From Cylindrospermum stagnale PCC 7417 (GTDB lineage: Bacteria > Cyanobacteriota > Cyanobacteriia > Cyanobacteriales > Nostocaceae), in assembly GCF_000317535.1 (NCBI RefSeq), contig NC_019757.1, positions 1,277,001 through 1,341,000 of the forward strand: 64,000 bases of DNA. Reading direction: 5' to 3'. The notes beneath the pieces are model-generated. The model did no database searches. It worked only from the letters and a program-made list of their open reading frames with translations, and was not told where the DNA came from. Of this stretch, positions 1 through 64,000 are shown piece after piece. Made by a program: the position numbers and the translations under genes. Position 1 is the first letter of the stretch, and each line of letters opens with the position of its first letter.

Positions 1-235
1 TATCTTCTCTTGTTCCAGCTTCGATATAGTCACCCAACAAATAATAGTTTTCAAACAAAATAAAAAATCCACAAATCACAGCATTAATCAGTGTTTCTGC
101 CCCAAAACAATCCCTGTACTCACAATACCTGCTCCTGCTAAAATTGGCGTGGTATCAATGTCAATTACCTTGAAAATACTCCTTACAGCACTAAAGTAAA
201 TTAGGGATTTAAAAAAAAACGAAATCCAGGTATAA
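1..235 (-). pseudogene. MscS-type mechanosensitive channel, frameshifted fragment
   Basis: Read on the minus strand, the frame ending near position 110 gives VIDIDTTPILAGAGIV, the pore-helix region typical of MscS-family small-conductance mechanosensitive channels. It then runs into a stop. The adjacent frame continues with GAETLINAVICGFFILFENY and GDYIEAGTRED, which is the next part of the same MscS core. A small deletion in the glycine/phenylalanine-rich segment therefore broke the frame. The gene continues beyond the left edge, and no start is visible on its upstream side. This is inferred to be a decayed membrane channel. A sequencing error is the alternative, since only one break is seen. 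From about 236 to 475 there is no gene, only the leader of the next one. Confidence 0.55.
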
Positions 236-475
236 TTGTCTCTCGTCTCTGTTTTTGCAAATCAGTTAAACTTACATTTTTCACGAGCAATACTATTGAG
301 GAATGTAGAACCTTTGCAGACTCAGACTATGAGCCTAACAATCAGCGAATGTCCGAATAGTAGAATGTATGGTGCATAATCCTAGTTGGCATTTGTGCTA
401 CCACTAGAGTTATTATTTTAAAATAATCAGGTGTACACCATATCGACTAACCAAATATTCCTTTGGCAAAACAGC

Positions 476-1384
476 ATGACAAACATAAAATTACAATGGT
501 TTAAACAAGCTTTTCAAATTAGAGGCTCAGTCCTTTCAGCAATTTATAGACGAGTTTTATGGGGTGGTGCTTTTGGTTTCTTCGTTTCAATACTTTACCA
601 TTTTAAATTGCCAGTATCTCAACCTATTTTAGGCAGCGTTATCCCCAGTATTGTTTTAGGTTTATTACTGGTTTTTCGCACGAATACAGCTTATGAACGC
701 TTTTGGGAAGGTCGAAAATCCTGGGGTTCTATAGTAAATAATATTCGCAATCTGGCGCGGCAAATTTGGGTATCTGTTGAGGAAGTTTCTCCTGAAGATA
801 GATACAACAAAATTGCTGCATTAAACTTATTAGTAGCTTTTGCTGTAGCCACTAAATTACATTTACGGGGAGAACCTGTAGATAGTGAGATAGAAGAATT
901 AATGTCACCCTCTAAGTATATCAAGCTGAAATTGATGAATAATCCTCCTCTAGAAGTTGCTTTCTGGATTGGAGATTATTTACAGCAACAGTATAACCGT
1001 AATTGCCTAAATAGCTACCAGTTAGCATCCATGCAAGAATTATTGAATAATCTGGTGGATAATTTAGGATCTTGCGAGCGGATTTTAAAAACACCCATAC
1101 CCCTAGCCTATGCTATTCATCTTAAGCAATTGTTATTACTTTATTGTCTCCTGCTACCTTTTCAAATGGTGGAGAGTCTCGGTTGGTGGACAGGTTTAAT
1201 TGTTGCTTTAGTTAGTTTTACTTTATTTGGTATTGAAGCCATCGGTTTAGAAATAGAAAACCCCTTTGGTTACGACGTCAACGATTTACCCCTAGATACA
1301 ATTTGCAATACTGCCAAGCGCAATCTCAACGATTTAATCAGCCTTACTCCCAGCACGCAAAAATCTGTGAATTATGAATTATGA
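476..1384 (+). CDS. bestrophin-like (UPF0187/YneE family) membrane channel, copy 1
   Basis: A 302-residue membrane protein of the bacterial bestrophin family, which form anion- or cation-selective channels in the cytoplasmic membrane. The family core is visible: SVIPSIVLGLLLVFRTNTAY, followed by ERFWEGRKSWGSIVNNIRNL, which carries the conserved Arg/Trp/Asn residues of the first helices and the cytoplasmic helix. Hydrophobic segments lie near residues 30-85 and 210-260. The ATG at 476 is preferred over an in-frame GTG at 431, because it places the N-terminus (MTNIKLQWF) in register with the neighbouring paralogue (MSEKLQWF). The two genes are about 75 percent identical by eye and share similar leader DNA, so they arose by tandem duplication. 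The substrate ion is not deducible. Confidence 0.85.
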   Translation: MTNIKLQWFKQAFQIRGSVLSAIYRRVLWGGAFGFFVSILYHFKLPVSQPILGSVIPSIVLGLLLVFRTNTAYERFWEGRKSWGSIVNNIRNLARQIWVSVEEVSPEDRYNKIAALNLLVAFAVATKLHLRGEPVDSEIEELMSPSKYIKLKLMNNPPLEVAFWIGDYLQQQYNRNCLNSYQLASMQELLNNLVDNLGSCERILKTPIPLAYAIHLKQLLLLYCLLLPFQMVESLGWWTGLIVALVSFTLFGIEAIGLEIENPFGYDVNDLPLDTICNTAKRNLNDLISLTPSTQKSVNYEL

Positions 1385-1626
1385 ATTATCAAACACCAGG
1401 ATAATTCTCATTCATAATTAGTCTAATCCTAATTTACCACCCCTAAACAAATATCTGTAAGCAAATATCAGCCCTGGAGAGGACGCCAACAGACAGGAAT
1501 TACATGAATGCAACTGCTGAGTGGATCTATGGTTGGCACTTGTGCTAATTATAGAGTTAATATTTGTACATAATCAGGTGTTCACTCTGTCGGTTCACTA
1601 CAGATTCCGTTTAGGGTAACTGCAAC

Positions 1627-2529
1627 ATGTCTGAAAAATTACAATGGTTTCAAGTAGCTTTGCAACTTAGAGGCCCGGTATTGACAGCTATTTCTCTCCG
1701 AGTTTTACTGTGTGGAAAATTTGGTGGTATTGTTTCTATACTCTACTATTTTGAGCTACCTGTATCCCAACCGATTTTAGGAAGCGTTATTCCCAGTATT
1801 GTTTTAGGTTTATTACTGGTATTACGCACAAATACGGCTTATGAACGCTTTTGGGAGGGCAGAAAATGCTGGGGTTCTATAGTAAATAATGTCCGAAATC
1901 TAGCGCGGCAAATTTGGATATCCATTGATGAAATCACCCCAGAAGATAGAGAGCAGAAAATTTTAGCCTTGCGGTTATTGGTAGCTTTTGCAGTGACAAC
2001 AAAATTGCATTTACGGGGAGAAAACATCAACAAGGAGTTAGAAGAATTGATGCCATCTTCTAAATATCACAAGCTCAAGGGTATGAATTTTTCTCCTCTA
2101 GAAGTAGCTTTCTGGATTGGAGATTATTTACAGCAGCAATACAATAGAAGCCGGATAAATATCCACCAGTTAACAGCTATGCAAGAATTATTGAATAATC
2201 TGGTGGATAATTTAGGAGCTTGCGAACGGATTTTAAAAACACCGCTGCCAGTAGCTTATGGGATTTTGCTTAAGCAATTATTGTTACTATATTGCTTTCT
2301 ACTACCATTTCAAATAGTAGAAAATCTCAATTGGTGGACAGGTTTAGCTGTTGCTTTAGTTGGGTTTACTTTGTTCGGCATTGAAGAGATAGGGTTAGAA
2401 ATAGAAAACCCCTTTGGCTATAATTCTTACCACTTGCCCCTAGATACAATTTGCAACACAATAAAACGTAATATTAGCGATTTAATCAGCCTTACCCCCA
2501 GCGCACAGTCATATACAAAAAATATATGA
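1627..2529 (+). CDS. bestrophin-like (UPF0187/YneE family) membrane channel, copy 2
   Basis: A 300-residue paralogue of the gene just upstream, with the same bestrophin core (SVIPSIVLGLLLVLRTNTAY, then ERFWEGRKCWGSIVNN) and the same C-terminal EIENPFGY motif, which in bestrophins lies near the cytoplasmic neck. The ATG at 1627 gives the short MSEKLQWF start. A 243-bp gap separates it from copy 1. That gap contains a diverged copy of the copy-1 leader (1532-1593 compared with 386-447), so the duplicated unit included the promoter and each copy is probably transcribed on its own. Ion specificity and any functional split between the copies cannot be read from sequence. Confidence 0.85.
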   Translation: MSEKLQWFQVALQLRGPVLTAISLRVLLCGKFGGIVSILYYFELPVSQPILGSVIPSIVLGLLLVLRTNTAYERFWEGRKCWGSIVNNVRNLARQIWISIDEITPEDREQKILALRLLVAFAVTTKLHLRGENINKELEELMPSSKYHKLKGMNFSPLEVAFWIGDYLQQQYNRSRINIHQLTAMQELLNNLVDNLGACERILKTPLPVAYGILLKQLLLLYCFLLPFQIVENLNWWTGLAVALVGFTLFGIEEIGLEIENPFGYNSYHLPLDTICNTIKRNISDLISLTPSAQSYTKNI

Positions 2530-2694
2530 ATCAAGTATCCGTAACCAGTAATTTTTCTAGTATTGAAAATACTTCTTGAATAAATTTCTCATATTTTTCT
2601 AAGTCTTTGCTCAGTACTTCTGTCAAGTTGAAATAGGCAGATATTATCGGCTAAAACTTTGCTGATGCTTGAATGCTGAAAACTAACTCAATAT

Positions 2695-3543
2695 TCATAA
2701 ACTTCTAATGCCAATTTCTAACCCCTCGCATACACCTGTGAGAAAATCTAAATTTAATGTAGCAATCGTGTCGCTGGGTTGGTGATAATGCGGATTTCGC
2801 AGGAAAGCTGTATCTGTCACCATAATTGCTGGATAACCCGCATCCCAAAAAGGAGCATGATCACTTAGCCTGGTTTGGGGAACTATTAAACCTTTATTGG
2901 GTGCTGGTAGCCACTGACTAGATACACCAGCTTTGCGAATACTCCGACTCAGGCCAATTAAATCACCCAATGTCCGCCAATTCCCAATTAAAGCGATAAA
3001 ATCGCCACGATTTGGGTAAAAGCGTTCTAAAAAAGGTGGGTAACTTTGGGAACCAGGAGTAGAATCGCAATAGCCCAGCATTTCTAAAGACATCATTAAG
3101 CGTAGGGGTTGCTGTTGTTGGCGCAATAGGTTTACATAATCAGTACTACCAAGTAAACCGTATTCTTCCATGTCAAAAGCCACCAGTCGTAAGGGATATC
3201 TAGCAGGAACGGTAGCAAACTTTCTGGCAAATTCTAACAAAACTGCTACACCTGTGGCATTATCATCAGCTGCTGGGGTTCCAGGTACGCCATCATAGTG
3301 AGCACCAATTAAAATAGGTGGTAAATCCCGCTTTTGGCCTCTAGCTTGGGAAGGTAAATTTAAAATGAGATTTTTGCAGGTTTTGCCCCTAACTTGAAAG
3401 GTGTGGATTTCCACACTTCCCCATTGGACAAATTGTTGGCGAATGTATTCTTGGACAAAAAAGTGTCCGGCTGTCGCCATGTAAGGATCGCGTTCCCGCG
3501 CGATCGCACTCAGATGAGTTTGTAATCGCTCTTTTAAATTCAA
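2695..3543 (-). CDS. M28-family zinc aminopeptidase/carboxypeptidase-like protein
   Basis: A 282-residue protein with the di-zinc M28 peptidase fold. The metal-site signatures appear in order: GAHYDG (His82), ADDNATG (Asp93/94), DMEEYG (Glu126/127, catalytic base and ligand), a region around EMLGYCD, and the last His in NPHYHQPSDT near the C-terminus. M28 enzymes remove N-terminal residues from peptides; the family also includes glutaminyl cyclases. There is no clear signal peptide, so it is probably cytosolic. The gene stands alone, divergent from dnaK. The exact substrate is unknown. Confidence 0.85.
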   Translation of the reverse strand: MNLKERLQTHLSAIARERDPYMATAGHFFVQEYIRQQFVQWGSVEIHTFQVRGKTCKNLILNLPSQARGQKRDLPPILIGAHYDGVPGTPAADDNATGVAVLLEFARKFATVPARYPLRLVAFDMEEYGLLGSTDYVNLLRQQQQPLRLMMSLEMLGYCDSTPGSQSYPPFLERFYPNRGDFIALIGNWRTLGDLIGLSRSIRKAGVSSQWLPAPNKGLIVPQTRLSDHAPFWDAGYPAIMVTDTAFLRNPHYHQPSDTIATLNLDFLTGVCEGLEIGIRSL

Positions 3544-3870
3544 ATGTTTAAACTATTATTTATTCGCAATCGCAATGTTTTTCAGGACGGGGGCAAGGGC
3601 AAAGCAGGTGTTATCAGTCTGAATTTTTCATTGGTCATATCTTGTGAATCAAGGTACTGGAGTACAAGATTTGCAGCTACTTCGGCACACTCAACCATTG
3701 TCAATGTTATCCTAGACTTGCAAGTAGCTCCTCAAGCTTCTATTCCGACCCTTCCTGCCTTGATGATGAGTATTATACCATTGAGGAGGTTTCATCATTT
3801 AGCACCAAGCTAGAGGTAGTTCCGCCCAATGATCATAAATATATAAGACACGCTAGGAGAAGAGTAACGC
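3544..3870. other. Divergent intergenic region upstream of dnaK
   Basis: 327 bases between the divergent M28 peptidase and dnaK genes. The only open frame (89 codons starting at 3544) has no family resemblance and poor codon structure, so it is not called. A purine-rich ribosome site (AGGAGAAGAG) lies just before the dnaK ATG, and an AT-rich TATAAG-like stretch lies near 3840. No CIRCE inverted repeat (TTAGCACTC with its mate) was seen, so there is no visible sign of HrcA control. Confidence 0.5.
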
Positions 3871-5922
3871 ATGGGCAAGGTAGTCGGCATCGACTTGGGT
3901 ACAACCAACTCAGTAGTCGCCGTGATGGAGGGTGGCAAGCCGGTGGTGATCGCCAATGCCGAAGGAATGCGAACAACCCCCTCAGTCGTTGGCTTCAGCA
4001 AAGAAGGCGAAAGGGTAGTTGGGCAAATGGCACGACGGCAAACCGTCCTGAATCCTCAAAATACTTTTTTTTCAGTCAAACGCTTTATTGGGCGGAAGTA
4101 TGGCGAACTTAGTCCAGATTCTAAGCGTGTACCCTACACTATCCGCAAAGACGAAGTGGGGAATATTCGAGTTGCCTGTCCCCGTCTCAATAAGGAATTC
4201 GCCCCAGAAGAAATTTCGGCTATGGTTCTCAAGAAATTGGCAGACGATGCCAGTCGTTACTTGGGTGTACCAGTGACGGGGGCAGTGATTACTGTTCCTG
4301 CTTATTTTAATGATTCTCAGCGGCAAGCAACGCGGGATGCGGGGCGAATTGCTGGGTTGGAGGTGTTGCGGATTCTGAATGAACCGACTGCGGCATCTTT
4401 GGCTTATGGTTTGGATCGGGGTGATACGGAAACGATTTTAGTATTTGATTTGGGCGGTGGCACTTTTGATGTGTCGATTCTGGAGGTGGGTGATGGGGTG
4501 TTTGAGGTTAAAGCCACCAGTGGAGATACGCAGCTTGGTGGTAATGATTTTGATAAAAAAATAGTGGATTGGTTGGCAGAGCAATTTCTAGAAGCGGAAG
4601 CTGTAGACTTAAGACGCGATCGCCAAGCTTTACAACGTCTAATGGAAGCGGCAGAAAAAGCCAAAATAGAACTTTCTGCTGTCAGCGTCACCGATATTAA
4701 CTTACCTTTTATCACCGCCACTGAAGATGGCCCCAAGCATTTAGAAACTCGTTTGACGCGATCGCAGTTTGAGGGTTTGTGCGGTGACTTGGTAGGGCGG
4801 TTGCGGACTCCAGTCAAAAGGGCACTGAAAGATGCTGGTCTTTCACCCGCAGATATTGAAGAAGTTGTCCTAGTTGGTGGTTCCACCCGCATGCCAATGG
4901 TCAAGCAGCTAGTGCGAGACTTGATTGGCACAGAACCCAACGAAAACGTCAACCCCGATGAAGTGGTAGCCGTGGGTGCAGCGATTCAGGCAGGTATTCT
5001 CGCTGGTGAACTCAAGGATGTGCTGCTTTTGGATGTCACGCCCCTATCTTTGGGATTGGAAACCATCGGCGGCGTCATGAAAAAACTGATTCCTCGCAAC
5101 ACAACCATACCAGTACGCCGTTCTGATATTTTTTCTACGTCGGAAAATAACCAAAACACTGTGGAAATCCACGTAGTCCAGGGCGAACGGGAAATGGCAG
5201 CAAATAACAAGTCATTAGGACGTTTCAAGCTGTATGGTATTCCGCCAGCGCCACGGGGTATCCCCCAAGTCCAAGTATCATTTGATATCGATGCCAATGG
5301 AATTTTACAGGTTACAGCCCTAGATCGCACCACTGGACGAGAGCAAACCATCACAATTCAAGGCGCGTCTACCTTGAGTGAGTCGGAAGTGAATCGGATG
5401 ATTCAGGATGCCCAGAAATTCGCCGACGTTGACCGGGAACGGAAAGAACGGGTAGAAAAGCGCACTCGTGCTGAGGCGATGATTTTACAAGCAGAACGAC
5501 AACTCAGAGAAGTAGCGCTGGAAATGGGGATGCAGTTCGCCCGTAACCGCCGCCAAAGGATTGATAATATTTGCCGAGAACTGCGTGAGAGTTTACAGCA
5601 AAATGACGATCGCGGGATTGACCAAGCTTACGCTGACCTGCAAGATGCTCTGTATGAGCTAAACCGGGAAGTCCGCGAGTATTATGCTGAGGATGAAGAA
5701 GAAGATTTGTTTGGAACTATCCGGGAAATCTTTACTGGTGACAAAGAACGGGAACGGGATCTACCAAGAGATACATATCGAGAACGGGATGCCTACAGCA
5801 AGGATTATGGTAACAAGGACTATAGCAGGGACAGTCGTTCCTCCTCCTATGACAGCCGTCCTGCACGCAAACCCCGTCCCAGCTACCAAGATAACTGGGA
5901 TGATGACGACGATTGGTTGTAG
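3871..5922 (+). CDS. dnaK: Molecular chaperone DnaK (Hsp70), DnaK1 type
   Basis: A 683-residue Hsp70 that binds unfolded proteins in an ATP-driven cycle with DnaJ and GrpE. ATPase signatures are complete: [13 protein letters not shown] at the N-terminus, [14 protein letters not shown] near residue 190, and [13 protein letters not shown] near 330. The substrate-binding domain and helical lid follow. The C-terminus is unusual for Hsp70 generally: an Arg/Tyr/Ser/Asp-rich tail ending DDDDDWL in place of EEVD. I recall this acidic tail from cyanobacterial DnaK1. The start [19 protein letters not shown] also fits DnaK1 better than DnaK2. A J-domain gene lies 130 bp downstream in the same direction, which suggests a dnaK-dnaJ operon. 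Confidence 0.95.
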
Positions 5923-5940
5923 TAGTTGCCAATTCAATGC

Positions 5941-6041
5941 CAGGATTTTAGATTTTGGATTGAATATCTTGAATCTAAAATCCCAAAGCCAAAAATGACA
6001 GTACCCATTACCAAAATCTAAAATCTAAAATCTAAATTTAA
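5941..6041. repeat. AAAATCTAAAATCT-type short repeat between dnaK and dnaJ
   Basis: The dnaK-dnaJ spacer is filled with a cyanobacterial short repeat. ATTTTAGATTTTGGATT is followed by its partial inverse and then by direct AAAATCTAAAATCT steps. Related words occur at about 14037-14062 and 58440-58500 in this window. The inverse halves could form a weak hairpin in the dnaK-dnaJ transcript. No other function is visible. Confidence 0.6.
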
Positions 6042-6051
6042 ATAACTAACT

Positions 6052-7041
6052 ATGCAAAATTTGCAGAACTTTCGCGATTACTATGAGATTTTGGGAATTT
6101 CTAAAGATGCCTCTAGCGAGGAAATTAAAAAGGTTTATCGGCGGTTAGCAAGGCAATTTCACCCCGATCTGAATCCAGGAAATAAAGAAGCAGAGGAAAA
6201 ATTTAAGGTGATCGGTGAGGCTTATGAAATCCTTTCTGACCCAGCTAAACGGGCGCATTATGACCAATTTAGCCGCTACTGGAAGCAAAAAGGCTTTGCA
6301 GGTAACAAAACACCAAAGTCTAAAGATTGGGAAAATCGCTCTAACGGTCGTAATGGTAATGACGTAGATCCTAGCCAGTTTTCTGATTTTGAAAGCTTTA
6401 TTAATCAAGTAATTGGTGTTAGCAGTCGCAAAGAAACTAGAAATCCGGGAAGTAGCACTACTACCGATCCATTTCGCGCCCCCAGAACGACAAAAGTTGA
6501 ATACACAGTTAACACCCCACCCCGCGCCACCCGTCGAGATATCGAAGCCAGGTTGACTTTGCCACTAGAAAAAGCTTATCAAGGTGGTAATGAGCGCATT
6601 CGTTTGGAAGATGGGCGATCGCTAGAAGTGACTATGCCCCCAGCTATGGTAACAGGTCAAACCATCCGCCTGCGAAACCAAGGCATTGGTGGCGGCGATT
6701 TGTACTTAAAAATTACAGTCGAGCCTCATTCTTTGTTTAAGCTAGAAGGGGCAAATATCTTTTGTCTGGTGCCTGTGACTCCCAGTGAAGCAACTTTAGG
6801 CGGACAGGTAGAAGCGCCAACTCTCGATGGCCCGGTGAAAATGACAATTCCCCCAGGTGTTAGGTCTGGTCAAAGATTTCGCCTCTCTAATAAAGGCTAC
6901 CCCAGCGAAAACGGTAAACGTGGCGACCAATTAGTAGAAGTTCAGATAGTTACACCTAAAAATATTAGTCCTGAAGAACGGGAACTTTACGAAAAAATTC
7001 GGGAAATTGAAACCTTTAAACCCCGCGCTGATTTAATTTAA
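6052..7041 (+). CDS. DnaJ/CbpA-type J-domain co-chaperone without zinc finger
   Basis: A 329-residue Hsp40. The N-terminal J domain (residues about 8-70) contains the HPD tripeptide ([10 protein letters not shown]) that stimulates Hsp70 ATPase. A Gly/Asn/Ser-rich linker follows, then the DnaJ C-terminal peptide-binding fold (about 160-320; [20 protein letters not shown] and [17 protein letters not shown]). The CxxCxGxG zinc repeats of canonical DnaJ are missing, so this is a class B (CbpA-like) protein. It lies downstream of dnaK in the same orientation and is probably the partner of that DnaK1. Confidence 0.9.
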
Positions 7042-7118
7042 TTACCCGTTCACGAAATCAAACAATATTATAGTGAAGGTAACTATAGTTACTACTTAGG
7101 CACTTGTGTACTCTTGCC

Positions 7119-7217
7119 ATGCCTCTTACCTTCACCTTTTCCCCCAGCCAAAACCAAACCTTTGAACTGCGTTGCGATTATGGTACACGCTGTTTAGATA
7201 CTCATGAATTAGGTTAA
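7119..7217 (+). pseudogene. Detached N-terminal fragment of the CHAT protein
   Basis: The ATG at 7119 opens 32 codons (MPLTFTFSPSQNQTFELRC, then DYGTRCLDTHELG) and ends at TAA 7215-7217. As I recall it, this is the usual beginning of cyanobacterial CHAT-domain proteins. The long CHAT frame begins immediately after, in a different frame. A small deletion with a frameshift therefore seems to have separated the normal start from the rest of the gene. This depends on family memory; nothing else in the window is homologous. Confidence 0.5.
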
Positions 7218-7266
7218 ACAGTGTAAAGAAAATTACTATTCCCAAGAAGACGATGATATAAGAATA

Positions 7267-10200
7267 TTGCGAGAAATTGGACGCAAACTATATTCCTGGT
7301 TAGATGGGAAAGAAGGATGGTTACGTCGAGCATTAAGTGAAAGCGCAGATAAAAGAATATATTTAGATTTAATTAAAACCAGTGAAGCACAGGGTTTAAA
7401 CTCAGAAACAAAGCCTGTAGCCTTGGGTTTAGCGCATTTGCCTTGGGAATTATTACATAATGACACAGACTTTTTACTGAATGTTTTACCAGTCAGGAAA
7501 GTCAAACAAGAGAATAGCAGTATTTTGGGTGAGCAAAATCGCCCATTGCGGCTGTTATTTATGGCAACTTCTCCAGAACATCCAGGTATTGCCTTATTAC
7601 AATTTGAAAAAGAAGAAACAAATATTCTCCAAGCGACAAAAGACCAGCCTTTAGCCTTAGTTGTGGAAGAAAGCGGTTCGGTTGCAGAATTAGGTAATTT
7701 AGTCAACTCCTACGCTGAAGATTATTTTGACGTGTTCCATTTAACGGGACATGGCGTAATTTATACAAATGCAGCTTATGGTGGTTATTTGCCCCCAGGT
7801 AAGGAAATTGAAGAACATACCCCCTGTTTCATCACAGAAGATGAACTGGGAAATATGGCATTTACTACCGTTGATGATTTAGCAAAAGCCTTTAAAAACA
7901 GATTCCCACGAGTAGTATTTCTTTCCGGCTGTCACACCGGACAAATTGCCAATCAAGGTACAGTTCCCTCAATGGCTGAAGCATTGGTAAAAGCCGGGGC
8001 GGCTGTGGTTTTGGGCTGGGCGCGTCCCGTTTTTGATCGCACAGGTATTATTGCAGCACAGACACTTTATCAAGCTTTAGCGACGGGAGAAACCGTAGAA
8101 GCAGCAGTCAAAGCCGCACAACAAGAGATGATTGCCCAAAATCGCAGTGATTGGCATTTATTAAGGATTTATCGGGATACGCGCTTAATTGCCAAACTGG
8201 TAACTCCACTGAATACCAAAAAGCGGGAGAAACTGAAATTTAACCCACCAGAAAACGAATTTTTAGATGAAAATAACATCGTTAAAGTTGCCAGTCGGGG
8301 GGAATTTGTCGGGCGCAGACGTGCCTTGCAGCGTGGTTTAAAGGCTTTACGGCAAACTGGCGACGAAATTGGGGTATTTATTGCGGGAATGGGCGGTTTA
8401 GGTAAAAGTTCCTTAGCTGCGCGGTTGTGTACACGGGTACAGTCCCAACGGGATAATTTTCAGCGGGTGGTATTAATTGGGCCAGTGGATGAAATCAAGT
8501 TAATTGGTAAACTGGCGAGTAAGTATGAAAGGTTTTCTGGCGTACCTGCGTTGTTAAATGATCCAAATGTTCCATCTTTGAAAGGGCGGTTACAGAATTT
8601 TTTTGAACACATTGAAGACGAATTAGATCAGCCTTTATTGTTGGTTTTGGATGACTTTGAGCAGAATATTCCTGAATCCAACATTGCAGATGGTAGTTTG
8701 CGGATGACTACAGATGCTTATCGAGTTTTAGAGGCTGTGTGTGCAGCTTTGGCAGAAAATCAAGCCGAAAGTCGGTTAATTGTCACCTGTCGCTATTTGC
8801 AAGCAGACACATTACCACCCCATAGATTACATTTGGAAACTTTAGCGGGGATGGGTGAAAGCGATATTGAGAAAATTTATCGCGGCTGGGATAGACAAAT
8901 TCAGCTACAAGCCAGAACACAGAGAATTTCCAAGATTGCATCTCGGAACCCCCGCTTATTAAAGTGGTTGGTAGAGGTATTGCAACAACCAGGTTTAGCA
9001 GCAGATGAGTTGTTAACTAAGTTGGAGAATATAGAGTTAAAGTTTCGGGAAAATATTCTGGCAGAAACTTTGTTGAGTGGGTTGAAAGAAGAGGAAAAAA
9101 AGTTGCTGGCTAGGTTGAGTGTGTTTCACTTGCCGGTGCAGAGGGAAATTATTGAAAACCTCTATTTTACAAGTGTAGAGACGTTTCATGAAACGTCTCT
9201 ACATTCCCTGACAAGTCTGAGTTTGGTGGAATCAGCGACGGTATATGCCGGGCAAAATGTTGAGTATCGGGTGACGACAATTTTAGCACCCCTACTGCAA
9301 CCGCTATTAACTGAAGCCGAATGGCAAACAACACGCCAAGCAGCAACTAGAACAATTTATCAAACTTGGTGGGAAGAATCAGATAAGCGTAATGAAGAAC
9401 AAGCAAGAGAAATTGTCAGGTTAGCAGTGCTGGCACAAGAACAAGAAATCGCGATGACGGTGGGAGATATAATCGCAAATCGTTGGGTGAATACTAGCCG
9501 ATTTCGGGAAGCGTGGGAACTATGCCAAGAAATTCTCCAATTAGGGGAAGATTACCGGATTTTAGGAACTATTGCCAGGGCGGAAGAAACGTTGGGTTTT
9601 AATTCAGCCTTGAGTCATTTTCAACAAGCTTTAAAACTTTGTCCAGAGAATGATTTAAAAGAAAAAGCTTCCATCCTCCACAACATGGCAAATTTAAAAG
9701 CAACACAGGGAGACATAGCTGCGGCTTTGGCTCTTTTCCAGCAATCTTTAGAGATTACCGACAACAGCATCAACTTTGTCCAAGGAAAAGCCGCTACACT
9801 TCATGCAATGGCAAATTTAAAAGCGACACAGGGAGATATAGCTGGGGCTTTGGCTCTTTACCAACAATCTTTGGAGATTACCAATAGCATCAACGATGTC
9901 CAAGGTAAAGCCGCTACATTGGCAAGTATGGCAAATTTAAAAGCGACACAGGGAGATATAGCTGGGGCTTTGGCTCTTTACCAACAATCTTTGGAGATTA
10001 TCGACAGCATCAGCGATGTCAAAACCAAAGCCAGTATACTGCACCAAATAGCAGGTTTAAAAGCCACACAGGGAAATATAGCTGGGGCTTTGCCTCTTTA
10101 CCAGCAATCTTTGGAGATTCACCAAAGCATCAACAATGTTCAAGGGAAAGCCACTACACTGCACAACATGGCAAATTTAAAAGCCACACAGGGAGACATA

Positions 10201-10929
10201 GCCGGGGCTTTGCCTCTTTACCAGCAATCTTTGGAGATTCAGGAAAGTATCAAAAATGTCCAAGGGAAAGCCGCTACACTGCACAACATGGCAGGATTAA
10301 AAGCGACACAGGGAGACATAGCTGGGGCGATCGCACTTTACCAGCAATCTTTGGAGATTCACCAAAGCATCAACGATGTCCGAGGGAAAGCCGCTACACT
10401 GTCAAATATGGCTTATTGGGAAGGGCAAAGGGGAAATAAAACCCAACAGTTAGAACTTAATCTGCAATCCGCCCAATTACTCGCGCAAGTCAGCGCTTAT
10501 TTCAATTTACGGCAGGTTCTGAAAAATTTAGGTGTAGCTGCGGAAACCAACGGTATCATCTACCTTGCCCAAGCTGTATGGTTGTGCCTGCGGATTCAAG
10601 TACCTTTGCATAATACTGTCAATACCGTGGAAGCCATGTACTATAAACTACCCCAAGGTAATGAAATGCAAGGTTTGCTGGGTGCAACGGCGATGTTTTT
10701 CTGTCAGATGCGAGGGGGTGAGCATCCACAGTTAAAGGAATTGGAATATCGTAGTTTGAAGATTTTATCAGGTGCTGCATCTGACCAAGGTATTGAAACC
10801 CAAGAAGCCTTTGATGCTTGGTTTGTGGAGGAACAGTTGAGTGATCCTCAATACTTTATCCCGCGTCTCAATCAACAGATAGAGGCAATTATTGGGGATG
10901 GGTGGGTGTTTGATCCTGGGGAAGTCTAA
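7267..10929 (+). CDS. CHAT caspase-like protease - STAND NTPase - TPR protein
   Basis: A 1220-residue multidomain protein. Residues about 1-310 are a CHAT domain, a caspase-family fold. The catalytic dyad is visible as His162 in HLTGHGV and Cys222 in FLSGCHTG. An NTPase of STAND/NB-ARC type follows, with P-loop GMGGLGKSS (374-382) and Walker B LLLVLDDFEQ (about 457-466). The C-terminal part has six near-identical 40-residue TPR repeats and a degenerate region. Such proteins are thought to be self-assembling, protease-releasing sensors in conflict or programmed-death pathways; the trigger is unknown. The frame is open from 7213 but lacks an ATG. TTG 7267 is the nominal start, and the probable original start lies out of frame at 7119. 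Codons 637-646 derive from an inserted palindrome. Confidence 0.8.
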   Translation: MREIGRKLYSWLDGKEGWLRRALSESADKRIYLDLIKTSEAQGLNSETKPVALGLAHLPWELLHNDTDFLLNVLPVRKVKQENSSILGEQNRPLRLLFMATSPEHPGIALLQFEKEETNILQATKDQPLALVVEESGSVAELGNLVNSYAEDYFDVFHLTGHGVIYTNAAYGGYLPPGKEIEEHTPCFITEDELGNMAFTTVDDLAKAFKNRFPRVVFLSGCHTGQIANQGTVPSMAEALVKAGAAVVLGWARPVFDRTGIIAAQTLYQALATGETVEAAVKAAQQEMIAQNRSDWHLLRIYRDTRLIAKLVTPLNTKKREKLKFNPPENEFLDENNIVKVASRGEFVGRRRALQRGLKALRQTGDEIGVFIAGMGGLGKSSLAARLCTRVQSQRDNFQRVVLIGPVDEIKLIGKLASKYERFSGVPALLNDPNVPSLKGRLQNFFEHIEDELDQPLLLVLDDFEQNIPESNIADGSLRMTTDAYRVLEAVCAALAENQAESRLIVTCRYLQADTLPPHRLHLETLAGMGESDIEKIYRGWDRQIQLQARTQRISKIASRNPRLLKWLVEVLQQPGLAADELLTKLENIELKFRENILAETLLSGLKEEEKKLLARLSVFHLPVQREIIENLYFTSVETFHETSLHSLTSLSLVESATVYAGQNVEYRVTTILAPLLQPLLTEAEWQTTRQAATRTIYQTWWEESDKRNEEQAREIVRLAVLAQEQEIAMTVGDIIANRWVNTSRFREAWELCQEILQLGEDYRILGTIARAEETLGFNSALSHFQQALKLCPENDLKEKASILHNMANLKATQGDIAAALALFQQSLEITDNSINFVQGKAATLHAMANLKATQGDIAGALALYQQSLEITNSINDVQGKAATLASMANLKATQGDIAGALALYQQSLEIIDSISDVKTKASILHQIAGLKATQGNIAGALPLYQQSLEIHQSINNVQGKATTLHNMANLKATQGDIAGALPLYQQSLEIQESIKNVQGKAATLHNMAGLKATQGDIAGAIALYQQSLEIHQSINDVRGKAATLSNMAYWEGQRGNKTQQLELNLQSAQLLAQVSAYFNLRQVLKNLGVAAETNGIIYLAQAVWLCLRIQVPLHNTVNTVEAMYYKLPQGNEMQGLLGATAMFFCQMRGGEHPQLKELEYRSLKILSGAASDQGIETQEAFDAWFVEEQLSDPQYFIPRLNQQIEAIIGDGWVFDPGEV
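9174..9203. repeat. Perfect 30-bp palindrome inside the CHAT gene
   Basis: A perfect inverted repeat with arms of 15 bases, beginning TGTAGAGACG and ending CGTCTCTACA, lies in frame in the CHAT gene between the NTPase and TPR parts. It is read as part of TSVETFHETSLH. Its sequence matches a GTAGAGACG palindrome that I recall as dispersed in Nostoc-type genomes, so it looks like a small repeat captured in frame by the protein. Confidence 0.75.
9664..10403 (+). repeat. Tandem 120-bp repeats encoding TPR units
   Basis: Six consecutive units of 120 bases (the first is 123) encode 40-residue tetratricopeptide repeats of the pattern K-A-x-x-L-H-N-M-A, L-K-A-T-Q-G-D-I-A, then Y-Q-Q-S-L-E-I. A partial seventh unit follows. 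DNA identity between units is very high, including synonymous positions, which points to recent unequal crossover or gene conversion and to possible copy-number variation between strains. Confidence 0.85.
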
Positions 10930-11037
10930 ATCAGGATTTTCTGGATTTGAGGATTTTCAGGATTAAGATGAGGATGTAACCAACAATTATTCGTTACTAG
11001 ATGTATGTTGGGTTGAACAAGGTTTACTGATGTTAAC

Positions 11038-11625
11038 GTGACATACTCCCACACCTCAGCAAGCTGTAGGTGTGGGCTTCTCAGGGACTCCCGGTATCCC
11101 GTCGGACATTAACTGAGCTTTGTTTATACTGCACGAGATGCCCCGACGCACAGTTGAACAAGTACAAAAATTGTTCTAGCCTTTGTACTGTCAGAGTTTT
11201 ACCTACCCACAGAAGGCGACACAGAAGTGTCTGTTACTGGGTAGAACCCCATACTCTGAGTTGTCAAGGTACAGCTTAGAGATGACCAGCATTTATGCCT
11301 ACAGCACGCTCCGCGAACTGCTTTGCCATCCACTATTATTGTAATGGAAATATCATTACAATGCCAATGGTAAAAGTAAATTTAAATGTCCGCGTAGAGC
11401 AATTGGAGATGGAAATATTAGAGCAATACGCAAAACAAGCAGGAAGAACCAAAACAGATATTATTCGTGAATATATTCGGAATTTAAATGTTCATTCCTC
11501 ATCGCCCAACAACACTGATTAAGCTGCGCTTAATGAAAGCTCGTTGGGCAATTCGTCACTCACGCGTATTCATCTCATCACCTCCCTATCGGCTAGGTGA
11601 GAGGCTTCTACTGTTTAAGCTAAAA
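11038..11625. mobile_element. 588-bp IS200/IS605-like non-autonomous element, copy A
   Basis: This segment recurs almost identically, inverted, at 56877-57464; both copies are exactly 588 bp. One end has a subterminal hairpin (CCCACACCT with AGGTGTGGG), the other a second hairpin (CACCT with AGGTG near 11580-11610). There are no long terminal inverted repeats and no target duplication. That architecture is typical of IS200/IS605-family derivatives, such as the palindrome-associated elements of filamentous cyanobacteria. No TnpA or TnpB is encoded; the only gene is a small ribbon-helix-helix protein. It sits directly upstream of the Uma2-like gene, whose promoter it may have displaced. Confidence 0.75.
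11361..11522 (+). CDS. Small ribbon-helix-helix (CopG/Arc-like) DNA-binding protein
   Basis: 53 residues: a short beta strand (MVKVNLNVRV), then two helices around LEQYAKQAGR and TDIIREYIRN, which is the ribbon-helix-helix layout. Such proteins dimerise and bind operators, often as antitoxins or repressors. The gene lies inside the 588-bp mobile element, so it may be an element-encoded regulator rather than an antitoxin; no toxin is adjacent. ATG 11361 is chosen because it gives a complete domain, with ATG 11367 as an alternative. In the other copy of the element the equivalent frame has an internal TGA. Confidence 0.65.
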   Translation: MPMVKVNLNVRVEQLEMEILEQYAKQAGRTKTDIIREYIRNLNVHSSSPNNTD

Positions 11626-11649
11626 ATATATCCCCACCAGCTTGCAGCT

Positions 11650-12348
11650 ATGACCGTAACCCAAAATATTGAACCCGGTTTAGATGTAATATTTCCTCCA
11701 GGAAATATAGAAAGTTACGAACCACCCTTAGAATCATCTCTACATCTACAACAACTGCTTCTACTAATTAAATGCCTAGATTGGTGGTGGCACGATATAA
11801 ATAAATTTAATAACTATTTTGCCGCAGGTAACATGAGTGTTTACTATAGTCCTCGGCAAATTAAAACCAAAGACTTTCGTGGGCCAGATTTTTTCTTGGT
11901 GTTGGATACAGAAAACAAACCGCGTAACAGTTGGGTAGTTTGGGAAGAAGGCGGTAAATATCCCAACTTAATTATAGAATTGCTTTCTCCTTCCACTGCG
12001 GCCACTGACAAAGGTTTGAAAAAACAAATTTATCAAGATATTTTCCGCACACCTGAATATTTCTGGTTTGATCCTCAAAGTTTAGAATTTGCTGGTTTTA
12101 TCTTGCTTGGTGGTACATATCAACCTATAGAACCAAATCCTCAAGGTTTATTGTGGAGTCAGCAGCTAAATTTACACTTGGGTGTGCATGAAGGTAAGTT
12201 GCGTTATTTCACCCCAGAAGCACAGTTAATGTTGACACCAGAAGAATACGGGGTACAAGAAAAAGAACGTGCAGAACAAGAAAAAGAACGTGCAGAACGT
12301 TTAGCGGCAAAACTAAGAGAATTGAATATTGACCCTGAGAGTTTATAA
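11650..12348 (+). CDS. Uma2-family (DUF820) restriction-endonuclease-like protein
   Basis: A 232-residue member of the Uma2/DUF820 family, a PD-(D/E)XK nuclease-like fold greatly expanded in cyanobacteria. Family features include the GPDFFLVLDT strand, the YPNLIIELLSPSTAATDKG segment carrying the acidic and Lys positions of the nuclease core, then IYRTPEYFWFDP-like text. A repeated QEKERAEQEKERAERLAAKL coiled coil ends in LRELNIDPESL. The ATG at 11650 lies 25 bp past the mobile element. An upstream in-frame extension would be translated mobile-element sequence and is rejected. The biological role of Uma2 proteins is unknown. Confidence 0.85.
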   Translation: MTVTQNIEPGLDVIFPPGNIESYEPPLESSLHLQQLLLLIKCLDWWWHDINKFNNYFAAGNMSVYYSPRQIKTKDFRGPDFFLVLDTENKPRNSWVVWEEGGKYPNLIIELLSPSTAATDKGLKKQIYQDIFRTPEYFWFDPQSLEFAGFILLGGTYQPIEPNPQGLLWSQQLNLHLGVHEGKLRYFTPEAQLMLTPEEYGVQEKERAEQEKERAERLAAKLRELNIDPESL

Positions 12349-12456
12349 GTAAAGTAAGCTGTTGCGCTTTTAATGGTCTGTATTTTCTTCATCCAGAAAA
12401 ACTTGTTCTATATCTTGTGAACCGTGCAAGATACGCACAATCTCAATTCCTGCTTC

Positions 12457-12640
12457 TATAGCGATCCTAAATTAGATGTGTTCGCGGAGCGTGCCGTAGG
12501 CATCACATCTCTTTTTTCTCTTCCTCTGCGACGGCAGTCGCTACAACGGGGGGAACCCCCGCAACGCGCTGCCTCCTCTCTGCGTCTCTGTGGTTCGTTA
12601 AAAAAATACTGCTGTTCACAACTCAAATAGGATTGCTATA
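12457..12640. mobile_element. 184-bp MITE with TA target duplication
   Basis: Ends read TATAGCGATCCTA and TAGGATTGCTATA, imperfect inverse copies flanked by a TA duplication within the toxin gene. Removing one TA joins the codons for P-I and E-A-G of the toxin. This matches a MITE of the IS630/Tc1-mariner type. The interior holds common cyanobacterial dispersed words such as GTGCCGTAGGCATCAC. A fragment related to its right end (CCTATTTGAGTTGTGAAC) occurs at about 47788-47805. Confidence 0.7.
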
Positions 12641-12798
12641 TTGGACGATAAAAAATTAAATTAAATAGTTTTTCACCGGGAAACTTCGTAAAAAAGGCGC
12701 TAATTCAGCACGTTTTCTGCCCAGTTGGGGAAATTTAGCCAATTTAGGAAAAGTTTCTCGCAGATTATCGAAAAGATTATCAGCAGCTTTTAAGTTAT

Positions 12799-12920
12799 GG
12801 GAACTCCAACAAATAAATTATCCAATCTTGTGGGATGGGCGTCTCGCCCGTCCAATAAACTGGGCGGGCTAGAAGCCCACCCACAAGAATTAGTTGGATA
12901 TTTTTTTAGTTGGAACTCCC
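12799..12920. mobile_element. 122-bp MITE with 12-bp perfect terminal inverted repeats
   Basis: The termini GGGAACTCCAAC and GTTGGAACTCCC are perfect inverse copies. The interior is a G+C-rich palindromic region (GGGCGTCTCGCCCGTCC, then GGCGGGCTAGAAGCCCACCC). Flanks suggest a 3-bp duplication (ATA on the toxin strand). It interrupts the toxin reading frame after codons for V-A-Q-N. It has no coding capacity, so mobilisation would need a transposase elsewhere. Confidence 0.75.
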
Positions 12921-12989
12921 TATTTTGCGCGACATAGTTCCAGATATTCTCAATATCTTGTGCTGCTTGAGTAGAAATCCGAAATCGGC

Positions 12990-13352
12990 TCATACAATAT
13001 CATTCTGAGTCAATTTTTGTTGTCCCCGTGTTTTAATATCTTCAAGAAAAGCCGAAAGCGTCTCTTCGTTATATTCAGTATAATCACCACTATCAAGCTG
13101 TTTAATGCCGATATTGATTTCCTGTTGTAATGTTGCCAATTTGAGTTTTTGCAGTTCTTCCTCAAGACTCTGGATGTGATCTAGCATTTGCTGAAATGCT
13201 TGGGCTTCATGTACCACAACCTCAGCTTTGCCGTTGACAGTTAGTATAAGTGGGGACTTTGTGGACTTGATGCGCTCTACGTAGTCCTTAGCATTGCGCT
13301 TAAAGTCGGTGAGAGTTTGAATATTTTCCAGATTGATTCTGATATTCATCAC
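12990..13352 (-). CDS. Phd/YefM-family antitoxin
   Basis: A 120-residue protein whose N-terminal half (TLTDFKRNAKDYVERIKSTK, then PLILTVNGKAEVVVHEAQAF) is the Phd/YefM fold, a DNA-binding domain that autorepresses its operon. The C-terminal half (LEEELQKLKLATLQQEINIG onward) is the acidic helical toxin-binding tail. It is the first gene of the minus-strand toxin-antitoxin operon and overlaps the disrupted ParE/RelE-type toxin by 4 bases. The antitoxin frame is intact although the toxin is broken, so it may survive as an orphan regulator. The first of two Met codons is at 13352. Confidence 0.85.
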   Translation of the reverse strand: MMNIRINLENIQTLTDFKRNAKDYVERIKSTKSPLILTVNGKAEVVVHEAQAFQQMLDHIQSLEEELQKLKLATLQQEINIGIKQLDSGDYTEYNEETLSAFLEDIKTRGQQKLTQNDIV

Positions 13353-13454
13353 ATCTAATAAAGTGCTTTATCAAGTATTTTATCAGATGCTATACCGTCT
13401 ATTTCTATTTCGAGTCCGTTCAATTCCCAAAAGATTTAAAATAAGAAAATATCT

Positions 13455-14009
13455 TTGAGCAAGGTGACTCAAACAGCCGTGAATCAGAATGGGGTAACGG
13501 TACAACGTAGTGAACCAACTTATTACTCCTTGCTAGGACTGCATCCCTCAGCATCGGTAATCGATATTCGCCGTGCTTATCGGGAACTAAGCAAACGCTA
13601 TCACCCTGATACTACAGAATTACCTGCTACTATTGCTACCGCCAAATTTCAGCAAATCAACGAGGCTTACGCCACTTTGAGTAGCCCAGAACGGCGGTTA
13701 AGCTATGATTTAAAAATTGGCTATTCGCGTTTTGGGGTGATTCAAGCACCCTCAGATTTGAACCATCCTGTTTCCCATCCCTATAACTGGTCGAAGTCAG
13801 CTTACCTCGACCCTAGCGATCGCCCTTTGTCAGCGGGGGAGATTTTTGCTTTGTTTATGCTGGTGTTGACGTTTTTGGGTTGTGCGCTATTAGCGATCGC
13901 GATCGGCCTAACTCGTGGTGAAGCCGCCTTTCAACCACAACTCCTGCCAGCAATCACCACTGCACAACAGCAGATTACCCATTTATTGCCACTAATTCTC
14001 CCGCTGTAA
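13455..14009 (+). CDS. Membrane-anchored J-domain protein
   Basis: A 184-residue protein. The J domain spans residues about 20-85 (TYYSLLGLHPSASVIDIRRA, then ELSKRYHPDTTE with the HPD motif and INEAYATLSSPERRLSYD). It is followed by a linker and one transmembrane helix near 135-155 (FALFMLVLTFLGCALLAIAI). It would recruit an Hsp70 to the membrane, with the J domain predicted to be cytosolic. The start is a TTG at 13455 with no strong ribosome site; an internal GTG at 13464 is possible. A DUF3143 gene follows 56 bp later. Confidence 0.8.
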   Translation: MSKVTQTAVNQNGVTVQRSEPTYYSLLGLHPSASVIDIRRAYRELSKRYHPDTTELPATIATAKFQQINEAYATLSSPERRLSYDLKIGYSRFGVIQAPSDLNHPVSHPYNWSKSAYLDPSDRPLSAGEIFALFMLVLTFLGCALLAIAIGLTRGEAAFQPQLLPAITTAQQQITHLLPLILPL

Positions 14010-14065
14010 ATTAAAAATTAAAAATTTCTGCTGCCAAAATCTAAAATCTAAAATCCAAAATTCTT

Positions 14066-14338
14066 ATGTCTCTACTTCCCTCAGAAACCCCGCTGTATAA
14101 CCATCCTCTGCCACAAATTGAACAGTGGCTAAAAAACCAAGGCTGTCAACAAGATGAGGCTGAACTACATTGCTGGCATCTGCTGCGACCTAGTTGGAAA
14201 GCCGAACTCTGGCTTGATATCGAGCAAGTCACAGTGCGATATATCCAAGCTGGAGACAATGGGCAAGATATCCAACGCTCGTTTAAATATTCTCTCAGTC
14301 GGGAAGATATAGAACAAGCAGTTTTTTCTGGCCCCTAA
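14066..14338 (+). CDS. DUF3143 family protein
   Basis: A 90-residue soluble protein, MSLLPSETPLYNHPLPQIEQ at the start. It resembles the cyanobacterial DUF3143 family, which I recall as small, conserved and of unknown function. A Trp-rich core (CWHLLRPSWKAELWLDIEQV) and an acidic end are visible, with no signal peptide or catalytic motif. It follows the membrane J-domain gene closely and may share its transcript. Confidence 0.7.
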   Translation: MSLLPSETPLYNHPLPQIEQWLKNQGCQQDEAELHCWHLLRPSWKAELWLDIEQVTVRYIQAGDNGQDIQRSFKYSLSREDIEQAVFSGP

Positions 14339-14360
14339 ATTGTTTCATGGGTAATAGTTT

Positions 14361-14517
14361 TACCCATTACCCATTACCCATTACCCATTACCCATTACCC
14401 ATTACCCATTACCCATTACCCATTACCCATTACCCATTACCCATTACCCATTACCCATTACCCATTACCCATTACCCATTACCCATTACCCATTACCCAT
14501 TACCCATTACCCATTAC
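14361..14517. repeat. Heptameric tandem repeat (CCCATTA), about 22 copies
   Basis: An uninterrupted array of the 7-bp unit CCCATTA between the DUF3143 gene and the 3' end of uppS. Short tandemly repeated heptamers are characteristic of heterocystous cyanobacteria. Any translated open frame through it is simply the repeat read as protein. The copy number is probably variable between strains. Confidence 0.9.
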
Positions 14518-14524
14518 CAATCCT

Positions 14525-15274
14525 TTAAACTTTCCCAAATCGGCGTTCCCGTTGCTGGTAAGCAGATAAAGCACGATGAAACTCAACACGGTCAAAATCT
14601 GGCCAGAGAGTATCGGTGATATAAATTTCGCCGTAAGCCATTTGCCAGAGGAGAAAATTCGAGAGGCGCATTTCCCCGCTAGTCCGAATTAACAAATCTG
14701 GGTCAGTAATTCCTGCTGTGTACAGGTGGCGTTCAAACACTTCTTCGGAAATTTCATCAGGTTTTAGTAGACCTTGCTGGACTTTTTCGGCGATCGCCCG
14801 ACAAGCTTGTAAAATCTCCTGCCGTCCACCATAATTTGTGGCTACTGTGAACCGGATAGCACGATTATTTTTAGTTTCTGCCATTGAACGGGAAATTTCC
14901 TGTTGAAGCGATCGCGGCAGCGCCTGCAAATTTCCCACAAACTGAATTTGAACATTCTCATCGACCATTTCCCGTAATTCTTGGCGTAAAACTCTCTGGA
15001 ACAGAGTCATCAAAAAATCCACCTCTTCCTGCGGTCTTTTCCAGTTCTCCGTCGAAAAAGCATAGGCCGTCAGTGCCTGAATTCCCCAATCCTTACAACA
15101 ACGGAGCAAATCCTTCAGAGCATCTACTCCCCGTTTATGACCCATAATTCGAGGAAGACCTTGACGTTTAGCCCATCGACCATTGCCATCCATAATCACC
15201 GCAACATGCTTAGGCAGTAGTTCTGGTTTTAAATCGGAGGGCAGAGATTGCAGTTCAGTTTGTTCAGTAGTCAT
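14525..15274 (-). CDS. uppS: Isoprenyl transferase (undecaprenyl diphosphate synthase)
   Basis: A 249-residue cis-prenyltransferase that extends farnesyl diphosphate with isopentenyl diphosphate to make the C55 lipid carrier for peptidoglycan and glycans. Signatures: [20 protein letters not shown] (Asp of the diphosphate site and conserved NGRWA), [19 protein letters not shown], and [20 protein letters not shown] with TDTLWPDF near the C-terminus. Its start overlaps the stop of cdaA by 4 bases, so the two are translationally coupled. Confidence 0.95.
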
Positions 15275-16194
15275 TTTTTATTTCGAGAAGCGGTCGATGG
15301 GAGTCTGAGTAAACGTGAAACCAGTGCTAGTGCCTTACCACCAATCTGACGAACCAAACTTAACAAACCAGGTGCTACAGCTTCCCGATCCACAGTTGGC
15401 GACAATCGAGCCTCTAAAGACTCTTTCAGCTTCCTAATCGTCAGTGGTCTGTATAGGGTTCCCCGTTCCGCTAAGGAAATAGAACCCGTTTCTTCTGATA
15501 CAACGACACAAATGCAATTTTCGACCCGCTCAGTAATTCCCATCGCCGCCCGGTGGCGTGTTCCCAACTGGCGCGAGGCTGTGCGTCCCGAGAGTGGTAA
15601 GATTATACCCGATGCCACGATCCGCGAGCCACGAATCAACGTCGCCCCATCATGTAACAGAGTTTTCGGCTGAAAAATTGTCTGTATCAGTTCCTTAGAA
15701 ACCTCCGCATTCAGCTTGACGCCTGGCACAGAAAAATCTCGCTCATCAATTGGGCCCGTCGTTTCCAAAATTAGCAAAGCGCCAATCCGATTTTTAGACA
15801 GTTCTTTAACTGCATCGATAATTTCATCAATCACACTATCAGACTTGGGTACTGCCAGACTGGATGGTTGAAACAAGTGCCGGAATTCGCCACGTCCCAA
15901 TTGTTCTAAAAATCGCCGAAACTCTGACTGAAGCGCTACCGCCATCGCTACAGCGCAGCCAATCACCAATTTTTCCAGGACAAAGTTTAGCAGGGGTAGC
16001 CCCAATCTGCCACTTAGCGCTGAGGCGAGCATCAAGACAATAAATCCCCGCACCATCCACAGTGTCCGGCGCTCACTGATGATCACTAGTATCATGTACG
16101 TTAGCGCTAGCACTAACACGATATCCAGAGTCCCAAGCAGCAAGGACTGTGACCATCCCAGGTTTATCAGCCATTGCTTCCACCAATCTCTCAT
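15271..16194 (-). CDS. cdaA: Diadenylate cyclase CdaA (c-di-AMP synthase)
   Basis: A 307-residue membrane enzyme that condenses two ATP to cyclic di-AMP. Three hydrophobic segments occupy residues about 15-90, and the DAC (DisA_N) domain follows. The catalytic signatures are [10 protein letters not shown] (DGA) and [10 protein letters not shown] (RHR), with [16 protein letters not shown] after them. c-di-AMP controls potassium and osmotic balance and links to cell-wall growth, which fits coupling to uppS. The cyanobacterial order lysA-cdaA-uppS here is a single minus-strand run. Confidence 0.93.
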
Positions 16195-16205
16195 GACATC
16201 TGGAT

Positions 16206-16253
16206 TCTAATAGTCATTAGTCATTAGTCATTAGTCATTAGTCATTAGTCATT
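16206..16253. repeat. Heptameric tandem repeat (TAGTCAT), about 6 copies
   Basis: A short array of the 7-bp unit TAGTCAT lies in the lysA-cdaA spacer. It is followed at 16261-16290 by partly inverse words (TAATGACTAATGACC) that could pair with it as a loose hairpin. It is the second heptamer array in 2 kb and has a different unit from the first. Confidence 0.8.
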
Positions 16254-16290
16254 GGTTCTTAGCTAATGACTAATGACCAGGGACTAAGGA

Positions 16291-17688
16291 CTATTTTTTA
16301 AGTCTTTCTGGTAGGCAATCTTGTCGAATCAAGTCTTGATAAGTTTCACGTTGCAAAATCATATTTGCTTCGCCGTTCGCCACTAAAACAGCCGCAGGTC
16401 GGGGCAGGCGGTTGTAGTTAGATGCCATACTGTAATTGTATGCACCAGTTCCCATAACGACGAGAATATCTCCCGGTTGAGTTTTTGGCAGTTGGGCATT
16501 TTTAATCAGAATATCCCCTGATTCACAATGTTTACCAGCCAATGTGACTGTTTCTGTGAGGGGAGCAGACATTTTATTCGCAACTACTGCCCGATAAACT
16601 GATTGGTAAGTAATTGGGCGAGGATTATCTGACATTCCTCCATCAATGGCTACGTAGGTGCGAATTTCGGGAATAGTTTTGGCAGAACCGATAGTGTAGG
16701 CGGTAACACAGGCTGTGGCAATTAGCGATCGCCCTGGTTCACACAGTAACTTTGGTAAAGGCAGATTTTCGACTGCACAAGCGGATTGAACCACTTCACA
16801 AATCGCCTTTGCCCACTCTTCGATGCTGGGGGGATCGTCTGATTCTGTATACTTAATCCCTAAACCGCCACCAACGTTTAACTCTGTCACTGTTAGTCCA
16901 TACTTCGCCGCATCCCGCAACCATTGCACCATCACAGCAGCTAGATCGCGATGCGGTTGACGTTCAAAAATTTGGGAACCAATATGGGCGTGTACCCCCA
17001 CACAGTTTAAGCTCTGTTGTTGACTGACAAAGGCAAAAACCTCATTGAGATCATTGGGGTCAAAGCCAAATTTACTATCTAAATGTCCCGTGCGAATATA
17101 TTCGTGAGTATGACACTCAATCCCTGGAGTTAGCCGCAGCATGATGCGAATTGCTGGAGAGTTTTCCGCCAAGGCTACCAAGGTATGTAATTCATGCCAG
17201 TTATCGACGACAATCGTGCAACCTGATTCGATCGCTAAAACTAGCTCTTCACGAGATTTATTATTCCCGTGCAGGTAAAGTTTACTCGGACTTACACCTG
17301 CATTCAGGGCTGTGTAAAGTTCACCCCCAGAAACTACATCTATTCCTAACCCTTCTGAGGCGACGATCGCACAAACTGCTAAACAATTCCAGGCCTTGGA
17401 AGCATACAATACCTGAGATTCACCTTTGTAGTATTGCCCGAATGTATCCCGATATTGCCGACAAGCCGAACGCAGGGTGTCTTCGTCTAAAATATACAAA
17501 GGCGAACCAAACGAATGAACTAGGGTTGTGACATCACACCCACCAATTTCCAGTAAGTCATGATGATTAACTCTGGCTGTTAAAGGTAGAAGTTCCTGAT
17601 TAGGCGAAAAATTTGCGGTGGTGTTGGGCCTTTGAGGCAAATACTGACTACCAGAATGTTGAACCCCAGTGGCGTGAGTGGATACCAT
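16291..17688 (-). CDS. lysA: Diaminopimelate decarboxylase
   Basis: A 465-residue PLP enzyme that converts meso-diaminopimelate to lysine, the last step of lysine synthesis. It shows the fold-type III decarboxylase signatures: VLYASKAWNC (PLP-binding Lys), GVHAHIGSQI, NVGGGLGIKY (phosphate-binding Gly loop), LCEPGRSLIA, and the C-terminal CESGDIL and GTGAYNYSMASNYN segments, which supply the catalytic Cys and substrate contacts. The N-terminus has a roughly 45-residue extension typical of cyanobacterial LysA. It heads the minus-strand lysA-cdaA-uppS run and is divergent from rimI. Confidence 0.95.
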   Translation of the reverse strand: MVSTHATGVQHSGSQYLPQRPNTTANFSPNQELLPLTARVNHHDLLEIGGCDVTTLVHSFGSPLYILDEDTLRSACRQYRDTFGQYYKGESQVLYASKAWNCLAVCAIVASEGLGIDVVSGGELYTALNAGVSPSKLYLHGNNKSREELVLAIESGCTIVVDNWHELHTLVALAENSPAIRIMLRLTPGIECHTHEYIRTGHLDSKFGFDPNDLNEVFAFVSQQQSLNCVGVHAHIGSQIFERQPHRDLAAVMVQWLRDAAKYGLTVTELNVGGGLGIKYTESDDPPSIEEWAKAICEVVQSACAVENLPLPKLLCEPGRSLIATACVTAYTIGSAKTIPEIRTYVAIDGGMSDNPRPITYQSVYRAVVANKMSAPLTETVTLAGKHCESGDILIKNAQLPKTQPGDILVVMGTGAYNYSMASNYNRLPRPAAVLVANGEANMILQRETYQDLIRQDCLPERLKK

Positions 17689-18069
17689 AACTAATAAAAG
17701 TTGTCCTTGTTAAAATTACGCGTGTGAGCAATTTTCCCCCGTCCGAGAATTTCGGGGATTCATCCGTGAATGTGGGATTTTTCCTTTGTCCGTGTCATGC
17801 CAAACTGGAAACTGCTACTCGTGACGGCTATGATTTACCAGTCGTTGGGTATTCGCAGTTTTAGTGCTAATTTCCCACTGCGCCGGAGTTCTACTGGATT
17901 CGCCACGCATCAATGCAACCACGGTTGTTTTTACTCGATTTTCACCTTTTATTGTACAAGATCCGCGCCAGCTTCCCTCAACGGAAGCTACTGCCTTTCA
18001 TTCCCGAACTGAACGACTTAGCGGCGGGTAGTTGACTACATAGAAGCATTCAGGCTAATTTTCCCTAAC
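17689..18069. other. Divergent lysA-rimI intergenic region
   Basis: 381 bases holding the two divergent promoters. A GC-rich hairpin (CCCCG with CGGGG) lies near 17740-17760. The open frame 17770-18012 has no recognisable protein and is not called. The length and unusual base composition for an intergenic region could hide a leader or small RNA, but nothing specific can be named. Confidence 0.35.
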
Positions 18070-18636
18070 TTGAAAATAACTGTGAGTCTATCAAATTTAA
18101 AAATTCAATTTTTGACCCTAGAGCATTTGACCCAATTGCTGGAACTGGATCAAGCCTGTTTTGGCGGTTTGTGGTCGCTAGCAGGCTACCAAAGAGAGTT
18201 GGAGAGTCCTAACAGTCATTTGCTTGGTTTATTTTCCCCTCTCACCGGCTCCAGGCTGTTGGGAATGGGTTGCTTTTGGTCAATTTTAGAAGAGGCGCAC
18301 ATTACAATTTTGGCGGTTCATCCCCAATATCACCGTCAAGGCTTGGGTGCGGCTTTACTATATTCTCTGATGAAGACAGCGAGGAATCTTGGTTTGGAGC
18401 GAGCTACTCTTGAAGTCAGAGCATCCAACGCGGGGGCAATCTGTTTGTATGAAAAATTTGGCTTCAAAACGGCTGGGCGGCGACGGCGTTACTACCAAGA
18501 TAATAATGAAGATGCTCTGATTCTTTGGCGTTCAGATTTACAACAGCCAGAATTTGCCGCAACTTTGGCTCACTGGCATACCATAGTTAGCGATCGCGCG
18601 AGCGGGTGCTGTTGCCCAATCATCCCAAAAGGATAG
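18070..18636 (+). CDS. rimI: Ribosomal protein alanine N-acetyltransferase (GNAT)
   Basis: A 188-residue GNAT-fold acetyltransferase. The acetyl-CoA pyrophosphate loop is AVHPQYHRQGLGAALL (Q/RxxGxG/A), followed by ATLEVRASNAGAICLYEKFG, the characteristic RimI motif B region. RimI acetylates N-terminal residues, classically on ribosomal protein S18. The start is TTG at 18070; no nearer ATG gives the complete domain. It lies upstream of clpC. The last roughly 30 codons after RSDLQQPEF are not conserved-looking and run through a HIP1 site, so the natural C-terminus may be strain-specific. Confidence 0.85.
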   Translation: MKITVSLSNLKIQFLTLEHLTQLLELDQACFGGLWSLAGYQRELESPNSHLLGLFSPLTGSRLLGMGCFWSILEEAHITILAVHPQYHRQGLGAALLYSLMKTARNLGLERATLEVRASNAGAICLYEKFGFKTAGRRRRYYQDNNEDALILWRSDLQQPEFAATLAHWHTIVSDRASGCCCPIIPKG

Positions 18637-19149
18637 TTGCACCGTGCCAAAGGCACAGTGGAAGCTTGCTGGAGCAAGCCTCGGCAACATACGCACCATC
18701 GCTTCAGTCAGTCCTCTTGACAGTTGATTAATTAGTCATTGGTAAAAAACAACTGACAATTTATCTCCATTAATGTCAAAAGAATGTAATTTTTCGGTGC
18801 CGACTACAATCAGAATATATGATATTTAGTTTTTTTTATATAAAAATAACTAATAAGTTTTCTTTATTTCTTGACAATGACAAGGTATATATGATATTTA
18901 TCTATGTTTGGGATTAGATTAACAAATTCTCAGCCCTGGCGGTCTGTTATTTGTAATCAATGCCAAAAACGCTGGCAAAATCAACCTCCTCAGTAGAGTA
19001 GCCAGAAAAAAAGTAAAAAATAGTTAACAATTAACCGATCAACCTGAGTGATAGGTTTTGGATGTCTATAATCTTTATACAGGCATCCAAACTCTTGGCC
19101 TGTGCTAAAATCAGCATACCGGCACGACGCAGGTGATGGGAAAAATGCC
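18637..19149. other. clpC upstream region
   Basis: 513 bases. The first 80 have small hairpins (GTGCC AAAG GGCAC-like and GCTTGC with GCAAGC) of dispersed-repeat character. The remainder is strongly AT-rich and presumably contains the clpC promoter and a long leader. A possible start 16 codons upstream of the clpC ATG is rejected because ClpC proteins begin MFERFTEKA. No gene is seen. Confidence 0.5.
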
Positions 19150-21621
19150 ATGTTTGAACGCTTCACAGAAAAAGCCATTAAGGTAATCATGCTGGCCCAA
19201 GAAGAGGCCCGCCGTTTAGGTCACAACTTTGTCGGCACCGAACAGATCCTCTTGGGTCTGATTGGTGAAGGCACTGGAGTGGCAGCCAAGGTGCTGAAAT
19301 CGATGGGCGTCAATCTCAAAGATGCCCGAATTGAAGTTGAAAAAATTATAGGTCGAGGCTCTGGCTTTGTGGCCGTGGAAATTCCGTTTACGCCACGGGC
19401 AAAGCGAGTTCTAGAACTATCCTTGGAAGAAGCACGCCAACTGGGGCATAACTACATTGGCACCGAGCATCTGCTGTTGGGCCTAATCCGAGAAGGGGAA
19501 GGTGTAGCAGCCAGGGTGCTAGAAAACCTCGGTGTAGATCTATCTAAGGTCAGAACCCAAGTAATCCGCATGTTGGGAGAAACTGCCGAAGTTTCACCAG
19601 GAGGCCCATCCGGTCGCACAAAAACCCCGACCTTGGATGAATTCGGCTCTAACCTGACCCAAATGGCGGTGGATAACAAGCTCGACCCTGTGGTGGGAAG
19701 GGCTAAAGAAATTGAGCGGGTGATTCAAATTTTGGGTCGCCGGACTAAAAATAATCCAGTGTTGATTGGCGAACCAGGAGTTGGTAAAACGGCGATCGCT
19801 GAAGGTTTAGCGTCACGCATTGCTAACAAAGATGTCCCCGACATCCTGGAAGATAAGCGCGTGGTGACGCTGGATATCGGCTTGCTGGTTGCAGGCACCA
19901 AGTACCGGGGTGAATTTGAAGAACGTCTGAAGAAAATCATGGATGAAATCCGCTCTGCGGGTAATGTCATCCTCGTGATAGACGAAGTTCACACCCTAAT
20001 TGGTGCAGGTGCAGCAGAAGGTGCCATTGATGCGGCAAATATCCTCAAACCAGCTTTGGCTAGAGGTGAATTGCAGTGCATCGGCGCGACAACCTTAGAT
20101 GAGTACCGCAAGCACATTGAGCGGGATGCAGCTTTGGAACGTCGCTTCCAACCAGTAATGGTAGGTGAGCCATCAGTGGCTGAAACCATTGAAATCTTAT
20201 TTGGACTGCGGGAACGCTACGAGCAACATCACAAGCTGAAAATCTCCGATGAAGCATTGGAGGCAGCAGCGAAGTTGTCTGATCGTTATATTAGCGATCG
20301 CTTCCTCCCGGATAAAGCAATCGACTTGATTGATGAAGCCGGTTCGCGGGTACGCTTGATTAACTCCCAACTGCCACCAGCAGCTAAAGAGTTAGATAAA
20401 GAACTGCGGCAAATCTTAAAAGAAAAAGATGATGCAGTGCGCTCCCAAGACTTCGACCGAGCCGGGGAATTGCGCGATCGCGAAATGGAAATCAAAGCCG
20501 AAATTCGGGCGATCGCCCAAAGCAAGACCAATGCTAGCGGTGGTGATGGTTTAGAACCAGTCGTCACCGAAGAAGACATTGCTCACATTGTGGCTTCCTG
20601 GACAGGAGTACCGGTGAACAAACTCACCGAATCCGAATCCGAAAAGCTGCTGCACATGGAAGACACCTTGCACCAGCGGCTCATCGGTCAAGACGATGCA
20701 GTGAAGGCAGTTTCACGGGCAATTCGTCGCGCGCGTGTCGGTTTGAAAAACCCCAATCGACCAATCGCCAGCTTTGTCTTCTCCGGGCCCACCGGCGTAG
20801 GTAAAACCGAATTGGCGAAATCCTTAGCCTCATACTTCTTCGGATCTGAAGAAGCCATGATTCGCTTGGATATGTCGGAATATATGGAGCGTCACACCGT
20901 CAGTAAACTGATTGGTTCACCTCCTGGCTATGTTGGTTACAACGAAGGTGGTCAGCTGACCGAAGCCGTGCGGCGGCGTCCTTACACCGTGGTGCTATTC
21001 GACGAAATCGAAAAAGCGCACCCCGATGTATTCAATATGCTGCTGCAAATTTTGGAAGACGGTCGGTTAACAGATGCTAAAGGACGCACGGTGGACTTTA
21101 AAAACACCTTGCTGATTTTAACTTCCAATATTGGTTCTAAAGTAATTGAAAAAGGCGGCAGCGGTATCGGTTTCGAGTTCGCTGACGATGTCACCGAATC
21201 AGCCTACAACCGCATTCGCTCTTTAGTGAACGAAGAACTCAAGCAATACTTCCGTCCTGAATTCCTCAACCGACTAGATGAAATTATCGTCTTCCGTCAG
21301 TTGAGCAAGCCTGAAGTTACACAAATTGCTGAAATCATGCTCAAAGAAGTGTTCGGTCGTCTAACTGAAAAGGGTATCACCTTAGAAGTCACCGACCGCT
21401 TCAAAGACCGCCTCATCGATGAAGGTTACAGCCCCAGCTATGGTGCCAGACCTTTACGGCGGGCAATTATGCGCTTGTTAGAAGATAGCTTGGCGGAAGA
21501 AATTCTGTCAGGACGCATCAAGGATGGCGATATCGCTACCGTTGATGTCGATGAAACCGGCACTGTCCGCGTTTCTTCTGAAAAGCGTCGTGAATTGTTG
21601 CCTCAAGGTGTTGAGTCGTAG
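19150..21621 (+). CDS. clpC: ATP-dependent Clp protease ATPase subunit ClpC
   Basis: An 823-residue Hsp100 unfoldase that feeds substrates to ClpP-type proteases. It has two N-terminal Clp repeats ([20 protein letters not shown], then [20 protein letters not shown]) and a first AAA module with Walker [14 protein letters not shown]-type middle domain follows ([20 protein letters not shown]), then a second AAA module with GPTGVGKTE and sensor regions. The VGF-like loop that contacts ClpP is present as GSGIGFEF. The length is exactly that of cyanobacterial ClpC. It is essential in cyanobacteria studied so far. A strong terminator follows. Confidence 0.97.
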
Positions 21622-21647
21622 TTAGGAATTTGTAAAAGTTAAATAAG

Positions 21648-21680
21648 CGGTAGAGGATTTCGGTTCTCTACCGTTTTTTT
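21648..21680 (+). terminator. Rho-independent terminator after clpC
   Basis: Perfect 8-bp stem CGGTAGAG / CTCTACCG with a 10-base loop, followed directly by a run of seven T. It lies 26 bases past the clpC stop codon. Confidence 0.9.
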
Positions 21681-21725
21681 GTCTCACGCAGAGGCGCAGA
21701 GGCGCAGAGAGGAGGAGTAGAGGTC

Positions 21726-21902
21726 ATTCCTACACCAGAGCAAAAAACACAGTTATTTATCCTGTCCTGTTGGCTAACTAAACTATATTTACCTATAAAC
21801 CTGGTTCGAGTTGATAAACGCACAGGTAATGTGTTTATCCTCGCGGGTGAAGAGAATATGATAGAAATATATCCTAATGGTAAATGGAGGTATGTGGTAT
21901 GA
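21726..21902 (+). CDS. Small protein resembling DUF6888, apparent ATT start
   Basis: 58 residues: IPTPEQKTQLFILSCWLTKL, then PINLVRVDKRTGNVFILAGE and IEIYPNGKWRYVV. This resembles a small cyanobacterial family I recall as DUF6888, usually found directly before a DUF6887-like gene, as here. The frame has no ATG, GTG or TTG. An ATT occupies the expected start, preceded at good distance by GGAGGAG. The end overlaps the next gene by 4 bases (ATGA), supporting real coding. Either ATT is used, or the start has been lost through spread of the CGCAGAGG repeat just upstream. A toxin-antitoxin-like role is only a guess from the pairing. Confidence 0.55.
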   Translation: MPTPEQKTQLFILSCWLTKLYLPINLVRVDKRTGNVFILAGEENMIEIYPNGKWRYVV

Positions 21903-22123
21903 GTCAGCCTAACTTCCAAGGTATGAGTACAAAAGAATTACGTGCTTATGTTTTATCTCATCGGGATGACCAAGAGGCATTTTACACTTATGTAGATAAA
22001 TTGAAGGCTGAGGCAAATTGGGTAGAAATGCCACCATCAGAATCTGTTGATGATTTGAAGAATTATCCTGAATTTTTGCAGAGTCTTAGTAATGGTAAAA
22101 AATTACTTGAAAGTGAAGAATAA
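21899..22123 (+). CDS. Small protein resembling DUF6887
   Basis: A 74-residue protein beginning MSQPNFQGMSTKELRAYVLS, followed by HRDDQEAFYTYVDKL and NYPEFLQSL. It matches my memory of the cyanobacterial DUF6887 family, partner of DUF6888. ATG 21899 is chosen: GGAG lies just upstream and the codon overlaps the stop of the preceding gene. It is acidic and probably helical. The function is unknown; a paired regulatory or antitoxin-like role is inferred from the coupled gene order. Confidence 0.65.
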   Translation: MSQPNFQGMSTKELRAYVLSHRDDQEAFYTYVDKLKAEANWVEMPPSESVDDLKNYPEFLQSLSNGKKLLESEE

Positions 22124-22135
22124 GGGGGGTTAATT

Positions 22136-22453
22136 ATGACTAATACAAAACCTGTGCGTCGTCGTCAACTAGGGAGAATCTTTCCAGAATTTACAATACC
22201 ACCCGAAGAATTAGCTAGACGGGAAGCTGAAAAAAATGCTCGTGGACAAAAAGCACGTGTTATTTTTGATCAAGTTTGTCCGCAATTAATAGATGAACAT
22301 TACAATTGGTTTATTGTGATTGAACCAAACGGTGGTGACTATTTTATTGATCCTGATGAAAATGCTGCTGACAAAAAAGCGCGTGAAAAATATCCTACTG
22401 GTTGGCTTGTTACATTCCGTCTCAATGAAACAGGTGCTTGTGGACGGATATGA
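22136..22453 (+). CDS. Hypothetical small protein with an IDxxxGDYxID-like core
   Basis: A 105-residue protein with a basic N-terminus (TNTKPVRRRQLGRIFPEF), a charged helix, and a C-terminal core WFIVIEPNGGDYFIDPDENA then GWLVTFRLNETGACGRI. The core has the same order as the first protein of the pair at 25766 (MVIIDIETGEYAVDKI, then YGIRIGYKFA). That suggests the class of small cyanobacterial proteins that accompany retropepsin-like proteases. It starts 12 bases after the DUF6887-like gene with a GGGGG-containing ribosome site. No protease follows here; the next genes are convergent. No function is assigned. Confidence 0.6.
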   Translation: MTNTKPVRRRQLGRIFPEFTIPPEELARREAEKNARGQKARVIFDQVCPQLIDEHYNWFIVIEPNGGDYFIDPDENAADKKAREKYPTGWLVTFRLNETGACGRI

Positions 22454-22465
22454 TTTTTAATATTT

Positions 22466-23344
22466 TTAGTTTAGGTGATTGCCTATTTCTTGAATAAACC
22501 AATTCATTGTATACTTTATTTTTTGATAATCTTGTTGTTCAAAAAAAGCTTTAAGTTCATTGAGAGGCTGATCATTATCTAGATCATATTCAAAATTACC
22601 TAACCTATGTCTCAATATTGAATAATTAGTTGAAATATAGTTGATAACCAGTTGACTATTAAAGTAGGTATCTTTTAAGTTAAACAGTTGAATATATGCA
22701 TATCCCTCTTCAAGTCTGCCGCGAATGCTCACTCCGTTTTTATAAAGTACAAATTCAGAGAAGATACCTTGTATTTCTTCTTTAGAAATATTATTTTTTA
22801 GTTTTTGCAGTTTTATTTTTATAGATTTACCTTTAAGATCGACCCTTTCTGCTAGTGATTTACCATTATAATCTGTATGACTTGCAATATCCCTGATATC
22901 CATAATATGGGTAATCGTTTTATATTCTTTATCTTTATATTTAGATTTTTTAAAATTTTCTTCCCCACCCCTTACAAGGTAAAAAAAATCTTGTAACCTC
23001 CGTATTTTTGTATAATTGTTATCTTGAATATTGTTATAACCATATTTTTGTATTATAAATGTATTAACCAAAATTTCTATTTGCAGATATATTTTTCGGC
23101 AATATTCTACAAAATTATTATTCATAATATCATTCAATGATTGTTGATTATATTCTTCAAGTATTTTTTTGAGTTCCTCATTTTCTAATATATTTAGCCA
23201 TTCATAAATTGAATAATCAATCAACTGTATTTTATTAGAATCTAGTTTAATTTCTTCCCTGGATAATTTTTCTATATATAGAGAAATACTTTGCAAATTA
23301 AAATTTATTTGTTCTAGTATTTTTTGCTGTACTGTATCCATCAA
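22466..23344 (-). CDS. Retron-associated protein with HEPN-like RxxxxH motif
   Basis: A 292-residue, strongly helical, Lys/Asn/Ile-rich protein encoded directly after the retron reverse transcriptase; the stop of one abuts the start of the other. No family was recognised with certainty. A segment IMDIRDIASHTDYNG contains Arg151-x4-His156, the catalytic pattern of HEPN ribonucleases, set between predicted helices as in HEPN domains. Retrons are anti-phage modules in which a reverse transcriptase with its RNA-DNA hybrid restrains a toxic effector. Position therefore suggests this is the effector, acting on RNA if the HEPN reading is right. It is markedly AT-rich compared with core genes, consistent with transfer. 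A different helical effector cannot be excluded. Confidence 0.55.
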   Translation of the reverse strand: MMDTVQQKILEQINFNLQSISLYIEKLSREEIKLDSNKIQLIDYSIYEWLNILENEELKKILEEYNQQSLNDIMNNNFVEYCRKIYLQIEILVNTFIIQKYGYNNIQDNNYTKIRRLQDFFYLVRGGEENFKKSKYKDKEYKTITHIMDIRDIASHTDYNGKSLAERVDLKGKSIKIKLQKLKNNISKEEIQGIFSEFVLYKNGVSIRGRLEEGYAYIQLFNLKDTYFNSQLVINYISTNYSILRHRLGNFEYDLDNDQPLNELKAFFEQQDYQKIKYTMNWFIQEIGNHLN

Positions 23345-24433
23345 TTAATCCTCGCGTATTTTGTTACTAATTGATAATTTTGTTAATATTTTATATTGGT
23401 TACTATATTTTTGATAAATAAAATCATTTTTTCCTTTAACAATACCTATAAACTCTATTTTTCCCCTCAATATCTGCTGAAATTTGAGGTCTTTTTTTAT
23501 AGGTAATCTTGATTTAAATAAATATTTCTCAAAATATTCATTTTCCGCAGCCTCAAGCCCAAATTTAGCCCAAGCATAAAGCATAGCGCGAACTTGACGC
23601 ACATATTTTCGGTCAACATTAGGAAAAAGATTAGTTGTTAATCCTGTTACTTCCTGATGGTTTCCTTTTACTTGCAGTCTATTTTTTTGCTGATTTACTT
23701 CAAATCCGTTCTCATTAATGACTGCTGTTAACCGATTACCAATAACAATTTTTTTGCATTCTTCTTCAGCTACAATATATGCTAACTCTTCTGGAAATTT
23801 AGGTAAAGTTGTTGAAAAAGTCATATCATCAGCATATCTTGTATAAGTAGCTTTACAATCTTTAGCCAATCTTTGCAATTGACTATCCATCTTGGCACAA
23901 ATCATATTAGTAATTATTGGTGAAGTTGGTGCGCCTTGAGGTAACTGATTGTTATGACAACAAATTTGTGCTAAAACTGTGGCTACGTCTGGATGTAAAT
24001 TATAGGGTTTAGCCATAAACATACCCCGCACCCGACCGAAATTAACAGAAGGGAAAAAATCTTTGATATCAAGATTGAGAACATAGCGTTTTTTAGCATG
24101 AGCTTGAGCATTGCTAACAATATTTTTACCACTCACAAAACCATGTACTGATGGCTTTGTTTGATATACAGCTTGTAAAACTTGATTAAGTTTTCTTTGA
24201 ATAAGTTTGAGAGCCGTTATGGGAGTTGATATTTGACGAATACCACCAGATTTTTTTGGTATGTCAAAAGTTTTATAACGCTTTTCAGGTTCAACAAGAT
24301 ATATGTGATAAACAAGACGACGATAGGAAATCCCTAAAAGGTGGGCTATATCTATTGGTTTTGTGAGAGAGTAAAATCTCTCCCGCAAAGTTTCGGGACT
24401 ATCTGTGAGAATTAAATGGGAGTCTTTTTGCAC
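23345..24433 (-). CDS. Retron-type reverse transcriptase
   Basis: A 362-residue reverse transcriptase. Motifs in order: basic RT1 region (IPKKSGGIRQISTP), the retron-specific NAxxH motif (NAQAH, 108-112), catalytic Asp in VLNLDIKDFFPSV (Asp122), QGAPTSPIITN (166-176), YTRYADDMTF with the YADD box (200-203), and the VTG motif (262-264) that marks the retron Y region. No maturase or endonuclease domain is present, so this is not a group II intron protein. The start is GTG 24433 with GGAGAAA before it. A candidate msr-msd RNA with a 14-bp terminal stem lies just upstream, and a putative effector follows. The enzyme is expected to make branched multicopy single-stranded DNA. Confidence 0.88.
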   Translation of the reverse strand: MQKDSHLILTDSPETLRERFYSLTKPIDIAHLLGISYRRLVYHIYLVEPEKRYKTFDIPKKSGGIRQISTPITALKLIQRKLNQVLQAVYQTKPSVHGFVSGKNIVSNAQAHAKKRYVLNLDIKDFFPSVNFGRVRGMFMAKPYNLHPDVATVLAQICCHNNQLPQGAPTSPIITNMICAKMDSQLQRLAKDCKATYTRYADDMTFSTTLPKFPEELAYIVAEEECKKIVIGNRLTAVINENGFEVNQQKNRLQVKGNHQEVTGLTTNLFPNVDRKYVRQVRAMLYAWAKFGLEAAENEYFEKYLFKSRLPIKKDLKFQQILRGKIEFIGIVKGKNDFIYQKYSNQYKILTKLSISNKIRED

Positions 24434-24461
24434 TTTCTCCGTAATGGATAATTAAGAAAAA

Positions 24462-24601
24462 ATATCACTCGCGGGTGTATTCTCGCTTACTCGGAAAAGG
24501 AAAAGCAATTAAACGCGCTAGGCGCGTCGTTAAAACTAACCGTCAAATACACCGTCGCAGGATCAACAACGGAAATCAATACTTATTCCCGCAAGTGATA
24601 T
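24462..24601 (-). ncRNA. Candidate retron msr-msd RNA
   Basis: On the RT strand, 28 bases before the RT start codon, the segment begins ATATCACTTGCGGG and ends CCCGCGAGTGATAT. These pair over 14 bp with one G-U, as expected of the retron a1/a2 stem. Next to a2 lies a 6-bp stem closing positions 24476-24551 (TGTATT with AATACA), a plausible msd. It encloses a hairpin CGCGC-CTA-GCGCG (24514-24526). Between a1 and msd lies a hairpin CCGTTG / CGACGG (24552-24572), a plausible msr stem. The order a1-msr-msd-a2 and the location match known retrons. The branching guanosine was not identified. Confidence 0.7.
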
Positions 24602-24710
24602 AGGTGGCTTGTCTCAGGAATCATCGATAATTGATGATTTAGATTTACCAGTAAACTACTTTACAGACTAACAAACTCAAAGTATACCGTAAAAATGCTG
24701 AGATTTAGGG

Positions 24711-24747
24711 TAGATTAGGTTGAGCGAGAGCGAAACCCAATCTTACA
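24711..24747. repeat. Dispersed AGGTTG...AACCCAAT palindromic repeat
   Basis: An imperfect inverted repeat (GATTAGGTTGAGCG and its inverse AAACCCAATC). It is one member of a family also seen at 25468-25670 and, as a half-copy, near 11005-11020. It marks the edge between the retron and the toxin-antitoxin-like pair. Confidence 0.55.
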
Positions 24748-24799
24748 TATAGCTAAAATGTTAGATAGATGAGATAAGCAATAACAGGTATTTCTAGTT

Positions 24800-25006
24800 A
24801 TGTCTTTCAGTGATGTAGTTGAAGCAATCAAAAGCCTTTCCACGGAAGAGAAACAACAAATTCAACTGCTATTGCAGCAGTATCTCCGAGAAGAACGCCG
24901 TGAAGAGATATATGAAAACTTTCAAGCGGCGAAAGTAGAACAACAAAAAGGTGAACTCAAGTTTTCTTCCAATATTGATGAACTGAAACAAATGATAGAA
25001 GAGTGA
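24800..25006 (+). CDS. Small antitoxin-like protein
   Basis: 68 residues, entirely helical and charged: MSFSDVVEAIKSLSTEEKQQ, then a Gln/Glu/Arg-rich helix and the end SSNIDELKQMIEE. It is located directly before a RelE/YafQ-like toxin frame, with its TGA overlapping the toxin ATG (TGATG), the classic order of an antitoxin. This type of short cyanobacterial antitoxin has no standard name that I can give. Its toxin partner is frameshifted. Confidence 0.7.
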   Translation: MSFSDVVEAIKSLSTEEKQQIQLLLQQYLREERREEIYENFQAAKVEQQKGELKFSSNIDELKQMIEE

Positions 25007-25274
25007 TGGTAGAAGTAAGTTTCAGTTCATCATTCAAACGTGCTTTTAAAAAGTGATTCAAGTAAATGTAGATTTAGAAGCGCGGTTTTGGCAAAAATTA
25101 GAGCAGTTTACAGCAGATCCTTTTGAGAAGAGTTTGAGAACTCACAAACTGTCAGGGAAACTTAAAGATTTTTGGAGTTTCAGCATTGATTATGATGCGA
25201 GGGTGCTGTTTTACTTCACTGATAATGTAAATGCTGTCTTTGTAGATATTGGCAGCCATGATGAAGTTTATTAG
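25006..25274 (+). pseudogene. RelE/YafQ-type toxin with a frameshift in an A tract
   Basis: The ATG at 25006 starts MVEVSFSSSFKRAFKK and meets TGA at 25054. The rest of the toxin continues in the next frame from 25053: IQVNVDLEARFWQKLEQFT, THKLSGKLKDFWSFSIDYDA and VFVDIGSHDEVY, a RelE/YafQ-type mRNA interferase ending. Adding one A to the AAAAA tract at 25048-25052 would fuse both parts. The break may be a true inactivating mutation, slippage-based phase variation, or a sequencing error. It is coupled to the upstream antitoxin-like gene. Confidence 0.7.
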
Positions 25275-25358
25275 ATAAAATCTATGAATAAAGAGAATAC
25301 GCAGCTAGAAACAATATAAATACCTGTAAAATTCAAGCATATCAGCCGTCGTGAGTTT

Positions 25359-25457
25359 ATGAAGTTGCCCTTAGAAGAACGACGACGCATATTAGCAGAA
25401 CAAGCTGAATTAATGTTGCCACATTATCAAGAAGATAATGAATGGCAAGAATTATAG
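25359..25457 (+). pseudogene. Remnant of a small antitoxin-like gene
   Basis: In one frame the DNA reads KFKHISRREFMKLPLEERRR then LAEQAELMLPHYQEDNEWQE and stops at 25457. The style (MKLPLEERRRILAEQAE) is common to C-terminal parts of small cyanobacterial antitoxin-like proteins. The 5' part is missing: upstream of KFKHI there is an in-frame TAA and no start. The listed interval starts at the only internal ATG (33 codons). No toxin follows; a MITE-like repeat does. Confidence 0.4.
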
Positions 25458-25467
25458 ACAGTTAGTG

Positions 25468-25670
25468 GTAGGTTGGGTTAAACGAAGTGAAACCCAACAT
25501 ATATTCTGTTAAGTAGGTAGACGGAGAAAAAACAAAATATATTTCGTTTTGCAAAATGGCTAAAACTAAACCAGAATAACGCATCAAGGCAACTTTACAT
25601 ATCGTTACACATTTTGGTTCTCTCACGTCCACCTACTTAGCGTTGGGTTTCGTTCCTCAACCCAACCTAC
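25468..25670. mobile_element. 203-bp MITE-like inverted-repeat element
   Basis: The ends are GTAGGTTGGGTT and AACCCAACCTAC, extending inward as imperfect inverse copies for about 31 bases with GAAACCCAAC. Nested inside is a second pair of inverse words, TAAGTAGGTAGACG near 25511 and CGTCCACCTACTTA near 25626. No gene is inside. This could be one element inserted in another, or a single folded repeat. With the remnant before it, it accounts for the 300-base gap between 25458 and 25765. Confidence 0.6.
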
Positions 25671-25765
25671 ATACTCAAAGATAAGCAAGGGTGCAAAATT
25701 CGCTTTCAAGCCATAACAGATAATCAAGTACAATTAATACACAGTCACCAGAAAGGATTAAGAAT

Positions 25766-26035
25766 GTGCAAGCCATTCTCTTAAGCCGCGAAGAAGTTGG
25801 AAGACGTGCCAGAGATTTATACGACAATGGCATTCGTCAGCAAGTAGAAACAGAAGAAAACATCGGTAAAATGGTAATTATCGATATAGAAACAGGTGAA
25901 TATGCAGTTGATAAAATAGGTTTAGAATCAGCGCGATATTTACGCCAGAAAAATCCCTTTGCGCGACTATATGGTATTCGCATTGGCTATAAATTTGCTG
26001 TTTCTTTCAATGGCTATCTGGAGCGTGATTCTTAG
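25766..26035 (+). CDS. Small partner protein of a retropepsin-like protease
   Basis: An 89-residue protein. An N-terminal helix (LLSREEVGRRARDLYDNGIR) is followed by a compact beta core (KMVIIDIETGEYAVDKIGLE, then NPFARLYGIRIGYKFAVSFN). The start is GTG 25766 with GAAAGGA upstream. Its TAG overlaps the GTG start of the next gene, a predicted aspartic protease, by one base, so the two are co-translated. Such pairs recur in cyanobacteria; a role as substrate, inhibitor or antitoxin-like partner is inference only. Confidence 0.65.
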   Translation: MQAILLSREEVGRRARDLYDNGIRQQVETEENIGKMVIIDIETGEYAVDKIGLESARYLRQKNPFARLYGIRIGYKFAVSFNGYLERDS

Positions 26036-26400
26036 TGATTTCTGGCATTGTCAAAGATGGAAATGCAACTGTTAATGTCATATTCCGACTGCTAAATATA
26101 CCAGATTTTACTATTGAATTTGTTATAGACACAGGTTTTACAGATTACCTTTGTCTACCACCAGAAGCAGTTGCTTTGTTGAGTTTACCCTTCCTGTATG
26201 ATATGCCTGGAAGACTGGCTGATAATAGTTGGATAGAAATACCAATGTATGAAGCTACCATTATCTGGAATGGAGAAGAAAGAGAAGTTAACGTACTTGC
26301 TACAGGAAAGCGACCTTTACTAGGAACTGCGTTACTTGATGAACATGAACTTGTAATCCAATTTACTGAAGGCGGTTTAGTCACAATTGATGAGTTATAA
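26035..26400 (+). CDS. Clan AA retropepsin-like aspartic protease
   Basis: A 121-residue single-domain aspartic protease. The catalytic Asp lies in FVIDTGFTDYLCLPPEAVAL (hydrophobic-D-T-G), followed by a flap-like region and the second hydrophobic-Gly signature ATGKRPLLGTALLDEHELVI. Such single-domain enzymes must dimerise to be active. The start is GTG 26035, coupled to the preceding small gene. I recall small prokaryotic clan AA proteases of this length in archaea and cyanobacteria; natural substrates are unknown. Confidence 0.8.
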   Translation: MISGIVKDGNATVNVIFRLLNIPDFTIEFVIDTGFTDYLCLPPEAVALLSLPFLYDMPGRLADNSWIEIPMYEATIIWNGEEREVNVLATGKRPLLGTALLDEHELVIQFTEGGLVTIDEL

Positions 26401-26897
26401 ATGCCAGCATATCCTCAAAATATTGACTGAGTTAATTTTTCAACAGCCTTGAACAAGTCTTCTAAAGAGAATTGTACTTCAACTTTGATTGTTGAGGTTT
26501 TGGACATCTCACCAGCTAGTCTATTGTTATTAGATAGCAGTCCTAAGTTATGCATGAGTTGCTGATAAAGCTTGTAATGTTTACAAAAGTACGAATCAGA
26601 AATTGCACAAGCTCACTGCATCCTCTAAGATGAAGGTATGTATAGCGCTAGCCTTTTGTATACATTACACTCTTTTTAAGGATTACTACTCATTTACGGA
26701 TATATCCTTAATTCAGTGCTGAAATCTTCATTATTTTATAAGTAAAATCACAGATGTTTTTAGCTATTTAATTAGATTAATCTAACGTTACAGCCTACTT
26801 AAGTACGTTGATGCAACATAAATTAAATCTAGGTGCTGTTTAACATCAATTTTAGGCTTAGACACAAAATTTATATAATTAATTATTTGGGCAAGCT
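26401..26897. other. Intergenic region before the Hsp70 operon, with a small-ORF remnant
   Basis: 497 bases. On the minus strand, positions 26507-26415 encode a 30-residue frame starting MSKTSTIKVEVQFSLEDLFK. It resembles the N-terminus of small cyanobacterial antitoxin-like proteins but is cut short, so it is probably a relic. The rest is AT-rich and must contain the promoter of the five-gene operon that starts at 26898. No CIRCE-type element or clear sigma-32-like motif was recognised. Confidence 0.4.
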
Positions 26898-29114
26898 ATG
26901 GGCAAGGCAATAGGGATTGATCTGGGGACGACTAACTCTGTCGCCGCTTTTAAGTTGGCAGAAGTGGAAGTGGTGACAGCTAACGATAACACGCCCCCAG
27001 ACAGGAAACTGACGCGATCGCTTGTTGCTTGCGATCAACAAGGAAAATTTTTGGTCGGAGATCAAGCTTACAACCAGCTACGGGCTGACCCAGAAAACGT
27101 AATTATTTCTATCAAACGTTTGATGGGTAGGGGTTTCGCTGATATAGAAGTTCAAAAACAAAAAGCAGAATTGGGTTACAAAATTGCCCAACCAACTCAA
27201 GGGACAGACAACAGCATTGCGGTTTGGTTAAAAGACAAAGAATATCAGCCAGAGGATATTTCGGCAGAAATTCTCAAAAAAATTGTCCAAAATGCCCAAG
27301 CTTATCGCCTCTCATTTGACAAAACAGGGGAAGTCATCGACCAAGCTGTGATTACCATCCCCGCCTATTTCAACGATAAACAACGTTATGCTACCCGCAC
27401 AGCCGCACTTAAAGCCGGAATAACTCCCCTAGAACTATTACCAGAACCGACAGCCGCCGCTATCTCCTACGGCTTTGCACCAGACAGCGAAGATGTGAAG
27501 ACGATTTTGGTGTATGACTTTGGCGGGGGGACATTTGACGCTTCACTGATTACCGCCGGGGGAACTTCATTTATCGAACAGGGGAAAGCGGGAGATTTAT
27601 GGCTGGGAGGTGATGACATTGACTCGCGAATGATCAAGTTTGTCAAAGAGCAAGTTTCTCAACAAGAAAAAATTAGCGATATTGACGACTTGATTGCGAA
27701 TATGCCCCATTATCAACGGGTGCGATTTAACGCTGATTTGAAGTTAGCGGTAGAACGGGCTAAAGTTGAATTAAGCAGTTCTTTATCAGCACAGATTGCT
27801 CCTGCGGCTCAATTACTTGATGAATTGGGAATTGCGATGCCGATTGAGGTAGAAATTACCCGTGAGCAATTTGAGGAATTGATTGCTGATTTGGTAGATC
27901 GTTCGCTGCAAATTTGCCGCCAAGCTTTAGAATACGCTGAATATCATCTGGAAATGGTGGATATTGTGCTGCTGGTGGGTGGTTCTTCTCAAATTCCTTT
28001 GGTACAACGCAAAATCAAAGAAGTTTTTGGCACTAATAAAGTGGTGGTGCATCCCCGGCCAATGTACGCCGTAGCCGAAGGTGCCGCAATTGTCGCTGCT
28101 GGACAGACGGAGAAGGTAACGACGGTTTCTCGCGACTATTTTATTAAGTTAGTGGATGGCAAGGATAAAGTTATTAGACAAGGTGATATTTTGCCAGTGA
28201 CGACATCGCACACTTTTAAAACTGTGGCTGAGGGACAACGCCTGATTCACTTTCAGTTTTTCAGCCCTGATGAAGTCAAAGAAAGGTTAGATAAGGTGAA
28301 ATCTGATGAAAGTATTGGGGATATCTGGTTGGGGTTAGACAAAAAGTATCCAGCCGGCACGGAAATTATGGTGAATGTGGAGTTGGATGAAAAAAACAGC
28401 GCTTTGCGAATGACGGCGACTTTGAAAAATGACCCTGCGGTGAGGGTGAGTTGTATTTTTTCCCGTGGTCGTTCAGATGAGAGAATATATCAAGAGTTAG
28501 AAGCAGCGATCGCCGAACTCAATAACCAAGATTTAACTGAACTCGGTGTGGAAGCAGCTTTGAAGCTAGCAGTCCCAGTTGTGCAGTCAGCTAACCAAAT
28601 CATCGATCCGAGGACGGGAGAAGAACGCAGCGATTTACGCGATCGCGCCGGGACAAATTTGCAAAAGTTCCAAGTTTCTATGTCTCCAGAACGCCTAGAA
28701 GCCGAATCTCTGCTGCATGAATGCGATCGCATTTTTCAACTGTGCGGATTTATGCTTCCCCAACCGCAGCAGGAACGATTGCAAAAGCTGACTCAAGAGT
28801 TACAAACTGCAATAAACACCACTAACCGCTCTCAAATGGATTCTCAGAGCGAAGAAGCAAGAAAAGAACTCAGCAATCTCCCTGATGAAGTGCAGGTAGT
28901 GCAAGCGTATCTTTTGGCAATTCGCCTAGCCAAACCAGTTGCACCCACCCAAGCAAATGCCATGTTTGACAAACTCTTACGGATGATCAACGCGATGGAA
29001 AGAGATGATAGACACGAAGCTGATCGCTTAATGCATGAACTGCAACCAGATGTCAATCATTGGCTAAATCAAGAATTGCCCAGTAATAGTATTGTCACCG
29101 GACTAACTCGATGA
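26898..29114 (+). CDS. Divergent Hsp70-family protein
   Basis: A 738-residue Hsp70 homologue. ATPase signatures are intact: [17 protein letters not shown] (N-terminus), VYDFGGGTFDASLITAGG (about 200), LLVGGSSQIPLVQRKI (about 360). The substrate-binding region is strongly diverged from DnaK, with DILPVTTSHTFKTVAEGQRL in place of the usual [11 protein letters not shown] text, and it ends in a long helical region without an acidic tail. It is therefore a specialised Hsp70, not a second housekeeping DnaK. The next gene overlaps it by 4 bases, and the operon also encodes J-like and GrpE-like proteins, so the protein probably works with its own co-factors. Confidence 0.85.
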   Translation: MGKAIGIDLGTTNSVAAFKLAEVEVVTANDNTPPDRKLTRSLVACDQQGKFLVGDQAYNQLRADPENVIISIKRLMGRGFADIEVQKQKAELGYKIAQPTQGTDNSIAVWLKDKEYQPEDISAEILKKIVQNAQAYRLSFDKTGEVIDQAVITIPAYFNDKQRYATRTAALKAGITPLELLPEPTAAAISYGFAPDSEDVKTILVYDFGGGTFDASLITAGGTSFIEQGKAGDLWLGGDDIDSRMIKFVKEQVSQQEKISDIDDLIANMPHYQRVRFNADLKLAVERAKVELSSSLSAQIAPAAQLLDELGIAMPIEVEITREQFEELIADLVDRSLQICRQALEYAEYHLEMVDIVLLVGGSSQIPLVQRKIKEVFGTNKVVVHPRPMYAVAEGAAIVAAGQTEKVTTVSRDYFIKLVDGKDKVIRQGDILPVTTSHTFKTVAEGQRLIHFQFFSPDEVKERLDKVKSDESIGDIWLGLDKKYPAGTEIMVNVELDEKNSALRMTATLKNDPAVRVSCIFSRGRSDERIYQELEAAIAELNNQDLTELGVEAALKLAVPVVQSANQIIDPRTGEERSDLRDRAGTNLQKFQVSMSPERLEAESLLHECDRIFQLCGFMLPQPQQERLQKLTQELQTAINTTNRSQMDSQSEEARKELSNLPDEVQVVQAYLLAIRLAKPVAPTQANAMFDKLLRMINAMERDDRHEADRLMHELQPDVNHWLNQELPSNSIVTGLTR

Positions 29115-29620
29115 ATCTGAAGCTTAACTGTCCTGTGTGCGGGTATCAAGAAATAGAGAGCAACACTTGCCCTAACTGCGATACCGATCTTTCCCTCCTG
29201 CGGATGCTCCAAGAGTTACCACAACGAGAAAACTCACTCCTAGCAAAATTCGCTGGATGGCCATTAGGATTCGCCTTGCTGATACTAATCCTCGGTATGG
29301 GGTTGGGAGCTTATGGCAGTTTTCTCGTCGTGCAACCCAATTTATATATAGCTACTATCTCTCCTCGCAATCCAGTGGTGATGAGTAGCGCCAGCCCAAA
29401 ACCTGCGGCTAGTCCTGCTATTGCACCTGAGAAACCCCCAAAATCGAATACTTACATTGTCCAAGCTGGAGATTCTCTGAGTGCGATCGCCGAAAAATTT
29501 TGTGTTAAAGGAACTTCTTGGCAAGTCATAGCTAAAGCTAACCCTCAACTAAAAGGGCGGGAAAACGATCTAGAGGTGGGGGATCAGTTAAAAATTCCCA
29601 ACTGTCAGGAGGCGAATTAA
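29111..29620 (+). CDS. Zinc-ribbon, single-TM, LysM-domain protein
   Basis: A 169-residue membrane protein. The N-terminus is a four-cysteine zinc ribbon (CPVCGYQ and CPNCDTD). It is followed by one transmembrane helix at about 55-75 (WPLGFALLILILGMGLGAYG), a Pro/Ala/Ser-rich linker and a C-terminal LysM domain (IVQAGDSLSAIAEKF then LEVGDQLKIPNC). LysM binds peptidoglycan, so the topology is probably zinc ribbon inside and LysM in the periplasm. It overlaps the Hsp70 gene by 4 bases and the next gene by 1 (TAATG). It could tether the Hsp70 complex to the envelope. Confidence 0.8.
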   Translation: MNLKLNCPVCGYQEIESNTCPNCDTDLSLLRMLQELPQRENSLLAKFAGWPLGFALLILILGMGLGAYGSFLVVQPNLYIATISPRNPVVMSSASPKPAASPAIAPEKPPKSNTYIVQAGDSLSAIAEKFCVKGTSWQVIAKANPQLKGRENDLEVGDQLKIPNCQEAN

Positions 29621-32115
29621 TGAGCATCCTCGGCAGCTTGAATACCTTAAGTAAGTTTTTGCTGGGGGTGGGGATTGTTGATGTTTGGCGACAAGCTCCA
29701 CAAACTCAGAAAGCTTGCCGCAAGGCGGAACAACTCGCCGAAAAAAAGCACCTGCGGGAGGCAGTCACAATTGCTGCCCAGGCGATCGCACTTTGGTCGA
29801 AAAATCCAGGTTTTTGGGAACGTCGGATTTGCCAAATCTTATTAGGTGATAGTTTAGACAAGCTTAAACAGCAATATCTCCAGTGGGGTCAACAAGTTGC
29901 CGAAGCGAACAAGCTGGCGAATAACGCCCAAGCCCTTCTCAGGCAAGATATTGGTGACCCTTTAGAAACGCAAACGCTCTTAAAAGCAGTTGCCATTTAT
30001 CAAGGCTGTAGCCAAATTATTCACGATGAGCAAGTATCGGAGGCGATTAAGCAATGTCAACAGGAACTGGAACGACGGCAGCAATTTCAAGAATTAATCA
30101 TACAGGCTGATTCCCAAGCAGAAAATCTGTTTTACAAAAATGCGATCGCCATTTACCAGCAAGCCGCTGCACTTTATTCGACAGAAGCTGTCAAAAATGC
30201 GATCGCTACAGCCCAAATCCAAGTCCCCCAAGAAGAAATTTACTATTCTGCTCTCCAAAAAGTTCAGCAAGCTGAAAGTGATGGTAGATTACAAAATGCG
30301 ATCGCTCTTTTAAACTCAGCCCTGACTAACTTTCGCCGCTCCGACGGACTTGATTTACTCCACAAGCTACAATCAACAGTTAAAGGCACAAAACATTTCC
30401 GCCAAGGGTTAGCAGCAGAAAAAGCCAGTAAATTTCCAGAAGCTACATCCCATTATCAAACTGCTAAATCACACTTGCCAGATATCACCAACTGCCGCAT
30501 CAGATTAGGGCTGGTAGCAATTAAAACTCAAGACTGGATAACTGCAATATCTCACCTAGAGGGTGTACCTGGAGAACAAGCCGCTTATCTGCGGGGATTT
30601 GCCCTGGCTCAACAAAATCATTTACAGCCAGCTTATCGGGAATGGCTTGGGGTATCTGCTGATGCAATTACCGAGCAACGGCAGATTCTCAAGCATCTTT
30701 CCCAACGACAACGCCAGCAATCTCTACAGAATATTGAGCAATTGGTAGAAGTCGAAAATCTGGAACAGGCTAAAACTAACAGTCAGGAATTTCTGCAAAA
30801 ATTCGGTATTGATCCCTTGGTCGAGGCAAATCTCAATGAACATATTCAGCCACGCTTAGAAGCAGAATTTTGGCAAGGGACAAACTGGGGAATAATTGCC
30901 AATAAAATTGCAGAAAACTGGACTTTACAGCCAACTATCACCACATTACATAATTGGGTAGTAGCCACTTATTACCATGCCCAAACTGACTCTACGAAAC
31001 TTAACGATTTGATTATTGCCTTATCTACAGCATTAGCAAATCTCACTAAAGATCCGAGCCTGCAAAATGTGCCTTGGCTAGGAAATCAACCTGTCGATTT
31101 TGCCGCCTTATCTTCAGAATTGAAGCACCGATTAGAATCAGCGATTGATACAGTTAAAGATACTAATATTCAAGATTATTTAAATTTACGCGATCGCTCA
31201 CGATTAGAATTAGTTGCCTTGAAATTAATGGGTGAGCCAGCAAAATGGGGGATGAAAATAAATGATATTTTTGTCACCCCAGGTTGTTACAATAATTTTC
31301 TCTCCCAGTGGCGTGATATTTCCGTCGAGAGCATAAATGCTAGTCAAAAAAATCTGCGTTCTCTATATACTCCTTGGGGTTTAGCTGTAGCTGCTTGTTT
31401 AGAAGGCGATATTCAAAGAGCAATTCAGCTTAAACCCTCAATTAACCCTACTATTGGCATTGAAATTTTTGCTCAAAACTTTGTTGCTTACTACGAAGGC
31501 TGCTATTACCTACAGCAACAAAAATGGCGCCAAGCAATCATTCCCCTAAAGCAAGCAAAGTCAGAAATCGAAGATCATCAAGATTGGCAACAAGAAATAG
31601 ATAGGCTTTGTGGCTTACAACGTCAAGCCGTATCAGAATTTTTAGAGCATTTGGAATTAGCTGAATTTTGGTACGACCTTGTAGGCAGTAATTTTGCTAG
31701 AAGTTACTTAGCTGAATATCAAGCAGAACAACTGCGGCAGCAAGTCATTAATAATAATATTTCCCTAGCTCAAGCCTTGAGACAACTTCAAAAAATCAAA
31801 AAAACTGATATTAGTAATCCTGTTGTCATCGACCTGATAGAAAATCTTGAACTCAGCCAGGAACTAGAAGAAATTGACCAAATGCTCAAAAATCGTCAGT
31901 TTGAAGCAGTGGTGATCAAAGCTAGGTGTTCCCAGCGTGAAAGAGTTCGCTATATGGTAGCTGAGTTTTTTATCGATATATTGGTTAATGGTGTAAAAAA
32001 TGGACATTTAAATAACCCAGAAGAAATTCAGCAACTAGGACTCTGGGCTTACGAAATCTGCCCACATGAGTCAGCATTTCAAGAAATTTACCGCAGTTTG
32101 AAATTGTCTTGGTAA
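29620..32115 (+). CDS. Large helical TPR-like protein of the Hsp70 operon
   Basis: An 831-residue, almost entirely helical protein with no catalytic motif seen. A hydrophobic stretch (LSKFLLGVGIVDVW) at residues about 9-25 could be a weak membrane contact. Several helix pairs of TPR character follow, for example EQLAEKKHLREAVTIAAQAI, FYKNAIAIYQQAAALY and GRLQNAIALLNSALTN. It is likely a scaffold or substrate receptor. It lies inside the Hsp70 operon and is translationally coupled to the LysM protein. The family is not one I can name. Numerous GCGATCGC sites give it ordinary chromosomal codon texture. Confidence 0.7.
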   Translation: MSILGSLNTLSKFLLGVGIVDVWRQAPQTQKACRKAEQLAEKKHLREAVTIAAQAIALWSKNPGFWERRICQILLGDSLDKLKQQYLQWGQQVAEANKLANNAQALLRQDIGDPLETQTLLKAVAIYQGCSQIIHDEQVSEAIKQCQQELERRQQFQELIIQADSQAENLFYKNAIAIYQQAAALYSTEAVKNAIATAQIQVPQEEIYYSALQKVQQAESDGRLQNAIALLNSALTNFRRSDGLDLLHKLQSTVKGTKHFRQGLAAEKASKFPEATSHYQTAKSHLPDITNCRIRLGLVAIKTQDWITAISHLEGVPGEQAAYLRGFALAQQNHLQPAYREWLGVSADAITEQRQILKHLSQRQRQQSLQNIEQLVEVENLEQAKTNSQEFLQKFGIDPLVEANLNEHIQPRLEAEFWQGTNWGIIANKIAENWTLQPTITTLHNWVVATYYHAQTDSTKLNDLIIALSTALANLTKDPSLQNVPWLGNQPVDFAALSSELKHRLESAIDTVKDTNIQDYLNLRDRSRLELVALKLMGEPAKWGMKINDIFVTPGCYNNFLSQWRDISVESINASQKNLRSLYTPWGLAVAACLEGDIQRAIQLKPSINPTIGIEIFAQNFVAYYEGCYYLQQQKWRQAIIPLKQAKSEIEDHQDWQQEIDRLCGLQRQAVSEFLEHLELAEFWYDLVGSNFARSYLAEYQAEQLRQQVINNNISLAQALRQLQKIKKTDISNPVVIDLIENLELSQELEEIDQMLKNRQFEAVVIKARCSQRERVRYMVAEFFIDILVNGVKNGHLNNPEEIQQLGLWAYEICPHESAFQEIYRSLKLSW

Positions 32116-32158
32116 AAGGATTTTAATTTTTAATTTTTAATTGCTTAAAAAGTGTGTT

Positions 32159-32773
32159 ATGGAAAGTAATCCTTACAATATTCTGGGTGTATCCCCAGCG
32201 GCGTCAAAAGCGGAAATTACAAAAGCCTTGGCAGCAGCAATGAAGCGCAAGCAATATCCTGTAGATGTGATTGCTAAAGCCCAAAAAAGCTTGATGAAGT
32301 CAGAGGAACGCATCATAGCCGACTATTTGCGCCCTATATTACCCCCAATTAAAAGATGGCAATACAGTGATTTATCAATGTTGGATCGGCTAGCCCCAAC
32401 ACTGGTATTATTACCAGAATTTGATGGACTAGAACAAGCGATCGCCCAAGCTATCCAAGAAGAACGCCTAGAACGAGAGCCTTTACCCATCCCCTTAGCG
32501 GCATTACTTACCGAGGGGATTACAGCTTGCCAAGAGGGACGTTACCCCAAAGCTATAAAATACCTAGAAGACTACTGTCAAGGCTGCACTGAGCACGACA
32601 GCAAAGAATACATCCAAGCTAGCACTTGGCTGATTAAAGCTTATAAAATGGGTGGACAGCTACAAAGAGCGATCGCCATTTGTCAGCTTTTGACTACCCA
32701 TACCCATCCTCAAGTGCAAGCTTGGGCAAAAAACAACTTACTATTGCTATCTAAAGAGATTTCTCGTGTCTGA
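32159..32773 (+). CDS. J-domain-like protein lacking HPD
   Basis: About 204 residues. The start, ESNPYNILGVSPAASKAEIT, is J-domain helix I/II-like, but the loop that should hold HPD reads KQYPVDVIAKAQKSLM. The Hsp70-activating tripeptide is therefore absent or replaced by PVD. The C-terminal part is a TPR-like helical region (CQEGRYPKAIKYLEDYCQGC). ATG 32159 is preferred over an upstream TTG, since it places the domain at the N-terminus. It follows the scaffold gene by 43 bases and overlaps the GrpE-like gene by 8. It is probably the operon's dedicated, altered J protein. Confidence 0.7.
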   Translation: MESNPYNILGVSPAASKAEITKALAAAMKRKQYPVDVIAKAQKSLMKSEERIIADYLRPILPPIKRWQYSDLSMLDRLAPTLVLLPEFDGLEQAIAQAIQEERLEREPLPIPLAALLTEGITACQEGRYPKAIKYLEDYCQGCTEHDSKEYIQASTWLIKAYKMGGQLQRAIAICQLLTTHTHPQVQAWAKNNLLLLSKEISRV

Positions 32774-33245
32774 CTCATCCCCAACCTATATTCTCAGCCA
32801 AGAACAGCGTGACTTGCTAATGCAAAAACTTGGTAATCTGCAAAAAGAAAATGTTTTATCACAACAGTCCTTGCGAGAACAGCAAACCCAAATTGCCGCA
32901 AATACCGAAGATTTATTTTTGGAACTTTTAGAAGTTGCTGATGCCCTGGAAGCCCTGTTAGACTATCTGGAAAATCACCCCGACCCCAGTCCAGAATTTA
33001 TCGAGCGCTTACCCAGGAACATCGGCGCAGTAAATCGTAAATACCTCAGCGTACTAGGAAAGCGCCAAGTCTTGCCTATAGAATTGCCAGGTGATCAGCC
33101 AGATTTTAACTTGTGTCGCGTAGTTGATCGAGAAATCCGCACCGATGTCCCAGACCAAACAATTACTAAAGTTGTCCGTCGCGGGTTTCGTTTAGGTGAG
33201 AAAATCCTGCGCCCAGCAGAAGTAGTTACATCTAAATCAGAATAA
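32766..33245 (+). CDS. GrpE-like nucleotide exchange factor
   Basis: A 159-residue protein with a GrpE plan. It has an N-terminal coiled coil (QKENVLSQQSLREQQTQIAA), a helical middle, and a beta-rich end containing ITKVVRRGFRLGEKILRPAE, which matches the GrpE signature (v-x-x-GY-x-x-x-x-k-v-L-R-P-A-x-V). GrpE releases ADP from Hsp70. The start is GTG 32766, overlapping the J-like gene. It is shorter and more diverged than housekeeping GrpE. As last gene of the operon it completes an Hsp70, J-like and exchange-factor set. Confidence 0.75.
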   Translation: MSDSSPTYILSQEQRDLLMQKLGNLQKENVLSQQSLREQQTQIAANTEDLFLELLEVADALEALLDYLENHPDPSPEFIERLPRNIGAVNRKYLSVLGKRQVLPIELPGDQPDFNLCRVVDREIRTDVPDQTITKVVRRGFRLGEKILRPAEVVTSKSE

Positions 33246-33465
33246 GCACCGTTGATAGTTTCTATGGCTAGAAGTCATTGGCTTTGCGCCTGACTTTCCA
33301 GTCAAAAATCAAGTTACTTAACTTAAGTAGATACCTGTAGTATATTTAAATACTTTATATTACAATGGCGAGAAAATACCAGCAATGAAGTACGTAAAAA
33401 TACTATAGGCAAATACTGAAGACAAGTATTTAAGTTAATTTTTATATTCTTTTGTCAAAAAATAA

Positions 33466-33627
33466 TTGACAGAATTTAACGTCATAAATTTTAACTATTG
33501 GTTAATCTTTTCTAACCTCATCAGCCCAGATCCAGCTAAGTCAGTTCAATACACAGGAGATAATCTCACAGGCGTTGGCGATGGCGATGATATCATTATC
33601 AAGATGAATCTTGAGAAAAAAGTGTAA
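33466..33627 (+). pseudogene. TerD-like fragment
   Basis: An uninterrupted frame ends SVQYTGDNLTGVGDGDDIII followed by KMNLEKKV and a stop. This is the calcium-binding GDNxTGxGxGDDE segment of TerD-family (tellurium-resistance/stress) proteins, but both the preceding strands and the rest of the domain are missing. No credible start is present (TTG 33466 at best). It is inferred to be the remnant of a deleted ter-type gene. The surrounding region 33246-33834 otherwise holds only AT-rich DNA and a terminator. Confidence 0.5.
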
Positions 33628-33690
33628 TCACTTTGGGATTATTTGAGACTGCATATTGTTATTGCCTAAATTTATCTTTAATTACTTAAT

Positions 33691-33736
33691 GCCTATCAGG
33701 TTTGTCAAGGGAACCTAGATAGGCTATTTCTTTTGA
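33691..33736 (+). terminator. Rho-independent-type hairpin
   Basis: GCCTATCAGGTT and AACCTAGATAGGC pair as a long stem with one bulge, followed by a T-rich stretch (TATTTCTTTT). It is downstream of the TerD remnant, and probably once terminated that transcript. Confidence 0.65.
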
Positions 33737-33879
33737 AAATTAAATGGGCGAATATGCTGAGTAATGACAATAACCACAACAAGTTTAAATTACGGCTTGA
33801 TAACTATAAGATGCGATAATCAGATCATTGATATTTGTATTGTCTGGGTTTGCACTGTTTAAACTGGCTGAAAACTTCT

Positions 33880-34452
33880 ATGACTCCTCACGAAAGTGAT
33901 GCAAAAGATGCTACCGCGTCATCAAAAATATGGCGCGGTTGGCAAGAAAATCTCACCTTAATTGCGATCGCCTTATGTTTGGCATTCCTGATCCGCACTT
34001 TGATCGCTGAACCCCGCTATATCCCCTCTGAGTCCATGTTTCCCACCTTACACACAGGCGATCGCCTAGTGGTGGAAAAAATCTCCTATCGTCTTCACCC
34101 GCCCACATTTGGAGATATTATTGTTTTTCAGCCACCCGCAGAATTACAACGCCGGGGATATCCCAAAGACCAAGCCTTCATCAAGCGGATTATTGGTCAG
34201 CCAGGAGAGGTAATTAGCGTTGCTCAAGGAAAAGTTTATCTCAACGGTCAAGCTTTGTCAGAAAACTACATCGCTGAACCACCTAATCAGCCGTTCCCAC
34301 CAGTCAAAGTCCCGGAAGGTGAATTTTTTGTGATGGGAGACAACCGCAATGATAGTAATGACTCGCGCTACTGGGGCTTTTTACCGAGAAAAAATATTAT
34401 CGGTCGAGCGATATTTCGCTTCTGGCCTTTCGACCGCATCGGCTTAATATAA
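33880..34452 (+). CDS. lepB: Signal peptidase I
   Basis: A 190-residue type I signal peptidase that cleaves secretory signal peptides at the membrane surface. There is one N-terminal membrane helix (LIAIALCLAFLIRTLIAEPR). The catalytic Ser is in PSESMFPTL and the catalytic Lys in FIKRIIGQPG. The family box GDNRNDSNDSRYWGFLPRKN is present, and the C-terminus is GRAIFRFWPFDRIGLI. ATG 33880 is chosen over an upstream TTG because it begins the usual short cytosolic leader. It lies upstream of the YcaO cluster but is probably a core gene, not part of it. Confidence 0.93.
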   Translation: MTPHESDAKDATASSKIWRGWQENLTLIAIALCLAFLIRTLIAEPRYIPSESMFPTLHTGDRLVVEKISYRLHPPTFGDIIVFQPPAELQRRGYPKDQAFIKRIIGQPGEVISVAQGKVYLNGQALSENYIAEPPNQPFPPVKVPEGEFFVMGDNRNDSNDSRYWGFLPRKNIIGRAIFRFWPFDRIGLI

Positions 34453-34596
34453 ACTGCTCCAACCTACTTCGCTTTTGCGTCCTTTGCGGTAATGCCGAGC
34501 GCTCCCGTAAAGGATAGGTTTCTTCATGATTTCGCATAAGTCCTGAATTTTTAATTGTTTAATGTTTCAGCGTCAATTCATTAAAAAATAAAAACT

Positions 34597-36897
34597 ATGC
34601 TCAATCAACCACATTTCAACCCTGGTTACACCGTTGAAACCATAGAACCAGATGAGATATTTCTCTTATCCGAGAGGGAAGCAGTGTGGTTGAGCGATCG
34701 CCTTTCTTGTCGTGTAGCGGCTTTACTGCGCGATCGCCATACCATAGACGAAATTATAGACATAATCCAACTCGAACTACTCCAACAACAACCCACCACC
34801 CAACAAACAACCGACTTCTTCCAAAATCTGCTCGATGTCAGCATCAAGACCCAATATGCTCTATTCCAAATGGAACAACAGGGCTATCTGGTAGAACAAG
34901 ATGACTCACTACCCTCCCACCTAGCCATCTTCTGTCATCATCTCAATATTACTCCCACAGTCGCTACTCAACGATTACAATCAGCCACAGTCGCAGTCAA
35001 AACACTAGGTTCCCTTCCTACCGACGACTTCATAGCCATCCTCAAATCCCAGCATATTCAAATAGCTGATGCAGGAGATATCACAATAGTCTTGACAGAC
35101 GACTACCTCCACCCCCAGCTAGAAGAACTTAATCAACAAGCATTAAAGTCACAATCTCCCTGGATGCTAGTCAACCCCTTGGGAACAATGTCCTGGATAG
35201 GGCCTATATTTCATCCCCACAAAACAGGATGTTGGCAATGTCTAGCACAACGTTTACGAGATAACAAACCCATTGAAAGATTTATCCAAAAGCAAAAGCA
35301 GATTTCCTTATCTCCTCCTTTAGGGTTCCTAGCTTCAACAGTGCAAACAGCCCTCGGAATGGCAGCTACAGAAGTCTTCAAGTGGATTGTCCAAGGGGAG
35401 AATCAACGATTAGAAGGTAATTTAATCACATACGATACACTGACTCTTCAGCATCAAGACCATACTCTTGTTAAACGTCCCCAATGTCCCAGTTGTGGAC
35501 AGATGGTTAATGGATTAGAGAATCAGCCCCTACCCGTTGTTTTAGGACACCGCAAGAAAAACTTTACCGCAGACGGAGGACATCGTTATTGTTCCCCCCA
35601 AGAAACTTTTAGAAAATACCAACATCATATTAGTCCGATTACAGGCATTGTCCGAGAACTGCAAAAAATCCCAGGAAGTCCTTTAACGCATACATATATT
35701 GCCAAGCATCATTTCCTCAACATCTTTGACGATTTAGACAGCTTACACCAAAATATCGGCGGTAGAAGTGCAGGCAAAGGTAGAACAGATAGCCAAGCCA
35801 GAGCCAGCGGTTTCTGTGAAGCCATTGAAAGGTATTCTGGCGTATTTCAGGGAAATGAAATAACACATAAAAGCAGTTATCAACAAATGGGGAACAAAGC
35901 AATTCACCCCAATGCCTGTATGAACTTCAGCCCACAGCAATACCAGAATCGAGAACAATGGAATACCCAATCTAAAGGTTGGTTTCAAAAAGTCCCAGAA
36001 CCCTTTGATATAGAAAGAGAAATCGACTGGACACCAGTTTGGTCTTTAACCCACCAAGAATTCAAATATCTGCCAACAGCTTACTGCTATTATGGCTATC
36101 CCCAATCTCATCCACCAGACTGTTGGGCAGACTCCAATGGATGTGCCGCAGGTAACACCCTCGAAGAAGCTATTCTCCAAGGATTTATGGAATTAGTTGA
36201 ACGGGACTGTGTAGCATTATGGTGGTATAACCGTCTGCCAAAAACTCAAGTAGATTTAGACAGTTTCAATGAGCCTTACTTTCAAAACCTCAAAGAATAT
36301 TACCAAACCCTTAACAGAGACTTGTGGGTATTAGATATTAGCAGCGACCTGAATATTCCCGCTTTCGCTGCTATTAGTCGCCGAACAGATCGAGAAGTAG
36401 AAGATATTGTTTTAGGGTATGGTGCCCACTTTGACCCAAAAATTGCCATTAGTCGAGCCTTAACCGAGGTTAACCAAATTCTACCTAATGTACTCAGAGC
36501 TACAGAGGATGGTAACACTCAATATCCCCCATCTGCCGATTCCCTAGCTCTAGATTGGTGGAAGTCTGCAACTTTGGCCAATCAACCTTATCTGCTTCCT
36601 GATACTCAGAGTGTCCCCAAAGTTAGTGCTGATTATTCACAACTAGCAAGTGACGATCTACTTGAAGATGTTAGACTTTGTCAAAAAATCGTCGAGAAAA
36701 ATGGACTGGAAATGCTAGTGTTAGATCAGACACGTCCTGATATTGGACTGAGAGTAGCCAAAGTAATAGTACCGGGAATGCGCCATATGTGGAAACGCTT
36801 AGGTTCAGGACGGCTTTATGAAGTTCCAGTGAAAATGGGTTGGTTGTCAGAGCCTCTGACAGAAGAACAACTCAACCCTTATCCCATGTGGATGTAA
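34597..36897 (+). CDS. Fused TOMM cyclodehydratase (E1-like domain + YcaO)
   Basis: A 766-residue protein combining the two parts of an azoline-forming cyclodehydratase. Residues about 1-310 are the leader-binding/E1-like part with a four-cysteine zinc site (GCWQCLAQ near 212 and QCPSCGQM near 298). Residues about 370-766 are the YcaO domain with ATP-site signatures SAGKGRTDSQARASGFCEAI and NTLEEAILQGFMELVERD. YcaO uses ATP to cyclise Cys/Ser/Thr to azolines in peptides. Size and fusion resemble PatD/TruD of cyanobactin pathways. The C-terminus is NPYPMWM, not the full PxPxP tail usual in azoline-forming members. No dehydrogenase or small precursor gene is adjacent. Confidence 0.85.
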   Translation: MLNQPHFNPGYTVETIEPDEIFLLSEREAVWLSDRLSCRVAALLRDRHTIDEIIDIIQLELLQQQPTTQQTTDFFQNLLDVSIKTQYALFQMEQQGYLVEQDDSLPSHLAIFCHHLNITPTVATQRLQSATVAVKTLGSLPTDDFIAILKSQHIQIADAGDITIVLTDDYLHPQLEELNQQALKSQSPWMLVNPLGTMSWIGPIFHPHKTGCWQCLAQRLRDNKPIERFIQKQKQISLSPPLGFLASTVQTALGMAATEVFKWIVQGENQRLEGNLITYDTLTLQHQDHTLVKRPQCPSCGQMVNGLENQPLPVVLGHRKKNFTADGGHRYCSPQETFRKYQHHISPITGIVRELQKIPGSPLTHTYIAKHHFLNIFDDLDSLHQNIGGRSAGKGRTDSQARASGFCEAIERYSGVFQGNEITHKSSYQQMGNKAIHPNACMNFSPQQYQNREQWNTQSKGWFQKVPEPFDIEREIDWTPVWSLTHQEFKYLPTAYCYYGYPQSHPPDCWADSNGCAAGNTLEEAILQGFMELVERDCVALWWYNRLPKTQVDLDSFNEPYFQNLKEYYQTLNRDLWVLDISSDLNIPAFAAISRRTDREVEDIVLGYGAHFDPKIAISRALTEVNQILPNVLRATEDGNTQYPPSADSLALDWWKSATLANQPYLLPDTQSVPKVSADYSQLASDDLLEDVRLCQKIVEKNGLEMLVLDQTRPDIGLRVAKVIVPGMRHMWKRLGSGRLYEVPVKMGWLSEPLTEEQLNPYPMWM

Positions 36898-36944
36898 TTG
36901 ACACTTGTAAATCGGTTAATCCCAGAAATTACACAGCTTTAACT

Positions 36945-38030
36945 ATGCTGCATGGATATAAAATTATTGATGCTGATTCCCATGTAATAGAGCCTCCGCA
37001 GATATGGGCCAAATACCTTCCCCCTGAATTTAAGCACTTTGCACCCTCAGCAGACATGAAAATCAAAGGGGAAGACATTACGCAAAAAATATCCCAGCAA
37101 GTGCGACAACAAGGCAATCAGCAGATGATGCAGGCTCACCCGAATGCTTATCTTCATCGCTACGATGCAGAATCTCACCTCCAAGCAATGGTACAGATGG
37201 GGGTTGATATAGCCTTTATTTATCCAACTTACGGTTTGTGGCTCTTTGCCATTGATACCATGCCAGCAGAAGTTGTAGGAGCCTTCACCCATGCCTACAA
37301 TACTTGGTTATATGAAGAATTTTGTAGCTATGCTCCAGACAAGTTGAAAGGAGTAGGAGCGATTAATCTTCATGCACCAGAGCAAATGGTGTCAGAATTA
37401 CACCGCATCGCCGAGTTTGGCTGGAAATCGGTATTTTTACGCCCTAACCCCGTTAAAGGGCGACTCTTAAGTGATAGTGCCTATGAGCCATTTTGGACAG
37501 CCTGCGAAGAGTTAGGTATAGCAGTCGGAATTCATGAAGGCACCCATAGCCGCTTACCAACTACAGGTGCAGATAGATTTAATACTCGGTTTGCCCTGCA
37601 CGCTTGTTCCCATCCAATGGAACAGATGATGGCATTGTTAGCCCTGATTGAAGGAGGGGTATTAGAACGTCATCCCCATCTCAGGGTAGGGTTTCTAGAG
37701 TCTGGTTGTGGTTGGCTCCCTTACTGGCTCTGGCGAATGGATCAAGAGTATGATAATTTACATTGGGAGGTGCAAAATCATGTTAAAATGAAGCCATCAG
37801 ACTACTTCCGTCGTCAGTGCTTTGTAGCAATTGACCCTTCTGAACCTTATTTAGCCCAAATTATCGAGTACATCGGTACTGATAACTTAATCTTCGGCTC
37901 TGATTATCCTCACATGGATCATCAGCCGGATGTTGTCAATATGGTTTTAGAGCTTGAGACGCAGTTATCTCAAGAAACGGTGCAAAAGATTGTTTGGGAT
38001 AATACCTGCCGTTTTTACAATTTGACTTGA
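36945..38030 (+). CDS. Amidohydrolase-2-family metal-dependent hydrolase
   Basis: 361 residues. The amidohydrolase-2 TIM barrel opens with IIDADSHVIEPPQIWAKYLP (metal-binding D-x-H region). VGIHEGTHSR and FGSDYPHMDHQPD follow near residue 320, the latter with the conserved Asp. The ATG at 36945 starts MLHGYKIIDAD; a longer in-frame extension overlaps the YcaO gene and is rejected. It lies 47 bases after the YcaO gene. Amidohydrolases accompany YcaO proteins in some RiPP pathways such as bottromycin, so a peptide-tailoring role is plausible but unproven. Confidence 0.85.
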   Translation: MLHGYKIIDADSHVIEPPQIWAKYLPPEFKHFAPSADMKIKGEDITQKISQQVRQQGNQQMMQAHPNAYLHRYDAESHLQAMVQMGVDIAFIYPTYGLWLFAIDTMPAEVVGAFTHAYNTWLYEEFCSYAPDKLKGVGAINLHAPEQMVSELHRIAEFGWKSVFLRPNPVKGRLLSDSAYEPFWTACEELGIAVGIHEGTHSRLPTTGADRFNTRFALHACSHPMEQMMALLALIEGGVLERHPHLRVGFLESGCGWLPYWLWRMDQEYDNLHWEVQNHVKMKPSDYFRRQCFVAIDPSEPYLAQIIEYIGTDNLIFGSDYPHMDHQPDVVNMVLELETQLSQETVQKIVWDNTCRFYNLT

Positions 38031-38056
38031 AACTTACATAAGGACGCACTACTATC

Positions 38057-39121
38057 ATGAGTGAAAAAGTAACACAAACATTTCAGGAGCCACTAAAATC
38101 GTGGCTTGATCCTAAGACATATTATCAAATCCTTCTAGTTACTCCCCCTGATCCGAATACTAAAAAAGAAGGACAAAATATACAAACAAAAATAGTAGCT
38201 AAAACCAAGGAAGAATTTGACACCTATCTGACTGATAAGAATAATCTTGATGGTTCTAAGGAAACGGTAGGTTCGCATTTACCCTCACCTGGGGTAACTC
38301 TAGACGATGATTTTCTGAAAGCAATTTTCTCATCTGAGTCAGATTGTGGGAAATCCGTCGTAATGAAACCAAATCAACTAGATGCTAATAATTTTTATGC
38401 TACAAGCCGGAATCTATTACAGAGCCGCAAACTATCTCAGCTAATTGCTAACACATGGTACTGCTATGTAACAGCAAAAGAATCAGAAGCATGGAAGCGT
38501 TTTCAAAATGGTGATTGGCATACAGATTCTCACATATTAAATGGACTCATAGCTAGAGAGATTTTCTTTATTTCTCAAAGCGTTTACCCATCTGAGCTTG
38601 AACCCGAAAATCTTGATATTTATTATCCACTCAGGGGTAGAATCGCAATTCCTGCAAATGGTGATAAAGAACATGGAAAACCAAGATTCTTGATTTTGCC
38701 CAATAGCACAGCTTGGGAGAGAATTGCTTTGAGCCTTTTATTAGCAGGACAGGCATATCGCCAAATTAAAGACGATAAATCAACTACTGGTTATATTTAT
38801 CAACAAATTTCTCAGCCTATTTTTAGTACAGGTGAAATAATTCATAGGTATGGGCTAGACGTGGTATGGTACGACTATATAGGTAAGATCAGCGAAGTAC
38901 AATTTAGTCCAGTAGATGTTTCTACTAATTATCAAGTTGTTATTCCTTATCCTCCAATACCGGATGAAAAAAATCTATCTCTTGAAGAAATTGAAAAATG
39001 GGCTGGAGCTTCTGATAAAGAAGCACCATTTCCCTTCTATCGCATAACAGAGGACAACAGATATGTAGGTATAGATTATGTTTCACCTCCATACCCCTAC
39101 ATACCGCTATCTACTAGTTAG
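38057..39121 (+). CDS. Unknown protein of the YcaO cluster, copy 1 (Ser/Thr-ended tail)
   Basis: A 354-residue protein of no family I recognise. It has a helical middle with QSRKLSQLIANTWYCYV and IALSLLLAGQAYRQI, then VVIPYPPIPDEKNLSLEEIE and the C-terminus YVSPPYPYIPLSTS. The paralogue at 39407 shares this layout and ends YVSPPFPYIPLSTT. There is no signal peptide or membrane helix. It starts 26 bases after the amidohydrolase with AAGGA upstream, so it is in the same operon. The shared Pro-rich tail ending in heterocyclisable Ser/Thr beside a cyclodehydratase raises the idea that the tail is a substrate. It could equally be a partner or scaffold. Confidence 0.6.
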   Translation: MSEKVTQTFQEPLKSWLDPKTYYQILLVTPPDPNTKKEGQNIQTKIVAKTKEEFDTYLTDKNNLDGSKETVGSHLPSPGVTLDDDFLKAIFSSESDCGKSVVMKPNQLDANNFYATSRNLLQSRKLSQLIANTWYCYVTAKESEAWKRFQNGDWHTDSHILNGLIAREIFFISQSVYPSELEPENLDIYYPLRGRIAIPANGDKEHGKPRFLILPNSTAWERIALSLLLAGQAYRQIKDDKSTTGYIYQQISQPIFSTGEIIHRYGLDVVWYDYIGKISEVQFSPVDVSTNYQVVIPYPPIPDEKNLSLEEIEKWAGASDKEAPFPFYRITEDNRYVGIDYVSPPYPYIPLSTS

Positions 39122-39181
39122 AACAACTGGGAGTAAACAGGAAGTCACTAGTATAATGTACTCCCAAATTAGTTAGGGATA

Positions 39182-39372
39182 GACCCGAATGAACCTTATT
39201 AAGCCCCATCGAGTACATTGGTGCTGATAACTTAATCTTCGGCTCTGACTACCCTCACATGGATCACAATTCTGACATCGTTGATAAATTAGTCCTTGAA
39301 GAGCATTTATCAAGAACAATTGTCAAAAAGATTGCTGGGGATAATCCCCAGCGTTTTTATAACCTGGTCTAA
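39182..39372 (+). pseudogene. C-terminal remnant of a second amidohydrolase
   Basis: From 39208 the DNA encodes IEYIGADNLIFGSDYPHMDH then a diverged end finishing RFYNLV and stop. It aligns with the last 55 residues of the intact amidohydrolase upstream (IEYIGTDNLIFGSDYPHMDH and RFYNLT). Similarity extends about 26 bases further 5' (GACCCGAATGAACCTTAT), with a stop and a 4-base deletion. Everything earlier is gone. This is the decayed second copy of an amidohydrolase-plus-unknown-gene duplication. Confidence 0.9.
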
Positions 39373-39406
39373 TCATTCTATTCTCTAATTGCAAAGGAAG
39401 CAGAAA

Positions 39407-40450
39407 GTGCAAATACTTTTGAAAAATTTATCTTTTGATTTACCTATTTCCTGTAACGATCCGGTGTTGAGTAAAAATACATCTCGATCTGGGGTTGAAG
39501 ATAACTATTACTTTCAAATACTCACGATAGAAGGAAAGCCGGGTGAGAGGGTAAAAAAGTTAGTATATGGAACTAGAAAAAATTTAGTTAAGTACCTGGA
39601 AATTGCAGACAATGAGTTGCCTACAGAAGGAACAAAAGTTAATCCGGAGTTTGTAACAAAAAATGATCACCAATTTTGTGGAGTAAGGTTTCTATTACAA
39701 GGTCGCCAGCTGTCTCAAATAATGTCTTATACATGGCTTGACGATCAGAAGCTTCAAGAATACGAACCAAAAGACGGAACAGACCCACTGAAAAAAGTAA
39801 CAAAAACACAGATAGAGTTAGTTAGAGAAATATTTAATTCGTATAACATTATCCCTGATGTTTATTGTTTAGAGGATGAATTAACATCATCCCCTACAGA
39901 AAACATTGAACTATGCCCTTTGAGAAACACAGAACTTAGAGAAAAGCTATTCAAAGCTGAAGAAAAAAATAGCAAAGCTGAACCTTACTTAATTAAACCC
40001 CAATATGTAAGTTATAACACAATATCTCTATCTCTATTATTAAGCGGACAAGTATATTATCAAGATGAACATGAGCCAGATAAATGGAAACAGCTTTGGC
40101 CATCCATTCTCAGCACATATGAAATGGTTTGGGAGTATGCATTAGACATATCATGGGATACATTCTATTCTAGTAGAGTTGATATTGCTCAAGCTGGTTA
40201 TCCACCAACACCTCCTTATACTAAGGTAACTCTGGGTTATCCTCCGAAACCGACTGAATTCAGTCTGACACAAGAAAATATCCAAATATGGGCTGAAGAA
40301 GTTGAGGAATTACCGGAAATCTCAGAAGAAGAGAATCCAAATAGAAGAAAATTCCCCTTTTATCCTGCAAGAAATACTGAAGAATGGCGTAGCAAAAACT
40401 TACAATATGTCTCTCCTCCTTTCCCCTATATTCCCCTCAGTACTACTTAA
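39407..40450 (+). CDS. Unknown protein of the YcaO cluster, copy 2 (Ser/Thr-ended tail)
   Basis: 347 residues from the GTG at 39407, which has AAGGAAG six bases upstream; an in-frame TTG at 39389 lacks such a site. It is a paralogue of the gene at 38057. Shared landmarks are GRQLSQIMSYTWL, ISLSLLLSGQVYYQ, VTLGYPPKPTEFSLT and the identical-plan tail YVSPPFPYIPLSTT. Overall identity is modest, but the last 14 residues are nearly the same, so the tail is under stronger constraint than the body. The gene comes 34 bases after the amidohydrolase remnant, repeating the gene order of copy 1. The function is not known. Confidence 0.6.
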   Translation: MQILLKNLSFDLPISCNDPVLSKNTSRSGVEDNYYFQILTIEGKPGERVKKLVYGTRKNLVKYLEIADNELPTEGTKVNPEFVTKNDHQFCGVRFLLQGRQLSQIMSYTWLDDQKLQEYEPKDGTDPLKKVTKTQIELVREIFNSYNIIPDVYCLEDELTSSPTENIELCPLRNTELREKLFKAEEKNSKAEPYLIKPQYVSYNTISLSLLLSGQVYYQDEHEPDKWKQLWPSILSTYEMVWEYALDISWDTFYSSRVDIAQAGYPPTPPYTKVTLGYPPKPTEFSLTQENIQIWAEEVEELPEISEEENPNRRKFPFYPARNTEEWRSKNLQYVSPPFPYIPLSTT

Positions 40451-40610
40451 GTAAACTTACTTAATTGATTGCCTTGTTGACTCATTTTCTGAGTAGGTAA
40501 ACTACAAATACAGTATCTATAAGCAGGTTGGTTGAATTTCACCAATCTGCTTACGTATGTTATTTAATAAATAAAAAGCATACTTCCTAAACCAGACTCC
40601 CAATTCTAAT

Positions 40611-43600
40611 ATGATTCACAATCAAGATATTCTTCAAAAAGACTACCAGATTATTGAAAAAATATATGAAAGTGCTAGTTCATTGATCTATCGAGCCATT
40701 CTCAAGCTTAATAATCAACCCATTATTCTGAAGATTCTTAAGGAAGATTATCCCAGCCCCTCAGAACTCACCCGATATAAACAGGAATATGAAATTACAA
40801 GTTCCTTAAACGCAGATAACATTATTAAAGCCTACAAATTACAGCGATATAAAAATAGTTTAGTAATGCTGTTGGAAGACTTTGGCGGTGAATCTTTAAA
40901 AATTTTAATATCCAAACATCAATTTAGCTTAGAAGTATTTCTGACCATTGCTATCAAGACCACTGAGAGTTTAGCAGCTATTCACAACGCTAATATTATT
41001 CACAAAGACATTAACTCTGCCAACATTGTCTATAACCAAGAAACTAGACAACTGAAAATAATTGACTTTGGTATTTCTACTCGTTTATCTCAAGAAAATC
41101 AGATTATTAGCAATATCAATCAATTAGAAGGAACATTAGCTTATATTTCTCCAGAACAAACTGGTAGAATGAACCGGGGTATAGATTACCGGAGTGATTT
41201 TTATTCTTTAGGTGTCACTTTCTATGAACTATTAACAAATCAACTTCCATTTACTACCAATGACCCCATAGAATTAGTCCATTGTCATATCGCACAACAC
41301 CCAAAAATACCAAATGAACTGATTGCTTCAATTCCTTTAACATTATCTAATATCATTATCAAATTGTTAGCAAAAACCCCAGAGGAAAGATATCAAAGTG
41401 CTTGGGGAATTAAAGCAGATTTAGAAACTTGTCTCCAGCAATTAAAAACTACAGGAAACATTGGTCATTTTTCTTTAGGATCTCAGGATATTTCTGATAA
41501 GTTTCATATTCCACAAAAACTCTATGGACGAGAGCAGGAAATTACTCAACTGTTAACTACTTTTGAGCGAGTTAGCCAAGGTAAAGCGGAAATAATTCTG
41601 GTTTCTGGTTATTCAGGTATCGGTAAATCTGCCTTAGTTAATGAAATTCATAAACCAATTACAAAACAAAGAGGATTCTTTATCAATGGTAAATTTGACC
41701 AGTTACAACGAGATATTCCTTATGCAGCAATAACCCAAGCTTGGCAAGGTTTAGTCCGTCAACTCTTGAGTGAACCGGAAATCACCCTAAAAACTTGGAA
41801 AGAAAAAATTTTAGCAGTTTTAGGAAATAATAGTCAAATAATTATTGATATCATTCCTGACTTAGAAAAGATTATCGGTAAACAGCCACCAGTTGAGCAA
41901 CTAGGAGCAACGGAAACACAAGATAGATTTAACTTATTTTTTGCCAGATTTGTCCACATTTTCAGTCAAAAAGAACACCCCTTAACAATCTTTCTCGATG
42001 ACTTACAATGGGCTGATTTACCATCTTTGAATTTAATTGAAAAACTAATTACCAATGTTGACAGCCAATATTTATTGATTATAGGGGCATACCGAAATAA
42101 TGAAGTCAGTCCTACCCATCCTTTAACGCAAACATTAGAGCAAATTAAAAAAGCTGAAGTTATAATTAATCAAATTATGCTTCAACCTTTGGGAATTAGC
42201 GATGTTAAACAATTAATGGCTGATACCCTAAATTGCTCTAGAGAAGATGTACAACCTTTAGCAGAGTTAGTCACTAAAAAAACTGCTGGTAATTCTTTCT
42301 TTATCACTCAATTACTCCAAACATTGTATAAAGAAAAACTATTAGTGTTGAATGTTCCTCAACTCCCCATTCATCAAAGAGAAAATAATCAGGGTTTTTG
42401 GCAGTGGAATATTGAGAAAATTCAACAAATAGGTATAACTGATAATGTAGTTGACTTGGTGGTCAGAAAGATTGAAAAACTAGAGCAAAATACACAAAAT
42501 ATTTTAAAATTAGCTGCTTGTATAGGCAACAGATTTAATTTAGAAATTCTGTCCATTGTCAATAGAAAATCACTGACTTTCACTTCTCAGGAAATACAGC
42601 CAGCACTTCAGGAGGGTTTGATTATTCCCCTAAGCAATGACTATAAATTACCCTTGCTATGGAGTGAAGAAGAAATATCAGGTGATACTTCAGAAATTTC
42701 CTCGGACTTCATCCTCAAAAATTCCACATCTATTCCCTATAAATTTTTACATGATCGAGTACAACAAGCGGCTTACAGTCTGATTTTAGAAGCAGAGAAA
42801 AAATCTATTCATTTGCAAATAGGCCGTTTGTTGAGGAACAATACTCCAGCAGATGAATTAGAGGAAAATATTTTTAATATTGTTCATCAACTTAACGAAG
42901 GATTAAGTTTAATTACTGAGCCATTAGAAAAATATGAGTTAGCTAAATTGAATCTTCAAGCAGCTAAAAAATCTAAAGCCTCGACAGCTTATGAACCCGC
43001 TCTTAAATATTTAGAAATGGGATTAAGTCTCTTAGGATCAAATAGCTGGAATGAGCAATATACATTGACATGGGAATTGCATATAGAAACTTTAGAGTTG
43101 CTTTACTTAAACACTAAATTTGATCAATTTGAAGAGTTTTCTAATACTGTTCTGCAACAAGCCCAAGAAATTCTTGATCAAGCAAAAATTAATCAGCTAC
43201 AAATATTATACTATTGTACGACATTTCAAGCTAATAAAGCAATAGACATTGCTATTAAAATTTCAAGAAAGTTGGGAACACATATTTCTCAAGAACAGGG
43301 CGATATAGAAAATAAAATTGCACAACAACAAGACTTAATACAATTATTTTTACAGGATAAAAACCTTGAATATTTATATCAATTACCTGTAATGACCGAT
43401 AAGTATCAAATAGCGATAGTACAAATACTACAACAAATTATTGCAGCTACACATACGACAAACTTCCCTTTATTTGTTGAAATAATATTGATTCAGCTTA
43501 ATCTTTGTATAAAATATGGAAATCCACCTAATGCTGCTTATATATATAATACTTATGGAATGCTTTTGTGTAGCATAAAACAAGATATTGATTATGGATA

Positions 43601-46448
43601 TCAGTTTGGCAATTTGGCTCTCAAGCTAGTAGAAAAATCTAAAATTAAAAAATTAGAAGTTTTTGTTTTACAAATGTATTATGGACAGATATGGCATTGG
43701 AAAGAGTATCTCAGGAATATAGTTGCACAAAATAAATTAATATATGGCTTTAAAATAGGCATAGATACTGGAGGAAATGAGTTTGCTTCTTATGTAGCTA
43801 TAAATTATTGCTTGATCAAGTTTTTCGGGGGACAAAATTTAGAAGAAGTTGAGCAGGATTACCAAAAATATTCTGGGGTTATTAAAAACTTAAAACTACA
43901 ATTTTCTATATTTATTATGGAAACGTTTCATAAATTAATAATTAAATTTTTAGGTATAAATAATTATGATAAATTAATAATTAGTGATAACGTAGAACAA
44001 GAATATTTAGAAAATTGGATTCAGAATAATAGTCAATGGTTAATCTTTTTTTTCTATTTTACCAGAACATTTTATTGTTATCTTTTAAAAGATTATGCTT
44101 GTGCTTGTGCTAATGGAATTAAGGCAGAAAAATATGTAGAAGCTTCTAGTTCATTTCTAACTGCTCCCCAGCATAATTTTTATTCTTCTCTTTCTTATCT
44201 TGCTCATTATAGTGCTTGTGATATCAAGCAGCAACAAAATTTAATTGAGCAAGTAGATAAAAATCAAGAGAGCATGAAAATATGGTCTAACCATTGTCCA
44301 GAAAATTTTCAACATAAATATGATTTAGTGGCGGCTGAAAAAGCACGAGCATTAGTCCAATATTGGCAAGCGGAAGACCTTTATGAACGAGCTATTCAAG
44401 GGGCTAAAAAATATGAATTTATCCACGAAGAAGCTCTAGCTTATGAACGAGCAGCAGAATTTTATTTGCACCTGGGTAGGGAAGAAATTGGCCAGTTATA
44501 TCTGAGAAATGCCCACCATTGTTACACTCGCTGGGGAGCTAAAGCCAAAGTCAAGCAATTAGAAGATGAATATCCAGAATATTTTATAGGAAATACAAAC
44601 CAAGGGACAGCTAAAAGCCTCAGCACAACTATCTCTACTAGCGGTAGTAATGGAGAATTCCTTGACTTAACAACGGTTATTAAAGCATCTCAAGCCCTAG
44701 CCGGAGAAATTGTTCTGAACAAGTTGCTGGCAAAGTTAATGAAAATAATGATTGAGAATGCAGGCGCTCGAAAAGGCTTTTTGCTTCTACATTCTGATGA
44801 TAACTGGGTCATTGAAGCAGTGGGAGCAATAGATTCTGATGATGTTACCATACTACAATCTATTCCAGTAGACTCACCAGATGCCTCCACCCCGTTGCTC
44901 TCAACCGCTATCATCAACTATGTCGCCCGCACCCAGGAAAATGTAGTTCTCAATGATGCCACCCAGGAGGGACAATTTACCCGCGACCCCTACATTGTCA
45001 TCACTCAACCTAAATCAATTCTCTGCACTCCCCTACTGAATCAAGGGAAATTGAGCGGTATTTTATATTTAGAAAATAATCTCGCAACTGGGGCATTTAC
45101 ACCAGAGCGAGTGGAAGTCTTAAATATCCTTTCTAGTCAAGCCGCTATCTCTATTAAAAATTCTCGCCTCTACGCAACCCTGGAGCAAAAAGTAGAAAAG
45201 CGTACTCAAGAACTATCACAGACTCTAGAAATTCTTAAAGAAACTCAAGCTAAATTGGAATTTGAGAATGCGCTGCTCAAAAGTGCCGAAGAAGCCTCAA
45301 TTTATGATTATCAAGTTGGCGGTAGTTTGCCAATTGATGCTCCTACTTATGTAGTGCGCTCTGCCGACCGTTATCTCTACAAAGCATTGAAGAGTGGAGA
45401 GTTTTGTTACATTCTCAATACACGACAAATGGGTAAATCAAGTTTGATGGTGCGGATGATGCACTACTTACAACAAGAAAGTTTTTGCTGTGCTGCCATT
45501 GATATGACCCGAATTGGCAGTGAAAACATTACCCCAGAACAATGGTATAAGGGATTAGCTGTTGAGTTGTGGCAAGGTTTTGACCTGCTAGGTAAGGTTA
45601 ATTTAAAAGCTTGGTGGCAAGAAAATATCGAACTTTCCCCTGTGCAGCGATTGAGTAGATTTTTTGAAGAAGTTTTGTTAGGCGAAGTTAAATTGCCGGA
45701 TAATACTCTTGCACCTAAAATAGTCATCTTTTTAGATGAAATTGATAGTGTTTTAGGTTTGGACTTTTCAGTTAATGATTTCTTTGCCCTGGTTCGCTCC
45801 TGCTATAATCAGCGCGGTATTAATCCAGAGTATCAGCGGTTGTGCTTTGTTTTATTGGGAGTTGCTACTCCGAGTGATTTAATTACAGATTATCGCCGTA
45901 CGCCTTTTAATATTGGTCAGGCAATTCAACTGCATGGCTTCCAATTACACGAAGCTCAACCTCTGCTTCAAGGTTTATCAGACAAGGTGAGCAACCCACA
46001 AGCAGTGCTTCAAGAAGTATTGTTCTGGACTAACGGTCAGCCGTTTTTAACTCAAAAGATTTGCAAGCTGATTCGTAGTTTATCATCTTCTGTCCCCGAA
46101 AAAACTGAAAAAGCCTGGATTAAGAATTTGATTTGCACTAATATTATAGACAACTGGGAAACTCAGGACGAACCAGAGCATTTAAGGACAATTTGCGATC
46201 GCATCCTCAAAGGAGAACGACAAGCTACTGATCTGCTGGAACTGTATCGACGAATTTTAGAGCAAGGACAGGTGAGGGCAGTAGATAGTCTGGATGAACG
46301 AGAATTGATATTATCAGGGTTATTAGTTAAAGAACAGAGTTATTTAAAAATCCACAACCGGATTTATGAATTAATTTTTAACAATAGTTGGATTGAGCTA
46401 CAGGCGTCGCTGAATCGAAATATGAATGGTGCAGATCCTGCGAATTAG
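40611..46448 (+). CDS. Giant Ser/Thr kinase - AAA ATPase - GAF - AAA_35 protein
   Basis: 1945 residues. Residues 1-275 are a Hanks-type kinase: catalytic loop [13 protein letters not shown] (HKD for HRD) and IIDFGIS (DFG). An AAA_16-like ATPase follows (P-loop [13 protein letters not shown] near 332), with a long helical/TPR-like region (about 700-1340) and a GAF sensor (about 1352-1520; [20 protein letters not shown]). A coiled coil follows ([20 protein letters not shown]). In the common cyanobacterial relatives I recall, a histidine kinase comes next. Here it is replaced by an AAA_35-type module ([21 protein letters not shown]-loop NTRQMGKSS near 1602). It is probably a cytosolic signal-integrating sensor; the stimulus is unknown. 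Confidence 0.85.
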
Positions 46449-46706
46449 GGTTCTACCGCTCCCTTGATGTAAAATCTGGTTCACAATCATTGAAAGCTTT
46501 ATACTGTAGGCATTTCACTTAATACAATGCTAATGGGATCACTGTTGTTCGCATTCAGGCAATTGAAGTTACCCTGACCTCGCCAAATGCGAAATTTGTC
46601 AGGCTGTAGACATTATGAGTCAACAGGATCGCATCTGTCAATTCAAAGGTTGTATTACGGGCAAACTCCAGTATGTGCTCTATCAAACACTTTTGACCAC
46701 AACCAC

Positions 46707-46767
46707 CTGAATTTAGCTGAATTTAGCTGAATTTAGCTGAAATTTAAAAATCCTGAATTTAGCTGAA
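46707..46767. promoter_or_regulatory. 10-bp-phased iteron array (CTGAATTTAG)
   Basis: Three perfect steps of the decamer CTGAATTTAG plus a partial fourth at 46707-46740, then one more copy at 46752-46767. The 10-bp period puts each copy on the same face of the helix, as for cooperative protein binding. It lies 63-123 bp upstream of the VOC-protein gene. A closely related array occurs at 52941-53178. The rest of the 381-bp gap after the kinase gene holds no recognised gene; a 50-codon minus-strand frame (46570-46717) has no family resemblance. Confidence 0.6.
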
Positions 46768-46829
46768 CTTTTAATGTGTGAAAGCAAAATATATTATCAA
46801 TGTACAAGCACAAATGCTAGGAGAATTTT

Positions 46830-47372
46830 ATGCCTCAGGTCTTGGAAAAAATCACTCGTTCTTTTATTAAACCTGCCTTGTGTTTACTGTTAGTTTTTGG
46901 TTGTCTGTTTGGTTTTACTGCTGGAAGCGAAGCTGCTGCTGTTGAAACCAATGCATTAGTCCAAGTCAATCCCCCTGGCGGAATACAGAGCCTTTTATCT
47001 AGCTTAAACGTATCTAATCTTCAAAATTCCATCGACTTCTATCAGAACAAACTTGGGTTAATACGTAACACAAAATTTGATACCGATGATTGGACTCAGT
47101 TTTTCGTCATAGGCAAAGAATCAATTAGCCAGATATCCCCAGCAACACCTCAAATTGGGCTTTACCAAGGTAGCGTAAAAAGTGACAGTACATCTGTTCC
47201 TACAATCATTGTAAATGACATAGAACAATATCGTGACTACCTGCTAGACAATGGCATCAAAGTAGGGGGTATTATACCTATTGAAGTTGCAGGGGGGAAG
47301 GTAGGACTGAAATTAGCGTTCTTTACTGACCCAGATGGTAACAAATTGACTATTAGACAAAACCTGATTTAA
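46830..47372 (+). CDS. Secreted VOC (glyoxalase/bleomycin-resistance fold) protein
   Basis: 180 residues. An N-terminal signal peptide (LCLLLVFGCLFGFTAGSEAA, probable cleavage after AAA near residue 38) is followed by a single VOC domain: LLSSLNVSNLQNSIDFYQNK and LGLIR at its start, and LAFFTDPDGNKLTIRQ at its end. VOC proteins bind metal or small ligands; the usual His/Glu metal ligands are not clearly all present, so a binding role is as likely as catalysis. Export is unusual for this fold. The gene has an iteron array upstream and a terminator downstream, so it is probably monocistronic. Confidence 0.75.
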   Translation: MPQVLEKITRSFIKPALCLLLVFGCLFGFTAGSEAAAVETNALVQVNPPGGIQSLLSSLNVSNLQNSIDFYQNKLGLIRNTKFDTDDWTQFFVIGKESISQISPATPQIGLYQGSVKSDSTSVPTIIVNDIEQYRDYLLDNGIKVGGIIPIEVAGGKVGLKLAFFTDPDGNKLTIRQNLI

Positions 47373-47460
47373 GAAAAATTACTTAGACATTCTTCTTGAA
47401 ATTCGCTTTGTCAGTGAAAGGTGCTGAATCTGGTAATTAAGACAAATTATTACCTTGTTC

Positions 47461-47497
47461 CAATCCCCTAATTTTAATTAGGGGATTTCTATTTAAA
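47461..47497 (+). terminator. Rho-independent terminator after the VOC gene
   Basis: AATCCCCTAAT and ATTAGGGGATT form a perfect 11-bp stem with a 4-base loop (TTTA), followed by TCTATTT. It is 89 bases past the stop codon. Confidence 0.85.
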
Positions 47498-48163
47498 ATT
47501 CCGAATCTTGCAATTTGCTACCACACATAGCTAAAATACTTATTACATCAGTCTTTCAGCATACTTCGTCGCCCCATCAGTTCCATCTGATGCTGTATGC
47601 GATCGCCTCCAAGATACCAAACTAGATACCAATGAACATGAAATGGATGTTTTTACTTTAATTATCAAATTTCGACACCTACTTACTTGTTGATTATTTT
47701 TAATTGCTGCTTATTGAGAAACGAGTATACCGATTTTTAAGCATATGCAAATAATTTTAAACTTTTTATACCAAAAATTACGAGAGTCCTATTTGAGTTG
47801 TGAACTTACTCATGGATGCAAAAGAAATCTTTACAGGGAACGGGAAACAGAATTTTCTCGAAATTACTTAGAAGCAAATAGTATAATTGAAGCTAGAAAT
47901 ATACGATTATTTTAAGTAATAACCCTCAGTGACACTTTATGGTGCGGGATGTGACTTAAAAATCTATAACTGTGTTTATAAATTAATTTTTAATAGGAGT
48001 TAGATTTTACGTCATACATGATATTCTCAGTAATAAATAACCAAATTTTTCAAATGAGCGATAAATATTTACCTTTACTTGGAGAAAAGCCCTTGAACGT
48101 AAAACCGGGGTGCAAGTTAATCAAACAACTCAGGATAAATAAAAGCTTTCACTCTAGCTCATT
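47498..48163. other. Long AT-rich intergenic region
   Basis: 666 bases without a recognisable gene. It contains a fragment (CCTATTTGAGTTGTGAAC, about 47788-47805) matching the right end of the TA-flanked MITE in the toxin pseudogene, so it probably includes old mobile-element debris. No iteron array of the kind found elsewhere in this region was seen. The 3' part must hold the promoter for the gene at 48164. Confidence 0.45.
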
Positions 48164-49579
48164 ATGGCTTTTCACTTAGATGAGGCAATTAAAATTGCTA
48201 ACCAAGCAGTTTCGGCAAAGTTCTATAGAAGCTTAACTGATGTTGAGATAATTGTACTTAAAGGAGCTTGGGAACGAGAAGAATATGACCAAATTGCAGC
48301 TAAAAACCAGTACGCAACAAGTTATATCAGTCAAGATATTGCGCCCAAGCTTTGGAAATTACTGACAGAAGCTCTAGGAGAAAAAGTTAAAAAAAGTAAT
48401 TTTAAGGAAGCCTTGAAACGACATTGGGAAAAGGAATGTTGGGATAGGCAATTTACATCTGAATATTACTTACCCAACCCAGAATCAATAACTGTTAAAG
48501 GCAAACAGGGTAATAATACCCTTAAAGAAGCTGCATCTCCGACCTATTTAACTCAAGCTAAACAAAATTTTCCGGCTCCCGAATTGTATGTGGAGCGTTT
48601 TGCTATTGAATTGCTCTGCTATGAAACTCTGTTGCAACCTGGTTCCCTGATTCGGGTCAAAGCACCTAAATTAATGGGTAAAACCTCGCTCATGGAACGG
48701 GTATTAGCTAAAGTGGCAAAGGAGGGCTATCGTACAGTCAGTTTAAGTTTAGAGATGGCAGATCGGCAAACTCATCTCACTAACCTGAATAAATTTTTAC
48801 GCTGGTTCTGCCTCAATCTTAGCCGAGAACTTAAGCTACGCAATCAGTTAGATGAATATTGGGATGAAGAAGGTATGGGTGCTAAGGTAAGTTGCACAAC
48901 TTATTTAGAAGAATACCTCTTGGCAGCAGCAGATAGTCCTCTAGTTCTATACTTAGATGATGTGGATGCACTTTTCCCTTATCCTGAAGTTTACGAAGAC
49001 TTTTTTGGGTTGTTGCGTTCTTGGTATGAGAAAGCCAGAAGCCGCGCAAACTGGAAAAAGCTGCGATTAGCGATCGCACATTCCACCGACGTTTATATCC
49101 GCCTGAATATCAATCAGTCACCCTTTAATGTGGGATTACCCATAGAATTACCAGAATTAACTAAAGAGCAAGTGCAGGAATTTGCACAACTATATGGATT
49201 AGCAGCAGATTCATCTTCAGTAGATCCATTAATGCAACTCGTAGGTGGTCATCCTTATTTGTTGCAGCAGGCATTTTCTCACCTCAAAAGTTATCCTGAT
49301 ATCACTCTTGAGCAAATGTTAGCCGAGGCTAGAACTGACGCAGGTATTTATCGCCATCATTTAAGACAATTTTGGTTGAGTTTACAACAGGAACCAAAGC
49401 TGATGGCAGCATTTGAAACAGTGATTTCTTCTACTGAGCCAGTGAGATTGGAAACAATATCAGCTTATCAGTTGCAGAGTATGGGTTTGGTGAAGCTTGC
49501 GGGTAATGAAGTTGAGCCACGTTGTCAGTTGTATCGTAGTTATTTTAGTGATGTGATTGGGAGTTCAGAAGGTGTCTGA
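48164..49579 (+). CDS. HTH-AAA_35 protein (VMAP-associated N-terminal domain)
   Basis: 471 residues. The first about 95 (MAFHLDEAIKIANQAVSAKF, then LTDVEIIVLKGAWEREEYDQ and IAAKNQYATSYISQDIAPKL) are a helix-turn-helix-like domain. I recall it at the N-terminus of proteins linked to vWA-MoxR conflict systems. An AAA_35-type ATPase follows, with P-loop KAPKLMGKTS (about 165), YLDDVDALF (Walker B) and HSTDVYIRLNINQSPFNVGL. The ATPase closely resembles the second module of the gene at 53236. It is probably a sensor or switch NTPase; no effector domain is fused to it. Confidence 0.75.
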   Translation: MAFHLDEAIKIANQAVSAKFYRSLTDVEIIVLKGAWEREEYDQIAAKNQYATSYISQDIAPKLWKLLTEALGEKVKKSNFKEALKRHWEKECWDRQFTSEYYLPNPESITVKGKQGNNTLKEAASPTYLTQAKQNFPAPELYVERFAIELLCYETLLQPGSLIRVKAPKLMGKTSLMERVLAKVAKEGYRTVSLSLEMADRQTHLTNLNKFLRWFCLNLSRELKLRNQLDEYWDEEGMGAKVSCTTYLEEYLLAAADSPLVLYLDDVDALFPYPEVYEDFFGLLRSWYEKARSRANWKKLRLAIAHSTDVYIRLNINQSPFNVGLPIELPELTKEQVQEFAQLYGLAADSSSVDPLMQLVGGHPYLLQQAFSHLKSYPDITLEQMLAEARTDAGIYRHHLRQFWLSLQQEPKLMAAFETVISSTEPVRLETISAYQLQSMGLVKLAGNEVEPRCQLYRSYFSDVIGSSEGV

Positions 49580-49610
49580 CGCTGAAATTATTCAATCTCC
49601 TCCAAAAAAA

Positions 49611-49655
49611 AACCGACTTTTTTAATAAGTCGAGGTTCTAATTCTTTTTATTTTC
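49611..49655 (+). terminator. Probable terminator after the HTH-AAA_35 gene
   Basis: AACC-GACTT and AAGTC-GA-GGTT pair as a stem with a small bulge around a T-rich loop, followed by TCTAATTCTTTTTATTTT. It is about 30 bases past the stop codon. Confidence 0.65.
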
Positions 49656-49754
49656 ACAAATCAGATAGGATTGCCATATAGCAGTCCCTAAAAAAGGCGA
49701 GGAGCGATTGCAAGTCAAATCTATTACAAAAGATAAGCGATCGCTATTTTAAGT

Positions 49755-50336
49755 TTACGAAATCGCATCTAATTCTGCTATCCAGGCATTAAGAGTTTCC
49801 ATGTTTACACCTAATTGACGTAATGCTAAGTCTAGGCACAATTTTCCGTTGATACCAGGTTTATAGCAAGCATTTATCAAGTCCTTTTTTTTCTGTTTTA
49901 TATCAGATATTAGTAAAACAAAACATGTTTTGCGGTCTAGAACAGTATTTTCGCATACATTGAATAAGCTTTCTTTCTTATTCGGTTTCTTCCATGCTTC
50001 TGCGAAATTTTGAAAAATAGAAGCTAAACCTTCTTCTGTATTGCTTATCTGTGGATCATAATCAGAAGCATCAGCAAGTAAATTATTTGATTCTCCTAAA
50101 TCCAGTAGTCTCAACGTAATATTTTCAGTAGGGAACTGCACTGTAGCGGCAGGAACTATTTCCTGGGAAAGACTATTAGTTGCAGCAAAGGTGCTTGTTG
50201 TCGGAACTACCCACAGAAAAATTGCTAGGAGTGCGATCGCGAAACGACCAGCATAGGCGATCGCTATCTTGCAGTATGTACTCATTTTCAAGGCTTTTCC
50301 TGAAAAAATCTGAGGTAATTGCTTGAATATTTTCAT
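49755..50336 (-). CDS. Secreted protein of unknown function, four or more Cys
   Basis: 193 residues. A long N-terminus precedes a hydrophobic signal segment (FAIALLAIFLWVVPTTSTFA) with probable cleavage after FAA near residue 52. The mature part carries Cys pairs (VCENTVLDRKTC and ACYKPGINGKLC) that could form two disulfides, and is otherwise helical. No family was recognised. It is the last gene in the minus-strand run after the PatG-like protease and Cys-rich peptide, so an immunity, export or receptor-like role is possible but not shown. A strong palindrome separates it from the peptide gene. Confidence 0.6.
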   Translation of the reverse strand: MKIFKQLPQIFSGKALKMSTYCKIAIAYAGRFAIALLAIFLWVVPTTSTFAATNSLSQEIVPAATVQFPTENITLRLLDLGESNNLLADASDYDPQISNTEEGLASIFQNFAEAWKKPNKKESLFNVCENTVLDRKTCFVLLISDIKQKKKDLINACYKPGINGKLCLDLALRQLGVNMETLNAWIAELDAIS

Positions 50337-50357
50337 GACTCTTCTCCTTTGTTGATG

Positions 50358-50390
50358 GGTAGGAGCGTTCGCTACGCGAACGCTCCTACC
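50358..50390. repeat. Perfect hairpin (GGTAGGAGCG palindrome)
   Basis: A 33-base sequence with perfect 15-bp arms around TAC, from GGTAGGAGCG to CGCTCCTACC. It sits between the Cys-rich peptide gene and the secreted-protein gene. It is typical of dispersed cyanobacterial GTTCGC/GCGAAC repeats. In the transcript it could act as a processing or attenuation hairpin; no T run follows on the minus strand. Confidence 0.75.
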
Positions 50391-50507
50391 GATGTACTTC
50401 AGCTACATAGAATATGCTCTCAAGGGTAAGCTTCCAGCGTGAGTAAGTTACTAATCAGACTAGAAATATTACCCTGAACTCCAGATTTTTGAAACACGCC
50501 GTTCTTT

Positions 50508-50753
50508 TTACTCGTATGGTCCTGAGCAAGTACCTGTGGCACTGCAGCAATAACAAACACAACCTGCGCCTAGTTGCACTTCGCATCTAGGCATCCAACC
50601 AGCTGGACAATCATTCCGGGTTACAATACAGCCTAGACCCTTCGCATGACACGCACAAGGATTAAATACGCTGGCTTGAATTCCACTACTCATGGCGTAC
50701 GTTGCAATACTCAAATTCCTCTGAACAGGTACTACTTGAATTGGAAGTTTCAT
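50508..50753 (-). CDS. Cys-rich peptide, candidate RiPP precursor
   Basis: An 81-residue peptide with 10 cysteines, all in the C-terminal 50 residues (positions 33, 35, 42, 49, 57, 65, 67, 69, 70, 76; dense part GCVCYCC). The N-terminus MKLPIQVVPVQRN has the pattern L-P-x-Q-x-x-P-V-x-R and no hydrophobic signal sequence, so it looks like a leader recognised by processing enzymes. AGGAAAA precedes the ATG. The gene follows a PatA/PatG-like protease on the same strand; such proteases cleave leaders from precursor peptides. It may instead be a folded metal-binding or disulfide protein, and no modifying enzyme is next to it except the distant YcaO cluster. Confidence 0.6.
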   Translation of the reverse strand: MKLPIQVVPVQRNLSIATYAMSSGIQASVFNPCACHAKGLGCIVTRNDCPAGWMPRCEVQLGAGCVCYCCSATGTCSGPYE

Positions 50754-50788
50754 GATTTTTTTTCCTGATTTTACTTGTTGAATTTTGC

Positions 50789-50842
50789 CTAACCCATACC
50801 ACCAGATCGCGGTACGTGTCCAGCTTGGATTGGAACTTTCAT
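50789..50842 (-). CDS. Mini-ORF MKVPIQAGHVPRSGGMG, leader-like peptide
   Basis: 17 codons plus TAG, with AAGGA about 10 bases upstream of the ATG. The first residues MKVPIQ match MKLPIQ of the Cys-rich peptide, and an Arg lies at the same position (12). It sits between the PatG-like protease and that peptide, on the same strand. It is either a truncated duplicate of the peptide's leader or a real minimal peptide. Too short for any statistical test by eye. Confidence 0.4.
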   Translation of the reverse strand: MKVPIQAGHVPRSGGMG

Positions 50843-50942
50843 CACTGCTTATCCTTGTGTGAACTATTTAGTTAAAGCTTGCTTGTAATCAGGGCAGAAC
50901 AACTTATTAACCTAGTTGGCAACTGCAAGCTACATCTTTTCA

Positions 50943-52916
50943 TTAGCTAGATACAGACCATGAACGAACGGAACCGATCGTCACCGGAATCACTTCACTA
51001 ACATCAACGGTAAATCTGTAGACCTTTCCAGATCTGCGGCTATCCTCTAAATTGAAGAACTGTAGGGTCACATCGTAGCAATCGGAGCCAGCTCGACAGA
51101 TAGGACTCTTTGTGACTCCAATGCTGTTAAGTCCTAGCTGACTATCTACTGCACTAGCCAAAACCTGTGTTACCTGAAAAGCATTTGTAGCTGAGAAGTT
51201 AAGCGCCCGTTCCTGTGGTGTCACACCTAAGTTGCGGTATTCATAATAAATCCGCTCTAGATATTCTCGAACTTTTGCGGTCAAATTCTCCCGCGTTTGT
51301 GCTGGGTAAGCTGCCACCAATGAATCCATTAAAGCTGGAATTGTCCAACTGTAGATGCCCCGCAATTCTGGGACAAGAACAGGAACAGTTTGACCAGACA
51401 TCAGCTTGATACTACCTGTAATCCTTCCCGGAACTGAGATTCGCTCTACGCTATCACCCTCTGCCAATATCTGACGCAACCTGTCATAACCGAAAGTCGC
51501 ATAAGCACCCATAGGGAAGATCGCATAAATTGGTGTAGCATCCAAGCTGAGAGTCCAAATTAGTGATTGTGCTTCATAAGGATTCTGATCTAGATAGTCC
51601 GACAGACTTGAACCCGGAGGGATGGCTTGGATAAAGGAGTCTCGACGAGCTTCAGTGCTGTAATCTATCCCCAGCGTTCCTAGTGCATAAACTATCTGTA
51701 TCGCTGGTGTTTTTTTGGCATTTTCTGAATTGGCATTTTCGGCACAGGTGGTACATTCAGAAGGAGCAACAGATGAAGGAACTACATTAGCTGAAGCTGG
51801 CTGTAGGTTCATCATTGGTATTGAGTAGCTGGATTCTTGCAAATTTGGTATTTGCATTACTGGCTCTGTTAGTTGGTTAATCACTTCTTGCTCAATGTTG
51901 TTAACTTCGCTTGGTTGAATCATGACTTCTTCTTGATTAGACATTTGTTGTATTCCTTCTTTTTTAATTAGGGCTTCTACCCCAGCGATATTCAGACTTC
52001 CAACTAAACAGCGTCGGCTATCTAAACTTTTTTGTAAGTTGCAAGGCAAAGCAGTCTTGAGAATGGCATCACGAATAGCGTGGGGGTCAGGCTTCTGGCC
52101 TCGTTGCAGTTGAATACTGAGCAACAAGGCAACAAGTCCTGATACAATAGGAGTTGCAAAGCTAGTACCGCTTCTGGTAGCAGTTCCACCACCTGGGATG
52201 GCACCTAAAATATTTTCCCCAGGAGCGAGGATACCTTGGGATCTGTAAACCTCACCCCAGTTGCTAAAACCGATGGGGTTTCCAGAAAAATCCATTGCAC
52301 CAACTGCCAATACCGACTCCAAAGCAGCAGGAACATGGAGACAATCACAGCCATCATTGCCGGCAGCCGCTACAATCAGAACATTGTTGTCGGCACAAAG
52401 GCGGACTGCATTAGCCAGTAACTTATCTGACTCAGATGAGGCAGCTAACTGACCACCGCTAATGTTAATGACATTGGCTCCCTGCTCAACCGCTTGGGTG
52501 ATGGCTCGTGCTAAGTCAATCTGAGAACAGGGGGTAACCCCACCTTGACTCCCATTTGTAAACACGGGGACAATCAGCCCACGACACCCAGGAGCAATGC
52601 CACGAATAGGGCTGCCATGTTGACCAAATATCACGCTGGTAACGTGGGTTCCATGCTGAGAAGCTGTTCCTTGGTCTGCGACACCAGAAACTAGAGTCGG
52701 TAGCCGAGTAAACTGGGCACCATCGAAGCATGGGTGAGACTGATCAACTAATCCGTCAAGAACAGCTACGCAGATGCGGGGATTGCCGAGAGATTCAGCC
52801 CAGAGGGATTGGAGTCCGGGCAAGGCTGTAATGTCACTGAAGCCAGCCACTTCTGCTGTTATCTGTGATACACCATAACCCATTGGTTTGTTGTTTGTTT
52901 TTGTGTTCTTCGTCAC
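50943..52916 (-). CDS. PatA/PatG-like subtilisin protease
   Basis: 657 residues. An S8 subtilisin domain (about 1-325) shows the catalytic triad: Asp54 in AVLDGLVDQ, His91 in QHGTHVTSV, Ser252 in RSGTSFATP; the oxyanion Asn187 is in AAAGNDGC. A Gln/Ser-rich linker with a CTTC pair follows. The C-terminal domain starts IQIVYALGTLGIDYSTEARR and resembles the extra domain of cyanobactin maturation proteases PatA/PatG. There is no signal peptide, so it is cytosolic. In cyanobactin pathways PatA removes the leader and PatG macrocyclises. Here the adjacent candidate substrates are the LPIQ-type peptides rather than a PatE-like precursor. Confidence 0.85.
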   Translation of the reverse strand: MTKNTKTNNKPMGYGVSQITAEVAGFSDITALPGLQSLWAESLGNPRICVAVLDGLVDQSHPCFDGAQFTRLPTLVSGVADQGTASQHGTHVTSVIFGQHGSPIRGIAPGCRGLIVPVFTNGSQGGVTPCSQIDLARAITQAVEQGANVINISGGQLAASSESDKLLANAVRLCADNNVLIVAAAGNDGCDCLHVPAALESVLAVGAMDFSGNPIGFSNWGEVYRSQGILAPGENILGAIPGGGTATRSGTSFATPIVSGLVALLLSIQLQRGQKPDPHAIRDAILKTALPCNLQKSLDSRRCLVGSLNIAGVEALIKKEGIQQMSNQEEVMIQPSEVNNIEQEVINQLTEPVMQIPNLQESSYSIPMMNLQPASANVVPSSVAPSECTTCAENANSENAKKTPAIQIVYALGTLGIDYSTEARRDSFIQAIPPGSSLSDYLDQNPYEAQSLIWTLSLDATPIYAIFPMGAYATFGYDRLRQILAEGDSVERISVPGRITGSIKLMSGQTVPVLVPELRGIYSWTIPALMDSLVAAYPAQTRENLTAKVREYLERIYYEYRNLGVTPQERALNFSATNAFQVTQVLASAVDSQLGLNSIGVTKSPICRAGSDCYDVTLQFFNLEDSRRSGKVYRFTVDVSEVIPVTIGSVRSWSVSS

Positions 52917-52940
52917 AATTACTATCCTGCTCGGCTTTGC

Positions 52941-53178
52941 AATTCAATAATTCAGTTAAATTCAGGACATTAAAAAATCAGCAAATTCAGTTAGAATCAG
53001 TTGAATTTCGTTAAATTCAGTATTCAGGAGCATAGATGCAAAAATATATAACTAAATAAAGTTGTAAGTCTCTTAAAATTCCAATGTTTGCCAAACTCAA
53101 CCCCACCTATCAGCCTGGTCATAGTCTCCCGCAAAAAATCAGCAAATTCAGTTAAATTCAGTTAAATTCAGGTATTCA
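52941..53178. promoter_or_regulatory. 10-bp-phased TTCAGTTAAA iterons between divergent genes
   Basis: The gap between the PatG-like gene (minus) and the double AAA_35 gene (plus) is packed with TTCAGTTAAATTCAG words. There is one pair near 52950-52965, diverged copies at 52985-53025, and a clean triplet at 53147-53178 with a 10-bp step. The reverse complement (TGAATTTAAC) differs by one base from the decamer at 46707-46767. The location upstream of both divergent genes suggests a shared operator or a DNA-bending element. Confidence 0.55.
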
Positions 53179-53290
53179 GGAACATAGATGCGAAAATATA
53201 TAACTAAATAAAGTTGTAATTCTCTTAAAATCCCAATGTTTGCTAAACTCAACGCTACCTATCAGCCAGGTGGTAGTCTTCCACCTGATG
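52972..53290 (+). repeat. Direct duplication of promoter and first codons of the AAA_35 gene
   Basis: Unit 1 (52972-53132) and unit 2 (53133-about 53290) are about 90 percent identical. Both contain an AAAAAATCAGCAAATTCAG start, the iterons, AACATAGATGC-like text, the ATATATAACTAAATAAAG leader and ATGTTTGCNAAACTCAAC. Unit 1 encodes only MFAKLNPTYQPGHSLPQ before running into unit 2 and stopping, so it is a 5' truncated copy of the gene. Unit 2 continues into the full gene. Confidence 0.85.
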
Positions 53291-55506
53291 CACCTACTTA
53301 TGTAGTGCGACAGGCGGACACAGAACTTTACAAAGGATTACTCGCTGGGGATTATTGCTATGTTCTCAACGCTAGGCAAATGGGGAAGTCTAGCTTGCGA
53401 GTGCGGACAATGGATAAGTTGCAAACTCAAGGATTTACCTGTGCAGAGATTGAATTAAGCGGCATTGGTAGCCAGCAAATTACCGCACCCCAATGGTATG
53501 GGGGGATTATTCAGGAATTAGTCAGCGGTTTTAAGCTACAAATAAATCGGCGCAGTTGGTTAAAAGAACGTGATGATCTTTCTCCTCTTCAGTGCTTAAA
53601 TCAATTTATCGAAACGGTATTACTGACGCAGATTCAGGAAAAAATTGTTATTTTTATCGATGAAATTGATAACGTGCTGGGTTTGAAGTTTTCCACTGAC
53701 GAATTTTTTGCCCTGATTCGCCACTGCTATGAAAGTCGAGCTATCAAGCCAGCCTATAGGCGATTGTCTTTTGCTTTGTTGGGAGTAGCTACGCCTTCAG
53801 AGTTAATTCAAGATAAACACTATTCTACGCCTTTTAATATCGGTCGAGCTATTGAACTTCAAGGATTTCAAATCAAAGATAGCGAACCTTTAGTAAAAGG
53901 ATTAATAGGAAAAGTTAGCAACCCGGAAGCAGTTTTAAAAGAAGTTTTATATTGGACTAGCGGACAGCCTTTTTTGACTCAAAAACTCTGTTGGTTAATT
54001 GTTAATCACTGTAATAACAGCACAGAATTTTCTGCACCTCAAGATGGTGAAGAATCGCAGTGGATTGAGCAAATTGTGCAGAACCAAATTATCATAAATT
54101 GGGAAAGTCAGGACGAACCAGAGCATTTAAGGACAATTCGCGATCGCCTACTTCGCAATACTCCCAGAAGCCAACAATTATTACAGCTATATCAGCAGAT
54201 TATACAAGAGGGAAAAATCCCGGCTCAGAACTCCCCTGAGTATTTAGAATTACGTCTATCGGGACTTGTCAGCCAACACCAAGGAAGTTTAATAGTCAAA
54301 AACCCAATCTACGCGAGAGTCTTTAATTTGGATTGGGTACATGACAACCTGACAATAGAAATCTCTAATTCTCAGATAGTTACCGCTAATTCGGGGTTGA
54401 ACAGGCACAAAGATATGGAAGAAAGCGTCTTTGTATCCCATATTAGCCCTGTGTCTATTGACAATATGGACAATTCCCTCAATTCTCCCTGTTACCCAAG
54501 TGGTGCAGTTCCCCTCAATTCTCCTTTTTACATAGAACGAGCCGCAATTGAGAAGCAAGTTTATGAAGAAATTAAAAAACCTGGAGCTTTAGTACGGATT
54601 AAAGCACCTAGAGAAATGGGTAAATCTTCTTTGCTACTGAGAACTTTGGATTATGCCACTCACCAAGGCTACCACACTGTTAGCTTAAATCTAGAGCAAG
54701 TTGATGATGTAATTTTGAATGATTTGAATAGATTTTTGCGCTGGCTATGTGCCAATGTTACTCGTCAACTTCAGCTAGAACCGAAGTTAGAAGACTATTG
54801 GGATGAAGATATCGGTAGCAAAATTAGTTGTTCTCTTTATTTTCGCAATCATCTATTAAAACAAATTGATACTCCTTTAGTTTTAGCGTTGGATGAAGTC
54901 AACTATATTTTTGAACATCCTCATGTAGCAAAAGATGTTTTACCTCTGTTTCGTTCTTGGTATGAAGAAGCTAAGAGAGAACCAATTTGGCAAAAATTAC
55001 GGCTGATTATAGTTCACTCAACTGAAATTTATGTTCCTCTCCAGTTAAAGCAATCTCCCTTTAATGTAGGATTGCCAATAGAGTTAAGCAGCTTCAGTTT
55101 AGAGCAGGTACGGCAGTTAGCTCAGTGCTATGGACTTAATTGGACTGATGGCCAGGAAGCTACAGAACTTATGGCTATGCTGGAAGGACATCCAGCATTG
55201 GTACATATGGCTATTTATCATCTTAGCCGGGGGGAAATGACCTTTGCTCAATTCCTGGATACAGCAGCTACATCAAAGGGAATTTATGCTTATCACTTGC
55301 AGCGTCATCAAGTAACATTGCAAGAACAACCTGAATTAGCGAAAGCGTTAGATAGTGTGATCAATGCTCAACAACCGATAACATTAGATTCGCTGATGAC
55401 TTATAAACTAAGCAGTATGGGGCTGATCAAACATTTAAAAGATCAGGTGATACCAAGCTGTGAATTATATCGCCAGTATTTTGGCTCCAAAAACAGCGAA
55501 CTATAG
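53236..55506 (+). CDS. Double AAA_35-type ATPase
   Basis: 756 residues formed by two related ATPase modules. Module 1 (1-about 370) begins [20 protein letters not shown], has P-loop NARQMGKSS (45-53), Walker B IVIFIDEIDNVLG, and resembles the C-terminal module of the giant kinase. Module 2 (about 415-750) starts LNSPFYIERAAIEKQVYEEI, has P-loop APREMGKSS near 460, LALDEVNYIF, and resembles the 471-residue protein at 48164. No effector or transmembrane segment is present. Related AAA proteins are numerous in filamentous cyanobacteria, often fused to sensors; the role is unproven. Confidence 0.8.
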   Translation: MFAKLNATYQPGGSLPPDAPTYVVRQADTELYKGLLAGDYCYVLNARQMGKSSLRVRTMDKLQTQGFTCAEIELSGIGSQQITAPQWYGGIIQELVSGFKLQINRRSWLKERDDLSPLQCLNQFIETVLLTQIQEKIVIFIDEIDNVLGLKFSTDEFFALIRHCYESRAIKPAYRRLSFALLGVATPSELIQDKHYSTPFNIGRAIELQGFQIKDSEPLVKGLIGKVSNPEAVLKEVLYWTSGQPFLTQKLCWLIVNHCNNSTEFSAPQDGEESQWIEQIVQNQIIINWESQDEPEHLRTIRDRLLRNTPRSQQLLQLYQQIIQEGKIPAQNSPEYLELRLSGLVSQHQGSLIVKNPIYARVFNLDWVHDNLTIEISNSQIVTANSGLNRHKDMEESVFVSHISPVSIDNMDNSLNSPCYPSGAVPLNSPFYIERAAIEKQVYEEIKKPGALVRIKAPREMGKSSLLLRTLDYATHQGYHTVSLNLEQVDDVILNDLNRFLRWLCANVTRQLQLEPKLEDYWDEDIGSKISCSLYFRNHLLKQIDTPLVLALDEVNYIFEHPHVAKDVLPLFRSWYEEAKREPIWQKLRLIIVHSTEIYVPLQLKQSPFNVGLPIELSSFSLEQVRQLAQCYGLNWTDGQEATELMAMLEGHPALVHMAIYHLSRGEMTFAQFLDTAATSKGIYAYHLQRHQVTLQEQPELAKALDSVINAQQPITLDSLMTYKLSSMGLIKHLKDQVIPSCELYRQYFGSKNSEL

Positions 55507-55545
55507 AAGAAATGGTAAACACTTTCGTTGTTGTCAAGAACGACT

Positions 55546-56097
55546 TTAAAACCGGAGATAATACATTAATTGCGCGATCGCTTCCCCTGATAATTCCAAG
55601 CGTTGTTGAAAATCAATCAAATTACGGTAAGGGCCAGCAGCCAGACGGGTTTCCACCACTGCTTGAGCTAGAGGTAAATCAATAAAGGGAACTTGTGCCA
55701 ATTTCTCCACCGTGGCTGTATTTGGGTTGACTAACAGCGCCGGTTTATCTAGAGAATCGTCATCATAATAACTAAAACTCAGTAGGGCATTTAAGGCTGC
55801 CAGTCGCTGTGCGGGGATACTCAAAGCCGCAGCGATATCTTCAATACAATAAAATTTAACACCAGACCGTGAAAGTTCTACAAGCGATCGCGCTTGGTGA
55901 ATCGACAACCCAGGTAGACGCAGCCAATCATCTACAGTAGCAAGATTTGCATCAATACGAATGCCCAGTTTTACCGCCAGCTGGATTTCTTCCCCAGACT
56001 GTAGTCGATAGTAGGGATCATTGAGCAGCTTGGCGCGGAGTTTTTGTAATTTGAGATTCAAAGGTAGCCAGTTATTCATGATTATCGCTGATGTCAA
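55546..56097 (-). CDS. ComEA-like helix-hairpin-helix protein
   Basis: 183 residues. Two or three helix-hairpin-helix units are visible: NLATVDDWLRLPGLSIHQAR (about 52-72), an AAALSIPAQRLAALN segment, and a C-terminal VNPNTATVEKLAQVPFIDLP with QAVVETRLAAGPYRNLIDFQ, the ComEA signature. Such motifs bind DNA non-specifically. There is no signal peptide, in contrast to true ComEA, so an intracellular DNA-associated role is likely. The start at 56097 overlaps the stop of the TM2 gene (ATGA); an internal Met at 56079 is an alternative. Convergent with the double-AAA gene. Confidence 0.75.
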   Translation of the reverse strand: MTSAIIMNNWLPLNLKLQKLRAKLLNDPYYRLQSGEEIQLAVKLGIRIDANLATVDDWLRLPGLSIHQARSLVELSRSGVKFYCIEDIAAALSIPAQRLAALNALLSFSYYDDDSLDKPALLVNPNTATVEKLAQVPFIDLPLAQAVVETRLAAGPYRNLIDFQQRLELSGEAIAQLMYYLRF

Positions 56098-56477
56098 GAA
56101 ATCTGGTCTAGCAACTGGCGGCGCTTTTGCTCAAATTCATACTCAGTGATCAAACCATCTTGACGAAGAGCATCTAACTCACGCAAGGCATTAGCCATCG
56201 CTCCCACTTGATTACTTGTTTGCTGAGAAATTTTTACCGCCGACTTACCCAGATTAAAATGACGATCAAAAGCTTCTTCATCTTGAGCCAAGTACCAAAC
56301 CCCCTCAATAGCACTAGCTACCTTGGGGATAGGCGTCCAGGAAAGCAGTACATACAATATTCCCCACAGCGGCTGTCCCAGATAAAATTTATGTAATCCT
56401 GAAATTGTCAGCGTGCCAGAAAAAGCTAAAATAGCAGCAACGCTTCGGCTTTTTCGCTTAGTTAACATAATTTCCAA
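56094..56477 (-). CDS. TM2-domain membrane protein
   Basis: 127 residues. The N-terminal TM2 domain has two membrane helices around SVAAILAFSGTLTISGLHKF and YLGQPLWGILYVLLSWTPIP, followed by a charged helix. It ends in a SHOCT-like segment (LRELDALRQDGLITEYEFEQ, then KRRQLL), a short domain that often closes membrane-associated proteins. The gene overlaps the helix-hairpin-helix gene by 4 bases, so the pair is co-expressed. Function unknown. Confidence 0.8.
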   Translation of the reverse strand: MEIMLTKRKSRSVAAILAFSGTLTISGLHKFYLGQPLWGILYVLLSWTPIPKVASAIEGVWYLAQDEEAFDRHFNLGKSAVKISQQTSNQVGAMANALRELDALRQDGLITEYEFEQKRRQLLDQIS

Positions 56478-56876
56478 TTAATCTACCAATACCATAATTT
56501 CTCAATTCAGACAGCCATAATAGCAAAGCTTGTTGATAAATTCAGCATGGCCAAATTCCTACTTATTGGCAAACATACCATCCATTCTAACCAACGACCC
56601 CACCATGGCCTTCAGATTCTTGCTAGGGACTCCAGCAATTTTGGTGATTAATCTAGGAGATATCAACCAAATAACCTGACTAAGCCAAGACGAAACACTC
56701 TTGTTCGATAAAAATCGCATCTACCAACTATAGTTATCACGGTGTGAACTGATTGGAGTCACCAGCAGAGAATGCTGCATTGAGTTTTAATGATAACTCT
56801 AAGGTTTTAAAGGATTATGCCGTGCTGGGAATTTCTGTGAATGCTGATGAGCGGCAAATTTCCAAACGCTATCACG

Positions 56877-57464
56877 TTTTAGCTTAAACAGTAGAAGCCG
56901 CTCACCTAGCCGATAGGGAGGTGATGAGATGAATACGCGTGAGTGACGAATTGCCCAACGAGCTTTCATTAAGCGCAGCTTAATCAGTGTTGTTGGGCGA
57001 CGAGGAATGAACATTTAAATTCCTAATATATTCACGAATAATATCTGTTTTGGTTCTTCCTGTTTGTTTTGCGTATTGCTCTCATATTTCCATCTCCAAT
57101 TGCTCTACGCGGACATTTAAATTTACTTTTACCATTGGCATTGTAATGATATTTCCATTACAATAATAGTAGATGGCAAAGCCGTTCGCGAAGCGTGCCG
57201 TAGGCATAAATGCTGGTCATCTCTAAGCTGTACCTTGACAACTCAGAGTATGGGGTTCTACCCAGTAACAGACACTTCTGTGTCGCCTTCTGTGGGTAGG
57301 TAAAACTCTGACAGTACAAAGGCTAGAACAATTTTTGTACTTGTTCAACTGTGCGTCGGGGCATCTCGTGCAGTATAAACAAAGCTCAGTTAATGTCCGA
57401 CGGGATACCGGGAGTCACTGAGAAGCCCACACCTACAGCTTGCTGAGGTGTGGGAGTATGTCAC
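56877..57464. mobile_element. 588-bp IS200/IS605-like non-autonomous element, copy B (inverted)
   Basis: A near-identical inverse of 11038-11625, with the same length, hairpin ends and internal ribbon-helix-helix gene. Insertion into the J-domain gene left no target duplication, as expected of IS200/IS605-type single-strand transposition. Differences from copy A are scattered single bases, including the start of a GCGAAGCGTGCCGTAGG-type repeat word. It has no transposase, so it depends on one elsewhere. Confidence 0.8.
56980..57141 (-). pseudogene. Ribbon-helix-helix gene of element copy B, with internal stop
   Basis: This is the equivalent of the gene at 11361-11522. The start MPMVKVNLNVRVEQLEMEI is intact, but the next codon, TTA (Leu) in copy A, is TGA here. 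The downstream helix-turn region (EQYAKQ-type and TDIIREYIRN) is still readable. The element can therefore persist without making this protein. Confidence 0.8.
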
Positions 57465-58009
57465 CAAAGTTGCTGCATCCCGATAACTATAGCAAAACCC
57501 ACAAGCCAGACCAAGAATTAGCCAAGGCGATATTTACCTGTTTGATCAACCAACCGATTACGAGCAACGGAAGCAGACAAAACAACGCCTCAGCGTGATA
57601 GCGGTGTTGCGATTAGACGCCAGCGAATTAGAGCAGCGGAAAACTTCGTCTTTTCAAGAGTCTGTAGCAGAAAAACTGAAGACCATGTCTGCACAGCCAG
57701 CTGAGTTATTTTATGAAGAGGCAAACACATCTTAATAAGCTCAATCCCCAGCACCCACTAGCGTTGAGATACACCGCCAAAATGAAAATTATCCCAGGTG
57801 AAAACACCAAACCCCAATCAATCGCCAAAGCTTTGGGTATCGCTGCAATATTTAAGCACATTTTTATCTAAGAAACGGTAAATAAGTCAAGTGTTGAGAT
57901 TTCGGTAAAAAACCGTACTCAAACCGAAGTTTATTCCCTAGATTAGTCTCCTAGACTAAAATAAAACTACAAGCTACTGAGTGGCATCACTCAACTGAGT
58001 AGAAGCAAC

Positions 58010-58333
58010 ATGGGATTCTTTGACTCGGAGATAGTTCAGCAAGAAGCTAAACAGCTGTTTGAAGATTATCAAGCGCTGATTCAGCTTGGCAACAACTACG
58101 GCAAATTTGACCGTGAGGGCAAAAAGCTGTTTATTGAGCAAATGGAAGCCATGATGGATCGATATCGCGTCTTTATGAAGCGCTTCGAGCTATCAGAAGA
58201 TTTCATGGCGCAAATGACTATACAGCAGCTCAAAACTCAGCTAGGTCAGTTTGGCGTCACACCGCAACAAATGTTTGAGCAAATGAATGTCACCCTCCAA
58301 CGGATGAAGGCGGAGCTAGAAAAACAGACCTAG
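58010..58333 (+). CDS. DUF1825 family protein
   Basis: 107 residues, MGFFDSEIVQQEAKQLFEDY at the start, wholly helical with regularly spaced charged residues (EQMEAMMDRYRVFMKRFELS). It matches the cyanobacteria-specific DUF1825 family, short conserved proteins of unknown role. It stands alone, with its promoter in the 275 bases after the J-domain pseudogene. There is no signal peptide or membrane helix. ATG 58010 gives the full family length. Confidence 0.85.
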   Translation: MGFFDSEIVQQEAKQLFEDYQALIQLGNNYGKFDREGKKLFIEQMEAMMDRYRVFMKRFELSEDFMAQMTIQQLKTQLGQFGVTPQQMFEQMNVTLQRMKAELEKQT

Positions 58334-58511
58334 TAACGCTTTCTCGGCATTAAAAATTCACAATTAAACATTAAAAAGCTGATGAAGCAGGCTTTTGATA
58401 GATTTTGAATGGTAGCTTTATTTCCGCCGTGATGTACTAATCAACTTGAGATTTGAGATTTTAGATTTTGGATTGGCAATAAATCCAAAATCTAGAATTT
58501 GCAATGTGAAA

Positions 58512-60434
58512 TTATTGGGATTTGGGGCGGGGAAACTGGCTCGGAGACTTGAAGTTCTCCACCGCTACACCCTTCATTGCCTTCTGCATAAAATCACGCC
58601 AGATGGGAGCAACCATTCCCCCACCCGTTGCACCGCTAGCTAATTGCCTGTTGTCGTCTCTTCCTACCCAGACAGCAGTCGCTAACTGTGGCACAGTACC
58701 GACAAACCAGATATCCTTTTCTGAGGAGGTTGTTCCTGTCTTGCCAGCAGATGGGCGATCTATGGCGGCACCCTTACCAGTACCCTCAGTCATTACCGAT
58801 CGCATAATATCGATAGTTGCTGCTGATGCCCAAGGATCGAGAACGAGCTGGGGTTTAGGCGTATTGTCTAGCAACACATTGCCACTACTGTCAGTCACAC
58901 GGACAATCACTGTCGATGGTGACTGCCAGCCATAATTGGCAAAGGTAGCATAAGCACTAGCCATTTCCAAGGGGGTAACGCCAATAGCACCTAGAGGCAA
59001 AGAAGATACAGGTTCCATCGGACTCATAATGCCCAAAGTCCGGCAGGTTTCGATCACTTTATTCATCCCCACAGACTTACCAAGCTTAATCACGGGAATG
59101 TTGCGCGATTGTGCTAGAGCAGTGCGAATTGACATTGCACCTTTAAAGCTACCGTCATAGTTTCTCGGAAAGTACCGACCGTTACCATCTGGATAGCTAA
59201 CTGGGGAATCGAACACCGTTGTATCTGGAGCAAACTTACCAGTAGCAAAAGCAGTATAGTAAACAAAGGGTTTAAAAGAAGAACCAGGCTGACGTTGAGC
59301 TTGGGTAGCCCGGTTGAACTCGCTGACTTTAGGATCTACGCCACCCACTAGGGCTTTGACAAAATGTGTGCGCGGATCAATTGCCACCAAAGCGATTTGA
59401 TTCCTCGATAACCCATTACCTCGGAGTCTTTCATGCCACTTACCGACAGTTTCCTCTGCCATTTCTTGGAATCTGGCATCAACTGTAGTTTGCACCCGCA
59501 TCCCGCCTTTTAGCAGTGCTTCGCGCCCAAATTTTTTCGCCAACTCCTGAGCCACGGTATTGGTAACATAAGGTAAGGCACTACCTTGAAAAGACCTGAT
59601 TCTACCAAGTTTGATTTCTTGCTTGAGGGCGTTGTCGTACTCTGACTGGGTGATCCAGTTCAACTCCAGCATCCGTCTCAGCACTTCTTTTTGTTTCTGT
59701 TTTGCCAGCTTCATGCTCGCAAACGGGCTGAATTCTTCTGGTGCTTGGATCAAACCCGCCATCATGGCTGATTCACCCAAGGTTAAAGTTTCCGCTGACT
59801 TGTTGAAGTAGCTGCGTGCTGCTGTTTGCACACCATAATTGTTATGACCCCAATAAACTTGGTTGAGGTACATTTCCAAAATTTGGTCTTTACCGAGAAT
59901 TTGCTCTAACCGAATTGCTAGCACCGCTTCTGCTATCTTCCGGGTAAAGGCACGTTTTTGAGACAAAAATAAATTTTTCACCAACTGCATGGTGATGGTA
60001 GAGCCACCCTCTTTTACACCACCTGCTACCCAGTTGACTACCACAGCCCGCCCAACGCCAGTGGGGTTAATCCCGTGGTGATCATAGAAATGACCATCTT
60101 CGCTGGCTAATACGGCTCGTTTGAGATTTGGGGAAATTCTATCTAGAGGTACAACTTCCCGGTTAGCTTCCCCGTGGATACTCGTTAAGAGTTTGCCTTT
60201 AACATCATAGATATATGAAGTTTCTGAGGGAAAAAAGTTACGTAGTTGTCTCACATCTGGCAAATTGCGGAAACTAATGGCTAGGCCAACCAGTCCTCCG
60301 GCTACAATGGAACTTGCCAACATAGTGATTGATAAAAGAGTACTGCCAGTTATCTGACCTACCCCTTTCAAAAACTCAAAACCTGATGAAGCCCGAAGTT
60401 GCGGCTCTTTGTCTTCAAAAGTCCTAGACGACAC
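58512..60434 (-). CDS. mrcA: Class A penicillin-binding protein (PBP1A type)
   Basis: 640 residues. One N-terminal membrane helix (LLSITMLASSIVAGGLVGLA) precedes the glycosyltransferase domain with ASEDGHFYDHHGINPTGVGR (catalytic Glu) and GGSTITMQLVKNLFLSQKR. The transpeptidase domain has RQPGSSFKPF (SxxK serine), SRN and AGKTGTTS (KTG). It polymerises and cross-links peptidoglycan on the outer face of the cytoplasmic membrane. The start codon is GTG at 60434. Several class A PBPs usually coexist in such cyanobacteria, so the paralogue number is uncertain. It is divergent from tyrS. Confidence 0.92.
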   Translation of the reverse strand: MSSRTFEDKEPQLRASSGFEFLKGVGQITGSTLLSITMLASSIVAGGLVGLAISFRNLPDVRQLRNFFPSETSYIYDVKGKLLTSIHGEANREVVPLDRISPNLKRAVLASEDGHFYDHHGINPTGVGRAVVVNWVAGGVKEGGSTITMQLVKNLFLSQKRAFTRKIAEAVLAIRLEQILGKDQILEMYLNQVYWGHNNYGVQTAARSYFNKSAETLTLGESAMMAGLIQAPEEFSPFASMKLAKQKQKEVLRRMLELNWITQSEYDNALKQEIKLGRIRSFQGSALPYVTNTVAQELAKKFGREALLKGGMRVQTTVDARFQEMAEETVGKWHERLRGNGLSRNQIALVAIDPRTHFVKALVGGVDPKVSEFNRATQAQRQPGSSFKPFVYYTAFATGKFAPDTTVFDSPVSYPDGNGRYFPRNYDGSFKGAMSIRTALAQSRNIPVIKLGKSVGMNKVIETCRTLGIMSPMEPVSSLPLGAIGVTPLEMASAYATFANYGWQSPSTVIVRVTDSSGNVLLDNTPKPQLVLDPWASAATIDIMRSVMTEGTGKGAAIDRPSAGKTGTTSSEKDIWFVGTVPQLATAVWVGRDDNRQLASGATGGGMVAPIWRDFMQKAMKGVAVENFKSPSQFPRPKSQ

Positions 60435-60609
60435 GGCGATTCCACTTCCTCACTTGTAAATATAACTGTAATTCAATCCAATGAAGTCAGACGGTTAGTT
60501 TTTTGATGATTATATTAGTTTGGCAGATGAAAGAACGGACAACTTGCCAGTGAACATAACCAACTTAACGAATAGTACTGAAAACGTAGTTTATAGCGAA
60601 TTTCCGAGT

Positions 60610-61809
60610 ATGGCGCTAAATTTTTCTTGGTTGCGTCGTGGTATAGCAGAAATTTTTCCTCAACCCCATGATGCTGACAGTGAAACGGAAAGTCTAGAAA
60701 AGCGGTTGGCGAATACGAACCGTCCTTTAAGAGTCAAATTGGGTATTGATCCTACAGGTGCAGATATTCATCTTGGTCATAGCATACCTGTCAGAAAACT
60801 GCGAGCTTTTCAAGATGCAGGTCATACGGCAGTTTTGATTATCGGTGATTTTACGGCACGCATTGGTGATCCAACGGGTAAATCTGATGTACGTCGTCAG
60901 CTAACAGAAGATGATGTGGCCCTGAATGCCCGGACTTATCTCGACCAAGTGCGCCCTATTTTAGATTTTGACACACCTGGACGGTTAGAGGTGCGCTATA
61001 ACTCCGAATGGCTTTCCCGGTTGGATTTGGGGAAGATTTTGGAGTTACTTTCCACGATGACTGTGGGACAGATGCTAGCTAAGGAGGGTTTTGCAGAACG
61101 CTATAAACAAGAGAATCCTATTTTCCTCCATGAGTTCCTTTATCCGCTGATGCAGGGTTTTGATTCTGTCGCCGTTGAGGCTGATGTGGAGTTAGGCGGG
61201 ACTGACCAAAAGTTTAACATTGCTGTGGGGCGAGATTTGCAACGCCATTTTGGATTAAAACCTCAGTTTGGTCTGCTGTTGCCAATTTTGATTGGCACGG
61301 ATGGAGTGCAAAAAATGTCTAAATCTTTAAACAATTATGTGGGTTTGGGGGAGCATCCTTCACAAAAGTATCAGAAGTTGCAATGTGTGCCAGATAATTT
61401 ACTGTCACAGTATTTTGAACTATTGACAGATTTGCCTTTAGATAAATTGAAGGAAAATCCACGCGATCGCCAAAAACATCTCGCTTGGGAAATTGTCAGA
61501 CAATATCATGGGGAAGAAGCGGCTAACGAGGCTCAAAAAGCGGCGGAATCTTGTGGAGAAGAAGGTACACTTCCCGAATTTTCATTAGCTGAAGCTGAGG
61601 TACAGTTTCCGGCTAAGTTGGCTTATGTACTTTGTTTGAGTAAATTGTGCAAAAGTACCAGCGAAGGTAAGCGGAAAATCCAAGAGGGTGGGGTGCGCTT
61701 AGATGGCGTTAAAATTACAGATGCAGATACAACCTACCAACATCCTAGCGAACTACAAGGTAAAGTCTTACAAGTTGGTAAAAACAAGTTTGTCCGACTG
61801 ACACCCTAA
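60610..61809 (+). CDS. tyrS: Tyrosyl-tRNA synthetase
   Basis: 399 residues from ATG 60610 ([19 protein letters not shown]), which matches the N-terminus I recall for cyanobacterial TyrS. A longer frame from TTG 60520 adds 30 residues without family support. Class I signatures: [20 protein letters not shown] (HIGH-like) and [14 protein letters not shown] (KMSKS). [11 protein letters not shown] recognises tyrosine. The C-terminal S4-like RNA-binding domain ends [19 protein letters not shown]. The enzyme charges tRNA-Tyr. It lies divergently from the PBP gene. Confidence 0.93.
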
Positions 61810-61919
61810 AAAATTCAAAATCCAATATTTCCGTAGGGCTGGGGACACCCCAGCCAAACAGATAAGATTTTAGGACTTACACAATAACTCTCTCATACCT
61901 TCTTACTTCTTCCTTTGTG

Positions 61920-61985
61920 ACCTTCGCGCCCTTTGCGGTAGCCTACGGCACGACCTTCGGTCTACGCTTCTTCAATATTTCGCCT
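61920..61985. repeat. Dispersed GCCTACGGCACG / CGCCCTTTGCGGT repeat words
   Basis: The tyrS-pyrF spacer contains CTTCGCGCCCTTTGCGGTAG and CCTACGGCACGACC, words of a family dispersed in this genome. Related copies are at about 12480-12510, about 34480-34510 and inside the 588-bp elements. They are likely small mobile or replication-associated repeats. No gene is there. Confidence 0.5.
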
Positions 61986-62052
61986 AATTCCTTGATCTGT
62001 ATAATTTATCCAGCCCCCGTACACTGCATCTACAAAACTTAAAATTGAAAAA

Positions 62053-62772
62053 ATGAATCCGAACGAACGAGTTATTGTTCCTTTAGATGTACCAGATTTA
62101 GAAAGTGCGATCGCACTTTTAGATCAATTTCCCCAAGTTACTTTCTGGAAAGTCGGCTTAGAACTGTTTACCAGCACAGGCCCGACAATTCTAGAAATCC
62201 TCAAATCCCGACAAAAGCAGATTTTTCTAGATTTAAAATTTCACGACATCCCCAACACAGTAGCTGGTGCTTGTCGGGCTGCATCCCGTTATGGAGTAGA
62301 TTTATTGACAATTCACGCGACTTGTGGTACAGATGCTTTGAAAGCGGCAGCGGAAGCAGTGCAAATTGGTGCAAATCAAGCAGGTGTCAAACCGCCCAAA
62401 CTAATCGCCATTACCCTGTTAACGAGCATTTCTGCCAGACAGTTGGCATTTGATTTAAAAATCCCCCTAGAATTGCCAGAATACGCTTTAGAGATGGCAC
62501 TTTTAGCCCAGGAAAGCGGGTTAGATGGCGCAGTTTGTTCACCTCAAGAAGTAGCGCAATTGCGGGAAACTTGCAAAGATGACTTTGTGCTAGTTTGTCC
62601 GGGAGTGCGTCCCACTTGGGCAGATAAAATGGATCAAAAGCGATCGCTAACTCCCAAACAAGCCATACTTGCAGGCGCAGACTATCTAGTAATCGGTCGT
62701 CCGATCACCGCCGCCGCCGATCCTGAGTTAGCTTGGCAGAGAATTTCTGAGGAGTTAAGCGCCATCTCATGA
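62053..62772 (+). CDS. pyrF: Orotidine 5'-phosphate decarboxylase
   Basis: 239 residues, the last enzyme of UMP synthesis (orotidylate to UMP). The catalytic Asp/Lys network is in [36 protein letters not shown] and [13 protein letters not shown] complete the TIM-barrel phosphate site. The start ATG 62053 gives the usual N-terminus [19 protein letters not shown]. The next gene overlaps it by 4 bases. Confidence 0.95.
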
Positions 62773-63410
62773 AAGCAAGCAGCAGGAATACAAATTATGG
62801 CTTGTGGTTTGTAGCTTGTAGCTGCTGGGTTTTAACATCCAATAGCCTTAATTATCCTGCATACTCCCAGAACCTCACCCCATATCAGAGCAAGGGGGAA
62901 AATGAAAAGATCAAAAACTCCTGTTCAGAGCAAAATTTAGAAACATTAATAACGCAATTATTGCGGGATTTACCCAACTATAGTAACCGTGCTACTCAAC
63001 GCGCACGTCGTTTGAGCAGACGTGTTGACCTTTTCAGTTATATGCTAGTTGCGGGAAGACCTGAGTTTACGCCCTTACCCTTAAACCCTGGTGGTGAAAG
63101 CGCAAATGAGTATCAATCTGAAGGCGTAGAGCAAGTTTTCTTTACTACCTTAGAGCGGCAGTATATAAATAAGAAAGCGGTAGAATTGCAGCAATTCCAC
63201 AGGTTATTTTTAACGAAAACTACAAATGGCTGGGCGTTGGTGATGATGTATACTCAAACTGGTTCTTATTCTCAAGCACAACCGCCATCACCGCCACGGG
63301 ATAGTAGTAACAGTGCAGTAGCTCAAGGTGTTAAACTCTGGTTACGCGATTGTCAAGCGGGAAGTATGCGCTCAAATAATTCAAAAAAATTATCGCTTTT
63401 CGGTAAATAG
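62769..63410 (+). CDS. Secreted or lumenal hypothetical protein
   Basis: 213 residues. A hydrophobic N-terminal segment ([20 protein letters not shown]) and AYSQ suggest a signal peptide with cleavage near residue 33. The mature part has an [20 protein letters not shown] basic helix, [14 protein letters not shown] and a Pro/Ser-rich stretch before a final [10 protein letters not shown]-linked region. No family was recognised beyond resemblance to cyanobacterial proteins of unknown function. It overlaps pyrF by 4 bases and is probably co-transcribed. A region without a gene follows (63411-63723). Confidence 0.65.
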
Positions 63411-63723
63411 TCACTTTTCTATTTTTTTGCAATAATTCAGGGCTATTCTCAAGATTGTTGCTAAATATTATCAATAATTTAACGAGTTTACGTCTTCTCA
63501 GCCATTGATGTTGACTCTTGACTTTTTTGTGATACTATATATTTAAAATCCAAGGGCTTTTTATAAAAACTTTTCGCCCATAGGCATAAAAATCTAAACA
63601 GTGGAAAAATCGAAGCGATTATCTACGAAAAAGATTGTGTGTGATGTGGTTCTGTATCCGCTTTGCAGAAATTGAAGCAAAAAGCGCACTAGTGTAAAAT
63701 TGTTTAGGTTTTACACAAACAAA
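63411..63723. other. Convergent intergenic region
   Basis: 313 bases between the convergent hypothetical genes. It is AT-rich, with no open frame, no tandem repeat and no hairpin other than the terminator at its right side. Nothing else is seen. Confidence 0.4.
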
Positions 63724-63745
63724 GCCCACCTCCGTGGGTTAAGAA
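63724..63745 (-). terminator. Terminator hairpin for the minus-strand gene at the right edge
   Basis: On the minus strand, AACCCAC-GGAG-GTGGGCTT folds into a 5-6 bp stem followed by TTGTTTG. It lies about 10 bases past the stop codon of the partial gene. Confidence 0.6.
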
Positions 63746-63750
63746 AAATT

Positions 63751-64000
63751 TTAATCCCCACCACCATCGCAACCGCCACCACCGTCAGAACCCCCGCTAT
63801 CGCAGCTGCTACCACTATCATAGCTGCTACCACCATCATAACTTCCACCATCTCCAACAAACCAAGTATCACTGCTGCTTGAAGAGTCGCTAGAGTAATA
63901 ATTTTTTCTTCTAGGAGATGAATTGCTACTGCTAGAATAAGCTGCTGACAAGCCCAAAACGGCTAAACTTACCAAAAAGATTATGACTAATAAGCCAATG
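63751..64000 (-). CDS. Gly/Ser/Cys-rich membrane-anchored protein, 5' end outside the window
   Basis: The frame is open from the right edge. It encodes a hydrophobic helix (IGLLVIIFLVSLAVLGLSAA), a Ser-rich and Arg/Lys/Tyr stretch, then low-complexity GGSYDGGSSYDSGSSCDSG and ends GGGGCDGGGD. Its start codon is beyond 64000, so the first in-frame TTG near 63975 is not the real start. The tail resembles the Gly/Ser/Cys-rich ends of some membrane-associated cyanobacterial proteins. Function unknown. Confidence 0.6.
   Translation of the reverse strand, partial: IGLLVIIFLVSLAVLGLSAAYSSSSNSSPRRKNYYSSDSSSSSDTWFVGDGGSYDGGSSYDSGSSCDSGGSDGGGGCDGGGD

Follow-up and report, generated by a model that had tools for sequence, protein, structure and literature searches.

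A locus in the genome of Cylindrospermum stagnale PCC 7417 is probably a retron that consists of two genes and belongs to the Ec67-like branch, in which a free-standing predicted HEPN RNase effector would be held by a reverse transcriptase (RT) and its msDNA until phage infection. At the sequence level it combines a retron RT, a conserved and paired msr-msd RNA directly upstream, and a partner gene whose start lies a few bases from the RT stop. An earlier note on this DNA had read the locus as a retron with a HEPN-like partner, a reading now supported by the motifs and branch of the RT, the covarying RNA and the conserved R-x4-H motif of the partner. The window referred to below is the whole 64-kb stretch of DNA that was analysed, from a genome of 7.6 Mb.

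Organization of the locus

The retron locus lies on the minus strand (22466-24602), in the order ncRNA, RT gene, partner gene (Table 1), and the features described previously (RT motifs, upstream RNA and adjacent RDIASH gene) are all present on that strand. An alternative RT start is possible at an ATT (24445), where Richelia has ATG. The partner gene directly follows the RT gene, as first noted, and probably encodes 291 rather than 292 amino acids, because the codon after the TTG is an ATG (23341) to which the start codon of the Richelia sinica homologue, also ATG, aligns; in this shorter numbering R151 and H156 become R150 and H155. Three bases separate the RT stop from the partner ATG. Past the partner, the clear genes (22136-22453 and a DUF6887 gene at 21884-22123) are on the opposite strand, so that no third gene is seen at this locus in the ORF list, a minus-strand ORF of 83 aa (21668-21919) aside.

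The DUF6887 gene is convergent with the partner gene, and a similar gene was seen by eye beside a partner remnant (locus L003). On the plus strand, 5' of the retron, two small genes (24800-25006 and 25053-25274) were picked out by eye as a candidate toxin-antitoxin pair. The partner was also considered as one half of a HEPN/MNT pair, which was rejected: no nucleotidyltransferase-like gene was present among the adjoining ORFs of the ORF list.

Table 1. Features of the retron locus (positions in the window).
Feature	Position	Strand	Basis
Retron ncRNA (msr-msd), limits approximate	24460..24602	-	12-copy alignment from 11 genomes, 22 pairs, 9 compensatory
a1 arm, ATATCACTTGCGGG	24588..24601	-	Complementary to a2, one G-U pair included
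msr hairpin core, conserved; putative priming (branch) guanosine at its first G	24552..24577	-	Recurrence across RT places, stem covariation
a2 arm, CCCGCGAGTGATAT	24462..24475	-	Pairs with a1
Retron reverse transcriptase, 362 aa, GTG start	23345..24433	-	Motifs, profile and PDB matches
Partner protein, HEPN-like, RDIASH	22466..23341 (ATG, 291 aa) or 22466..23344 (TTG, 292 aa)	-	ORF and homologue alignment

Reverse transcriptase

The motifs reported earlier for the RT were found at the same residues: NAQAH (108-112), YADD (200-203) and VTG (262-264). According to the available excerpt of PMC6868368, retron RTs are marked by two motifs, NAXXH (region X) and VTG (region Y), both of which this RT carries. 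The top PADLOC models were RT-Protease XI (452 bits), RT-Toprim I-C (435 bits) and RT-TIR XII (433 bits); the RT covered only the first part of these fusion models and stopped there, and it bears no fused effector domain of the kind that characterizes types I-C, XI and XII. The TIR retron (383 bits) and Ec67 (364 bits) models led in NCBIfam, versus 61 bits for group II introns; neither reached its whole-protein cut-off, which an RT lacking the fused domain would not be expected to do. Among PDB entries, Ec67 (212 bits) was followed by Ec86 (113 bits) and Kva2 (92 bits). By the PADLOC, PDB and NCBIfam scores the RT sides with retron RTs over group II intron or other RTs, and within the retrons, where its motifs had placed it in the earlier note, the profile and PDB scores assign it to the Ec67-like branch (PADLOC XI, I-C and XII). 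The dN/dS values with respect to Richelia (NG86) were approximately 0.22 for the RT and 0.37 for the partner and, judged by this sequence comparison, both look to be under selection as proteins.

Retron ncRNA

The candidate msr-msd proposed upstream of the RT was borne out as a conserved, base-paired RNA with an a1/a2 inverted repeat. Allowing up to 7 substitutions, its 26-base hairpin-bearing core was present at 20 of 30 RT places (29 fetched plus the window) and was not found at the other 10 (L051-L056, L060, L067-L069); the RNA may be more divergent in that part of the RT branch. Within the HEPN-type clade, the core was present at 11 of 12 loci (the window, G270, G379, G032, G427, G393, G263, G075, G119, Picosynechococcus PCC 7002 and G651) and missing at G029, whose RT is without its first part. 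Even when as many as 3 mismatches are tolerated, the core is unique in the 7.6-Mb genome, and a search of 24380-24800 against Rfam (E up to 1) gave no match.

RNAalifold, applied to 12 copies from those 11 genomes, returned the a1/a2 stem, an inner stem beside the core, and the hairpin. Over the 22 pairs and 12 sequences, 92.8% of the cells were paired and 9 pairs had changed on both sides; none of 500 shuffles reached either value, while one of the five shuffle measures, the number of further pair types, was unremarkable (115 of 500 shuffles as high). Pairing fell to 31-61% when the partners were slid. All 6 scored hairpin pairs formed at 14 of 15 loci inside and outside the HEPN-type clade, changed pairs being kept, and in a cross-control each locus's own a2 was the top-ranked partner at 11 of the 15 loci, the window included. 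A duplex control with shuffled downstream sequence gave z values from -8.8 to +0.8 (-2.6 for the window) and is weak, since AT-rich stretches of 230 bases pair often; the 22-pair count is the better test. The priming G, proposed from its position, and the limits of the msd part are both putative.

Variant arrangements of this RNA were observed elsewhere. Two tandem copies with differing msd parts (4589-4614 and 4915-4940) lie upstream of a single RT at L047, and a second a2-like unit (GAATAA...CAGCACC) follows the ncRNA at L048 and L049, as though a portion of the msd were duplicated.

Partner protein

The Arg-x4-His motif first noted at R151/H156 is conserved: a scan of 10 partner proteins, including the tail of a remnant in G225, detected R[NDH]x3H in every one. 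The chance of this motif per protein, estimated by shuffling, was 0.015-0.079 (8-46% for the looser R-x4-H), figures not to be multiplied as independent because several of the proteins are related. R-x4-H was kept in 8 of 8 alignable homologues. The motif reads RDIASH in the window, RDISSH in Richelia sinica (G270), RDIVSH in G029, RNIASH in G427, G393 and G623, RDATSH in G263, and RDAASH in G651. In direct comparison, the partners of G427 and the window are weakly linked (E 0.006-0.05). Another relative is the G119 partner (RNKVCH), which matches Richelia with E 2e-5 over a stretch that spans the motif; those of G075 (RDPEHH) and PCC 7002 (RNHRSH) share place and motif, with best E values to the others of 0.10 and 0.53 respectively.

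The HEPN superfamily is defined by an R-x4-6-H motif, and N, D or H occupies the second position in many HEPNs. In the partners this residue is D or N, versus a hydrophobic one (phi) in the wording R-phi-XXX-H used in the excerpt of PMC13405049.

No family was found for the partner of the window in Pfam (E up to 5), PADLOC (up to 1) or NCBIfam (up to 0.1); a sequence search of its profile against PDB chains gave nothing meaningful, and tblastn in plasmids gave no match. Foldseek returned nothing at E 0.001 or better for either partner model. The best VIA second-look matches of the models were the HEPN proteins Csm6 (6tug) and AF_0298 (2hsb), with modest scores that are compatible with other folds. 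Judged from these models, the partner likely has a HEPN fold, with a predicted RRM-like insert at approximately residues 172-259 (292-aa numbering), after the motif helix and before the final one, within the HEPN-like domain.

Relatives, chromosomal site and third genes

RT relatives at E 1e-50 or better were detected in 30 of 388 genomes sampled from the class, at 31 places, and wider DNA was examined for 30 of these, the window included. A downstream partner with R[NDH]x3H was present at 8 places (the window, G270, G427, G393, G263, G075, G119 and G029), and a relative was found on plasmid pAQ5 of Picosynechococcus PCC 7002, a strain amenable to laboratory work. G379 and G032 have the RT without such a partner, the RT of G032 being broken. 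In G225 (L061:2944-3768) the RT matches residues 9-163 only and continues in the same frame as a HEPN-like tail that contains RNIIVH, a fusion that is likely a deletion remnant. In a tree of 40 RTs, all retron-type, with weakly resolved deep branches and several long reference rows, a single branch set the HEPN-type RTs apart (11 rows, 86/86; identical grouping, 81/86, in an earlier 41-row tree), with the partnerless G379 among them; the window, G270, G379 and G029 grouped together at 100/99.

The element adjoins clpC in the window, G270 and G379, partner remnants lie next to clpC in G012 and G026, and both RT and partner are shortened in G029. From this shared position, the remnants and the shortened genes, the clpC site seems old in the family and the element often lost. 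The RT-only G379 would be the state expected of a toxin-antitoxin-like pair that loses its toxin first.

Third genes were found at several related loci, and none was seen in the window, G270 or G029. G427, G393, G263 and PCC 7002 carry a protein of approximately 690 aa (identity to the G427 protein: 81% in G393 and 52% in G263) which, in the two scanned (G427 and PCC 7002, the latter below the Pfam cut-offs), has an N-terminal AAA_33 P-loop kinase domain and a C-terminal WYL/WCX region; its kinase part matched the PSTK and Pnkp models weakly, with 60 and 46 bits, far under the cut-off. The third gene of G075 encodes a 459-aa WYL/WCX protein (83% identical counterpart in G119), and that of G651 a protein of 809 aa with no family, whose 67% identical counterpart in G623 runs off the contig.

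Other related cyanobacterial retron RTs are without an obvious downstream partner (10 loci), and a TPR protein was present upstream in all 7 of these that were scanned (L050, L051, L054, L056-L059). The N-terminal domains of the TPR proteins vary: CHAT in L054, SLFN_AlbA_2 in L057, L058 and L059, and a weak SIR2-like match in L056. These loci look like another effector-exchange group. Long RT proteins of 757 and approximately 753 aa were seen in L065 and L075 (Nostoc sp. HK-01 plasmid), respectively; the L065 protein joins the RT to an AAA_5 domain, and a match to PDDEXK_7 was obtained for the gene that follows it. With related cyanobacterial RTs, many having the same hairpin, beside HEPN-like, TPR-linked, fused and AAA-type effectors, this RT group lends itself to testing how a retron sensor couples to exchangeable effectors.

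Proposed mechanism and alternative explanations

With the conserved G beside a1 as primer, the RT would reverse-transcribe the msd part to give msDNA, and the resulting RT-msDNA complex would bind the HEPN partner and hold it inactive. The partner would probably be dimeric, its paired R-x4-H motifs forming the active site. A phage product binding or damaging the msDNA might then free or remodel the complex, and the released HEPN would cleave RNA, perhaps tRNA, so that the infected cell stops growing. As a guess, the RRM-like insert might aid the binding of msr RNA or of the target RNA.

It is rather unlikely that the locus is a retron whose partner is not a nuclease, acting instead as a helical adaptor or a binder of msDNA or RNA, with R-x4-H structural and the toxic effector elsewhere. 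The modest structural scores and the predicted RRM-like insert, a fold frequent in nucleic-acid binders, are consistent with such a protein, but the R and H are retained in partners that otherwise share little, and the window has no other clear same-strand gene beside the RT.

AbiF belongs to the HEPN proteins. The title of PMC12373285, which names an RNA-based regulation of the AbiF system, lends something to a quite improbable model in which the ncRNA, or an RT-ncRNA complex without reverse transcription, is an RNA antitoxin to a HEPN toxin; the piecemeal decay at the clpC site, possible for toxin-antitoxin pairs, also suits it. The intact catalytic and retron motifs of the RT argue against this model, as does the covariation of the a1 and a2 arms, which are required for retron priming. 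An ordinary type IX retron, which likewise has an RT and a HEPN RNase (PMC13405049, excerpt), is very improbable: the RT scores 212 bits with Ec67 versus 92 with Kva2, no type IX model (RT_IX) was among its best 25 of 61 PADLOC families, no winged-helix gene was seen at the locus, and the HEPNs of type IX are reported in that excerpt without the canonical motif.

Comparison with known retrons and HEPN proteins

Type IX retron-Kva2 comprises an RT, a winged-helix protein and a HEPN RNase restrained by RT and msDNA, is triggered by a phage T5 protein and cleaves tRNA; the canonical motif (R-phi-XXX-H) is reported absent from Kva2 and the other type IX HEPNs compared (PMC13405049, excerpt). The locus described here resembles it in its predicted HEPN-like partner. 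The Kva2 HEPN, however, is approximately 19 kDa and without the motif in that excerpt, whereas the partner here has 291 aa and RDIASH; the Kva2 RT, the one type IX RT compared, is distant; and the winged-helix gene of the Kva2 operon has no clear counterpart beside the RT and partner in the ORF list, the 83-aa minus-strand ORF (21668-21919) again aside. The earlier note had not matched the system to a described type with certainty; the locus differs in RT branch, motif and winged-helix gene from type IX as excerpted.

In Retron-Eco2 (Ec67, type I-C), a Toprim domain fused to the RT is an RNase kept in check (PMC12405507, excerpt). The likeness lies in the RT branch, the best PDB match and an RNase effector, predicted in our case; the difference is that a separate HEPN-like protein takes the place of the fused Toprim. 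PADLOC types XI (RT-protease, 452 bits) and XII (RT-TIR, 433 bits) were among the top RT models, but these are single-gene fusions and the RT matches their RT part only. As for Csm6 and AF_0298, the best second-look structural matches, the partner differs in being without a Pfam domain and in its RRM-like insert.

By every feature testable here the locus looks like a retron, and by the features tested it is neither type IX nor type I-C. No description of this system was found among the papers that a combined literature search listed, as judged by titles and the starts of abstracts, the main retron classification lying outside this comparison. Tentatively, it could be a separate retron type whose HEPN was taken up independently of type IX. 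An Ec67-like RT and its RNA would hold a canonical-motif HEPN, split in the lineage of the window by an RRM-like domain that reads msr or target RNA; sister loci would have interchangeable third genes, including a fusion of a P-loop kinase (weakly like bacterial polynucleotide kinase) and WYL with the RNA termini produced by the HEPN as its possible substrate, and related RNA-RT sensors would stand beside quite different effectors in other cyanobacteria. If so, the recruitment of HEPN RNases by retrons was a repeated event, which here involved the canonical motif and the branch of Eco2, with its fused Toprim RNase. HEPN-armed retrons are already known from type IX; what is different here is the RT branch and the canonical motif.
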